A stretch of 64,000 nt of DNA, from positions 42,707,454 through 42,771,453 of the forward strand of contig NC_030389.2 of the NCBI RefSeq assembly GCF_001625215.2, in the 5' to 3' direction. This document shows, one piece after another, positions 1-64,000 of the stretch. The DNA is from Daucus carota subsp. sativus. Taxonomy: Eukaryota > Streptophyta > Magnoliopsida > Apiales > Apiaceae. A model generated the notes under the pieces. It had not been told where the DNA came from, made no database searches, and worked only from the letters and a program-made list of their open reading frames with translations. The translations under genes were made by a program, and so were the position numbers. The number at the start of each line of letters is the position of its first letter. Position 1 is the stretch's first letter.

Positions 1-2
1 CA

Positions 3-2207
3 CAACTTCAGGATCTTTTGGAGATGCAGGGTTCTGAACTAAAACAGGCAAAACATCTTATCCCGAGTTTGCAGAGGCAGGTCACCTCTCTTACTGGCCA
101 ACTACACTTTCTTGCTGAGGATCTCAAAGAGGTATTTAGTATTTAATTTAATTTATTCCTGAAATAGCAAACCAATGTTCAAATTCTAACACCAATTGTA
201 GTCATTTGTGGAGCTTTTTGTGGGTTAGGTCATGTTTCCTCTAGATTATTGGATTAAAATTTAAAAAGACATGTTGCGTGCTTGTTTTGCATCATTTTCT
301 CATATTCTTAGAATATGTGAACTGGGCAAACTTAGATGTGATGATGTGAATAGTAATGATTATTGTTGATGTTTACTGTTATCTCCTAAATTTATTAAAT
401 TGAAGTTTTTCTTTAATTTGATCAGAGAGTTTTGACGGGAACAACTATGTAATCCCCTACTTAAAGTGATTTCTTTAGATCACTTCCTTGTCTTGGTTTT
501 ATGTTTCAAACTTGTTTGTAGGAATTAGTAACATGTTTGATCTCTACTTGTTTGCTTAATTGCAGACTTCTTTGTGCAAATGATCCCTAAATAGCTTAGA
601 ATTGTATTTATTGATCGGTTGACTATGAAACTCTTCAACCACAGGCTAGGAACTTGTTAATTCGAGGATATTGACTTCTTTCACATCACATGTGCACAAA
701 CTATTGTTGCTAATTTGCTATGCTCTTGTGTGCAGATAAAAACTGAATAGTTTGCAGTATATCCAAAAAATTCATTATAGTATATCTGCGTATCTATTAG
801 ATATGCAGTGAAGTGTAGCGCTTATTACTAAATCTGTTTACATCTGTGTATCAACTGCAGTGCTTTGTTAATTGATCTAAATGAGGCATATGACAAATGT
901 TTGTGAAAAATATCATTTCTGATCAGGTAAAGGCAGAGAGAAATTCTTCCAGAGAATGGTACGATGAAGATGATAGTCCTCCAAGGACACCATTGAATGA
1001 TCAAGAACCAGCAGCTAATTCTCTGGTAATTCCTTATTAAAAGAATATGCCAATTATTTATCACATGCTACAGTTTCTGTTGTTTCACAAGTTCATTATT
1101 CTCTGTGTAAACACTTTATTGTTATGTAAAAGTATTCTTCCCCTTGCAGAGAAAGAGCATAGTAATGCATAATTCATTTTTGATGTCTTTATGTTGCTAA
1201 TTAAACTTACTCACTTCTCTAGTTCATGTTAAGCACTCCTCAAGTCTGCATTTCAGCAAACTACCACATGCCTCTAAGTCCAAGCATAAGGAAGCTTGAG
1301 GTTTTAAACACTGATAACAAGAAAGAGGAGATGACTAGATAAGTAATACTAGTAATTGCTACTATAAAGCCTACTGGTTCTCACATAAAGAAAAGACAAT
1401 GAAATTGCATCTAAGACCATTTTGTTGCATGTGTTTTCGTGGCCTATTCCCCCTGTAAATGCAATGTGCAGTGAGATATGGTCCCCTATTACTAGTTAAT
1501 GTTGCGCAATATGAGATTGAGTTCATAGTCTATTGTTCACTTTCTATTTTTGTTAGGCAAGGTAAATTAGAAGAAATATCTAGATACTCACGCACACATG
1601 TGTTTTCAAACCCTCGACCAAAGGACGATGGATATCCGCTAGGCTACGTCTTCAGATATTTTTAACATCTATTCTAATATTTGTAGATTGTTCTGTAGTA
1701 AAATGTCATCTAAATATTTTTGATTCTATTGCTTAACGTTCTGTGTTATAATCTATACAGGAGTTCAGCTCTCCCACCCAAACAAACGCTGGCAGTCCAG
1801 ATGACATGTTGATCAAGGATTTTAATCCTTGCTTAACACCTTACTATGCCACAAAGTCCAATGTGCGGTATCTTAAACCTATCAAGAATCTAATATATTT
1901 TATGCTAATTTTATGAATTTTTTTGAACCGGGGGTCCTAATTTGAGTAAAATATAATTGAGCATAACTGGCTTGTGTTGTAGGAGTTTGAGTTTAATGGC
2001 TATAGTTCACCTCAAAATGATGATTTGTCTGACTTAAGCATGCGAACTTGTGAGGACCTTGAGTTTGACAGTAATGGTAGGAAGTTGTCAAAAAGTTCAG
2101 ATTACCGCAGATGTTCCAACTCTAGGAACACTTCATCTCAAGGAACTCGAAAGTCAGATGAAAGCAAGTCAAGATACGGAAAGCAGATGCAGCATAGACT
2201 CTTCTGA
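3..2207 (+). CDS. Coiled-coil protein of unknown function, C-terminal part (5' end outside window)
   Basis: Four exons join in phase 0: 3-131, 927-1025, 1761-1862 and 1983-2207, giving about 184 C-terminal residues. Each intron starts GT and ends AG (for example GAG|GTATTT at 131 and GATCAG|GTAAAG at 926). The first exon is a heptad-rich helix (LQRQVTSLTGQLHFLAEDL), likely coiled coil. The rest is low in hydrophobics and rich in Ser, Asp and Pro (WYDEDDSPPRTPLNDQEP; EFEFNGYSSPQNDDLSDLS), so probably disordered, ending KQMQHRLF-stop. An alternative donor at 1868-1869 would close the frame soon after the next junction, so the donor at 1863 is preferred. No membrane segment or catalytic motif is visible. 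AATAAA near 2402 is a plausible polyadenylation signal. I do not recognise the family; a cytoskeletal or scaffold role would be a guess. Confidence 0.7.
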
Positions 2208-2930
2208 ATGGCTCTGGCAAACAGATATTTCCATTCACCCGAATCATTGGCTGTTCATGGCAACTATATATGGGGGAGAAACTCTTTCTTTGGCCGGTAT
2301 ATCAATTTTAAGATGTTTTAAATTGATGCACTTGCTATTCCGGCCAATGTGTGCTCTTACATATTGAGAGTTCGACCTCGGGAGGTCGAATCTAAGGACA
2401 TAAATAAAGACTAATCAGTCAATTTTGTTATTTGCATTTGTAGATTGTATGTGTAGCTGGAAGCTGCAACTACTTCTTGCCTTCTGCACTGCACAAAAAT
2501 TTTATATTCGTCTTTCAACCTGTTGGTTGATCAATTACCTTCTCAGTAATGTAGAGCTGTTTTAGATTATCTGAGGTCCTGCACTTTTTCGATCATTTGC
2601 ATAGCCAAAACATGTTACTGGAAGTTCCGTACTCACTTGGGGATGGCATGTATCATTACCTCTGTTTTAAAAAAGTTGGAATAATCACCAATTAATTCAT
2701 GCTCCGTAACTTGCTTCCGATTAATTCTCGATCAATTTGATTAATCCATGATCAATTCAATGACTTCACTGGTTAAGTCCAGTTCCTGCTTTTTACAACA
2801 ATGATCATTACATGTTCATTTTATATAATAAACGAATCCTCTTGATATTGCATTTGGGAATATGTATTTCATATTAATATTAGATTTCAATGATTTCAAA
2901 TTCTTAACTTTAGACTGGTATTTGAATTTT

Positions 2931-3113
2931 TGGTATTTCAAATGAGATATTAATCCAATTTTTGATATGTATCCAAGTGATATGATTTGAATTTTCATTT
3001 CAAAATTTCAACTTTATACTTATATATGAATATATGCTATTTCAAATGGATTCATCCAATTTTTTGTGTATATCCGAGCACTTCAAATAAGATTGAATCC
3101 AATTTTTTGTAAG
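2931..3113. repeat. Three imperfect tandem copies of an AT-rich unit
   Basis: The phrase TATTTCAAATGAGAT followed by AATCCAATTTTTTG and a TATCC-AG-GC tail recurs at about 2931-2978, 3036-3080 and 3080-3113 with substitutions and small gaps. It lies between the coiled-coil gene and a dead retroelement and has no coding potential. Confidence 0.4.
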
Positions 3114-3429
3114 CAAAAATGCTTCATTAAAACGAAGAATCATACATGAGGGTCTCAAACAAAACATCGTGAGGGGACATAAATACGTTTTGATGATTTA
3201 ACAGGCAAGGAATACGAGCCATATTATGAGCTACTCCTTTTGTCCCATTCAATTGTAGTAGGAGTGATCACGGTATGATTTAAATCGCAAAATCCGCATA
3301 AACCAAGCCGATATTCATCCGATCCAAACCGAAACCGAAATGAGGTTAACGGTTTCAGTTCGACTAATTTAAAAAACCGTGGTTTCTTGCTTGTATTTTA
3401 GCTTGTATTTTAACGAAAGAAAGAGAGAA

Positions 3430-4340
3430 GCCTACTTGAGAATGAAGCAATTGATGACACAGATCGATAACATGCCCAATTTCAGTCTGATAGTATTGCG
3501 ACGAATGGCTTGAACTGAAAGCAATAAATCAGACTTAATAACCACCCTCATGTAAGACAGTCGATAGCCACTTTAAACCCTCATAAATTGCAGTGACTTC
3601 AGCCTCTAACACCGATGAAAACTCTGGCAAACACATCACCATCCCAGCCATAAAAACGCCTGTTTGATCCCTTTGTGTTTGGTTGCGGTGAACGGAATGG
3701 AATGAGTAAACAAAAAATAATAGAGTATGAGAGGGAGGACTTTGAAAAAAATGAGTGAATGCGAATTTTTTATGATAAGATTTGGGTTGAAAATAGGTAT
3801 GATTCCTTCACAAAATGGAGGGTACGTCTAATCAAGGGTGATTGGAATGGAATGGTTTTGTGAAGGTGCGTCTAATCAAGGGTGATATGAATGGAATGGT
3901 GGAAGGAATGAAATTATTATACATTCAACTAAATTATAGTTCACATCTCATTCCATTCCTTCCATTTTCATTTACCTCAACCAAACACAACATAACCAAC
4001 CAAACACAACATAAGAACCAAGCCAACAGAGAATTTGTCGGTCCCTTCGTGGACAGAAGCATCAACATTAAGTTTAAAGCAACCGGTCCCTTCTGAGGAT
4101 GATGTGCTTCAGGAGTTATGCACTTGGCCTGCAATGCACTCCTCGCAATCTTGGCCGCTTTCCAGTCTGAGCAGCTCCAATCCATGACAATGATGGGAGT
4201 AACAGATTTGTTCTCCCAAACTTTTGTATTTCGGAAGAACCAAAATTCCCACAGTACTCTAGCAATTAAAAGAAACTCATCTGTTGTTGTGGTGTTGCCA
4301 ATCTGGAGCATACTCAACAGAATGCATATCAAGAGTTACA
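3430..4340 (-). pseudogene. RNase H domain remnant of a non-LTR retrotransposon-type protein
   Basis: Read on the minus strand from about 4330, the frame gives LWEFWFFRNTKVWENKS, then CFKLNVDASVHEGTDKFSVG ending VGLVL. It resumes on the far side of an insertion as RDQTGVFMAGM, followed by VLEAEVTAIYEGLKWL and IKSDLLLSVQAI. This is the order found in plant retroelement RNase H domains: a DASV strand, a GLVLRD turn, an EAEA-type helix, then a SD-LLSV strand. Several stops and frameshifts follow near 3540-3430. The copy is broken both by point changes and by the 339-bp insertion, so it is not functional. The upstream reverse transcriptase part is missing. Confidence 0.7.
3673..4011. mobile_element. 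MITE of about 339 bp inserted in the RNase H remnant
   Basis: The ends are inverted: TTGTGTTTGGTTGCGG at the left and CTCAACCAAACACAACA at the right, the latter present twice in tandem. Removing this stretch rejoins GLVL to RDQTGVF in the interrupted RNase H frame, which fixes the borders to within a few bases. Inside, CGTCTAATCAAGGGTGAT occurs twice (about 3824 and 3869) next to GGAATGGAATGG. No clean target-site duplication is left. The superfamily is undecided. Confidence 0.7.
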
Positions 4341-4597
4341 CCTGCATACCTGCTAAGCCCACAGTGTGCTCTCTGTGTGTATTAAAACAGAACATTTGAT
4401 AAAATCTAGAATTTCAAATGAAATTTAAGTTCCCAAAGTTAAATTCTCAAGCAGACCATAAATTCAAATACTTTTTGCCCCCTCCCAGTATTTCTCTTCT
4501 AGTTTCTCTAATAAGCTACACGATTGACAAGGAGCCAGCTTCAATCAAGCAGCGAGGCTGGATTACTTGCTGCATATGGTGGAACACTTCTGTTCCC

Positions 4598-4650
4598 TGT
4601 GCGCGCGCGCGCATAGCGCGTGGTTTAACAGGCGCGTACGCGCACACACA
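4598..4650. repeat. Alternating GC / CA dinucleotide tract
   Basis: A run of GC repeats followed by GCGCGTACGCGCACACACA forms an alternating purine-pyrimidine stretch. It is unusually GC-rich for this AT-rich window and of the kind that favours left-handed DNA. It lies about 230 bp beyond the 3' end of the minus-strand RAMP4 gene. Confidence 0.6.
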
Positions 4651-4874
4651 AGCTACAATGGTATGCTACTACAACGCATACATCTTGAATTATACGAGCA
4701 ATCATAAGCGATGAAGAAAAGATTAACGAAAATAGGTAAGAGATCATTAAAACAGAAGTTCAATTATTTAATCTGACAGGTAACGTTCAATCCGGTAAAG
4801 AAAAAACTGTCTAAACTTTTACTATGGCAGAAGCTTCTTTTGTTAATGATCTACACCATGGCTATCTCCTTGCT

Positions 4875-6884
4875 CTATTCCGCATTCATTGCCAGCTTGA
4901 TTATCTGGTACACGACTGCAAAGCAACAAATAAAAGAATGTAAGAAGATATGCACGGGGATTATTCATCTAAATAAGTACTAAATCAATACTGTATAAAC
5001 TGTACTTTAATCAGTTGAATATCATGTATTATCACCTTCCATGTGTTAACATGGAGATTTATTGAATCAATGGTATGAAGCGGAAAAATTCGAAATCAAC
5101 GATTTGTTAATGATATTGCAGTACCTTACCTCTAGTCTATCAGTTTCAACTTCTACAAAAGGTGGTTTATTACTCTATATAGTCTATAGTCTATACACGC
5201 TATTAGTTGCCGATTTCAATATTCGTATTTCTGTTTCAGATGTGTCTTCCACAATCAGATATGAACTGGGCTGATGTATCTAATAAAGCAAATGATATTA
5301 TCCGACATTTTCATAGAAGCTTTGTTGAATTTATATTTAATAACACAGGCATATTTCCTTTTTATATCTACCTCTATGTTCTAAATTAACAGTTGACATA
5401 CTCTGCTAATTTGTAGGACAAAAATAGATTGATGAAACATACATGATCCAATAATCACGGAGGCAAAGAGCGCAAGAGCAATGTTCTCAGCTGTGAGTTT
5501 CTTCTTCCATGAGTTTGCAGACGATCCTTTCCTCGATATGTTCTTCTCAAACTTTGCAATCTTTCTTTCTGCGAGACGCTTAGAGGTAGTCTGCAATGTT
5601 TAAACGAGCTTTATTAGCATGCATATTAATAACAGGTGCAGCGCTAAAATATACGGCCAGAACTAGTATAAGATCATACGTAGCATATCATATACAATAT
5701 TCGGCATTTAAGTTTTTCAAGACAAATCTCTTCCAGTCAAACTAAGAATGACGCAAAGCGCTAACGGCCCAAGACCAAGTATTTTATCCTTTGCGGTAAT
5801 AAAGATTACATTCGAAAGAAAACAATTTTGCATATCAAATTCCCTACGTCACGCTAAACGCCAGTAATCTCTTTTTCCACTCGTCAACCTTATTAATTCC
5901 GCTAAAAGTTACCAAACATTTAATAATCTTTAAGCCACTATAAATTTCAAAATCTGGCGCCCTTGTTTAGAACAACAAACACCTTTTCTTTTTGTTACCT
6001 CACATAAGGAGGTTTTGTAGAACATGCAAGTAATGCCCACCTATGTTATATACCCCGACTCTTCATTTCGTCTGAAGTACCCGTGTCGAACACTCGACAC
6101 TCAGACATGGGTATGAATGGTATGAACACTCCGACACTTATTTTAGGCCAAAAACATGTAAAATTTTCATAATATTGCCGAGTCCGACACTCGAACACGT
6201 ATCCATGTTGAACACTTTTAGCCGAGTCCAGGTAACATAGATGCCCACACACACACACACACAAAAATATCTCAAAGGCAGTACCCCGACCCAGTAAATT
6301 CAGCTTGCACTATGTCAAGCATCCTCAATATATACACAACAAATTTATAGTACTCATATCTTTTCGGGAGCGACTCTCAAATTAAATTCCCAGTCCAAAG
6401 AATGTCACAAAAAAAACTTTCAACTTTCAACCCATAAAATCTTTCTACCACCACAGTCCACACCACATACATAACATTCGATATAAACAAATTCAAGAAA
6501 ATCAAGATTTCTATTCAACACAAACAATAACAATCCTCCTGCAAGCAAAGATTTAGGCACAACAATCAGAAAGGTGATATCATGTACCATCTCATATAAA
6601 TACATATCACCAGCACAAAATCAAGATTATACAACAATTTGTACACAAAACAAAGCCAGCATCAAATCAAACAATAAAATCAGATTAAAAATCCATTGAT
6701 CCAGCAAATCAAAAACCCTAATCCGATTAATATAGCACAAAACACAAATAAAACAAATAAAGTAACGGAAGAAAAAAAAATTGTGACACCGAAGATCTCT
6801 GCATGCATCTGTATCTACATAACCCATGATGACTGATTCATAAAATTGAACAGAAAAATAAAAAAAACATGGAGATTTTACCAT
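4875..6884 (-). CDS. RAMP4: RAMP4/SERP1-like ribosome-associated ER membrane protein
   Basis: Three coding exons on the minus strand: 6884-6882 (the ATG only, followed at once by the donor GTAAAA), 5590-5443, and 4915-4875, giving 63 residues. The N-terminus reads M-TTSKRLAERKIAKFEKNI, the hallmark of the RAMP4 family, then a basic stretch with KKK and one C-terminal membrane helix (IALALFASVIIGSFVYQIIK). Family members are about 65-68 residues. RAMP4 proteins are tail-anchored, sit at the Sec61 translocon and help stabilise nascent membrane proteins during ER stress. The joint GGATCAT|GTATG to TTTGCAG|TCGTG is supported because it restores the family's IGS-hydrophobic-QII ending; reading through exon 2 would add an unrelated tail. 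The 5'UTR (about 6885-6960) is GA-rich, and an AATAAATACTG box near 6981 may be the TATA element. The 1.29-kb first intron carries a hAT-like MITE. Confidence 0.85.
6041..6240. mobile_element. 200-bp hAT-like MITE with 8-bp target duplication, in RAMP4 intron 1
   Basis: The element starts CTATGTTA and ends TAACATAG. It is flanked on both sides by the identical octamer ATGCCCAC (6033-6040 and 6241-6248). Repeated GTCGGACACT-like motifs (CCGAGTCCGACACTCG and relatives) lie inside in both orientations. An 8-bp duplication with short terminal inverted repeats is typical of hAT derivatives. A short CA microsatellite follows at about 6246-6263. Confidence 0.85.
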
Positions 6885-7170
6885 TTTTCTTGATCTTGAG
6901 GCTAAGGGAGAGAGATAGAGACCAGAGAGAGAGAGAGGGGCCAGAGGGGAGATGAGTGTCACTCACTGTCCTTTTCGACACAGTATTTATTGGGATAAAA
7001 AAGTAAGTACAGATTTTATGCAAAGACTTTACAAGGACCCTCCTAGGATTTTCTGCTCAGAAATATGTGGGCCCATGTTCCTTTTTTATATACTGTGGTA
7101 ATATACGTAGTTGTTTTTTTCCCTTTTTTTTAAGTAGTAGTTGTAATTTTTATTCACCGTAAAAGAATTA

Positions 7171-7526
7171 AATACTGTTTGAGGTTTGCTGTTGCAGACA
7201 GCAGCAACAGGTTTTTGCTAAACAGCAGATGAAAAACTGTTTGGTAAATCTATTTTCTGAACGACAACTTTTGGCTGAAAAGTTGCTTTTAGAAAAAACA
7301 AGTCATCCATATTTTTGAAAAAAAGCTGTTTTCAGCTTTTACAGGAAGCTGTTATAAATTTTACTATCAAAACTCACCAAAAGAAATTATTATTTTTATA
7401 TTATAACTCAAAATAAGCAAATATCAAAAAATTACCAAACAGTTATATGATTTCTACAAAATCACTTTTTTTACCAGCACTTTTTCTGACCGCACAACAA
7501 TTTTTAACATTACCCCAAACAGATCC
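7171..7526. mobile_element. Tourist-like MITE
   Basis: The left end AATACTGTTTGAGGT is the imperfect complement of the right end ACCCCAAACAGATCC. TTA stands directly outside both ends (7168-7170, 7527-7529), matching the 3-bp target preference of PIF/Harbinger elements. Interior GCTGTTTTCAGC and related palindromes suggest a foldback. Confidence 0.6.
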
Positions 7527-8163
7527 TTAATAGTATCGGTATTTTTCACCCCGAAGCGAAAACGAGGATATGCTTAACTTAGAATAATATCTTTTATATT
7601 TTTTTAAAGAGTGATATCTTTTACATTCAAAAGAAATATTTCGAAAGATTTGTACACCTTTTATGTATTTTACATAATTATAATATTTTTTTCTTGGCAA
7701 AGATAATATTTTGAGGCTGTCTCGAACTTTCTGGTTCTTTACAAGGATTGTACTTCAGATTGGGACTTCGGTGACGTCTAAGGCGATTAAAATATCAATT
7801 TAAAGCCACAAAGCGATTGTCAATTTAGCAACGTTTCGGTAATTATCTTTTCTTTTTTTTTTTTTGTTTTGAGAGCAAACGTTTCGGTAATTATCTATTT
7901 TGCTATACAGATGGAAACGGGCCGGCCGTCAATAATTACCTATACTCGGCAGCATTTTTCCATTTTTACTACACGATGTGATTCTTAATTAATTCATCCG
8001 GAACCGGTAGTTACAAATCTTATCATATTTACTCTTTTTGTAGAAAAGAGATAATGGGATTGTATCCAAAATTATATGGAAAGGGAGTTTATGAAAGCTA
8101 AAAAAAAATAAATTCACCGTATCGTCTATAACAAAATTTAGTATTTTTGTGAGGAGATTTAAA

Positions 8164-8670
8164 GGGTGTGTATTCAATTGAGATTTTTTTAAAAAAATTT
8201 ATTGAAATCAGAGAATATTCAATTTGGATTTTAAAAATTTATTAGACTCTTGGAATATTCAATTAGAATTTTAAATTATATTATAAAATCTAGTTGTAGT
8301 TAATTAGGATTTTAAACTAAATTTTAAAATATAATGATATTCAAGTCAGTTGTAAAATTTAAAATCTGACGATATTCAATTGAGATTACTTAAAATTACT
8401 TAAAATCCATTAAAACCTGATATTATTGAAATACTGACGAATTTTTTTGGATTTTATAGAATGATGGATCTTAGGGAATTGTTAAGTATATTTTGATATA
8501 TTTGAAATTCCATCAAAATACATGAGATTTTGAAGTATCTGCTTACATCATGAAGACTCTCAATCAACTCTGTCATATTTTATCAAAAATTCGCATAAAA
8601 TCCAAATCGGATATGATTAATTAAAATTTTAAACAATATAAAATCCATTAAAATCTCAGTTGGACATCCC
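8164..8670. mobile_element. AT-rich MITE, TTCAATTGAGATT family
   Basis: The left end GGGTGTGTATTCAATTGAGA pairs imperfectly with the right end AATCTCAGTTGGACATCCC. Inside, ATATTCAATT-GGATTTTAAA blocks repeat about five times. A related stretch sits at about 30985-31275. No clear target duplication was found. Confidence 0.55.
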
Positions 8671-8948
8671 ATGATGTTGAATTGTTTATAGTATTTGACG
8701 TGAAAATAATTTGATGTTTATCTCATAATTTTCATTTTTTTTGGATATATTAGATTTTTCGTTGTTATAATGCGCGCGATAAAAGTTTACAAACATTCAT
8801 AATTATGACCGGGAAGGGCATAATTGAGGTTCCCTAATTCATGATCATAGCGTTAAATGAGTTTGAACCGAGTTCGTTAAATTTTTATAAATTAAAACGG
8901 TGCGAGTGCACAATCATATCATAGATATCTATTAATATGAGTCTGAGA

Positions 8949-9297
8949 GATTGTTTAGGTCTAAAATGCTGTTTTAACTTTAAACTGAAAAATATCGGTT
9001 TGTTTAATATGTCAGAATTCAGCTTAGATCTCGGCCTAACGTCGGGACTTGAAGCTGAGAAATGTTTGTCTGCGTAATAAATAAATCAGAAGTAAACTTG
9101 AAGTCATAACCAAGATGAAACTGACTTAAAATCAAAAGCTAGTTTGAGATACGTTTATCGGTGACTTAATTTTGAATCTTTTTATTTTAAAATATATCTC
9201 TAAATCATAAGTTAGCCATAAATCACTTTTATTTTTATTATTATATATTTAACAACTCATAAGTTATTGACAAGTCAATATTAACCGCACAGACCCG
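8949..9297. mobile_element. MITE, AAACTGAAAAAT / GTGACTTAA family, copy 1
   Basis: Shares the ordered motifs AAACTGAAAAATAT, GTTTGAGATACGTTT, GGTGACTTAATTTT and CATAAATCACTTTTATTTTT with copies near 29743, 38147 and 52640. The ends are eroded, so borders are approximate. Confidence 0.5.
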
Positions 9298-9749
9298 TCA
9301 GGTAATGAGTCACCTATGGCTCTAACTAAATTATACACATATGAAAATGGGACTACTCTTGATTCTTCAAGAGTCATCATCCTCCTCAAAGCGTCGGATC
9401 TCCCTCGAGCTTGTTGGAGCTTCAGGTTCTCAACAATCAAATAGGGTCAAGGTCTCCTCATAGAAGGACCGAACATAATTAAACCTCCACAACTTTTCTT
9501 GTACATGAGTGGAATGCTTGAGGACCATATACCCGCCTCTGCTTTGGCTGATTGGAACAGGCTCAAGCTAGCTAGCCGACGCTTTTCGGGTTATTACTTT
9601 TCTCAATGCTCATAGCTTATTCTTGACGTTCAAGTTTGACGAGATGATCATGAAAGCCACTGAATCTTCATGAAGATCTTTTCGGTTAATTTTACTTAAA
9701 ATGTTTGATAATTTAAGATGTAAAGTGTTACAAAAAAGTATAAATTATA

Positions 9750-9993
9750 GGCTTGTTTGGGATGAAGAAGCAGAAGTTTCTTCTGGCTTCTGTTTTTTTT
9801 ACCCGATTGTTGCTTTTTTTACCCGTTTGTGTAAAAAAATAAAAGCACTTTTAAGAAGCTGAGAATGCTAGCTTTTATGTCACAACTTCTGCTTCTTTTT
9901 CAAACACTTTATTAACTTATTAACTTCTCACTTCTACTCCACTTTTTTAATTTAAGCAAGAAGTCATTTTTTTTAATCTAACCCAAACGGCCC
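9750..9993. mobile_element. MITE with GGC-TGTTTGGG ends
   Basis: Left end GGCTTGTTTGGG; right end, read in reverse complement, GGGCCGTTTGGGT. TTATA flanks both sides (9745-9749 and 9994-9998). The interior is rich in GAAGCAGAAGTTTCTTC-like palindromes, typical of a nonautonomous foldback element. Confidence 0.6.
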
Positions 9994-10349
9994 TTATATA
10001 AAAAAGGTTAGTTTTCTGAATTTTTCGCTTTTCTCCCCGAAATTTTCCACTTCTCTCTCCGTAATTTCTTATAAGTGCTTCTGTTTTGTTATACAAACGA
10101 GTCAGCAAGAAGTAAAATTTCCCATTTTATTTTAAAAGAAGCTTAGTTGCTTGCCAAACATGCAAATAAAACATATTAACATCAACACAACCGCCATAGA
10201 CCCAAACATAAAGTCTTATTTCATGATTAGTTCCAAAGCCCCCCATATGGATGAGGAATGACCAAAGTTGCACATCTAGCCATACTACTCTAAAGCCAAG
10301 GGGTAACTAGATTTCTCCCAACAGTCTCCTGCTCAAGAGCCACAATATT

Positions 10350-12259
10350 CTACCATCTTGCATTGTTCTTGACCTTGTTTTCTCCATACAATCGAAACAA
10401 ACTAAAAGCTGAAATTGCGGAGAGCACCACCATGCTAAGGCTTACAAGCACAGAGCTCGCAATTCCTTCCCCGATCTGGTTACAGAATTTGCCATACATA
10501 TTGCAGATCTTCATCCACTGCAATGCCGGCTCCCCTAGCTTCGCAAACAATGATCCTTGTGTGGCCGATGCAGTTGCAGCTAAGCACAGGTATGTCATCA
10601 TCTGCATCAATGCACCGCGGAAAGTTAACAGAGGAGGGTTTAAGATTGCCCGATAATTTTCACAACATTTAGAGTAACAAAGCATGTTCCATAATAATAC
10701 ACAACCAACTGGACTATAAATCGATCTTAGTTGGTTGAGATGTTATTTCAATAGCAACTAAATCTAGTAAAAATTCTCTGTGAGTTCGGTAGCCAGTGTA
10801 TTATTGTGCATTTGTGATGTGTACATATAGCTAATATGGTACAAACAAGTATGGCACTAATTTGTGGTGGTGATATAAATGTGATCATCAAGAATTCTGA
10901 AATACCAAACCCCCCTCAAAATTCTAGCTGAGCCATCAATAAATGCCGAGCCATTTGAGAATTTTCTGCACAATAGATACTTTATGTAGTTCTGTTTTTG
11001 TAGTATTTCTGTATTTCTGTAAAACGTCACAACTTTAGACCCATGTATAATAGTGCTTATAAAGGTTTTTTTTTTTCTATTTTCAGTTCCCTGGAATAAG
11101 TACTTACAGTATCTCATAACAAACTACTTTCAATAATTTGATGGAGAAAATTACTTATTTCATAAATTTAAGATCGGCCAAAACCCCCCAAAGTACAGCA
11201 TACCAGTAATACTTTAATTGTAATTGTGAGACAACCTATGAGTACTATACAACATGCATTGAATGAAAGTACAAGAAGTATATAGGACTATCAAATCTGA
11301 AATGGACAGATTTCACTTGGTAACACTTTCTGAAACAAAGGGCCAAAAGATTGTGTACTTGGTTCCACTGTTCCACAGAGCACTATGATGATGTTATAAC
11401 TTGTACCTATGTAATTGAATAGGGGAGTTTCATCTTTTAACTCCTCACCTACCCCATGACTCCATCAGTAATGATCATTCGGTTTTAGTAAACATTTTCA
11501 CATCACTAAAACAGGCTAATTTCACTATTTCAGTGAATTTGGTAGTGGGCTGAGGAATAGCCACAACTCATAAGAGAACAGGTTATGTTGGTAAAACTGG
11601 GTAATTTAAATTTTGAGTTTTACTGTTTGTTTTTTTTGTGACAAGATGTTAAGTTTTGCTTTGACATACAGTTTGTAGTTGGAAGGGGCTTTATATGATA
11701 ACTGAGATTTACCTGATCACCAGAGAAAATAGCCCAAGCCAAGGGTTTGTTGAAGAGGACACTTCCTCTGGCCATGCTCACTATACACCTTAACACATGC
11801 ACCACTGAGTAGGCTGCAGCTAACCCATTGGCTACCACCAAGAATCTGCCATCAATAATAATATATCTATCAGAGAGAGAGGGAGAGAGGGGGAGAGATG
11901 GATAGAGGGAGAGGGAGAGAGAGAGAGAGAAGGGAGGGGGAGAGAGAGAGAGGGAGAGAGGGGGAGAGATGGATAGAGGGAGAGGGAGAGGGAGAGAGAG
12001 ATAGAGAGAGAGAGAGAGAAGGGAGGGGGAGAGAGAGAGAGGGAGGGAGGGAGAGAGGGGGAGAGATGGATAGAGGGAGAGGGAGAGAGAGAGAAAGGAG
12101 GGGGAGAGAGAGAGAGGGAGGGAGAGAGGGGGAGAGATGGATAGAGGGAGAGGGAGAGAGAGAAGGGAGGGGGGAGAGAGAGAGAGAAGGGAGGGAGAGA
12201 GAGAGAGGAGGGCGGGGGAGAGAGAGATTACACAAGAGAGATGGATAGAGGGAGGGAGA

Positions 12260-12310
<51 letters not shown>

Positions 12311-12535
12311 CACAAGAGCTTTCATGTCAGTAAATTGAGCTTTCTTCTCAATGGAGAAGATCTTTTTAACTTGAGTATCAGTACCCACAAGAACAGCAGC
12401 AACAAGAGCCAAAATACAAATGACACATCTCAAAACCAACTCTCCAAGCCTAACTCTCCTATCAAACACCTTCAAATTACTTCCATGATGTACTGCAACA
12501 TTTCCAGGACTCACTCCGACTCCCAAATAACTCAT
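10350..12535 (-). CDS. CASPL2B: CASP-like protein, CASPL2B type
   Basis: Three exons on the minus strand, 12535-12312, 11845-11713 and 10601-10350, give 202 residues, the normal family length. The N-terminus [20 protein letters not shown] is the signature of this CASPL subgroup. Four membrane helices are visible, at roughly residues 33-50, 77-97, 120-137 and 170-193, with conserved phrases [30 protein letters not shown] and [12 protein letters not shown]-like proteins are four-helix plasma-membrane scaffolds; the founding CASPs organise the Casparian strip, while the role of 2B members is unclear. The joint CTTGT|GTAATC to GGCAG|ATTC restores KALVFLVVANG, and the last acceptor gives GDQ|MMTYL. 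Intron 1 is dominated by a GA minisatellite that starts at the donor itself. A TATA box lies about 130 bp upstream of the ATG. Confidence 0.88.
11870..12310. repeat. GA-rich minisatellite filling CASPL2B intron 1
   Basis: Runs of GA are punctuated by a higher-order unit containing GAGAGATGGATAGAGGGAG, seen about five times (near 11893, 11968, 12062, 12134 and 12237). A pure GA run follows at about 12262-12306. The open frames seen here on either strand (Ser/Leu/Pro or Arg/Glu/Gly repeats) are artefacts of the repeat. On the gene's strand the tract is CT-rich. Confidence 0.9.
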
Positions 12536-12660
12536 GATCTCTTCCTCTTTTTCCCCTTCTTGTTATATACAATATACAAATTATATAAGATGGGAGAAAA
12601 CAAGAGAGACAAGAGTGTTAAAAGAGTGAAATGCAATACAATAACATGAATAAAGCTCCC

Positions 12661-12670
12661 CTATTTATAG
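12661..12670 (-). promoter_or_regulatory. TATA box of the CASPL2B gene
   Basis: The minus strand reads CTCTATAAATAGGGG, a near-consensus plant TATA element about 130 bp before the start codon, leaving a 5'UTR of roughly 100 bases. Confidence 0.6.
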
Positions 12671-13181
12671 AGACTCTCCCACCAACCAATATTTATTTTC
12701 TTAAATTTGTTTTATAGTAATTGTTTATTGCAACTTTAATATTCCAGATATCTGGTGACCGGTGGTAGGGCTTCGCTGCAAGAATTTAATATGCATGCGT
12801 ACTTGCGTTTGTGACTATGGTCCAATAACAAAATTAATTTTAAGGATGTCTCAAGCTAAAACCCAAAATCGGACAAAATAATAAAGTTGTGTTTATTTGG
12901 ATATAATATAATAAAGCAAGAAAAGAATGAAATGAAATATTATAAAACAGTTTTAAAATTTTTTTAAAAAAAATATAAGAAAACAGTAATTAAATATAAA
13001 TGAATCTAAACTTCTATGATGAGAATGGGGAAACTTAATGTTGAATCCTATGTAGTATTTTCAAAAAATGAAAATTATATACAATAATTCTAACAACCTC
13101 CAATCTAGAGTATAAACTTTTTCTCATTCTCTCCTATTCAGTTACATATCTAAATAATGAAAAACGTACGTGTATTAATCA

Positions 13182-13325
13182 GACGGTTTTTCTAGTGTGT
13201 GCCCATGGACACATGCTAAGAACCAAATTCTATAAGAATGATGGATTTTAATTGGTTTTCACTCCTTTATAGTGGTGGACCCGCTGCAAATTCACCAACC
13301 ACATCAATTCACACTAGACAAACCC
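13182..13325. mobile_element. 144-bp MITE with TTAATCA target duplication
   Basis: Inverted ends GGTTTTTCTAGTGTG and CACACTAGACAAACCC. TTAATCA is present immediately outside both (13175-13181 and 13326-13332). A nested palindrome TGTGCCCATGGACACA follows the left end. The 7-8 bp duplication favours a hAT-type origin. Confidence 0.75.
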
Positions 13326-14467
13326 TTAATCAAAAGATAATAAAGCGAGAAATTATGATTTCTGATCGATTTGTCTGGAAACGAGATTTGACGACAAAAT
13401 TTAATTAAAAATTAGAAACTTTTATTTAAAAAACAAAAAATTAAAAATACACTATATAACTATATTTTACAAAAGCGTCGAAACGCAGGATCAGTGTACG
13501 TAAACTTTGTGGACCGAGAGAGTATTTTCATAATAAAAGATCAATAACACTATATAGTTCTACTATTAATGAACTCCACCCGGTACAAAAGCCTGTCCAT
13601 GCATGCTACATTTTCAAACAGATAACATAACTTTGAATCGAATTACTAGTTCAATTCAAAATCCTCAAACCAAATCCTGAAAATCAACCTTAAGCATTCC
13701 ACCATCCGAACCTCAACTATAATGATAGCAGTCAACAGAGTTGAATGGACACGTATACATGTGTTCTTGGACGCGCAAGAACACATGGTGAAAGCTGAGA
13801 AAGACACCCATACAGTACATTTAATGTAATAAACATCTAATCCAGCAGTAAATGCGGTCATTAATTTGCCTGACATTTGCATTTTCTTAATTTCTGGGAA
13901 GGGGCGATAGTTCTGCTCCCAAGAACAAGGGGGAGATAAGGAGCACAAGTGTGCATTCTACTAGTAATATCAGGACGATTAAACTCAAATTAAAATTGTC
14001 GATCATTTTTATATTATTAAAATTTAATTTTGCATGAGAAGAGAAAAAGTCCGAACGATGAAAGTTGAGGGGAGGTTAGGTGTGCAGTTGGCAAGTGTAT
14101 TCTTAATGAGATGTACAGTAATGTATCTATGCAACTCCAATCCAATGAAACTTTGTTGATGCTTTAGGAGCATGCGCTTTTAGGGTGAGGATTAACCGAA
14201 GATGTTTTGTTTGACTGTGCAGATTTATATATTTTACAAATTACTAGCATTTGTTTTAATAACCTGAGTGTTCCGGAACAAGGATAAATCCGACCTGAGT
14301 GTTTCATGACAAAAGAGGATAAACCCAACATTAGACAATCCTGCTGGTAGGTACGTAGATTTAAATTTTGAATCATGCACAAGAAATATAAAAATTTTAG
14401 GTACTTGGCAATAGAAAATTTAAGAGGTCCTACTTTTTTTTAGGGCTTTTTTTTATTAATAATCACG

Positions 14468-14606
14468 TTTTCAATCTTATTTCCAAAAATACTACCTTAT
14501 CCAATCTTATTTTCAAAAATACTACCTTCTCTAAAATATTTTCAAAAATACTACCTTTTAAAATATAAGATTGGATAAGGTAGTATTTTTGAAAATAAGA
14601 TTGAAA
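14468..14606. repeat. Foldback element with arms of about 43 bp
   Basis: TTTCAATCTTATTTCCAAAA at the left is mirrored by TTGAAAATAAGATTGAAA at the right, and CTACCTTATCCAATCTTAT by ATAAGATTGGATAAGGTAG. The loop carries two further CAAAAATACTACCTT copies. A transcript would fold into a long hairpin. Confidence 0.8.
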
Positions 14607-15708
14607 AAACAATATACAAGATAATTCCCCTTTTTTTTAATATCCAGAAGTAAAAGCATCTCAGCTAGCTAATATTAAATTAACGAAGTTATAAATAAAA
14701 ATTATTGAAAATACATAGACAATTCTTCATTCCAAGTCTCCTCAACTAAATTGATTATATTTATCGAAAATCTAAAAATTCACTATAACAAATTAAAATG
14801 ACAATAGCATAATATTTTTAGGATATAGCTGAACAATATATATCAGACCAAAACACTTTTCATGTTGGACAAATTTTAGATAATTAGTTGTTAATATAAT
14901 ATTACTAAAACTCTTTTAGACAAACATTATAAATAAACACTATAAAAATTATGTAAAAACAATTCTAACTCCAATAAACATTCTCTTAATATTGGCTATT
15001 TGTCATTAAATGATGCAGTTTGTTATAATAATTTTAAATAATAGTAATATAATAATTTTAAAATAACTAAGTGATATAGAGTCATTCCCCCGAAGTACAT
15101 GACGTAATTTTTAAATAATTAATATTTAAAAATATTTTAGCATGTGATTTTAGCCAATATTTTCAAAAATGATTTACAAATTTAAAACAGTGAACAACCA
15201 TCCTAATTATTTTGCATTTTCACTTCGCGTGTGAAATTCGATTCTAATTAATCGCTCAAATAGCGTCACTTATTATTTTACTACTGTATTTAATCAGCAC
15301 ACATCAATCATTATTTTCAAATTCGGTTCTTGATTAAATCAAAATGTTAAATGAGGCGTACTCTGTGTCGACCCAATTGATTACTACTGGAGATACTGTA
15401 ATCTGCTTTAAAAGGACATTTTCCATCTGTTAAAACAAGAAAATACGTACTACCCATTTTGTGAAACCCTGAATTATCAATTTTAAATGTTGAATTAAAG
15501 TTGTGTAACGTGTGATTTGAAAATAGGTTGCACCAACAATGTTGCAGTTGAGGTGTAAAAATTGGTACCGATTAATTACAACTTTTATTACATAGAGTCT
15601 AGCTCCATTACTTATAGACATGATATTACATAAATATGGAAATTAAGTAGCCTTCCTATACAATTTTAGCACATGCCCAAAACGATCATCTATCGTATCC
15701 TCTAAAAA

Positions 15709-15946
15709 AACTTCCTCCGTTTTTTATTATGGCAGTTTTGACTTGAGTACGTACCATTAAGTGTATTGATCGGATAGTAAAAATTATTATTTTTAATTGA
15801 TTTTCTTTTGTGAATTAAAATTTCGATTATATATTTTTATTCAGAAAAAGAAAATTTCGAAAATAATAATTTTAACTACCCAGTCAAAACACTTAAAAAT
15901 GTGTGTCAAAAAATCAAACGTCATATATTAAAAAAAAGGGGAGTAT
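15709..15946. mobile_element. Stowaway-like MITE, decayed
   Basis: Starts with CTTCCTCCGTTTTTTATTA and ends AAAGGGGAGTATTA, an eroded version of the CTCCCTCCGTCCC terminal repeat. The interior GTCAAAACAC / CAAACGTCA words match the intact copy at 22598. Confidence 0.5.
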
Positions 15947-18360
15947 TAATTTTCCTCCATATCGTGTTATTGTCACTTCATTCATTATTCTCCATGCCCA
16001 CTTCCAATTATTGTGGTTACGCGTTTTAACACGCAATCTGACCTAAAATTAAAAATATAAATATTAAAAATATTAAATTTTGTTGAATAATAATTTATTT
16101 AACATTCTACTCAGTCGAAATTAAATAAATATCCTCTAAACAAAAAATTATTTTTTTTGAAAAATTAAGTTGTATGTTATTTCAACACTCCCGTGCGATT
16201 GATGACGGAAATCGAGACCCGACATATATATGTGGGGTGAACCATATCTACAGTGATGTATATGTTCAGATGGTCCTCCCAAGTTGACAGGAGTAGGAAA
16301 GTTTTGATTTGTGTTTGTCTGGGAGGTGTAATGGCTGTGGGCAAGTGTGTGTGTGATGGCAAGTTGACAGCGTAAATTTAGTGCAGGCCCATTCTTGCTG
16401 ATGATGGAACTTCAATAATTCTACCATGGCCATCACTTTCGACCTCCATTCTAAGATCAACCCACTGTCCTGCATAATAAGTGTAGTCTTCTTCGAGACA
16501 ATTGGACAACATCTGGTCTACCAAGATTCATAATGGACCCAAGTTCCGAGACCTTTTCCAGCCTCAGGGACTAATAAATTAACATGAGCACCGCTGGTCG
16601 AACTTGAGACGTCCGCCAAATCAGACTCTGATATAATGTTTAAGAATCAGTCCATCTACAATCTTAAAATATCAGAGGAAGACTCCAAATGAATCTTATA
16701 TTATATTTCAACATATATATTTATGTATTTTTCTGAAATAAGTGACTTATTTTTGAAAAATAAGATAAGTCAAGCGGACTCATGCACAGTTGTCGTTTAT
16801 TTCAGTTAATTTGTATGGGATGTGGGGAGGTGTAGAATTTATAATCTGCAACAACTTATTTCACTGGATCCCCCATATTTGTTCTCCATATGATCCATGA
16901 AATCTCCTGCAAACACCTATCTGAGTCTCAGATCATACCTTATTTACGAATTGCAGCCAATGCATGGTCCATGATTCCTCTTCCAAACACCACTCCCATC
17001 ATGCCTTATTTAAGACTAGCATCCAATGCATCGCACTGCCTGGATCAAAATAAATACGGCATTTTATCTGCAGAGACTATATGTAACAAGTTATCTAAAG
17101 CATATAAGCATGGTTCATGGAGGGATGAGCAAAACTGTGTGATCATAACATCAACAGAAACTTACAGTTGTTTCTCTTTGCGCGCTCCCACTTCAGTGCC
17201 AAAACAAGCTTTCAATAGCACAAGCTTGTGCTTGAGAAGTAAATGACATCAACTTTAGATTTGCAGCACCTCTTTTCCGGGATGTTGCTTGGACTCAAAA
17301 ACTTTAGATTAATAAAAAAAGTTGGGAAAACACACCAAGATCACAAGCCGAAAAGAGTGATTTTACAGAATATATGTACCAACACTAGATATCATGAAGT
17401 AATATGACAAAAATTGATCATTACAAATATAACAAAGCCAGGAAGTAACTGTGATTGCAAACACAAAACCTATGATTACAAGTACAAACACCAAAAGTTC
17501 TACTCATCTCATATTCCCTTTGTGCATTTTGTTTCAGGCACAGGAGCTGCAGAGGCACAGACAAGCGACAGAACCTGGTCCGGTAGAGTATGGGGCAATT
17601 TGGTCGTTTCAATTCACTAAAATTATTCATGTTGCAGCATTCTTTGGAAAATAATAGACAACAAGTAACAGAGGATAGATTCCCTTCAGGCCTATGCATC
17701 ATATTTGCAGTGTTTAATTCTTCTTACAGAGTCTCTATGTTCCAATATACAGATGGTGTCATTTTACAGCTGCTTTACAGGTAAAACATGAAATCAAGTT
17801 GTTGAGTCAGTTTTTTCAAAAAAAAACTTCTGATGTCTACTTTCCGCACAACAATCATTCAAAAATGGCAAAACCAAAAGCAGAAGTCAAAACTGCTACT
17901 GATGTTAATGAAGATAGTACAAGTTCACACAAGATAAACTTAAATGTCACCCAGCTCTGGAGTGAGCAATATGAAACTAGTAGTTATATCCTGGCCTAAG
18001 GATTTTAAAAGAACTGGCCAGAACCAACGGCGTCTGCAATCCATCCCCCTTGTAAAAGTAACATAAACATGACAAAAACTTGCATCTCAGAAATGCAGAT
18101 AAGAAATGAAAAACTGAGATCTAAGGAAGCAAGCGGTGATATTCATAGAACAAGAACGTTAACTTCATATTTTAAACAAGCAAAAAAAAAAAAAATCATG
18201 AACACCCCCCTCCCTCTGCGGAGGAAGTTCACTGCATACAGGCATACAAACATGTTTAAAGCAATATGCTACTGTATAAATATCCAAAGCTACATAGAAG
18301 TCTATGGACGCTATAATATACATATTCCACAGCAAGTCAAAGGCCCACTCCTGAACTTAC

Positions 18361-21072
18361 TCATTGGAGAGCACCGAGAGAGTGGTGACTACTGGATTGG
18401 CCTTCTTTTGAAGGTACATTGTACACATTCTTAAGCAGATCCTGGATCTTGGAATACATAAGCATCTGTGAAGTATCACTCCCACCAGCACTGCTTTGGG
18501 TCTGAGCTGCCTTTGAACTCTCTTGAAGCTTAATCTTCTCAAATAGATACTGCTTCTCAGCTTCCGCCTCGTTCAAACGTTGTTTGAGATACCTGGTTGC
18601 ATAATCCTCCTCTGATTTTTCTGATTTAGCTAGTACAATCCTCTGTATCCTTTCTGATTCTTGTCTAGCCTCACTGGCCTTTAGATCAAACATATCAGCC
18701 TCAGCCTGTTTGAGTCTTACAATACTTTCAAGATCATCAATCTGCTGCTTCTTTCTCTGATGATCCATTTTCAGTGACACCACCTCCCTAGCTTTATCCT
18801 TAAGTTCTTGATCACAAGCCTCAACAGCTAGCCGAGCTTTCTTCACCATCCGCAACTTCTCCTCTTCCACCATCTCCATTTTTTTAACAGCTTCCTGAAC
18901 AACATCAGCAATCCGGTTGAAGGCCTCCTGTGGAGCAATAAGGTTCCCACTTTCCTCACTTTCTGAACTCTTTAAAGGGTCCACCTCAAATTCTGTCAAA
19001 GTAAAAACACAGTCATCAATTCATTTAATGATTAAATGACATGGCCGGTTATATCACTAATAGAATTTTAAAAGAGCCAAGTAGGACAACAATATTAATA
19101 GTTGTTAATCAAAAGCTGAAAGTTGTAAAAAGAAGTTCATATTGCGGTGTTGCTCTCTTTTCTGCTAACAGTTATCCAAGTCGGAATTCATAGTTACATA
19201 GGACTGGGTTCGATTCGAAACGGGGAACGAAATCGGGTACGTGGAACATTAGTTTTAGTGAATCTGGTACGATGGAACGTATAGGTACGATGGAACGTAT
19301 GGGTACGATTGGTCTTTTTAAAAAGAATTCTATAATCATATATATAAATTCCATTATAATATACAATTTTAGTTGATAATTTATACATTTATAATTTTTT
19401 ATAAAGAAAAAGATATTGAATAACAAATAAAAGTACACATTTATTGATAAAATAAATTACTTATCATATGACATAGACATGGATCTATTGTTCAAAACAA
19501 GAATGAAGTCTGTTCTTGCGGGTCGTCACTTCCGGCGATCTGGGTCGCGACCCTGAACGTTTCCGTTCGCGTTTCCGACCGTATCGGGTACGAACGATCT
19601 AGATCGCGGTACGTGGCAGCGTACCCGTTTCCTTGTATCTATGAGTCGGGTCATTACCCAATAAGAAACATTCAATAACTCAAACTAAGCAAATAGCAAA
19701 AAATTATAATTAAAACAGGCATCCGTAATCTCATGTTTTAGATATCTATATAGCATTACTATAGACACTGATATAAACAAACTGATGAAACACCATAGCA
19801 ATACAACCAAGATGAATAGTTTAACAACCTATAATACTGATAAAAACATCAATAAGCAGCATCTATATTGACACTAACTAACATACAAAGAACAGAATAA
19901 ACAAGGCCAGTACTTGAATACTGATACTAATGAAATCAAGTTCCCAATTACAAAAGTTTTAGCATGAGAATCTTACCTTGAAAAAACATCATAACAGCTC
20001 TAGTAACCACAGGTTCTGTTAGCCCTCCTTTCAGTTTATCAATAAGTTCTTCACACTTCCAGAACAATTTTCTACCCTTTGAATCCTCACTCCCACGGAA
20101 AATTCTTCCGACAAAGTCCAGTTCTCTAATCAGTGCTTCCCGATCCCAGCTTTGTGCACAGCTCATAAATACATCTTTCACCCACCCAAATAGCTCAGAT
20201 GTTCTATTGCATGCCCGACACCTAAAAATCATCTCGGGCAAACCTGCCCCACTCTTCACAGAAGGCCCCATGCCAATATGTCCATTGCGGATAGCACAGT
20301 CTGTGTGGGTCCAATGATTACACAAATCACAACCAATCCAACGACATGTATTCACCTCAAAATCAAACTTATTGCATATCAAACACATGCAAAGGTTGCA
20401 GAAACCATTCCTCTTCGAACAAGCATCGCAGGTACAGTCCTCAGCTGGAAGTAGGCTTCCACATGATATATTACGGCACCTTTTGTACAAAAAAACTTCA
20501 ATCAAAGAAGCTTGAGAAAGACTAACACTTGGATGAAGAAATGCCTGAATTGCAGTTCTGATGGCTACTAGAATTTCTAGATGGACCCTATGTGCCATTC
20601 TCAGTGTCTTCTCTGTCAAATCACTCCGACTCAGAATTAACTTTTGCAAAAACAAAAACTCTTCCCTGTGCTGTGAACCACCTGTTCCGTCAAGCAGACT
20701 CCGAACCTCATTCTTCAACTTCTCTAGAAACTCATCAGGAAGACGTTGCATTTTTTCAGCAACACTATCAACTCTTTCTCTGACTATGTCACGAAGAGAC
20801 ATCCTATCCAAGTTAGAAACATTGAGGGTAACCGAATGCTCAGTAAACCCATTCTCCCTTTCCTTCTCCAATTTATGCGCCAGTAAAGCATCAGCATTTG
20901 CATTCGGCCAAGTTTCACGTGAGCTGGCGCTCTCTGTTGGGGACTCACGTACCTGATCAGTATTAGACACACGCTCTTGAAGATTGAAAGACCCCGAAGC
21001 ATCTAACAAAGGTAAAGAAAATGAAGTTGGTAATCCTCCTCCAGAACGCGACTGTTGACGTGGTGGAAGCAT
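18361..21072 (-). CDS. OBE1/OBE2: OBERON1/2-type PHD-finger protein
   Basis: Two coding exons, 21072-19977 and 18992-18361, encode 575 residues, close to Arabidopsis OBE1/OBE2. The joint CAAG|GTAAGA to GACAG|AATTTGAGG restores MMFFQEFEVDPLKS. Order: N-terminal MLPPRQQ; conserved SLRDIVRERVDSVAEKMQRL; FLHPSVSLSQASLIEVFLYK; a Cys/His-rich OBERON PHD finger (CTCDACSKRNGFCNLCMCLI, then CRWIGCDLCNHWTHTDCAIR); GRKLFWKCEELIDKLKGGL; then a long C-terminal coiled coil (residues about 375-540). OBE proteins act in nuclear transcriptional complexes needed for shoot and root meristem formation. MLPP is preferred over an in-frame ATG 17 codons upstream because the family starts there and a 5'UTR acceptor (TTTCTAG|GTCG, 21104) removes the upstream one. 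The 5'UTR donor CTG|GTGAGT at 22350 gives a 1.25-kb leader intron. MITEs occupy both introns. Confidence 0.88.
19189..19643. mobile_element. MITE of about 455 bp in the OBERON coding intron
   Basis: Left end CATAGTTACATAGGACTGGG; right end in reverse complement CATAGATACAAGGAAACGGG. The interior repeats GGTACGATGGAACGTA three times on the left and has GATCTAGATCGCGGTACG on the right, GC-richer than the surroundings. AGTCGG lies next to both ends, possibly the remains of a longer (9-bp) target duplication. Confidence 0.6.
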
Positions 21073-21520
21073 TTTAGGCGAAGACTGACGATTAATCTTC
21101 GACCTAGAAACAAACCAGCTCAATCCTACACCACATAAATTAAAGTCTCCATTTCAGTGGCTCCAAAACTTAAGTTAATTACAATTAGTACAAAACAAAG
21201 AAAAGAAACCAACACCAGTCTCAAAACACATTACAACATGCAGTATGTCATAACAAAAGGTCGTTTTCATTTTATTAGTTCTTTATTGAGTCCGTGAATT
21301 CCCAAAACATATTAAGCTAATAAACCATAATAAACTAGCTCAAATCACTGGTAGCAGGGAAAGCACCAAATTTGTAGCAAACTACCAGAGTTCGTGCCGT
21401 CGTGGTTTCAAATCCTGTCAAGTAGTAGATGCATACGTAGTGATAATTATCAAAAAAACAAAAACAATTTGCACCTACATATATAACAATATAACATCAC
21501 ATGCAACAATATACATATAC

Positions 21521-22178
21521 AGTAGAACCCCAGTAAATTAACACTTTCTAAAGTAATAAACTCTCTAAATTGATAAAAGTTTCAGTCCCACGTTGGGACC
21601 AGTATTAAAATCTAATAGCCTCTCTATCATGATAATTAATATGTTTTTGGAAAATTCTAGTGTTAAATATCGGTCCCAAATTTTGTACAAACTGATATTT
21701 TTGCCTATATACATGTTCTTTCTATACTCTGTAAACATATTTGGGCAGTTTTTTCTTGCTGAATAACTCTGAAACCATGTATTCTCATGTAAATTTACGA
21801 CAAAATTTTATCAGTTTAGGAAATGTTATCAAATTTATATGTGTTATCTTCATCTTGAAAGTGTTTGTAAAGATATTTAGGCAGTTTTTTCTTGTTGAAT
21901 AACTCTGAAACCATGTATTGTCATGTAAACTTACAACACAATTTCATCAATTTAGGAAATGTAATCAAATTTATGTGTGTTATTTTCATCTCGAAAGTGT
22001 TAATACACATAAATGTTAATATATCATTTGCAAATTCAAAAGAACAATGCATATAATGTACTAGTACGTAAAAAATTAATTATAATTATCTTTGCTAAAA
22101 GATCATCCTCTTGTATGTGATAACCTCTCTAAACTTAAAATTTCTCGTCCAACGATATCCCTTTAGAGGGGTTCTACT
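21521..22178. mobile_element. 658-bp element with perfect 11-bp inverted ends, in OBERON 5'UTR intron
   Basis: AGTAGAACCCC at 21521-21531 is perfectly inverted as GGGGTTCTACT at 22168-22178. The interior has CTCTCTAAATTGATAA and CCCACGTTGGGACC near the left, AACCTCTCTAAACTTA near the right, and a roughly 110-bp internal direct repeat (GCAGTTTTTTCTTG-TGAATAACTCTG at about 21747 and 21882). Related blocks lie at 31530-32190. No coding capacity. Confidence 0.7.
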
Positions 22179-22479
22179 CTACACAGCAACAAAAAGTAAC
22201 AATTTCCACCTATAAATAACATAACATGTAAAATTCACACAATTAAATATAATTTAAAGTAACCAGAATAATCAGAAACGCATATAATCATCCATAAAAC
22301 AGCTAATATTACAATTGAATTGAGCAAGATCTAGGGTTTTGAAAACTCACCAGAAACGTATGAAAACACCAAAAGGGGTTGCAATTGAAGTGAAATAGAA
22401 GCTTTTTCACAGGTTTTCCCCTTGAAATGAAAGACCAAAAACCCCTAATTGCGACAAGGGTTGATATTGTGACAGAAAG

Positions 22480-24310
22480 CTTTGGGATAACCGGGTAAAC
22501 ACAAAATCAGTCAACTATCCGCGTCAGCCCAGCTCCGCAACTAACAAGATGCACGTGTATAAAAATAGTATCTACATTCGATTAAAATTTATTTATACTC
22601 CCTCCGTCCCCTGTTTTGACTTTTTTAAAGATGTTAAAAAAATCACATCTAAACATAATTATTCTTTATAAAATTTATATCAATTAAAAGTTTAGAATAT
22701 AAACTTTTATTTGATATAAGAATAAAAGTTTAGAATATAAACTTTTATTTGATATAAGAATTGAATTTTTTAATTGAGCATAAACATTGTTTTTTTACAC
22801 CTCAATATACGTGTTAAAAAGTCAAACATCAATTAAAATGAAACAGAGGGAGTAATTTTTATCTCGGCAAAAAAAAATATAATTTTTATATTAAATAATA
22901 ATTTAGATTTTAAATTTTATTTGGTATAAATTTTATAAGAATAATTATGTTTAAATATAATTTTTTAACACCTTGCAATATGTGTAAAAAAGTCAAAACA
23001 AACTAAAATGGGACGGAGAGATTTTTTTTTAAATTTTAGGTATTTTAGCCTAATAAAAGGTTGATAATAAAAATCTTATACAAATCTAATCGCAGATCTA
23101 TTTGAGTTTTGATTGACTCTAGATTTTAGACTTCGTAAATATTTGGTGAAATTTAGTAAATTTTTTTGAAATTATTAAAGTTATAATATTATTTAAAAAA
23201 TGTAAACATTTTTTGTTATATTAAATACTGGAAATGATGATTAAATATCGAATCTGGTGAACTTTTCATAATATTTTTTAAATTTAAATAATAATTATTA
23301 GATTCCTGAGAAACTTTAAATTTTATTTGAGGTTTCAAATATAATTTTATAGTTTGCATATAAATTGAAATATTTATAATATTACGTATTTTAAAATTTA
23401 TAACTTTTTCTTGATTCATTAACTTTAATATAAATTGGATACATTATTACTTAATTTTTTCAAGTTCAAACTAAACCAAATTTTATTAACTTTAAAAATA
23501 AGAAAAGTATATTATATATAATATTTATCTAGAATTTTGCCGTGTCTGAGGAGACCATAACCAAAATGGATTTTTTGAAATTAAGGATCAAAACTAAAAT
23601 TCTTTGAGATTGAGGAATGAAGATCAAAGAGTGAACTGCATATCTAGTTCAAATTCACAAAGAATTTGGACTAGAAAAGATTAGAAAATCATATTTTTTG
23701 AGATCGCTAATAAAAGAAAGATGCTATTAGAAAGATGCTTAATTTATTTTTATGAATAAAAAAAATTCTTTCCCTTCAATTCATACTCACTTTTGAATTT
23801 GGATTTTTGTTATAATAGAGCTCAACATGAATAAAATATGATATAGAGAATGCATAGATTGTTGGAGTTACTACTCTTAACTTTTGTTATAAATTATTAA
23901 GAGTCATATTTTTTATATTATTTTTGGGAGTCCATTAGAAGGCTCTTGATATGCTCTTAGTTAATTTTTATGTACAAATTTTTGTACACATTTATGTGCA
24001 TCAAGCATTTTTCTCGTCTTGGAGTCGGAACTCAGTTTTTGATACAGGATTATGTTTTACCTTCACGTAATCCAGAGGGGACACTCATACGAATCAAGGA
24101 ATGTGGCATATGTAAAGACAGTACTGACCGGAGACCACATTGGCACATTGCTAGTTATCTTGTATAACTATTAGTACACGAGTAAACAAAAACTAATCAT
24201 CACAATCTAGCTGAACTCCATAACTGAATAACACAACCAAGAAAACCTGAGCACACACATAAACATACATAAAAACATATAATTATCACGTATGTAAACG
24301 TACTTGCATA
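22480..24310. other. Intergenic region upstream of the OBERON gene
   Basis: Starts in the presumed OBERON promoter (about 22480-22590), then a Stowaway MITE, then a half copy of the same family ending AAAATGGGACGGAGAG near 23020. The remainder is very AT-rich DNA without a supported gene. Confidence 0.5.
22598..22852. mobile_element. Stowaway MITE (CTCCCTCCGTCCC family), best copy
   Basis: Begins CTCCCTCCGTCCCCTGTTTT and ends CAGAGGGAG, flanked by TA on both sides (22596-22597 and 22853-22854), as expected for Tc1/mariner-derived Stowaway elements. Two adjacent copies of AAAAGTTTAGAATATAAACT sit inside. Confidence 0.8.
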
Positions 24311-24312
24311 TC

Positions 24313-24849
24313 CTACAAATGAAGAGAAGTATCCACACTAGACTCATTCTCATGATCCTCAACATCATAAAACAAACTACTACTCGAATCATGACCTAAT
24401 TGCGACAAATTCTTGGTATTAATTATGTCGAAGTTAGCCCTTTTGGTTGTAAGGCTATCCGGCCAGAGGGAGAGACATGTAATATGGGACGAAGGCGGGA
24501 TTGTCGGAGCTGCCACCTTTTGTGGGAGGGGATGGAGGAGCTCCGACTGAAAAAACAGATGGGGTGATGGCTTGTGAACGTGAGAGCTTGTATCGGACTT
24601 AGCAAATAGTTTTAGCATCTCTTTCTCTTCTCTTATTTCTTTCACTCTTTGCAACTGTCTAAATCTCTCTTGTAACAATACTAAGGAGGAATGAGCCATT
24701 GTCCGGTCACTACTTTCCCTACCCATAAGGTCTCTCTTCACTGCAAGTAAATCTAGGGATAATTTGTTGGTGAGGGAGAAGAGAGATTTGTATGTATGTG
24801 GTGAGTTAAGATGGTGGTGTGACTGGTGAGTTGGAGGTTTAGGTTGCAT
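24313..24849 (-). CDS. Conserved-looking plant protein of unknown function, 178 residues
   Basis: A single uninterrupted frame on the minus strand starts MQPKPPTHQSHHH and ends SSVDTSLHL-stop. The centre is a charged amphipathic helix (LLQERFRQLQRVKEIREEKE, about residues 72-91), preceded by SLFSLTNKLSLDLLAVKRDL. The C-terminal half is Ser/Pro/His-rich with a short LSLWPDS motif and an acidic tail. The helix plus the LSLWP and DTSLHL motifs resemble a plant-specific uncharacterised family, but I cannot name it. The ATG at 24849 is preferred over one 12 codons upstream because a TATAAATT box at 24893-24902 would place transcription start at about 24870. No signal peptide or membrane helix is seen. 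Confidence 0.65.
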   Translation of the reverse strand: MQPKPPTHQSHHHLNSPHTYKSLFSLTNKLSLDLLAVKRDLMGRESSDRTMAHSSLVLLQERFRQLQRVKEIREEKEMLKLFAKSDTSSHVHKPSPHLFFQSELLHPLPQKVAAPTIPPSSHITCLSLWPDSLTTKRANFDIINTKNLSQLGHDSSSSLFYDVEDHENESSVDTSLHL

Positions 24850-24892
24850 GGCTCTATGAAGATGCACATATATAGGCCAATACAATAAGTGA

Positions 24893-24902
24893 GGAATTTA
24901 TA
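24893..24902 (-). promoter_or_regulatory. Probable TATA box of the 178-residue protein gene
   Basis: The minus strand reads CAGTATAAATTCC 44-53 bp before the preferred ATG. A second TATATATG at about 24867-24874 is too close to the ATG to be the better choice. Confidence 0.5.
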
Positions 24903-26116
24903 CTGTACGTGCGTGTACTTTAATTGTAAGGTGCTCGTAAAAAAAAAAAAAAAAAGTTTTTGCATAAACCATGTAGTTGTTTGGTAATTTTTTCATAATT
25001 TGTATATTTTAAACTATAATATTAATTTATTTTTATTTTTTTGCAATTTAAACTTATATGCCTTATAAATGAGTATTTGTTCTAGCCAAAGTTGAACCCG
25101 GGGATGCTTCGCAAATAGGTGATACTAGCTTTTTCAAAAAATAGCTTTTAGCCAAAAATTGGTGTTTGAAAATTAAATATATCAAAAAATATTCACCTGA
25201 TTATTGTATGCAACAGTAATACCAAACAGAGTATAAATAATATACAATTGAAGATCGGAGGGACAGTTTAATATTTAAAACTACATTCAGGTTCAAAACC
25301 GCAATCTTGAAAAAGATAATGGAAAGGAGATTTGGTTCATGACCTGCATGTATATATACAAATCTATACACCTGAAATAGTGTTATATAATAGTATAGTT
25401 ATGCATGTGTTTGCAGTGTTAAACGTATTATTTGGATTCAAAAGGAAAAAAAGGGAAGCTAGGTAGCGGGAAAAAGGAGAATCGGCAGAAATGGCCAAGA
25501 AGAAGAAGGCAAGTGAGGCTAATCTAAGGAGTCTAAGCAGAGGGGAGAAAATGGTGGGTAAATAAATCCAAAAGAATGTTAAACTTAGCACATGGAATTG
25601 TGTGTTTCGAGGAATAATTAGTAGGGCTGATTGCCTGTCAGCTTGTCCCCAAAAACCCCCCTTTAGCTTTGGAGTAGATGCCTGCTCTCTTTTATGCACC
25701 ATATCAGACTTGTTACTATTTTGAATAGAGTGAATGGCATTTTCGATCCCTTATTTATATTCAAAAATCAATTTTATATATTTATTTTGATACTCATGCA
25801 GAAAACTTTCACTCATTTGGCTCTTGAAAATAAAATACAAACAATCTTAACAGATGAACCATTCCATTATGTGTGGTTAAGGGATTAACAAATGACCTCT
25901 GAGTCTGAGTCTTCCTTCGAGTGATACTTTCATTTAAATTTGACTCTAAGTTTCTACTCGAACACTGGTCTATGACGATTATAATTCGGTGATAACGCGT
26001 ATAAATTTGTGACATGTAATGATCAACTAGGGATTCAGTTTTCGACTTCCACTCGAACATTACCAGTAGCTATTGTTTTATTTATTGATAATGTGTGGGT
26101 TTTTTTTTTTGCCAAG

Positions 26117-26290
26117 CACTACAAGAAAAGCGGTCATTTTCGACTGGCGAAATCTGGTCGAAAATGGTTGTATTCGATCATATTTGGTCAAAAATAAGTA
26201 TTTTCGACCGCAGTTCCGCCCGTCGACAATAAGCTGGTCGAAAATACGTGTTCGGTCGAAAATAAGTGCATATATCTTATGTGATCTTTA
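26117..26290. mobile_element. Solitary CACTA (En/Spm-type) transposon terminus
   Basis: CACTACAAGAAAA is the canonical CACTA terminal repeat of plant elements. It is followed by subterminal copies of TTTTCGACC and its complement GGTCGAAAA (about 26137-26260), the usual transposase-binding array. I found no matching opposite end, so it is either a decayed element or a fragment. Confidence 0.75.
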
Positions 26291-26773
26291 GCTGCACATA
26301 GCGTCACACACAAAGATAACAAGCCGAAAAGAACACAAAATTTAGTTGTTCAAAATCTATCTCAACATATTTCTGATTCGAGTCCGATCTTATATGTATG
26401 TACATATATGTACACTCCAAGTTTTTGACACTGTTGAGTCGTTGCTTCTTTTTACATTATTGGATGGTACTTTTTTGGTGGGTTGATGAGCATTTTGGTT
26501 TCTGTTTGAAAATTCCCTTGTATTTAACCTGTTGTGTTTGTTGGGATCTTGTAGCAGAGGGAGAGCAAGAGGTGGAGGCGAAACGAGAGGAAAAAGACAA
26601 GTAGAAATGGGAATAATATTATAGGAGCTCATCATGCTTCTTTTGAACCCTAAAAAAATAAATCATACTATGATCATTTCCATGACTAAGTTACTACTTT
26701 CTTTTCCATCTACACATCTAAACTTTATCTTTAGGTCACTTCTTTGGGTTCATATAATTATTACAGTTATTTT

Positions 26774-27022
26774 AGGGCCGTCTGGTTGAGTTTAAAATAA
26801 GTGTTTGCTTAAAATAAAGAATTGAAGTAGAAGTTGGAAGCAAGTTAAGACTTATAAGTGATTATAGTGTTTGAAAAATAAGTAGAATTACTGAAACAAA
26901 AGCTTGTATATATATTCTCAACTTCTTACAGATACTTCTTGAGTTTTTACTCAATGGTACGAATAAGTACTTCTAACTTATAAACCCAGAAGCCAGACTT
27001 TTAAACCCGGCCAAACACCCCC
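26774..27022. mobile_element. MITE with GGGCCGT / GGGTGTTTGGCC ends
   Basis: Left end GGGCCGTCTGGTTGAG; right end in reverse complement GGGGGTGTTTGGCCGGG. The interior has AAGTGTTTGCTTAAAATAA and complementary words near the right end (AAGTACTTCTAACTTATAAA), similar to the copy at 54087. Confidence 0.5.
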
Positions 27023-28128
27023 GAGTCATATAGTAGTTTTTGAAATTATAAGTCTACTCTCATAAAAGAAAAGAAATAGCAAAGAAAATTTGAATGTGAA
27101 TATACCACATATTAAAATACGAAAAGAAGCTGAGAAAGTTGAAGAAGATACTAAGTACTAAACATTCTCTTTATATCTCTGCAGCTGCATTGAAATGCAA
27201 AAACTAACATTCTCTGGTTCACTAATCTTCAAATTCATCTCATTGCTCTTGTCTGGGAGTTGTTGGATGGTAATGGCATGCTGGGATGAAAGCTGCATAT
27301 GCTGGGATTAAAGGGAAAAAGGGAGAGGTTGATTTATAATATTATGCTCATGCTCATGCAGTTGCCCCACCCATTCTATCATATGTATCTTTTCTTGTAT
27401 CTAGGATTGCAATTTTTATCCGTGCATGGGGAGCCTCTACCATCCATCTAAATCTTTGGAATATATTTTAGTACGTACCATATACTAAGATGGAGTTTGT
27501 TTGCACAGGTTTTATGACGTTTTCGCCTTTAAACTGAAAAATATTTAATGTATAAAGCAAGTATAACAGAGAAAAACTAGTTGATTTTCATATTATAAAA
27601 TTTTACTATATGCTGAGATGTAAAGAATTGGATGTGACATCTAAAAGGAAAGTGTAAAGAAATGGTTGGGATGGAGGGAGGAACTGTTGTCCAATAGTCG
27701 GTTTTATTCTATCGCTTCTTCAGTCTACCTTATTCCTGTAAATGTTCTGACTTCTGATAAGCTTGCTGGATGTTTGTTTAAGCCCTACAGCCCACGCTCG
27801 TCCCCCAGCAGATCCACCTCTGGTGTATTCTTCTAGTTCAGAAGGGTTATAATTAAGCACCGCGAGATACAATATGAAGGTCTGGTTATCTGGTTTAGTC
27901 CATTAATTTGTTCGATTTTACTGTTTTTTTCCATTCTATTATAGTTGCTGTCTGCTAAATTCACAGAGTATGCATAATGCATTGTACTCCGGCCTCAAGA
28001 CACATTTCTAGCTTTGCCAATTTTTTCATGCAATTCTTTTTTTGAAACTTGAGTTCAGGTTTGATTTATTTGTTCAAATAAAAGCAGCCTTACCAACTTT
28101 TACCGCCAAATGTTTACGTCACATGTTA

Positions 28129-28384
28129 CCTCTGTCCCATTTTTTCTCTTATTTGACTTTTTATGATAAAATTTACTGAACTTTGACAAATATTTAGTAA
28201 TTATTCTTACATGATCTTGAAAATTGAAAAAAAATACATTTTAAAATAAAATAGATGTAGATTCTAATAATATGTGTTTTTATAATTCTTTTAATTATTT
28301 AATATATATAAATTTCAGTCAAAATGTGGTCCTTTGAACCCATAATTAAAGTCAAATATGACAAGAAAATTGGGACGGCAGAAA
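28129..28384. mobile_element. Stowaway-like MITE
   Basis: Left CCTCTGTCCCATTTTTTCTC, right AAAATTGGGACGGCAG, with TA just outside both ends. The interior ATTTGACTTTTTATGATAAA / GTCAAATATGACA words are shared with the copy at 22598. Confidence 0.6.
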
Positions 28385-28455
28385 TATTTTCATTTCTTAA
28401 CAGAATACGCCGCCTAAATCAAATTTGTAGCTGCTTTTTCTTTGTTTTCAGCTTT

Positions 28456-28802
28456 GGGCCCTGTTTAGAGATTAGCCGTTAGCGGTTAGCTGTTAGCGGA
28501 TTGAATTAGATGTTTTGACTAGCTGATTGAAATAAATTTTTTGCGTAGCGGGTTGGATTAGTGGTTTATCGTAAAATTGTTTGGAAGATAGCTATTTGAT
28601 TAGTTTTTTGTGACACATATCAAAACCTCTAACCCAAAAAGCTCCTCCAACTAGCTTTTTGAAAATTAGCTTTCTGAGCCAAAACCTCTATTTCAATCCG
28701 CTAACTACCAAACACTAACATTAGCGGATTAAAATGGTCAAACCTCTGAACTACCTCAAAGCTCTAATTTTATCCCAAACCTCTAACTTCCAAACAGGAC
28801 CC
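28456..28802. mobile_element. MITE with GGGCCCTGTTTAG / CCAAACAGGACCC ends
   Basis: The ends are inverted with three mismatches. Inside, TTAGCGGTTAGCTGTTAGCG near the left is answered by AATCCGCTAACTACCAAAC near the right, so the whole 347 bp can fold back. Confidence 0.7.
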
Positions 28803-29533
28803 ATTTCTTAATTTCAGTGATTCCTCCTGTAACAAACGTCTGACAGAAACTTGGTTTGTTGGAATCCCGGGTTGTGTGGTTATGACCCAATTACATTGTG
28901 AGTCTGTGACATCTCCCCAAGAGGTGTTCAATACAAGTGCTAGAAGATATATGTTGTTTTAGGTAGTTACAGGATTTGTAATTGCATCATGCGCGAAATC
29001 AAGGTGCTCTCTTATGACATGCGTTCACTTTTCTTTTCTTTCACTTATTCATAATTTCTCACCTATATGATAAGCATTTTTTTTAAAACTAAGTAAAACA
29101 GTCACCGAGTGAAACTAAAGTAAAAATATTAGATACAGGAGATAAATTTTGAACAAATTATGAGTGAACGTAAAATTATTATGATAAAATTTGAAATGAA
29201 ACTGGGTAAAGGAGAGAATGGAAGGGTATGACCTGCGGGTAAAGAATGAAATCGTCGAAAAGAAAAAAAAAACTAATTATCCGGAATTTAAATAAATTTT
29301 CATTGCATTTCTTTGGACCACGAAAAATAGTAAAATTTGTTTAGTTCAACTGCCAGCAAGGTAAAATATAATTGTTTGAATTGTTAGTGCTGCTGCTGGG
29401 CTTTCAATGGAAAGTCACTCTTTTATTTGGGATGTTTTAAGCCGTCAAATGACTCCATTTTAGAGGTTAGTGTTTGGATTATCCCCATGGAACACAAAAA
29501 GATTCCAAATTTGGAGAAAATATGGATGTTGAG

Positions 29534-29681
29534 AAGGTACCTGGAAGGTGAGATCAGAAGATTAAGGTGGAAAGGGAGTAGTTGAAGAACAACAAGATCT
29601 AGCTTTCACTATTTCTAAAATCCATTTTATCCCGAGTTCCCACCTTATATTATACGTACTTCAGTTTAGATATTCCGCCAC
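29534..29681. repeat. Dispersed direct repeat, copy 1
   Basis: Contains ACCTGGAAGGTGAG, AAAGGTGGAA-like, AACAACAAGA and CGAGTTCCCACCTT in that order, as does copy 2 at 30612. AAGGTG near the 5' side is complementary to CACCTT near the 3' side, so a transcript could form a short stem. Confidence 0.55.
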
Positions 29682-29742
29682 TCGTTGTTTGGATCAAATT
29701 ATCTTACATTGTTTGGATAGGAAATCGCCGAGGGTGAACTAG

Positions 29743-30056
29743 GAGCCTGTTTGTCCCAATTTAAGTCGAGACTTAAGGCTGTATCCAACTTTAATCTGAA
29801 AAATATTTGTTTGTGTAATTGATCAGAGCAGCTTAAAATGAGAAATAAGCCCGAAGCTGACTTAAAGTCGGAAGTTAGTTAATGATACATTTTCAGTGAT
29901 TTAATTTTTTTGATAAAAGTTATCCATAAATCAATTTTATTTTTAATAACTTTTAAGTCATTAATAAGTCAGATTATCCAAACAGACATTTCAAACTTCC
30001 GGCTTATCACATGACACGTTAAGTCATAAATCATATAAGTTTAGCGAAACCGACCC
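29743..30056. mobile_element. MITE, AAACTGAAAAAT / GTGACTTAA family, copy 2
   Basis: Left end GAGCCTGTTTGTCCC, right end CGAAACCGACCC. Shares AATCTGAAAAATATTTGTTTG, CGAAGCTGACTTAAAGTCGG and CATAAATCAATTTTATTTTT with the other members. Confidence 0.6.
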
Positions 30057-30611
30057 TATAAAGGTAGAGCCACTTAGGTCACAAATTTTGCGGCAAGACA
30101 GGTTAAGGAAAAACTAGAACGCGTAAAAGAATAGACACGATTTCTAATTTTTCCAGATTTTATTAATAGTGTGTGGGATCGTACAACACACATTAATCTT
30201 AATTATGCGGGATTTGGATTACTACTCATTTGGATATTAAGTAGACCACGAATATGATATTGCAGTTGCAGCTGATGAAAAACAGTGATAAGAGGCCTAT
30301 TATTTAAATAAACGGTGATCAGGATGTCTAGTTTCTTAATTTCTTTTTATTTTTTAGTAGTGATGATAATTTTAAAAAAGGATCAAGTAACTTGATTATG
30401 CTTCTGTCAAAAAAAAAAAACCTTGATTATGCTACGCCTACGAGTGCAAATTTGACTGCATAGAAGGAGCTGCATGGGTGACTCAAGGCACTAAACGAAA
30501 CTTCAACAACATTCATAGATATACAAAGTATGCAGCAGCGCATTACAATTTTTTATTTTTAATTTTAACTTTGATTTTTCAGAACTTATATTTTTTTAAC
30601 TTTGATTTTTC

Positions 30612-30770
30612 AGAAGGAACCTGGAAGGTGAGTTGAAGTAAATAAAGGTGGAATTGGAGTTTTGTTGGATCGTAAGAAAAACAAGAGGCAGCCATTTAAT
30701 TTTTTCCAACCCCATTTTTCCTCGAGTTCTCACCTTGTACGTTTACATACTCAGGTTTATATATCCCATC
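30612..30770. repeat. Dispersed direct repeat, copy 2
   Basis: Copy of the 29534-29681 segment with AACCTGGAAGGTGAG, AAAGGTGGAATTGGAG and CTCGAGTTCTCACCTTGTAC. Here AAGGTGAG and CTCACCTT are perfectly complementary, about 110 bases apart. Confidence 0.55.
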
Positions 30771-30984
30771 AATGTCATCTTTTTCCCTTTTTTGGTAAAA
30801 TTTGTGATTACTAGAAAAGAAAATCAAGTTCATTATCAAAAAAAAAAAAAGAAAAAGAAAATCAAGTTATCGATCTATCATTTTCAGATGCGCGAATTTT
30901 AAATCTTGGATAAGAAATGTACAACGAAAATAGAAAGATACGACGATATTGTATGTGTGCCAAAAAAAAAAAACTGAGACATTT

Positions 30985-31275
30985 TAAGGGGCTTATTCAA
31001 TTGGTATTGTAAAAGAATTTTTTGAGGCTATTCAACTTGGATTTTAGAAAATGTAACAAAATTTTGGATATTTAGTTGAATTTTCAAATTATACTATAAA
31101 ATCTGGTGATATTCAGTTGGAATTTCAAATTATGTTTTAAAATCGATGATATTCAATTGAGATTGTCTAAAAATTCAATAAAATTTGATGATAGTCAAAT
31201 ATGAAATATTGATGATTTTTTTGAATTTTATAAAATGATTGATTTTATGAGATCGTTCCGAATGTATCTTAAGTT
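30985..31275. mobile_element. Partial relative of the TTCAATTGAGATT MITE
   Basis: GGGGCTTATTCAATTGGTATT followed by repeated TATTCAACTTGGATTTTA-like blocks parallels the element at 8164-8670. The right terminus was not found. Confidence 0.45.
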
Positions 31276-31529
31276 TTTTTTCAATGATGTTGGAGTTCAA
31301 AGTTCAAACAATGCTCGTAAACTCCTTTATATGTATAATTTTCAACTTATTCAAAAAAAAACTTATAAAATAAGTTAAACTGACCGATCATATAAATCGA
31401 TCAAATGAGTTGATTATTATCATGTAATAAGTGGAGACACCGACAGGGAGTTAAATCAATACATACACACGGAGTATCGTAGATAAAGCCCCGAAACGCG
31501 CAAAGGCTATTTTTTCATGATTCTACATA

Positions 31530-32190
31530 CACTAAAAATTCTATAAATTAATAATGTTGGGACCGGGAAAATTTATTAATTTAGAGAGTTATTAATTTAT
31601 CGATAAATTAATAATTATTAATTTAAAGAGTTTTTAACCGATTATACTGTACATACCAAACAAAAAATCATATTGTATATAAATTAATATACAAACAAAA
31701 AGACAAATTAGTCTATACTTCGTAGAATTCTTCGGGACTCAATGTAAATTAGTATTTACTGTGTTCATATGTATTGAAAATCAATAACGACTTTTAAAGT
31801 ATTGTACAACAAATGTAAACAAGAGGAATAAATGTGTTCAATATATTCCTAAACAAGTTTGACACATATAAATTACATGAATATGTTAGAGTATTTAAAC
31901 CATATCTGACTTCTCATCTGAAGGGTGTTGCGAAATCTAAAAAGAAAACAGACAACTATTTAATCATATTTCAATATAGTGCAATATATATTTTTTCAAT
32001 TTTTATGAATTATTAATTTATGATTTTCTTGGGACTGAAAATTATAAAGGGATCTCCTAAAAAATTATTATCTTATTATTTTATCGAGTTTTTCAATCTT
32101 TTACATTGGCCCAAGTCGGGACCGGACAAATTTATTATTTTAGAGAGTTTATTAATTTACCGAGTATTAATTTAAAGAGTTTCTACATGT
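31530..32190. repeat. Two direct copies of a TTTAGAGAG / GGGACCGG block
   Basis: GGGACCGGGAAAATTTATTA followed by TTAGAGAGTTATTAATTTA (about 31560) recurs as GGGACCGGACAAATTTATTA and TTAGAGAGTTTATTAATTTA (about 32118). The same words occur inverted at the left end of the 658-bp element in the OBERON leader intron, so this is probably a diverged member. Confidence 0.5.
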
Positions 32191-32440
32191 ATATAAGTTT
32201 GGGGTCGCATAAACCGAAAACAACAGGGGTATGAGGGTATCCATCTCGAGTGTTGATAGGCAGCGAAACATGAAACTTCTTTCGTATTTTTATTGCACGA
32301 CAACGTGATTCACTTTTTGCGTTAGAAACAGAAAATGAGAAACCATCATAAAAATTTTGTACACCACGAAGCTACAAAAACAGTCGTTTAGCTAATCAGC
32401 TCGGTCAACGACGGCGGCAGCATTGACTTGGGCGTTTAGC

Positions 32441-32628
32441 CCAGAGGCGGATCTTAGAAGGGGCAAGAGGGGGCAACTGACCCCCTTTAAATTTTATTGT
32501 TTTTAATATTATACATATTTTTAGGTTGTAAAATTGAAATTGACCCCTCTTAATTTTTTTGTGACCCCTCTTAATTTTTTTTACAAAAAAATTGACCTCC
32601 TTAACTTTATAGTCAGATCCGCCACTGG
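32441..32628. mobile_element. 188-bp MITE with TTTAGC target duplication
   Basis: Ends CCAGAGGCGGATC and GATCCGCCACTGG are inverted with one mismatch. TTTAGC stands directly outside both (32435-32440 and 32629-32634). The interior is GGGGCAAGAGGGGGCAACTG and its partial complement. Confidence 0.8.
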
Positions 32629-33239
32629 TTTAGCCAGATATCGTCCGACGGCGTTAGTCACTGACTACAAAAAGGAATGGAATCAGAAAACTACAGAAAG
32701 GAATGGAATCAGAAATGGAGCCCTAATCGTGACAGGCCTCTTACGTCTTTTACTTCTAGACAGTAGACTCTAGAATGCATCATGCATGTGTACGGTACTG
32801 CTAGCTGAGTAATTTACCAAGTGTTTAATTGCCTTTGCATGGCCACGTATTGGCTGTGTAAATGGATGCTTCGTAGAAACTTCCCATGCACCCCCCTTAT
32901 CGGCTATCGCCTTTAAAAGCTTCAAATTGGCTTTCACAAATCTCTCACAAACAAAAACTTTATCTTTGAATATTGCATCAGATCTCCATCTCTTTCACAT
33001 ACTTTCTGCATATTAAACCATATCTCACCTACAACCAAATATCCTACTGTGTTTTGTAAGATTTACTTTGGTGCCTGGAGGGCTAATCTCTACTGTACCA
33101 AGGCATATTTGGTATCAGGTACTCCACCATATAATTAATATATACACTCCATCTCCGATCTTCACTGTGACCATTGCTGTATATATAGCTAACAGCAGTC
33201 ATCAGCTGTCACAGAAAGTCAGGTAAATTTGACTGTCTC

Positions 33240-33760
33240 CGTTATTCAGATATTATAATACTACATATGCTCGCCCCTTCGGCCCTTCTCTCCCTCTCCC
33301 TCTCTGGAGTTATTGTAATCTCTCCCTCCCTCCTCTCTAGTGATCATTTTATCATAGACCAGCTCGGCTTTATGTACATGATCATCTTATGCTCTCCCCC
33401 TCTCCCCCCTCCTTCTCCCTCCTCTCTAGTGATCATTTTATTATTGACCAGCTCGGCTTTACATGATCATCTTATGCTCTCCCTCCCTCTCTCCCCCTCC
33501 CTCTCTCGCTCCTCATCTCCCTCCCTCCCTCGCTCCCTCTCTCGCTCCCCATCTCTCTCTCCCTCTCCCCCTCTCCCTCCCTCTCCCCCCCCCCCCCCCC
33601 CTCTCTCCCCCTCCCTCCCTCCTCTCTAGTGATCATTTTATTATAGACCAGCTCGGCTTTATGGACATGATCATCTTATGCTCTCCCCCTCTCCCTCTCC
33701 CTCCCTCTCTCTCTCTCTCTTTCTCTCCCCCCCCCCCCCCCCAATTCCTCCCTCCCTCCA
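33240..33760. repeat. CT-rich minisatellite in the leader region of the ATPase-like gene
   Basis: A unit containing CTCTAGTGATCATTTTAT, then AGACCAGCTCGGCTTTA, then CATGATCATCTTATGCTCTC occurs three times (starts near 33337, 33425 and 33624), separated by C/T tracts and two poly-C runs of 14-17 bases. Long Ser/Leu/Pro open frames here are repeat artefacts. Confidence 0.85.
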
Positions 33761-33879
33761 TTTTGAAATTGTTTTATCTATTTAATAATAATAGATTTCT
33801 ACCTGAACAAATATATTGTCATCAGGCTACTGGAAAAAAAAGAGATTGCCATCATTCTTTGAATTACTGGGTAAAAAAT

Positions 33880-36800
33880 ATGTCAGAGGCAAACCTGAAT
33901 GTCGACTATGAAGCTCAGAGTTTACTAGTTTTTACTGGCGATGCCTCACCGCGTCGCGCATTGTCCCGGATGATTGTGCTCTTGCACTCAATTTCAAAAT
34001 TCAGATCTGAAGCTGAGAGAAGTTACACCAGTATCGATGACACTAATGTAGAAGATGATGAAGTAAGTCCTATAGAAAATAGTGCAACTTCTCATTCCTT
34101 TATATAAAACATTTCCTTTTAATGAAGTCTTTTTATTCAATTCGATCATCCTTGTAGTCCTTCATTACATATTTTAACAGAAATTATAATGTCTAAGCTG
34201 CAGGATGTTTAATACAATGATCAATCTTTGTCTATTTATACGTTAACTTATTTGAGCAAAAAGCATTCATTCATGACTATTGATTCAAGAATTCTTGTAT
34301 AATGTTTGATGTAAAATAATCTCGAATATAAATTTTTTTACCAGGGACAGCCAGAACTCACTGTTCTTGTTGATGGTTCATCTGCACAAGACAATAGCCT
34401 CGGTAGCAATAAGGACCGGCTTGATTCAGAAGTTACCTCACAAACCTCGCGGGGTGATAGTCATCATGGCATTGAGCTCCTGACTCAATTTAAAATTAGT
34501 GAGATTTCTGTCACCACACATATCGCATCCGGGAATGCCTCAACTGTTCCTTCAGTGCTGCCAAAGAGCCAACAGGACAAACTACAACGTAGCCAAACAA
34601 AGAAAATAACTCAAATCATGAAGGAAAGGGATTTAAAGACATTCAATAGTTTTGGAGGCATCGACGGAGTTGCAGATGCATTGAGTACTGACCTGGTCAA
34701 GGGACTTCATGACAAGGATGATATTTGTCGTAGAAAAATGGAAATAGACTCTCAAAAGCAGTTCCCTGAAAGCTGTTTCTTTCCCTTACTGATAGATACA
34801 TGCAAAAGTTCTACAACGATTCTTCTTCTTGTGGTTGCAGTACTGTCTCTTGCCTTTGGATTACAGGAAGAAGGTCCAGAGACCGGCTGGCATGATGGAG
34901 CCATTTTATTTCTCATGATTACTGTGCTGGTTCTGTTAACTTCGTTATGCAGATATAATCATGAAAAAAAATTGCTTAGGAGGTTGAGGAAGCAAGGTGC
35001 TCCAATGAAGACTGTTCATGTAACTAGGGGAGAATGTAATCAGCCCATCAGTATCTCAGATCTTGTACGTGGTGATATAGTTTTGCTTGAGAGAGGATAT
35101 GAAGTTCCGTGTGATGGTTTCTATATAGATGGTAAATCACTAGAAGTGGATGCTGGATCACAGTCCATAATTGATGACAAGAATCCGTTTCTGTTTTATG
35201 GTTCAAGGGTAATCAATGGCAGTGGCAGGATGGTTGTGGCATCTGTGGGCACGACCACAGTTTGGGATAACCTGATGAAGACTAATTCGAGAGATAAAAA
35301 GTCTATTGTAGAAGCTCATCTTGACAAGTTAATGAAAGGAATCCATATCTTTGGTCTCCTAATAACTATCCTCATGTTTACAGCATCCTTCCTGCGGTTT
35401 GTATTAAAGAAACCAGATGAAGCAAATGGGTACCGGTCAGAAGTCAAGGATAAACCAACCTCGATCAGAATTATATGTAATACCATTGAGAAAATAGTCA
35501 CAGAACCAAAGGGCACAGCTAGAACCTTAAGAAGTCTATTAGGTATCTCACTGGTTGGAATAATGGAAAATGTGCCAATGGTTGTTTCAATTGCTATCAC
35601 TCTATGGAATGACAAGGTTCTGTCAGATAAAGCTACCTGCCATGATTTGCTAGCGTGCATTAAGTCATCATCAGTCACTCGTATCTGCACTGACAAAATT
35701 GGTGGGTTAACCGAACAGCAGATGGAAGTTAGTATGGTTTCTGTTGGATGTGATGTTATAAGTGACAGCTCTAGTCTTTCCCCGAAAGTACTTGAAGCAC
35801 TTTGCGAAGGTATTGGCACATCAGTTTTCACATCTGCAGATGCTTGTCATGTAATGGAGGCATCACTCTGTCTTTGGGCTAATGATGCCATTGGGCTTAT
35901 GAGTAACAATTTGAAAACAAACTGGGAACTTCTGCAGTGGACAGAATCAGATGCGAGTAAGAACTCTTGTGGAGTATTGATTAAGAAAACTGAAGAAGAT
36001 GTTATGCGTCTGCATTGGAAGGGACCTGTCGGGGAAATTTTGGCCAAATGTTCCCTTTGCTATGATAAGGAAGGGAATCTACATGAAATGAACACTCAGA
36101 AAAGGCTGGATTTTGAGCGTGTTAATAAAGATATGCTGGACAAACAATTGAAAACAGTTGCACTTGCTTGTAGACCCGCTTTTGCCCGTAGGCTGGAAGG
36201 AAATGACTTAAATTTAATAGGACTGATTGGTTTAAAAGATTCAAGTAAAGAAACTACCAATATGGCAATTGCACTTGCTTTTAGCGAAGGTAGTATAAGG
36301 ACTATACTTGTTTCAGCAGATGATGTTTCTTCACTCGAACCAATTGCAGTTCAACATGGGTTGCTCAAACAGGCATCAAACCTGGTGCTTAAAGGTGAAG
36401 ATTTTCAAAAATTAACCAAGGCTGAGAGGATGGAGAAAATAGATCAAATTTGCGTTCTGGGAAATTGTCTTCCAGCTGATAAGCAGTCTTTTGTGAAATG
36501 CTTAAAGGACAGAGGAGAGGTGGTTGCGATGGTTGGAATGCAAACAACTGATGCTCCAGCACTAAGAGAATGTGACATAGGGGTGGCTTTGGGGACCTGG
36601 AACTCAGCAATAGCTAGAGAAAGTTCTGACATAACTATCTGGAATGAGGGTCTATGTTTCTTATTTGACGTGATCATTTGTGGAAGATGGGTTTATGGGA
36701 AGTTGCAGAAGTTTATTCAAGTGCTGCTTATTATGACAGTTTCCAGCTTACTGCTAAACTTCGTTGGAGTAGTTTCCACGGGAGATGCCCCAATGACAGC

Positions 36801-37515
36801 AGTTCAAGTTTTTGGACTAAATTTGCTCATGACATTTATAGATGGCATGGCACTGTTGGGATCACCACAAGCCAGGAGACAGTGTTATGAGTCCACAGAT
36901 GGACCTACAGGCTCTCTTATAACCATGGCTATGATAAGAAACGTAATTGCTCAATCATCATACCAGATTACAATTCTAATGACTCTGCAGCAAAAAGGGC
37001 ATCTAATTGAAGGCACCACTAAGAAATCAATCCAATCCATGATCTTCAATAGCCTAATCATGTGCCAGGCTTTCAACCTGTTCAATGCTAGAGAGCTACA
37101 GAACAAAAACTTTTTCAAAGGTATTATCCATGACTTCTGGTTTTTGTGTGCTATGGCTATTTACAGTTTTCTGCACATATTATATTTTGCCATTGGATAT
37201 AGACTAGCCAAAGACGCACGTCTTGATTATAGATTATGGGAAGGATGTTTTCTCATCGGTATTGTTTCATGGCTGTTTGATTGGATTTGGAAAGTCCTAC
37301 TTCCTTCTAGTAGGATAGAGTGTTTTACTGGCTGGCTTATCAATTGCACTGGAAAATGCAAAATGACCGTACTAAAGAAAGGTTGGTGGTTAGTGAAGGG
37401 AGGGTGTTTACACTCTGAATCTTTACCACCAGAAACCAATTCTAATCTTCATGACCCCCTCATCAACACCTTAGACTCTTTAAGCACCCCGAATCCATAT
37501 GAAACATTAGTGTAA
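33880..37515 (+). CDS. ACA12/13-like P2B Ca2+-ATPase homologue with degraded catalytic motifs (probable pseudoenzyme)
   Basis: Two exons, 33880-34062 and 34345-37515, join in phase 0 (GAA|GTAAGT to CCAG|GGACAG), giving 1117 residues; ordinary ACA12 is about 1030. Residues 25-42 (RRALSRMIVLLHSISKFR) resemble the autoinhibitory calmodulin-binding segment. Residues 62-135 are a Ser/Thr-rich extension. Membrane helices lie near 218-234, 247-262, 393-411, 459-482, 851-871 and 878-900, with four more to follow. Fold-specific phrases survive (GGIDGVADALSTDLVKGLH, NPFLFYGSRVINGSG, CQAFNLFNAR). Motifs needed for transport do not: TGES is AGSQ (331-334), PEGLP in helix 4 is MENVP (468-472), DKTGT is DKIGG (511-515, Asp kept), KGA is KGP, TGD is SAD (718-720), GDGTNDAP is GMQTTDAP (792-799), and the helix-6 Asp of NLIMD is Thr (891). 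Ca2+ transport therefore looks impossible, yet the frame is long and unbroken. It could be a regulatory decoy or a very recent pseudogene; the first fits better. Confidence 0.85.
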
Positions 37516-38146
37516 CAAACATATGTATTTGTGAGTGTTAGTGTTAGAGAGATCATAGCAGCATAGGACTACAGGGCATTGGTAGCTTTATTTGTTTTGC
37601 CCTTTTTAAGCAACATGTATATATGTAGTTATTTCACAATTTGTTTACCATGTTCCATTTGGACTTCAGTGACCTGTACAGAATCTTATATTTCAAGATA
37701 ATATTCCATTTTACCTTTACACTTTTACTCGGGCAGAATAAGTTACATTAAACGGATAGCTACAAAATTTATTTTTAAATAAAAATTTAGCAAAAGTTAA
37801 TCTTATTTTTAATATCTATTCTAGACACCTTAAAACATATGCTTAAAGGTCTTAGTAGACTATATCATTTAAAATGGAGAGAGCATTAAGTTTTATATTT
37901 GAACACTGCAGCAGCTCATTTTTTAGAGTTACTTATATTGATAACAAAAACTTAACTTTGTTAATATGAAGTTTAGTTGAGAAATATTTTATTTATTTAG
38001 TAGTGTGGCTTTACTGGTTTACTTAAAATTAAAAAATTTAGACTCTCTTTCACTTCAAAGCAATGTCTTCCTTTCTGGGGGTTGTGGTTAGCCTATCTTT
38101 TAGGATAATGCTCAGATTTCAGTGTCCTATATAATTTCAAGACTTT

Positions 38147-38487
38147 GAGCCTGTTTGTGTGGCTTTAAAGCAGGTTTTAAGTTATTTTCGTCTAAACTGA
38201 AAAATGTTTGTTTGATAAATCAGAAGCCGGCTTAAAATTAAACTTAAAGCCATAATTTAGTTTGAGATACTTTTTCCGGTGACTTAATTTTTTAAAACTT
38301 TTTTGACAAAAGTTACCAATAAGCCATAAATTATTCATAAATCACCTTTATTTTTTATTATATTTTTAATAACCCTTAAGTCATTAATAAGTCAAAATTA
38401 CCCAAACAAACATTTTAAACTCGTAACTTATCACATTAAGTAGCGTTAAGTCATAAGTTACAGTTTTGACCTCAATCAAACGGGCTC
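38147..38487. mobile_element. MITE, AAACTGAAAAAT / GTGACTTAA family, copy 3 (best ends)
   Basis: Left GAGCCTGTTTGTGTGG, right TCAATCAAACGGGCTC, with TTT outside both ends. The interior has AAACTGAAAAATGTTTGTTTG, GTTTGAGATACTTTTTCCGG and GGTGACTTAATTTTT. The 3-bp flank suggests a Tourist/Harbinger type. Confidence 0.7.
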
Positions 38488-41400
38488 TTTAACCAAGTAC
38501 TATGCTGCTATGATCTCAAGTACTAATAAAGCCGCAAATATAGCTTACATACGAATTTAGTAGTGACAACAGTTCAAATCAGCCAAGATTAAGGAACTTA
38601 ACTAGTTCAGCCACTTGTTGCATACCCAAAGATAAGCATGTTAGGTTCATTCATCTTGTTCATTAGCCAAAGTCTATCAATAATCATACTCATGTCTACC
38701 TAAATTAGAGATTATGCTTGTAATAGATCATGCAAACAAGACTAAAGCACTAGAGCATGCTAATCCTAACATCTCTGTTATATAAGCTAGTTTATAGTTT
38801 GCTAATCACAAAATAATGACAGAAGAAGAAAAACAAAATGACACAAGTTTTATGATTAGCATTATAATTATAACAAAAAATTAAGAATAAGGAGGGTAAG
38901 AATAAGGTTGAGTGCCATAATTGCATTTCAGATATTGATTAAGAGAAAATTATGGACATGCTGTACATTAATTTGTAGCACTTGCCTGACTAGAAATAGA
39001 AAGCTTCACATTTTTGAGCAGCCATTGATGAGTTGAGAAATGAGAAGAGAATGCATTATTCTTTGAAGAGAATGAGAGATGAGACAATTTGTTTACTCGA
39101 ATTCTGTTGACTTAGTCCGAGTCAAAGTCTCTCTTTTTTGGCATCTTCTTATACGGTTATTAAATTTTACAAAGGCTGCATTTTAATTATTGGCTGTTTA
39201 GAATTGAGATGCATTTTCTGTCTTCTGAATTATATACTGGGATGGGAACATGACAAATATTTTAATATTTTTGAAAAATATATATTTTATAAAAATATTA
39301 AAATACTTGTGGAGAATCGAAAAAATGTATATAATAAACTGAACAAAAGAATAGCCAATTTCATAAATACGGGTGAATGATACTTGGAAATTTTGATCAG
39401 TTTTTATAATCTTTCCTCAATCTCGTGGAATAGTATAGATTTTAGATAGGTAAGGCTATTAAGAAAAAGTGTAATTTAGTGAAGAAATATAAGAAATGTG
39501 AGTGAAATAATATGATCAACTAATATTTAATATATAAAATGAGTGTATTAAATTTAAATAATGAATGTAGTTAAAATTTCATATTTATATAATTTTTTTA
39601 TTTTAAAATTGTGGTTATAATTAAGCGGGATGTCTAAGATAATGAAGGGGAGGAGTATTTCACGTGTTTGAAAACAGCGCGTGCATGTTACGCACGAATT
39701 CTTATATTGTTTTGTACGCATATGATTTAGAAACGTGGAGCCACTGCCACAAGGCACAAGTGATGGTATTGAATTTTTTTTTTTTCATTTGAAATTTCTT
39801 ATTTATTTTGCTTTGAATTAAAACCATTTTATTTTGATTCTGATTTTATTTCAGTTCAAGTAATATTTATCAAAAATGTTTTTATCTCGTTCTTTTAGTT
39901 ATATCTATGTCTTCCTAGTTTTATTATGATTTTTCATATTTTATTTCGGTTTTGTAAATGATAATAGTTTTACACGAACATTGTATGTTTAAATTATTTT
40001 TTTTTGGAAGAAAAAAATGGGCCAAAATGATATAATGTTCACCGTTTGATTTGTACGCAAAGTGATTGATTATAACCATCTTTGTCCTTTTAATTTTGCT
40101 AGAGGGATTGGTACGAGCTTAATCGATATTTGACAAATCATCATGAAATTTTGAAAGCGAGACATGAAAGTTGAAAAACATACGGGGGATCACAGATTCA
40201 CAATGACACCAAACAATTTTGAAGTTTCTATCACTTTTTCTCCCGGTGGAGATATACCTTTCTCCTAGGCTAGTGATAAAAGAATCTAAGATTTTACTAC
40301 TGATGTTACATTAAACGAGTTATTTTTTTATCACGATGAAAATCCGAATTTAGAGCCCACTTAATGGTTGGAGCATGATTAATTGGACTTTTCCCATATT
40401 TTGAGGTAATTTCGTTAACAATGTGATTTTTAGAGTTCAATCAAGATGAGCATTATATTTGTATTACGATTCATTGGATTAGTTGAATACTTCTTGCAAA
40501 AACAAATTATAACTTCTGATGTTATGGACGACTCACACTCATATTATAACATGAAACAAAGAATATTAGACACATCAAATGAATTTAATTTATCACGTAA
40601 TGTATTTTTAAGAACTTTAGATAATGTCTCTTAAAACTAACAAATATTGACTATATATGACTGATATTTTCTCTATTTTAGATGATCAATTTCTGCACAT
40701 TAGATTTTAAAATAATTTTTTGTGAAGTTAAAAAGTTTTAAGTCGGATGTAGTCAAGTCACATATATGCTATATGTTAACAAGTTTACAAGAGTCTAGTG
40801 CAAATTCAAGATACCTTATAAGGTGGAGTCATCGACCAGTGTTATGGTCTACAACAAAGTTCTTTTTATTATTTATAGCGTAAAGTCTTCTACCCCAAAC
40901 TCTCAAAATTAAAGTCAGGAAAGTTGTTTATAAACTGTCATGAATTCTTCTACGACAAACTCATAATAAGCTTATAGGGAAGTAGTGAAGTGGGATTGTC
41001 GACAAGAAAATATAATCTATCATAAAGTGATTTATTAACAAGTCATAGATATAATTGTCAAGCCAAGATTACAATAAAATGGAGTTACGATGTGAACACT
41101 TAGAATTATTTTAAATATACTCAATTAGAAATATGGGGATAACACAAATAACATTAGTATAATTACACAATTATAATTATTAATAATTGGACAGGTGTTA
41201 AGCCTACATAATAACTTGGAGCACACATTGATAAGAATAACTAGGATGTAGTAGGGACAAGACAAAGCAATAGAAAGATGTTGTAATCTGTGGTAGTGAT
41301 TTTCATAGCTAGAAAATGACAAATTTTTGCTGTATAATCTATTAGGTTTTTATCAACATATTCTTATTTCATTACTTTTATAATAATTATAAATATATAT

Positions 41401-41717
41401 TTTTAGATTTATACTCATTAACGAGACACAATGACCAACTGTAAGTTAGACACAAGAGATAATATTGTTCAGTCTCCCGACTGTTAAGACACAATATTGT
41501 CAAAACTTCCCAACTATTAAACAAGTGTTATTGACGGGATTGTAATTTATAATTTTGATAAAATATAAAAAAGTTTATATATAAATTGTCATGATCCGAG
41601 TGTTAATTCATTCAATTACAAAACATCGATCTGATGAATGATAACCATATTACATAATATTTGTTTTTCAAACGTATATCACAAATACACATGTGTACCC
41701 ATATATATCTATGTACA

Positions 41718-41883
41718 AAATAAATAAGTTTACTAACAACATAATGCATAAATTTTATTACGAAATGTAAGAACTTCAATGTTTTGAATACTTTTTAAAC
41801 GAGTCAAAATTGAAAAATGCCACACAAATAGTTATAACACTGACTTAATTTGATGCCTAGAAAATGGAAGAAAATTTATATAA
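41718..41883. repeat. Direct duplication upstream of hnRNP gene, copy A
   Basis: Shares GTCAAAATTGAAAAA, GCYACACAAATAG and GACTTAAT-TGATGC-TAGAAAATGGAAG with copy B at 42511. Identity is high in the last 120 bp. Confidence 0.7.
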
Positions 41884-42200
41884 TATTTATATTTCAAACA
41901 TATATCACAACTGAAACAGACATATATTAGGGGTGGCAATATCGGACACGACCTAAACCTCGACTCAGTCTGTAAACCGATTTACTCGGAAAAAACCCGA
42001 AAGTGACCCGAAAATCATTCGATTGACCCGATATGAACAAGTAATGATCCAAAATTAGAATTTCATTTATGAAATCTTAAATTTTCAGTTTTATTCAACT
42101 TTAAGTGTTTTTAGCTGACCCGAAATCGACTGGATTACTGACATGATCATGACCTGTTACTCGAAATTACTGTCCCAGTGTACCCATACATATCCTTGTA

Positions 42201-42504
42201 CTCCCTCTGTCCATTGAATTGTATACAATTTTCTTTTTGGGACGTCCTATCAATTATATACATACTAAAAATTAGTAAATTTTTATAATATAAAAACTTA
42301 ACTACACCCACTATTTTCTTCCACGGCACCCACTTTATACCTTAAATATTAGTAGGTCCTACCACTTTACTCACACTACACTCATTTTACACATTAAAAT
42401 ATTAATCGTTTCCACCACTTCACCCACTTTTCGTCACTAAATTACATTTTTTTTAATCTCCGTACTACTCCCCAGATGTTAACTACTCATCGGGACTGAG
42501 GGAG
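42201..42504. mobile_element. Stowaway-like MITE, 304 bp
   Basis: Begins CTCCCTCTGTCCATTG and ends CGGGACTGAGGGAG with TA on both sides (42199-42200, 42505-42506). It sits between duplication copies A and B. Confidence 0.75.
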
Positions 42505-42510
42505 TACAAA

Positions 42511-42670
42511 TTAAATAAATTTATTAACAAAGTATGCATAAATTTCACTTGAGAAACGTAAAAACCTCAATTTTTTGAACACCTTTTAGATGGTCAAAAT
42601 TGAAAAAAGCTACACAAATAGCTCTAACACCGACTTAATGTGATGCATAGAAAATGGAAGGAAATATAAA
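42511..42670. repeat. Direct duplication upstream of hnRNP gene, copy B
   Basis: Second copy of the 41718-41883 segment, ending about 110 bp before the TATA box of the hnRNP gene. It may therefore form part of that promoter. Confidence 0.7.
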
Positions 42671-42780
42671 TCCTTGTGTATTAATTCAAATAAAAAAGTT
42701 AAATTTGGAAAGTCACCATCTTCCATCTCCCATTTGCATTCTTACATGAGAGGATAGCCAAAGACCACTCCTCTCACCAT

Positions 42781-42792
42781 TTATATAAATAT
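42781..42792 (+). promoter_or_regulatory. TATA box of the hnRNP-like gene
   Basis: CCATTTATATAAATATAC is a strong TATA element. A first untranslated exon would run from about 42815 to 43050, where TTG|GTAATC can serve as donor to the acceptor GTGCAG at 43714 just before the start codon. Confidence 0.6.
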
Positions 42793-43715
42793 ACATACAA
42801 TCTATACACACAACACAGGCATCATATCATATCCTCTCTAGTGCCTAGATGTAAAATCCACCTTCTCACACTACTTTGTTCCCTTCTTTTCTTTGTTAAA
42901 ATATAATAAAATTTATATCTATAGTATTCAATATTACTGATTTTCAAGTACAAAATACAGATAACAAAAGGGGTTCTTCTAGCCCTCTTCTCAACTTATG
43001 CATCTCTGATCTTCGATTTTATCCGTTTTTCTCATCTGGGTCATTGAAATTGGTAATCTACAGCTTAAATTTAAGGCCTTTGATTGTTTTTTGTGAGTAA
43101 AGAATTGGTTTTTATTAGTGAAATTGTAAAGCCGATGCTTTTCTTGATTTTTGTGAGTTTTGGTGTTGTGGGTTGATTAGTGATGGATCGGTTGAAGATT
43201 TATAGTCATCTAGTTAATCCAAGATCGCCCATTTGGAATTGAATTATAAGAATTGGGTTGGTTTTTGTATGATGGTTTGATGAAAGATGGTGCTCTTTGA
43301 TTTAATCTACATTACGAGGTTTTGAAATGAATGTGTATTTGTTGATGAACAGATGAGTTCAGTTTTTTCTGAAATTGTTGAATAAGGTGAACTCGACTGA
43401 GTTTGGATTTGTTTTGGTCTGCTTGTTAGGATTTAAGTAGATCTGTTATATGCTGTTTATTTGCCCCATGATCAGTCGCGATTCTGGAAACAAGTTATGA
43501 GTGCTTGCTTCCGAGATTGTCATTTTGTGTATGTTTATAGTTTTTCGTTGGAATACAAACTAGTTTGGCCAGCAAACATCAGACTGGTGATTGTATTACT
43601 GAGACGGGCAATTTGTAGTACTGTGAGAATTCAGTTTTTTGAGTGCTTATACTGTGAAGTATTTTTATGTTAAGTAAGTTGTCTTTGACTGAATGATTAA
43701 ATTTTATTGTGCAGA

Positions 43716-46700
43716 ATGGCAATGGAAACTGGAAAGCTTTTCATTGGCGGAATTTCTTGGGACACCAATGAAGATAGTTTGAAAGAGTACTTTCAAACAT
43801 TTGGAGAAGTTGTTGAAGCTGTGATAATGAAGGATAGAGCAACAGGCCGAGCCCGTGGGTTTGGTTTTGTTGTATTTGCTGATGCTGCAGTTGCGGAAAG
43901 AGTTGTCAAGGCGAAGCACATGATTGATGGCAGAACTGTAAGTTGCACATTGAAATTTGTATAACATTTTGCTTAGGTGTCACTGCAAATTAAGAAATGA
44001 TTTTCAGCACACAGGAATTTTTTTATACAACTAATTATGTGCTGCAATTGTGATACGATATTGGTAGTTAAATGATTTTGCTGGCAAATTTTTGTTTATG
44101 AATAAAATATATGTAGACCGAGTTGTTATCTCTTTTTGCTAAATAGTCTTAGTTAATATTACTGATTTACTAATTGAGTAGACTCTCTTGTAACTGAAAG
44201 CACCAGCTTAGAATAAGATATGTGGTGTTTCTTCTGAAATCAAGTGATCGGCAAGCTTTAAGAAAGAAAATCACAATGCACATGGAACCTTGATGTATAT
44301 TTGACTGAGAAGTGAAGCAGCTTACTCTATAAAGATATACCATAACTGAATGTTTTGCTATGGTAACAATTGCTGCCTAGAACCTTGACAAGAGCAGTAA
44401 GGCATTATGTGCATTATTCTATGAATAATGTACACAATTACAATCAACTGCATATGCATGTCAAGGTACGTGCTAGCCTGATAGCACATAGTGTATATTA
44501 CTAAGACGGTCGAGACAACATCAGGGCCACCCACGGAGTACAAAGTATGCAATTGAGTTGAATGCTGCTCCAGTTATATTTTAATTGGAATTTTAAAAGG
44601 AAATGAAGTTATGGTTTTTAATTCCTAATTTATAAGTAGCGAATGTTGAAGTTCTGTCTGAATAATGTCGAATATTAAATGATTCATGCTAACTATGAGT
44701 GAGTTTTTAATCACTGAGCTTAAAAGATGAGTAGAGTTGCATGCTGAGTTCTTTTACACTGGACATGAAAATGCACACTTTTTATCCAGTCACGTGGCTT
44801 TATTTTTCTTCTAATCCCACTTATTACCAACATCACGTAGTTAAAGTTCTTTCAGTGGACAACACTCCTTGATGATCTGTAACCATAATCCAGCATTTTA
44901 TTACTTGTTTTACCCTCAGGTAGAAGCAAAAAAGGCGGTGCCTAGGGATGATCAACAGACTCCCACCAGAATTAGTGGCAGCATTCAAGGGTCTCCAAGT
45001 CCTGCTCGCACGGCCCGCACAAAAAAGATATTTGTGGGAGGCTTAGCATCCACAGTTACGGAAAATGAGTTCAAAAAGTACTTTGATCAATTTGGGTGTA
45101 TCACAGATGTTGTGGTGATGTATGATCACAACACCCAAAGGCCTAGAGGTTTTGGATTCATTACATTTGATTCAGAGGAAGCTGTGGACAGAGTCCTTCT
45201 CAGAACATTTCATGAACTCAATGGTAAAATGGTTGAGGTCAAGCGTGCTGTTCCCAAAGAGTTATCCCCAGGGTCAATAAAGAACCAATTAGGCGGACCA
45301 AACTATGGAGTAAGCAGAGTCAGTGATTTGCTTAGTGCCTACACTCAGAGATTTAATCAGAGCCCAATTGGAAGCTATGGACTGAGATTGGATGGTAGGT
45401 TTAGTCCAGTTTCTGTTGGTAGGAGTGTTTATCCTCCAATCGGTTCTGGTTATGGTATTGGACCAAATCTTGAGCCCGGTTTTGGTTCAAATTTTGAGGG
45501 TGCTGGACAGTTATCTAATATTAGCTATGGTCGTGGTCCAAATCCTATGCAGAATGGGAGTCCAAACAGGTTTAGTAGCGCAGTTGGGTATGGAGTAGGT
45601 AGCAGTGGTTATGGCATAAGTTCAATTAGCAGGAACACATTGGGGAACGGTAGTGTTACTTATGCTAAAAGTCCTACAAACTCTGGCCCTTTTACGGGTA
45701 CTGGAGTTGGAAATACTGGGCTTCTCAGTGCATTTGGCAATATTGAAGCTATTTGGGGTTCACCTCCCATCTCAGTTCAAGGAGGAGGAATGGCTTCTGC
45801 TTTGAGCAGCGGAGGCAGTTTAAATTTTGATAGTGCTGACAGCAGTCTTGAGTTGGGCCCGATAGGTTATGCCAGGAACACAAGCAGCAATGTTGCTCCA
45901 ACATCTTCTATGTATGCTGCTGCTGCTAGTAGTAATGAGGGGGATTTTGGGAATTTCCCTGGTGGGGGTTTATTTTATGGTGATCCAGCCTGGCGATCAT
46001 CATCCCCAGAGCTTGATGGTTTTGGCCTGTTTGCCAGCGAACTCCGCAATGCCGTTTCTGATGTTACCCCTAGAGATGCTGTTCATTATGCTGAAGGATA
46101 TAGTGTTAATAATAGATCAACAAGAGGTACTTTCCCTTTCTTTTTTTCTTTCTTTCTTCATTCTTCTTTTCCTTTCCCTTGCAATTCAGAACTTTTAACG
46201 TACAAGATCTAAAGGTACATGCCCTTTCTTTTCTTTCTATAGCTTTCCTTTTTTATTTACAGTTCCATCAGTTATGTGCATGAGGTATGCCCGCTGTTTT
46301 TCTGCTGTAGTTCGAACCAATGATGCTTAGTGATCAAATTTACTGTCTTTATCTAATAATATAGTTCCTTGATGCTTCCTCTGAGTACTTTGTATTATGT
46401 TTAGACTTTAGAGTACTTAATATACATATTAGGTTTAAAACCCAACACCCATTTAAAAAGTTAGACGTCTAACATGGTATAGGTTTGGGTATACTGTATA
46501 CATACTGAGATATTTTAATAATTATTTCCCAATTTTGGGGACACAGCTATAAAATTTTATATCCCAAATTTGGACCCACAGATTTCATTGTAACAGTCAT
46601 TCTTGAACTTCTTGCCCTTATGTGATAATGAGTGTCATGACTTGGTAGTTTGGTGCAAACTACAAATCTATTGGAGCTTATAGAGAAAAATAATGTTTCT

Positions 46701-48472
46701 TTTATGCGTACATTGAATAGAAATATATTAATATAAGCATGCTTTGTCAATGTATTGTTTATTAATGCTTTTTCTGTATTATTTGGATTGTTTTTAGGCC
46801 CCATAAACAGACCAATATAATCCAATTTTTAAGTACCAATGTAAATAGGTATGATCTCCATAATATTACCCCTATTAAACTCTTTGTTTATATATATTCA
46901 GGCACAATAAATCAACAAAAAAAATGATCACACACACACATAGGGGCTTACTCCACTAGAAACTAAATTAGCCTAGAAACTAGAAACTAGTCCTTGACCA
47001 GTTTTTCATCACTGTTCTTAACTACAAAAATCACTCATTTGTATATTAAAAATCACTAATTTATATATGTAAAATCTGACAAATATAGATATATAAATAC
47101 ACATATATACAACGTATATCATCATCATCATCTTCAATAATACTACATTGATGAAACTCTCGGCATCATTATCAACCCATTCCACTACTGACGCCTTCAC
47201 TTACAACCATAATTTGCCTATCACCATTTGTCATCATAACCTGCCACTACTAATGACTATCTACCATCATCACACACCTCATCCGGTTATTTGCTACCAT
47301 CATAGACCTTCTACAAGATTACAACTATAATTAATCATCAATAATCGACCACCAATGTCAATCATAAGTAAATTTTCTCAATATATTAAAAATAAAAACT
47401 GATGAATATACTGTATAAAATAGTGATTAACAACATAGAAACTAGTGATATATGCGGTTATAAACAGTGATTCAAGGAATCGTTTCTAGTTTCTAGAATA
47501 AAATTGGTTTCTATTTGATCACTTGCCTATATATATATATTTCTTATTGGGGATATAGTTGAATTTAACTCATTTTACAAACAAAAGAATAGCTAATATT
47601 TGAAGTAACAATATTTCTCTAAAAGAGCTAATTACATTAAAGATAGGGAGTAGGGAGTACTCAGTCGCTTGTTTGTTTTGAATATAATTAGACAATATAG
47701 AGTATTTCTTGTGTTTGCATATCAATTAATACTCAAAAAATATCTTCATGTAACTTTAAGGTGTCCAAATATTTAATTATCTGTGCATATTATTTTCCAT
47801 GTGTATAGTGAGTGTACAAAATGCAGCAGTTGTTAATTATACATAAAAGCAGTTTACTATTGACAACAAAATCATCATTATGCTGTAACGTTGAACGTAT
47901 TCAGTACTTCCGTTTACTTGATCAATAACTTGCATAAGCCAGCACTGACCAGCACTTAATATGAGTTGGTAATTTAATGTTGACAAAACAGCTACTTAGG
48001 CTCTAATGTAAAAGGTATTTCTGTACTTTTCTTGATATCAAATTTATTGCACTAAAGAGAACTAAATATGAATTAGCTTTTGCAACACAATCACTTTTTC
48101 CAATAATTGTATAGGTGTTTCTGTAATTTTATTTTTTCGACCCAATAAATTCAATAAGCCAGCACTAAATAATATTTGAGAAATTTATGTGCATGTTCCT
48201 GCCCTTTTTAGATAAAATCAATAAATTTTACATGATATCTTTTAATTTTGTATGTCTCTGTTGCAACCTGATTGATTCATTGAATAAGATTTAATATTTC
48301 TAAGTTTGCTGCTATAATTAGGCACAAGAGTGTTTCTAAAGTGTTATAATTTTCTCTTGTCTTCTATTTACTTTAAATCATTTATTCAAGCATGTTGACT
48401 ATATAAAAGGGATTTGCTATCATTGTACTCAGTACTTTCTTGTTTTTTGTTTGATCAGGGATGGCTGCATAG
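43716..48472 (+). CDS. hnRNP-type RNA-binding protein with two RRM domains
   Basis: Three coding exons, 43716-43937, 44920-46126 and 48459-48472, give 480 residues. RRM1 (about 7-80) has RNP2 KLFIGGIS and RNP1 RGFGFVVF; RRM2 (about 110-185) has RNP2 KIFVGGLA and RNP1 RGFGFITF. This is the Musashi/hnRNP A-B layout. The rest is a Gly/Ser/Asn/Tyr-rich low-complexity tail (SYGRGPNPMQNGSPNR, GSGYGIGPN) of the kind that drives condensate formation. Conserved PAWRSSSPELDGFGLFASEL and the ending RGMAA support the tiny 14-bp last coding exon (AGAG|GTACTT to GATCAG|GGATGG). Such proteins bind pre-mRNA and shuttle between nucleus and cytoplasm. The gene has a 5'UTR intron (43051-43714) and a 3'UTR intron (48516 to about 49601, TTTTGCAG|GAAAC). 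Retention of intron 2 would instead add a Phe-rich tail ending at 46212. Confidence 0.9.
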
Positions 48473-49869
48473 GACGATTATTATAGTGACAGAAGGTTAT
48501 GTGGGTGAAAATCAGGTAAATAAGACTTGCAGGACTTTGGTATTGTAGATCAAACATGTAATCACTTATTAGTAAACTAATCTATCATGTTGAATTGTCT
48601 GGTTGGATATTTTACCTGCTCGATGCAGAATGTGAGCATTGGGCTGTGAATGTGAAAAATAATAAATGTCGTTTCTACTTCGGCATCGGTGTTTTTGTTA
48701 AATTTTATTTATTACATTTCTTTTATCGGATTGATTTACTAATCACATGTATTTGTGGAACATCACTTAATATAGTACAATGTTGCATCCAATATTTTAC
48801 GTACTGTGAGAGAAGATGAAATTTGGTAGAGCTTCACAGGATAAGAAGAAAAGGGATAAAATTGATTGAACTATTTTAACCAATGTAGGTTGAATGAGGC
48901 GCGAAAGAACATAGAGGACGGGTTAAATTGTTTGAATTTTTTTAACAATTAGATACTGAAGGACTGAAGAAAAAGCACATGTAACGAATAATAGAAGGTT
49001 GGTGGCAAGAGGAGACTAGACTGGTGGATAAAGAACTCTAAGATGAAATATATAGGAGAAGAAAAATCTGAAAATCACGCAAAAGTAATGGTGTCTTAAT
49101 CTCTAAATGCCATGGCTATTGCTCTAATATTCATAGCTGCTATGTACCACAGATATTGATTACCCTGCTTTATGTGTAACGAGTATGACTACGTTCCAAT
49201 CATATCATAAAATGCATACTTATATAATTGCATTGGTTAACGAGCGTGCTAATATATATATGAACAACCTAGTTGTCATTGTTTGATTACTGAATTTATT
49301 GATTATAAAGAGTGTCATATTTGAAAAGGGCCTTGTGGACATTACAATTGGACTGCCTCTGTACAATACTATACTTTTATCCATATCTAATGTTCTACAC
49401 TAGCAAATTAAGTTAGTACATGTGCTTCGAATGCTATTTCCTATTATAATATAATCTTGTCAACTTTTGATACTTTGAATCCTCTTAAGATTATTGAGTA
49501 TTCGACAAGTAATTATTATTTTCTGTTTAAGAAATACACATAGTTATTATCCATATATTGTGTAAAATTTTCTTGATAAAAATTTGGAATCAATTTTGCA
49601 GGAAACATGTGAAGTAGGCATTTGAGTGTGCAGCCCATTGAGAGGAGAAGTACATTTGATTAGAAGAGCTGATTGGAACATCTGTTTGTCTGTGAGAAGC
49701 ATTTTGCAGAAGGTTTCCATAAGCCTTAAGCTTGAGTTTTTTCTTATATAGAGTTATTTCATGGAATTTAATTAAAATGTAAATTACGATTGCGAAGGTG
49801 ACGCAACAATACATAAAAGATGAAAAAAAATATTAGAGAAGAACTTTATTAAAATTTTACATACTTTTT

Positions 49870-50980
49870 ACAATGCTGTAATGTCCAGCAAAGTTGCTGA
49901 ATATTGTTTAGTATTTTGTTACGTTTATCGGAAGTTCTTACTGGTAGATCTAGAGATAAATATTGTTGATTTCTTATTTTCTTTTTACATGTGTTCGGTT
50001 TTAGATTAATTATTGTTGGGGGTGGGTTGGTTCATCAAGTATAGATTCACCGGAAAGATCCTATATACTTTTCCATGAGAGATACTGATAAAAGTTCAAC
50101 AACCATGTATTAAATTGGTGAATGTTAATTTTGTTCTTAAATATGCTTCACTGCTCAAGTCAATGCGTATGATGCTTTAACTTTAACAACAGATGGTAGA
50201 GATGAGTTTTAGTTGATTGCAATTTTTTTTATTTTACTTGTTGAGTTAAGCTTAGTCATTTTGATGCATAATCTGCAAAGCTAAGATGAAATGGCCACAA
50301 GTAGAAGCTGAAAGTATTGGGTTTGCTGGTACAATTGACTCTTTGACTGCCTTACCTACATCCTCAAGCTTTAAATTAAGGGACTCCAATTGGAGGAATG
50401 TTGGAAAATGTAGGAGATAGGGCTTAGACCAGGTCACCAAGAGGCAAGACTTTGCTAAGGATGATGAAACTTTATCGAGTAAGACTGTAAGAGACTGTTT
50501 TCGTAAAGACCCTGGATTTGATAGCGGTCACACAATAATACAGATATAGGAATAAGCATCTAGATCATGTTGAATGCATATGTGGCTCATTAGTCCTGCT
50601 GTTTATACTCCAGACCTGTTCTACCAATTTCTAGTAAAAATTTATATTTACTTATTAGTTTAGTCTGCAAGGAACAGAGTAATGATCAACTGACTTGCTG
50701 AACAACCACCTGAAAACCCTAGAATCTTGTACAACTCCTGTTGTCACTACAAAAGAACGCAAAAAATTTGGACCTAGGAATATGTTCAGTTACTGCCCGA
50801 AATCAAGAAAACCTACTCTACCATTTCCAGCCCTAACCAATCTTGCCTAGCCCGGGAGCGTGCCTCGGATCCTGACCTGAAAACAATTTAGTCGCGGACT
50901 AGGCAAGCTGATGAATCTTTAGCCTCTGTACTGATGACCTGAGCTTTAATGGTTGTTTGATTTGAACAAACCATCATGCT
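49870..50980. other. Intergenic region between the hnRNP and ARM-repeat genes
   Basis: The two genes converge here. Their 3'UTRs probably take up both edges; nothing else is supported between them. Confidence 0.5.
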
Positions 50981-50989
50981 TTCATCTCT

Positions 50990-52104
50990 TTAAGGACTAG
51001 AACCGGAAGCTTCTTGCCGTGATTCTCTGAGATACCTCAGGAGGATTTTAGCCTGTTAAGAAGAAGCAAAGAAGAGCATCAGATAAAAGAAACTGAAACT
51101 GTTAAACAGAAAGACTTCTAGCAAAGATTTCCCACCTTTTGCCTAGTCTTGGAAGCTCCACACAGCGATAGCTCGATCAACGGAGGAATGCAGCCTTCTC
51201 TAACCACCAATCCTCTATTCTTCATGTTCAGATCACACAACTGAATCAATGTCATCACAGCAAACTCCTTCCCATTCATCGAGCCCCCCTCGATGACCTC
51301 AACCAACGCGGAAATCCCCCCTTCCTCCACTATCCTTTCTTTCCCCGACTCAACTCCAGCCAATCTACACAACACAGCCATTGCCTTCTCCGCCATTCCA
51401 CTCCCTTCCTCCCCAATCATCTCCACCAACAACTTCACAATCCCACAATTCACCGCCCTCTCCTTATTCTCATCCACAGAACAAATCTTATACAACGTCG
51501 TGATGGCATCCTTCTTCCCCCTCATCGATCCCTTCTCCAACATAACAATCAAAGGAGGAATCGCGCCTAATGCCCCAATCAAACCCCTATTCTCATCCAC
51601 CAACGCCAAATTCAGCAACGCGCAAGCTGCATTCTGCCTAGACGTCTCAGTCACACCGCGTTCCAAGACATGAATCAAGGCCTTAACACCTCCCAATTCA
51701 CTGATCACCCTCCTGTTCTCCTCCAACAAAGACAAATTCAATAAGGCCGTGACAGAATGCTCCTGAACACACGAATCACCACACTGCAGCAGTCCTATCA
51801 GAGCCGGAACCGCGCCTAATTCTCCAATCAGAGCCCTGTTCTCCGCCCTGTTCTTCGCCAAACACCTCAGCCTCTCTGCAGCTGATCTCCTCACACTAAC
51901 CGACGAAACATCGAGGTTTTGCACACAATTCCTCACCATAAGCTCAAGATTCTCCGGAGAAATGGAGCTGCATGGCTCGTCGAGGTCCCCGGAGAATGAA
52001 CTACAGAGGCTGGACCGGATGGTGCGCATGGAGCGAGCCTGAGCAAAATAGTGGCGCTGGTGTTTCGTATTGTCTGAGCAATTAGGTTCTTGTAATGAAA
52101 CCAT
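50990..52104 (-). CDS. Armadillo-repeat protein (U-box-less, PUB4-like repeats)
   Basis: Two exons, 52104-51136 and 51052-50990, give 343 residues. The joint AAAAG|GTGGG to TTAACAG|GCTAAAAT yields SKTRQKAKILLRYLRES, the usual ending of plant ARM proteins. Without it the frame stops after VGNLC. Residues about 55-320 are six to seven ARM repeats with the typical rhythm (GAVPALIGLLQCGD, QEHSVTALLNLSL, NREL-type ends, GAIPPLIVMLEKGS). There is no U-box upstream; the N-terminus MVSLQEPNCSDN is followed by a Ser-rich linker (SSLCSSFSGDLDEPCSSISP). It resembles small plant ARM-only proteins of about 355 residues. ARM arrays bind partner proteins; the partner is unknown. The ATG at 52104 is chosen because the open frame upstream (to 52329) has UTR-like composition. 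It was probably called U-box family only through repeat similarity. Confidence 0.85.
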
Positions 52105-52639
52105 AATAGTGTAATAATTAAGCTGAATTTTTGTATATTTATAATTAGAGAGGTTTGTTATATAGAGAAACTGAGAAAGATGAATATATAGGTGTAGATG
52201 AAGAGGAGCTGAGGTGAACTGAACTGTAGTGAAAGAGACATGTTTGTTGATTAACGAAATACGAATACACGGAACTGTGTGTGTGTACGTGTGTGTCCAC
52301 ACACGTCTATACGTACATCGGTGCCGCATGCCCCAAGTGTATACTTATGTACGCATGTTTTTAGAGTGCAGAAAGCTGCTCTTTTACGTACATTTGATAT
52401 TGATGGGTGCCGCTTAGGTGGATGACGTCGGGACGGGGATACGAAAATTCGATAAGCATAATTTATTATAATCTTATATATTAAATGTTTTTATCATAAT
52501 TATCTAAAATATGTGTTTTGTTATTACAATACAATATAATTCTAATAAATATTTCTCATGAGATTTTATTAAAACTTGTCATTTGAGATATTCATAATGC
52601 ATAATTCAGATGGGAGGGAGACTCGAGTTGACTGTCCCG

Positions 52640-52967
52640 ATATTCATTTTTAATTTTAATTTTAAAATATATCAGTATGCGTAATAAGTTAGAAGTCGGG
52701 TTACAGTTAGAAATAAGTCAGAAACTGCTTTAAAGCTAGAATTAGTCAGTGACTTAACTTTTTCTTAAACTTTTTGATAACAAAATATCCATAAGTCATA
52801 ATATATCTATAAATCACTTTTATTTTCATTAAACATATTTTTAATAATTCATAAATCATTAATAAGTGGAAATTATCTAAACGAATATTTTAAATGTTCA
52901 TCTTATCATATTAAATCACGTTAAGTTATAAATCACACTTTTGAGTCTAGCCAAACGGGATCATCGT
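52640..52967. mobile_element. MITE, GTGACTTAA family, copy 4 (left end eroded)
   Basis: Has AGTCAGTGACTTAACTTTTT, ATAAATCACTTTTATTTTCA, CACGTTAAGTTATAAATCAC and a right end AGCCAAACGGGATC. All are shared with copies 1-3. Confidence 0.5.
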
Positions 52968-54086
52968 ATTAGTTTCACATTATACACTTTTATACACTTG
53001 TGCATGTTTAATGCAATAGTACTACAGTCTCCAAGCCCTTGTCGACTTCTTACAGAACCGAACATGACCAAATATTCTGATTTGGCTGATGGCACAAAAC
53101 CTAAATAATTAGGCTAAACAGCTTCTTAATCATGGTCTAAACAGTACAAAAGATGCATGGAATAAGTTTAAATAAACGTGTATAGGCGCACACAAAAGCA
53201 TTTGGAGGTTTAAGAAAAATTAGAAACAAGCTAACGGTTTAGTCATGTAGCGGCTGTAGCCAATTGTTTTTCTTTTATATTTCTTACATTTGAAAATATG
53301 ATTCGACCTTCCAGTGAGATGCTGATATATAAAAGTCTAACCAGTAAAATAACTTTTTTCGCTTCCAGACACTTAAGATAGTATTAATTTATTTAGGTTT
53401 GCCGCTAATGCTGGCTTTGAACCAACATATTTCCCATTAGCAAGTAAATTTCTTATTAATGACTTCGTTCGTACTTGACCACTTCAAGAGAAGTATGCAT
53501 TATAAAATATCTTAATTTTTGCACAATACTTTTGTGTATATTATATTTATTGTTCTATAATATAATATAAGATGTATATAGATGATCTTAGAAATATAAA
53601 TTAGAAAATATAAAATTTATTTTTAAAATATATATAATATTTTGGTTATATTGAAGTTTAATTAGACCATTAATTTGAAATATTTGTAATTTCAAAAATG
53701 GACATGCAATTTGAAATAGAGGATAATTTTGAGTTAAAACAAAAAAAATAAACTAAATACACAGAAAGTAAGAACTAATGGTCTTTATTTTATTCAATAA
53801 AAATAAGGTCAGAATTCAATTAGTAAAAAAAATAAGGTCAGAATTTATTTTTATATTTAAAAATAAAGTTTTCAAATAATAACAATAAATGCAAGTATAT
53901 ATTTTAATCACCTTAAATCGTAAAAAATTAAAGTGAGAACTACCAAAGGCGCGGATGGGATGCCGAACTTAAAATATAGCTGTTGTAATGTTTCTGGTCA
54001 CCTCACAGTCTCACACAGTATTCTCCTTGTCGTTGCAAATGTAAGAAACTACAAACAAGCACAAACAATATTTACATTAATATTTA

Positions 54087-54317
54087 GTGGGTGTTTGGTA
54101 AAGACTGAATTTATAAGTTAGGAGCACTTATTTATACTGTTTGTGTAATAAGTCAAGAAACATTTATAAAAAGCGAGGAATGCTGAGTTTTGTTTCAGGC
54201 TTCTACTTATTTCTCAAAAATTTTAATCACTTATAGGTCTTATCTTGCTTTTAACTTATACTGTACTTATATATTTTAAACAAAAAACACTTATTTTAAA
54301 CTTATCCAAACGACCAC
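54087..54317. mobile_element. Tourist-like MITE with TTA target duplication
   Basis: GTGGGTGTTTGG at the left and CCAAACGACCAC at the right are inverted, with TTA directly outside both (54084-54086, 54318-54320). The interior GCACTTATTTATACTG / ACACTTATTTTAAAC words are shared with 26774-27022. Confidence 0.7.
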
Positions 54318-55378
54318 TTACTTTCTTTATAATTTTTACATATCCCCTCGTTCTATTAAGCAAAACGAATGTAGAATGCGGCCGACCATGAGAATCGTTG
54401 ATACTTCTTAGCTGGACTCCTGACAACAATGTATTATATTAATTTTAATGTGATTATTATTTTAATAAAAAAAATTAAGTGAGTATAGACGAAAAATTGT
54501 AAATTTTTGCCGGTGGTTGGGAGAAAATTGTTATATTCTGTGTGTAACTAAGAAATACTAACAAAGATTATTCAACAAAAAATAAAGTGGCTTGCGAAGA
54601 CTATAATTTAGATACAATATGCTTTGGACAAAGCAGGCATGTGAACCGGATTGGTTTCTGCAGCTTTCTATATGGTATTATCGGATACAAAAAGCGTATG
54701 TAACAGCTAAAGCTTATGTTGATTGTTGATAGATAATGTAAAATTTTTAAATAGCTTGGTGCAAATATTTCTATTGTGTTCATGAGATGAGTCTTAAAAT
54801 GCTAGTGAAAACTGAAACCCATCTAATGCATCGAACCTATTTGGGCCTTGGGGAGACATGTGGTGAAAAAACATGATTAATAGGGGTCATATTGGCAAGA
54901 TTAGACGCCAAATCAACAATTTTCTTAGCTAGCACCTAATTATAAAGTCGTCATCCTCATTTTGTTCTTCATTGGAAATCACATTAGTGGTAGTCATGTC
55001 ACCGTTAGGATGGTAAAATGATCCGGTGATACCGGTACCCTCTGCTCAAGTATCGGATTATATTATTTTTAACTTGTTTAGATTTGGGTCCGGATCATTT
55101 TATTCGGATATAAATCGATCCTGGGTATTTGAGATCCGGATCTGAACCGAATATGATCCAGCATCGTATTTTCTATTTTTTAACTGGGTAGTTTATGATC
55201 CATCGAATATGAGCCGGATATCGTCCACTAACATTAAGTATCATTATTATTTCAATTATTCAGATAATTATCATTTAGTCTTAAGTAAACATACTATTAT
55301 AAAATATAATAATTTTAAATTAAAACTTATAATTATATGTTGGTATATATCATTTATTAAATATATGTGAAAATAATA

Positions 55379-58173
55379 TGTAACGCCCCAGATCCGCATC
55401 CCACAGATCTGGCTCGTTACTAAGCATCTGGATCAAACAACACTTGCATTACTTAATAATATCTTACAACAAAAACTCTCGCCCCACAAGTCCAGGGCCG
55501 ATCGTCTTATAACATCATTTCCAAGTCTAACTTGATTACATATTGGGAAGTCTGATTACAGACTATAATAACTATTGATAATACTACCAAGCGGCGTAAT
55601 CTAGCGGCCTCAGTTTGGGTGATGCGCCTTCTCCTTTCCCTTGCCAGTACCCGTTTCCGGGCGGTTCTCCTTAGTCGTGCCATACTCGCTTTTTACTGCT
55701 TAAAATAATATAAAGTAGATGCAAGAATGAGCAATCACATTGCTCAGCAAGTTCACTTAGCACATAACAACAAAGCGCAGAATAATCGAGTAAAACATCG
55801 AAGGCATTTTAAAACAAAGTAAGGAAGCAGATAATGCCAATTAACAGAATAATTTCAAAAATAAGAAAAGGCTGGTCTTCCACCTTTCGGTAACACTACA
55901 TGGTCCGATCATAACCATTTCGTGCTTCCCGTCCCCCTGTGTAATCTTTGCAGTCTGATCGTCACTGCACAAGATACACCTCACACTCTCATTTTTGCTA
56001 GCATAAGGGTTAACATTTGTAACCCTAGACTATCCACACACAGCAGACAGTCAATAATTTATCATCTCTTCCACGAATTTAATAAATTCGTGTTGACCAG
56101 CTTAAACAGAATCCTCCGAGTGCACATTACTTCGTCTAAGGAATGCGAACAATGCATCCTTTATTTATTAGTCAAGAAGTTTCAAGCTTTCACAATGTCG
56201 GAGAGGTATTGAATATTATTAGGAGCGGTTACTTCCGAACAAAAGAAGAACCCGAAATGAATAAGATTTTTCCGGTTTATCACTAATATTTGATATCAAC
56301 TCGGTCAAGTCAATAACAAACACATTTAAAATATTAAATACACAAGAATGTGTCATATTGGAGAAAAGAAGATAGCGAACTTGCCTGGCGTCCTTAGCTT
56401 ATAATTAGTGGCTCCACTTTTCCAAGTATTAAATAAGTATTCTATACAACACACAAAATAGTGGTTTAGAAATTTATCCAAAAGAAATTAATTATTTAAT
56501 ACTACGAATATTTTCACTAATTTTCCTTGTAATCTTCTGACTAACGCTATACTTCAACTCATTATCTTTATATTAGGGGAATTTATGCTTCATTAAAAAT
56601 TTAGTAAAGATTAATCTTCCATTAATTAATTAGTGATTACTCACTTGTCTATTTAATAACGCCACTCGTCCTATTGTCACTAATTTGACAAATAATACGT
56701 CTCAAGTTACCAACTTGTCTTTAGGTATCAACTTATTTTAAATGTATTACTCGGAATATTAATTAATTACTTTAGTATAAACCTTCCAATGCCACCCCAA
56801 GGACTATTGACTAACTCATTAAAATTCTTAACTTATAATCCCACAAATTAATCTTACTCTATAGCCTAGTTATTATATAAATTACTTCCTACTTTTAATT
56901 TATTTACAAATGGCCTTTTTATTAATATGTCCGCTTACTACCAAATTTTTAACACTTGCCTTCCGTTCCCGACTTAATAATTTTATTCAACGCCATTATT
57001 TAATAAGTCTCTACAAAAATTAATAATTTATATTTATTTAATTTAAATAACTCAGCTGGTGAAAAGTCCTTATTGCCCCTAATATAATTTCCCACAAAAT
57101 TCCCTTATTCCTCCATATCTCCCCAGCCTCTCTTTCTCTCTCAATCTCTCTCTCTCCCCCTCTCCCTTTCTCTCTTTCGCTCTTCTCTCCCTCGCTCGTT
57201 CTCTCCTTCTCTCTCCCTCTCTCTCACCCTCTCTCTCTCTCTCGCCCTCTCTCTCTCTCTCTCTCCCTCTCTCTCTCTGTTTCGCGTCGTCCCGAACCAA
57301 CACCGCCGCTGGAGGCGGCGTTCCGGCCGACACCGGCTGCTTCACAGCCTCTCGCCGTAACTCGACTCCCCCCCCTTTCCTCCGATCCTTTCTCCCCTCC
57401 CCCATCTGTCCATCTCCCTCTCAACTGCTCGCCCCTCCTCCGTACACTTCCAATCGCCGCTGTTGAGCTCCGTCGGCGTTGCCGACGCGAGCTCCGGCCT
57501 CCCCTCCGGCAGCACCTGCTTCCAATCCTCCGCCTCAACTGCTCCGCCAAACTTTAATCAATTCAAACTCAATTCCCCCAATACTCAATTATTCACCAAT
57601 CAATTAAATACCCAATTTTAATCAAAAACCCTAACCCTAATTGTTAGATATTTGGGTGAAATTCATGATGTTATGGGTTGATTTATATGTACTGGTTTTA
57701 TTGTTTATCAATTATCAAAGTAAAAGCAGTAAATAAAATGGTCCACAGCAGTTCAACATTCAATAAATAGTCATTTAAATTAAACTCAATCAATTCCATA
57801 TTTAAGGAAAAGATGAGGTATGGGTTTAATACCTTACTGGAACAACTATTAATCAGCAAGCTTGAACTTAGCTCCTCTGTTTTCTCCCTGGATGGAAGTA
57901 TCCAAAAAAATTCTACTGATTTCCTTTGCCATTTATAGGCACCCTTAATTACCATTAAGCCTTAATCACTTTATTAATTAACATCAATTCTTGTGCACTA
58001 CTTGGTGGCCACTCAATTGCCTTGGCCACCACTCAAAAATATTATAGTGCCACATTTTAAATTCCTGGGTTCAAATTCCAAGGCTCATTTAGCCGAAACC
58101 AATTTCTGCTCGACTCGACCTATTCTCGTATCGTTTCGTTTATTTTCGAATAATTTCCGAAACTGAAATAAAT
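55379..58173 (-). mobile_element. Chromovirus-type LTR, interrupted at its right side (LTR-1)
   Basis: Starts TGTAACGCCCCAGATCCG and aligns over much of its length with LTR-2 at 58174: CCCCACAAGTCCAGGGYCGA, CACGAATTTAATAAATTCGT, GCGAACAATGCA and GAACTTGCCTG-CGTCCTTAG all occur in the same order. The expected terminus (GGTTGTTACA) is missing where LTR-2 begins, so LTR-2 seems to have inserted into or replaced its end. A CT tract (57121-57290) and a GC-rich block (57290-57540) with CCGCCGCTGGAGGCGGCG lie inside; they resemble a promoter or leader and give spurious Arg/Glu-rich open frames. Confidence 0.65.
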
Positions 58174-61005
58174 TGTGACGCCCCCAGATCCGCATTCCGC
58201 AGATTTGGTCCATCACTATACATCTGGCCCAAAACAAAACTTCCATTACATATTTAAGATTACACAATCCAACTCTTGCCCCACAAGTCCAGGGTCGATC
58301 GTCTTACAACATTACTATCAGGTCTATCTTGATTACATATTTGCAAGTCCGATTACAGACCATGATAATAACTATAGTTGTACTACCAAACAATGTAGTC
58401 TAGCAGCCTCAGCTTGTGTGATGCGCCTTTTCCTTGCCTATGCCAAAACCCGTTTCCGGGCAAATCTCTTGGGTTGTGCCAATCTCACTGCTCAAAAGAA
58501 TATAAAGTAGATACAAGAATGAGCAATCAAATTGCTCAGCAAGTCAACATATCACAGAATAACAAATAACAAGATATGCAAATAAGCCATCGAAAGCATA
58601 TCAAATCAAAGCAACAAAACAGTTATCATCAAACGACAAAACAATGTCAAGTAAAGGAACTGCTGGTCTTCCACCTCTCGGTAACACTACATGGCTCGAT
58701 CAGCACCATTTCGTGAATACCGTTCTCCTGTGTAGTCCTAGTGGTCTGATCGTAACCACTGAAGACACACCAACACTCTCTTTGCTAGCATCAGGGTTTA
58801 ACACTGGAACCCCACTATCTGCCTTACCAGATAGTAAATTTCAACTCTACCACGAATTTAATAAATTCGTGTTGACCAGCTTGAACCGATTCCTCCGAAT
58901 ACAAGGAAATTTTCCCAAACAAACACTTCTCAATCATCACTGCTAATTTTTATCAAAGAAGTGCGAACAATGCACCCTTTCGTCATTACAAAGATTACCC
59001 GAAGGTAGAAGTGAAAGATAATTAAAATAATTAGATTCCAAAAGATAAGATGATCTCCAGAAAGAGTAAATTGAGATCATCGCTGCCAACGTATTCACAT
59101 CAAGCTTCGAAGATTCAAAATATTATCGTTATAGGATCAACTCATTCCCGAACAATGGGAGAGCTCGAATTATATAAAATAATATGTGAGCAATATCTTT
59201 AAAGCCTTCAAAATGAAGCAGAGATATTTTCTCGATTCACAATGATACGAAATGTAATATTTTCACAATCAACACTTTTCACAAAATATGAAATAGGCAC
59301 GAAAAACTTCACATCAAGACAGGGATAGTGAACTTGCCTGTCGTCCTTAGCTTGATAATATTCTTGTAATTATCACGTATAATCGGTTTCATCCTTCCGA
59401 ATATTCAATTTCTAATTCACGTAAAATAATACTTTAATATCTCATCAAAGAAAACAAAAATGCCAAAATAATCTATATTATAAATCCGACAAATAAGATT
59501 AAGAATTTGATAGGATATCTATCTCATTTTCTTTTACACTTTAAACTAACATATTGTATGTGTACATGTAGTAGATTAAACATCCATACTACACTTATTT
59601 AAGTCCAGAGCCTAACTTTCTTTTATCAACTACTAAATAAATCGTTTATATAGTCCATATTTGATTATTTATTAATGCTATCTCTATTTAATTTTTAAAC
59701 AATTATTCCACTTATATTTCGTTCCCCACATTCCATTTCTACTAATCCAAGAAATTTGTGGTTCATCATCACTTATTCATATTTACTAAATAAACATCTA
59801 TCTGTCTATTTAACATCAAAATCCTACACTCTCTAATTAATTCTACGTATTCCTTTACCAACACTTATTCACCAACCCATTTAATAAATCGATAAATTAA
59901 ATATAAAAATCATCTCCGCATCCCCAATTTATTACCTCACAATTATTTTTAATAAATTCATTTTATATTCTTAACTCAAAATTATTATTATTATCATTAT
60001 TCTCTCTCACAAAATTTTAATATATACCACCCCTCTCCCTTCTTCCTTTCCATTGCCTCACACCTCCTCCTTTAACAACCTATTCTGCTTAATCAATCAG
60101 CACAACCAAAACAGTTAAGTTATTTAACCAAACTCAAAATTCTTAAATAGAAAACATAAAACTCGTGTATTATTTTCATGGCTCCATCTATTTAAATAGC
60201 TTTTATTGAATAAAAGATGGGCTATAAATATTCAATATTACCATTAATCAAAGATAGAAAGAGAATATACCTTGATGATGGATTCTGATTCTTCTTTACT
60301 GTCTTGAGTTTTACTTGCTTTGGTACCTCCTGAATTTGCCAAACTAAAACTAAACAACGTGTTTGGTATTTATACTAATCATAAATCATGGTTAAGATTT
60401 AATTTACCTTGGTTAACAATTACTTGGGCACTACTCTTTGGTTTTTAAGTACCTGGTTTTGATAAACCAATGTGCCACAAACCACCCCATTAGTCGGTTA
60501 GCTAGTTTTGTTAAAATATTATTTATTTATTTATTTATATATTCTTTTTATTTGCCCGTATATTAAATGTTTCGCAACTGGAAATATTTTAGCCCCGGGT
60601 CATTTAACAACTTCCTATTTAAATATTTTAATAAAAAATATCATTCGGGATTATACTAAATAATTAATTAAATAATTATTCTAGTATTTCTCTAAATATT
60701 TCAAAATTTAATAGTTATAACGAAATATTTCTTTTAGCTAAACCCGTAAAATTTATAATATTCCCGGGCCATAACAAAATTATACATCTACCAATTTATT
60801 TACGTGGCCAACATTTAGATCCTAATGGTACGAAAATGGATTTAATTTGCTAGCCGATATAAACAAACCTCGTACTAGCCTGAAATGTTTTACGTACCAA
60901 TATTTTTATTAAATAATAATTTCACAATTATTTAAATGATAGCTTTAACCGCATAAAATTAAATAATTAATTTGTTTACGTACTTGAAATTTTACGGTTG
61001 TTACA
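58174..61005 (-). mobile_element. LTR-2, 2832 bp, 3' LTR of the minus-strand Ty3/gypsy element
   Basis: On the minus strand it begins TGTAACAACCGTAAAATT and ends GGATCTGGGGGCGTCACA, so it is bounded by TG and CA. Directly before it on that strand stands the polypurine tract AAACGAGGGAAGAA (61019-61006), which primes plus-strand synthesis in LTR elements, and before that the pol gene. This orientation makes it the 3' LTR. Confidence 0.8.
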
Positions 61006-63651
61006 TTCTTCCCTCGTTTAAAGGATTCCGACCTCGGAATCAGATTTGATGCTGAAACAACTCGGGATACTTCTCTTTCATTACTTCTTCCAGTTCCCAC
61101 GTGGCTTCTTCTACAGTTTGATTTCCCCAAATTACTTTAAACATTTTCACTTTCTTATTTCTTAATTCCTGAAACTTAGACTCCACAATTTCCAAAGGCT
61201 TTTTTTTTTCATATGTTAAATCAGACTGAAGGTTAATCGGCTCCTAATTTAGAACATGCTGAATATCAGTCTTGTAAGCTTTCAAAAGAGATACATGAAA
61301 TACATCATGAATATGTTGTAGATCTGGAGGTAAAGCTAATTGATAAGACACGACTCCAACTTTTCTTAGAATCTCGAAGGTTTCGATTTATCTTGGATTC
61401 AATTTTCTTTTCTTTCCAAACCTGATTATTCCTTTCCAAGATGATACTTTCAAAAGTATTTTTCCCCAACTTCAAATGTCATTTCTTTTCTTCCTAAGTC
61501 TGCATATTTCTTTTGCCTGTCTTGAGCTTCAACTAACCTTTTGTGTATCTTCTCGATCAATTGTGTAGTTTGCTGAACAAGTTCCGGTCTTAATAACTTT
61601 TTCTCTCCCACTTCCTCCCAAACAAGAGACGATCTACATTTTCTACCATATAATGTTCCATAAGGCGCCATTCCAATACTAGCATGGTAGCTGTTATTGT
61701 ATGCAAACTCCACCAAAGGCAAGTGATCATCCCAACTTCCTTTAAAATCTAATGAACAAGCTCTTAACATATCCTCTATAGTTTGTATTGTTCTTTTACT
61801 TTGCCCAGCTGTTTGTGGGTGATATGCAGTTCTCAAATTAAGCTTAGTCCCAAAACACTCTTGAAAAGCTTGCCAGAATCTTGAAGAAAATCTTGCATCT
61901 CTGTTTGAAACAATTGACACTGACACTCCATGTCTGGTCACGACCTCATTCATATATAGCTTTACTAATCTCTTCATGGTGTACTTTTCACTAATAGGAA
62001 GAAAATATGCTAATTTCGTCAACCTATCTACAATTACCCAAATAGCATCATGATTAGCTCGAGTCTTTGGCAATCTAACTATAAAGTCCATGGTGATGTG
62101 TTCCCATTTCCATTCTGGAATCTCTAATGGCCGCAATAATCCGTTAGGTCTTTGGTGCTCTGCTTTCACTTTTTGACAAGTCAGACATTTACTCACCCAC
62201 TCAGCTATTTCTCTTTTCATGTTAGGGGACTAATAGTTTCTCTTAAATTATTGGTACGTCTTAGTACTTTCCTGGTGTATTGAATATCTCGATTCATGAG
62301 CTTTACTAAAAAATATCTCTTTTAAGATCAAACAGGTTAGGAATCCAAATTCTTTTAGCAAATCTCATAATTCCTTTCTCATATTTCACTTAAATTCTCA
62401 TCGTTAGTAAATTCAAAATGTCTTTCTTTAATTATCAACTCTTGAATTTGTTTTATTATTTTCAAGTATCTCTGGCTGCACTTATATCTCAAAAATCCTT
62501 CCATCCTTATGCTCTGAATCCTTAATCTTCAATCCTAGATTTTCCATATTCTTAATCAATTTCTTTAATCAAGACATCACATTAATTCTCTCCTTTCTAC
62601 TTGACGCGTCATCAACTACCTTAGCCTTCCCTGGGTGATAGTTAATTGTACAATCATAGTCTTTTATCAATTATAACCATCTACTTTGTCTCATATTCAA
62701 TTCTTTCAGAGCAAACCGTATTTTTAAGTTCTTACGATCCGTAAATATCTCACACTTCTCACCATACAAGGAATGTCGCCAAATCTTTAAAGAAAACATT
62801 ATAGCAGCTAACTCTAGGTCATGTGGGGTATCTCAGCTCGTGAGCCTTAAGTTCCCTAGAAGCATATGCTATCATCTCTCCATGTATGTATAAGAACACA
62901 TCTAAGTCCTTGATGAGATGCATCGCTATAAACCCACAAAATATCATGTCTCATTATGTAAGGTTAATACAAGGGCCATTGTAAGCCGCTTCTTTAATTC
63001 TTGAAAACTTTCCTCGTACTCAGGTATCCACTCAAAATTCTCTTCGTTTCTAGTCAACTTAGTCAAAGAAGTCTCAATCTTAAAGAAATCTTTTAAAAAA
63101 ATATTTTATAATATCCTGCTAAATCAAGAAAACTTCTCACTTTGGTTGGGGTTCTTAGTCTTTTCCAATTTGATAATTCCTCAATCTTCGCGGGTATACC
63201 AATATTCCTTTCTTAAAAACTATATGCCCTTAAAAACTATACTTGCTTTATCAAAATTCTCATTTTGAAAATTTTGCAGGTAACTTTTCTTTCCTCAAAA
63301 TTTTCTAAGTTACTCTAAGATGCTCAACATGTTTTTCTTTCGTCTGAGAATATATTATATATCATCAATAAAACAATAACGAACTTATCCAAATATTTCT
63401 TCAATACTCTATTCATAAGATCCATAGTTGTTATAGGTGCATTAGTCAATCCGAAAGGCATCTCTTAAGAACTCACAATGTTCATGTCGGGGCCTAAAGA
63501 CCGTCTTAGGTACATTCTCAGACCCGATTCTGTAACTGATGATATCCAGATCTCGTGTCTATCTTAAAAAAATAAGATGCTTTCCTCAACAACTAAAACA
63601 ATCATCAACCCTAGGCAAGGGTCATCTTGTTAAATCCCAATAATCGATGTA
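61006..63651 (-). pseudogene. Ty3/gypsy chromovirus pol remnant: RT, RNase H, integrase, chromodomain
   Basis: Read on the minus strand from 63651: reverse transcriptase with [12 protein letters not shown] near 63470 followed by YLDKFVIV; RNase H with LKIWRHSLYGEKCEIFTD and YHPGKAKVVDDA (about 62830-62600); then an intact 256-codon integrase core at 62220-61450. The last part is a C-terminal chromodomain-like segment (KMFKVIWGNQTVEEATWELE, stop at 61040), which marks a chromovirus, probably of the Tekay/Del group. The integrase has a CxxC finger half and the first catalytic Asp (TMDF), but the second is Asn (VSNRD) and the third is Lys instead of Glu (GQSKRT, 36 residues on). Frameshifts and stops lie between 61450 and 61200 and throughout RT/RNase H. 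Gag, protease and the 5' LTR are absent; a second LTR cuts in at about 63652. The element is dead. Confidence 0.85.
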
Positions 63652-64000
63652 ACAACCCTCAAATCCGGGGGTCTGGATTTGACACCTCCATACAACACCT
63701 TTTCAAAACAACTTAGGAAAAATTGCGTTTTTGAAAAGAACAAAACCAAACAATTTGATATCTGAGCATTTCGAGAAGAATTTAAAGGAAATCGGAATTT
63801 TTAAAACTCTCTTGGACATATAGAAGTCTTTCACAATGGTATCACTGATCACTGAGTTTTCAAAGTAGCTCTCATTTGAAATAAAAGGATGATTGGGAGC
63901 CCAATACGATCAAATGAACTAAGTGTTGCGTGTCCAAATTAAGACACTACTAAAGGTTGTTAACCTTCTTGTAATTACAACACACACACAAGTGATGGCG
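63652..64000. mobile_element. Beginning of another LTR, inserted in the RT domain; runs off the window
   Basis: TGTAACAACCCTCAAATCCG starts abruptly where the RT reading stops, and the TGTAACAACCC opening is typical of gypsy LTRs. It differs from LTR-1 and LTR-2. Its end and coding part lie beyond the window. Confidence 0.5.

Follow-up and report, generated by a model that had tools for sequence, protein, structure and literature searches.

Mammalian PMCA2 is an active pump that carries its calmodulin site at the C-terminus, and pseudoenzymes are familiar from the kinase and protease families. In Arabidopsis, the calmodulin region of ACA8 is described as N-terminal (PMC8835232), and ACA12 and ACA13 are described as intron-less (PMC5920303). 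A literature search for pseudoenzymes among P-type ATPases returned no conserved dead family, a result that applies to the literature searched. Likewise, no such plant family was named in the titles or abstract openings of the matches listed for inactive pumps, inactive P-type ATPases, plant pseudoenzyme transporters and carrot Ca2+-ATPases, and a term search of the P-type ATPase review PMC10654040 for inactive or pseudo forms yielded no relevant passage.

Here, we analyzed a 64,000-nucleotide stretch of the carrot genome (the window; G000:C9:42707454-42771453, genome 441 Mb) that holds a plus-strand gene of two exons (Table 1). The coordinates and the unbroken 1117-codon frame given by the original prediction were correct, the only stop being the terminal one, and the splice sites read GTAAGT...ACCAG. 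The carrot RefSeq protein P0002 (titled "calcium-transporting ATPase 12, plasma membrane-type-like isoform X2") matches at 100% across the shared part and is no independent witness of the sequence. Isoform X2 stops after M8, and the Apium X2 model departs from the pump body at the same place. The transcript hint for the carrot gene consists of these RefSeq isoform names, and its protein is probably expressed. In a DNA search of carrot's own genome, which skips very common words, no second copy was found, as the gene matched itself only. Directly upstream of exon 1 lie three copies of a 106-base repeat unit (33322-33716, 64-90% alike) within long C/T-rich tracts. Elsewhere in the window, a 136-base unit is tandemly duplicated (21730-22001, 90% alike), with an Oberon-like PHD gene (18361-21153, minus strand) some 600 bases away, a block of several hundred bases occurs as direct copies about 2.8 kb apart (55474-56124 and 58271-58903, 75-89% alike), and an integrase-like fragment lies at 61450-62229, with Pfam Integrase_H2C2 just below cut-off. 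An Rfam scan of the whole window gave no match at gathering score.

Table 1 Features of the carrot gene, in window positions
Feature	Position	Strand	Basis
Exon 1, N-terminal regulatory region, 61 codons	33880..34062	+	Frame; RefSeq model P0002 crosses the same junction
Candidate calmodulin-binding-like amphipathic stretch, 1-5-8-14 spacing, LSRMIVLLHSISKF	33961..34002	+	Sequence motif only
Intron, GT..AG, 282 bases	34063..34344	+	
Exon 2, P2B pump body, 1056 codons and stop	34345..37515	+	
TGES slot (dephosphorylation), reads SIID, shortened loop	35164..35175	+	Alignment
M4 PEGLP to MENVP	35563..35577	+	Alignment
DKTGT to DKIGG, phospho-Asp retained	35692..35706	+	Alignment
TGD to SAD	36313..36321	+	Alignment
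GDGTNDAP to GMQTTDAP, first Mg2+ Asp gone	36535..36558	+	Alignment
M6 NLIMD to NLLMT, Ca2+ Asp gone	36820..36834	+	Alignment
Alternative 3' intron (GT..AG) of RefSeq isoform X2	37121..40102	+	Tails of P0002 and P0005, located and re-translated
Isoform X2 final coding stretch (..EGLVRA, stop)	40103..40122	+	Located and re-translated from the P0002 and P0005 tails

In the carrot protein, the Pfam domains E1-E2_ATPase and Cation_ATPase_C passed their cut-offs, and the HAD domain fell short of its own (21.5 vs 26.4 bits). Arabidopsis ACA8 (8qmp) was both the top PDB sequence match (418 bits) and the best Foldseek E-value, and the structure search with the predicted model of the carrot protein recovered the P2B fold. 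The alignment on which the first structure model was based (A2) included the bacterial P-type ATPases P0007, P0008, P0012 and P0014, which were excluded from the motif and column counts below. Single-protein and alignment searches returned the same five orthologues, comprising the carrot protein itself, Heracleum and Apium (three named genera in all) together with P0003 and P0006; the searches used words from the first 500 residues (7992 and 7993 candidates) and may have missed others. Numerous distant P-type ATPases of bacteria appeared in the same results. In a tree of 35 proteins the five formed a single clade (100/100), and with an ACA1/2/4/11-like outgroup they shared a node with 25 ACA12/13-like rows (100/100) to the exclusion of ACA8. 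By these comparisons, the carrot gene is by descent a P2B Ca2+-ATPase (ACA type) of the ACA12/13 side, its long branch joining either beside or inside ACA12/13. The next best own-genome matches were eight carrot paralogues (31-35% identity), each matched as one unbroken stretch as in ACA12/13-like genes, with a stop inside the matched stretch in three of them. An ACA1/2/4/11-like gene was present in three copies (G000:C6:34563164-34566238, 34584219-34587293 and 34978805-34981880) whose later-exon matches all scored 38.5 bits; the first two are opposite in orientation, about 18 kb apart and have a shorter first exon match than the third, and the set may reflect recent duplication or an assembly matter.

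The five orthologues were compared with 51 canonical ACA12/13-like proteins, taken from 120 listed, with residue roles assigned from what is generally known about P-type ATPases. The Gly, Glu and Ser of TGES were absent from every orthologue, one row retaining a Thr in the slot, and the loop was about 7 residues shorter. At M4, the carrot MENVP is matched by MDNMP in three rows and MERIP in P0006; the first Pro is gone throughout, and the Glu position is acidic (Glu or Asp) in all five. DKTGT is replaced by DKIGG (DNIGG in Heracleum), with both Thr gone in all rows, and TGD by SAD (SSD in P0003), with Ser718 at the Thr position in each; HAD motif II tolerates Ser or Thr. The hinge GDGTNDAP reads GMQTTDAP in carrot, GMQTNDAP in P0003 and Heracleum, GMQINDAP in Apium and GWQTNDAP in P0006, its first Asp thus being Met in four and Trp in one. 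The M6 Ca2+-ligand position is Thr in 5/5 orthologues vs Asp in 51/51 canonical proteins. The N-domain Phe has become Ser in four rows and Arg in one, while in DPxR the Pro is Ser in all five and the Arg is Lys in four, with a gap in one. Retained in every row were Asp511 (phospho-Asp), Gly514, Asp720, Lys774 (HAD Lys), Asp797 (second hinge Asp), Lys620-Gly621 and the M6 Asn887; N-domain Glu566 was retained in three of the five.

None of the five rows therefore has the intact DKTGT, TGES and GDGTNDAP and the M6 Asp of an active P2B Ca2+-ATPase. The motif losses shared by the five orthologues make ATP-driven Ca2+ transport very unlikely, but the retained residues show that the HAD core has not been erased. 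The original prediction had spoken of the loss of nearly all catalytic motifs, which is accurate for the motifs but overstated for the residues, as the HAD core is largely kept in 5/5. Its readings DKIGG, MENVP, SAD, GMQTTDAP and helix-6 Asp to Thr were borne out by alignment to the 51 canonical proteins; the AGSQ it gave for TGES sits upstream of the aligned slot, a small register error. The comparison with orthologues to which it had tied its reading turned up the same losses in all five, Heracleum and Apium included. An assembly error at the motif sites is ruled out, since other genera show the same losses, and a recent private pseudogene is disfavored because they are common to all five and the carrot frame stops only at its end.

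With the HAD core (Asp511, Ser718, Lys774, Asp797), Lys620-Gly621, M6 Asn887 and an acidic residue at the M4 Glu position kept in all five rows, and with the P domain and M5-M6 among the better-kept parts, the protein could be a P-type ATPase of altered chemistry, able to accept phosphate or to transport a different substrate but not Ca2+. However, known P-type pumps need the first hinge Asp (Mg2+), the DKT Thr, TGES, the N-domain Phe and the DPxR Pro and Arg, all of which are gone in every readable row, and we regard this alternative as quite improbable.

To gauge selection, carrot codons were mutated neutrally to the observed divergence of each pair. Expected stop mutations per carrot pair were 17.4 (Heracleum), 14.8 (P0003), 15.9 (Apium) and 29.6 (P0006) vs none observed, an absence that is partly ascertainment since predicted-protein searches favor intact frames. 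Replacements were milder than neutral in all four pairs (mean BLOSUM62 -0.13 to -0.16 vs -0.48 to -0.61). Over 805 gap-free columns, the membrane helices contained 82 charged residues vs 104.8 expected (sd 6.6; 0/1000 simulations as low) and 18 prolines vs 28.4 expected (4/1000), and 399 columns were invariant vs 370 expected (25/1000). In this setting, two of the four rows had simulated identities to carrot above the observed ones, and the other two fell no more than 0.01 below; the corresponding counts in a second setting were 0, 6 and 3 of 1000 for charge, prolines and invariant columns, respectively, and in an earlier 200 simulations at slightly greater divergence the charge minimum was 80, so that at least one was as low as observed. 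Allowing among-site rate variation gained 28.5 lnL, and none of 15 neutral runs gained more than 14.3.

The same membrane helices, retained and shielded from charge, and the M4 and M6 ion-site motifs, rewritten alike across orthologues, would also suit a leak or channel for Ca2+ or lipid derived from a stalled pump body, but no result gave a positive sign of a pore and such a role appears highly improbable.

The gamma shape was 1.10 in the orthologues vs 0.21 in five canonical proteins, and mean BLOSUM62 between canonical carrot copies or relatives was 0.27 to 0.54, and -0.02 for the motif-broken carrot pair L006/L008, the orthologue pairs being closer to neutral than either. Carrot is 75-77% identical to three orthologues and 59% to P0006; the canonical carrot copy L005 is 93% and 85% identical to its closest relatives, although the two comparisons are not matched for species. 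Among 943 columns compared, with the diverging Apium X2 tail masked, 423 reached a uniformity of 98% or more across the canonical set of 51. Of these, 137 were unchanged in all rows, 104 carried one new common residue and 182 varied, although such fixation of new residues is partly a product of the long stem and does not serve as a test by itself. Set beside the neutral simulations, these values indicate a constraint that is real but much relaxed, being far weaker than in true pumps.

The stem branch measured 2.14 changes/site and the crown 0.39-0.61, with a depth of 0.17-0.27 for the four closer rows; a mixture model gave 2.58 plus 0.95 for the branch. Reported splits are about 35.1 Mya for carrot and celery (PMC6944684) and 24-28 or 29.6 Mya for carrot and coriander (PMC7206992). 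A stem evolving at the crown rate would span approximately 190-450 My, long-branch lengths being uncertain. Flowering plants are usually dated younger than this, which makes a faster stem probable; the losses would have been rapid and followed by slower change, a pattern opposite to that of steady decay. The neutral divergence equal to the carrot-celery protein difference is 0.142/site and the Ks expected at the celery paper's rate is 0.31-0.46, which gives a rough substitution ratio of about 0.31-0.46, an inferred value rather than a measured dN/dS. Against paralogues, dS was saturated (at least 2.4, undefined for L005), and those ratios were not used for this gene. Together, these indirect tests suggest moderate purifying selection on the carrot gene since the stem.

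A slowly decaying pseudogene whose frame survived by chance in the sampled species would account for the rapid evolution, the flat rates among sites and the replacements close to neutral, and damaged copies do occur in the same carrot subfamily (a stop in L007 and L014, phospho-Asp to Gly in L008). Conversely, the identical losses in 5/5 orthologues without stops, the shielding of membrane helices from charge, a site constraint above neutral and a crown that changed more slowly than the stem render it improbable.

The ACA12/13-like copies L007 (G000:C2:29454524-29457244) and L014 (G000:C8:26389500-26394500) are each broken by TAA, L014 lying about 47 kb from the neighboring pair L002/L003. L008 (G000:C7:13666303-13669167), also ACA12/13-like, has a 994-residue frame reading GKTGT, IGES and SHDTNDAP, and the own-genome search counts one TGA in its matched stretch. 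L006 (G000:C7:13165841-13168624) is an open ACA12/13-like copy of 987 aa with TGD changed to TAD, PEGLP to PEGLA and GDGTNDAP to GDGADDAP. The dN/dS between L006 and L008 was 0.234 at a dS of 0.743. Both resemble the gene in the window in their long open frames and broken catalytic motifs; in contrast, they are a recent pair (71% identical) in which most losses are private to each and absent from the other and from that gene. As read from its motifs, L006 represents another, distinct path by which this subfamily has lost motifs.

Overall, the carrot gene is likely to encode a conserved non-pumping protein in Apiaceae, a carrot-family pseudo-pump and not a dead gene. An ACA12/13-side P2B paralogue would have lost ATP-driven transport on a long stem, along with TGES, the first hinge Asp, the N-domain Phe and the M6 Ca2+ ligand, after which the pseudo-pump would have settled and been retained under moderate purifying selection, as the indirect tests indicate. 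The calmodulin-binding-like stretch reads WTRIIVLLHSISKF in Heracleum and Apium and lies in register with that of canonical pumps, the first anchor Trp being Leu in carrot; the Heracleum full-length structure model (pLDDT 58.7, pTM 0.38) was too poor for placing this helix. Its retention makes a Ca2+/calmodulin-responsive scaffold or pump regulator the likeliest role, as far as we infer from sequence. The non-cycling pump body would sit in the cell membrane, its N-terminal amphipathic helix could bind Ca2+-calmodulin, and the protein might act by binding, without moving Ca2+, as a scaffold, a calmodulin-responsive partner or a competitor for regulators of true ACA pumps. Such a calmodulin or partner mechanism is put forward tentatively. 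As for the pseudoenzyme originally predicted, the scaffold retained without a working active site, losses common to two other named genera and the indirect signs of purifying selection speak for it; the jobs proposed alongside it, regulating true ACA pumps or serving as a calmodulin sink, stay hypothetical. More doubtful is a whole Apiaceae class of pseudo-pumps. In that scenario a single burst of change would have turned P2B bodies into pump regulators or into membrane scaffolds that respond to calmodulin; the HAD core would persist as a switch or a site for phosphate, and the motif-broken L006/L008 would form a second, independent wave within this subfamily. If true, the pseudo-pump would offer a natural test of the roles of a Ca2+ pump body beyond pumping and a layer of Ca2+ signaling specific to the family of carrot and celery. 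A connection with Apiaceae thapsigargin chemistry was considered and dropped, there being no evidence for it.

Compared with known systems, the carrot protein shows 24-25% identity to mammalian PMCA2 (9gse, 9gsf). Arabidopsis ACA8 is its closest PDB match and has its calmodulin region at the same end as the candidate helix, but ACA8 retains its motifs and the tree puts the carrot gene off the ACA8 branch. With ACA12 and ACA13 (P2B cluster 3) it shares the same side of the tree at 100/100 support, the P2B fold, a single exon that holds the pump body and an N-terminal 1-5-8-14 pattern in equal register; it differs from them in having neither the catalytic nor the Ca2+ motifs, in its N-terminal linker and C-terminal tail, and in the one intron ahead of the body, which sets it apart from the intron-less ACA12/13 proper.
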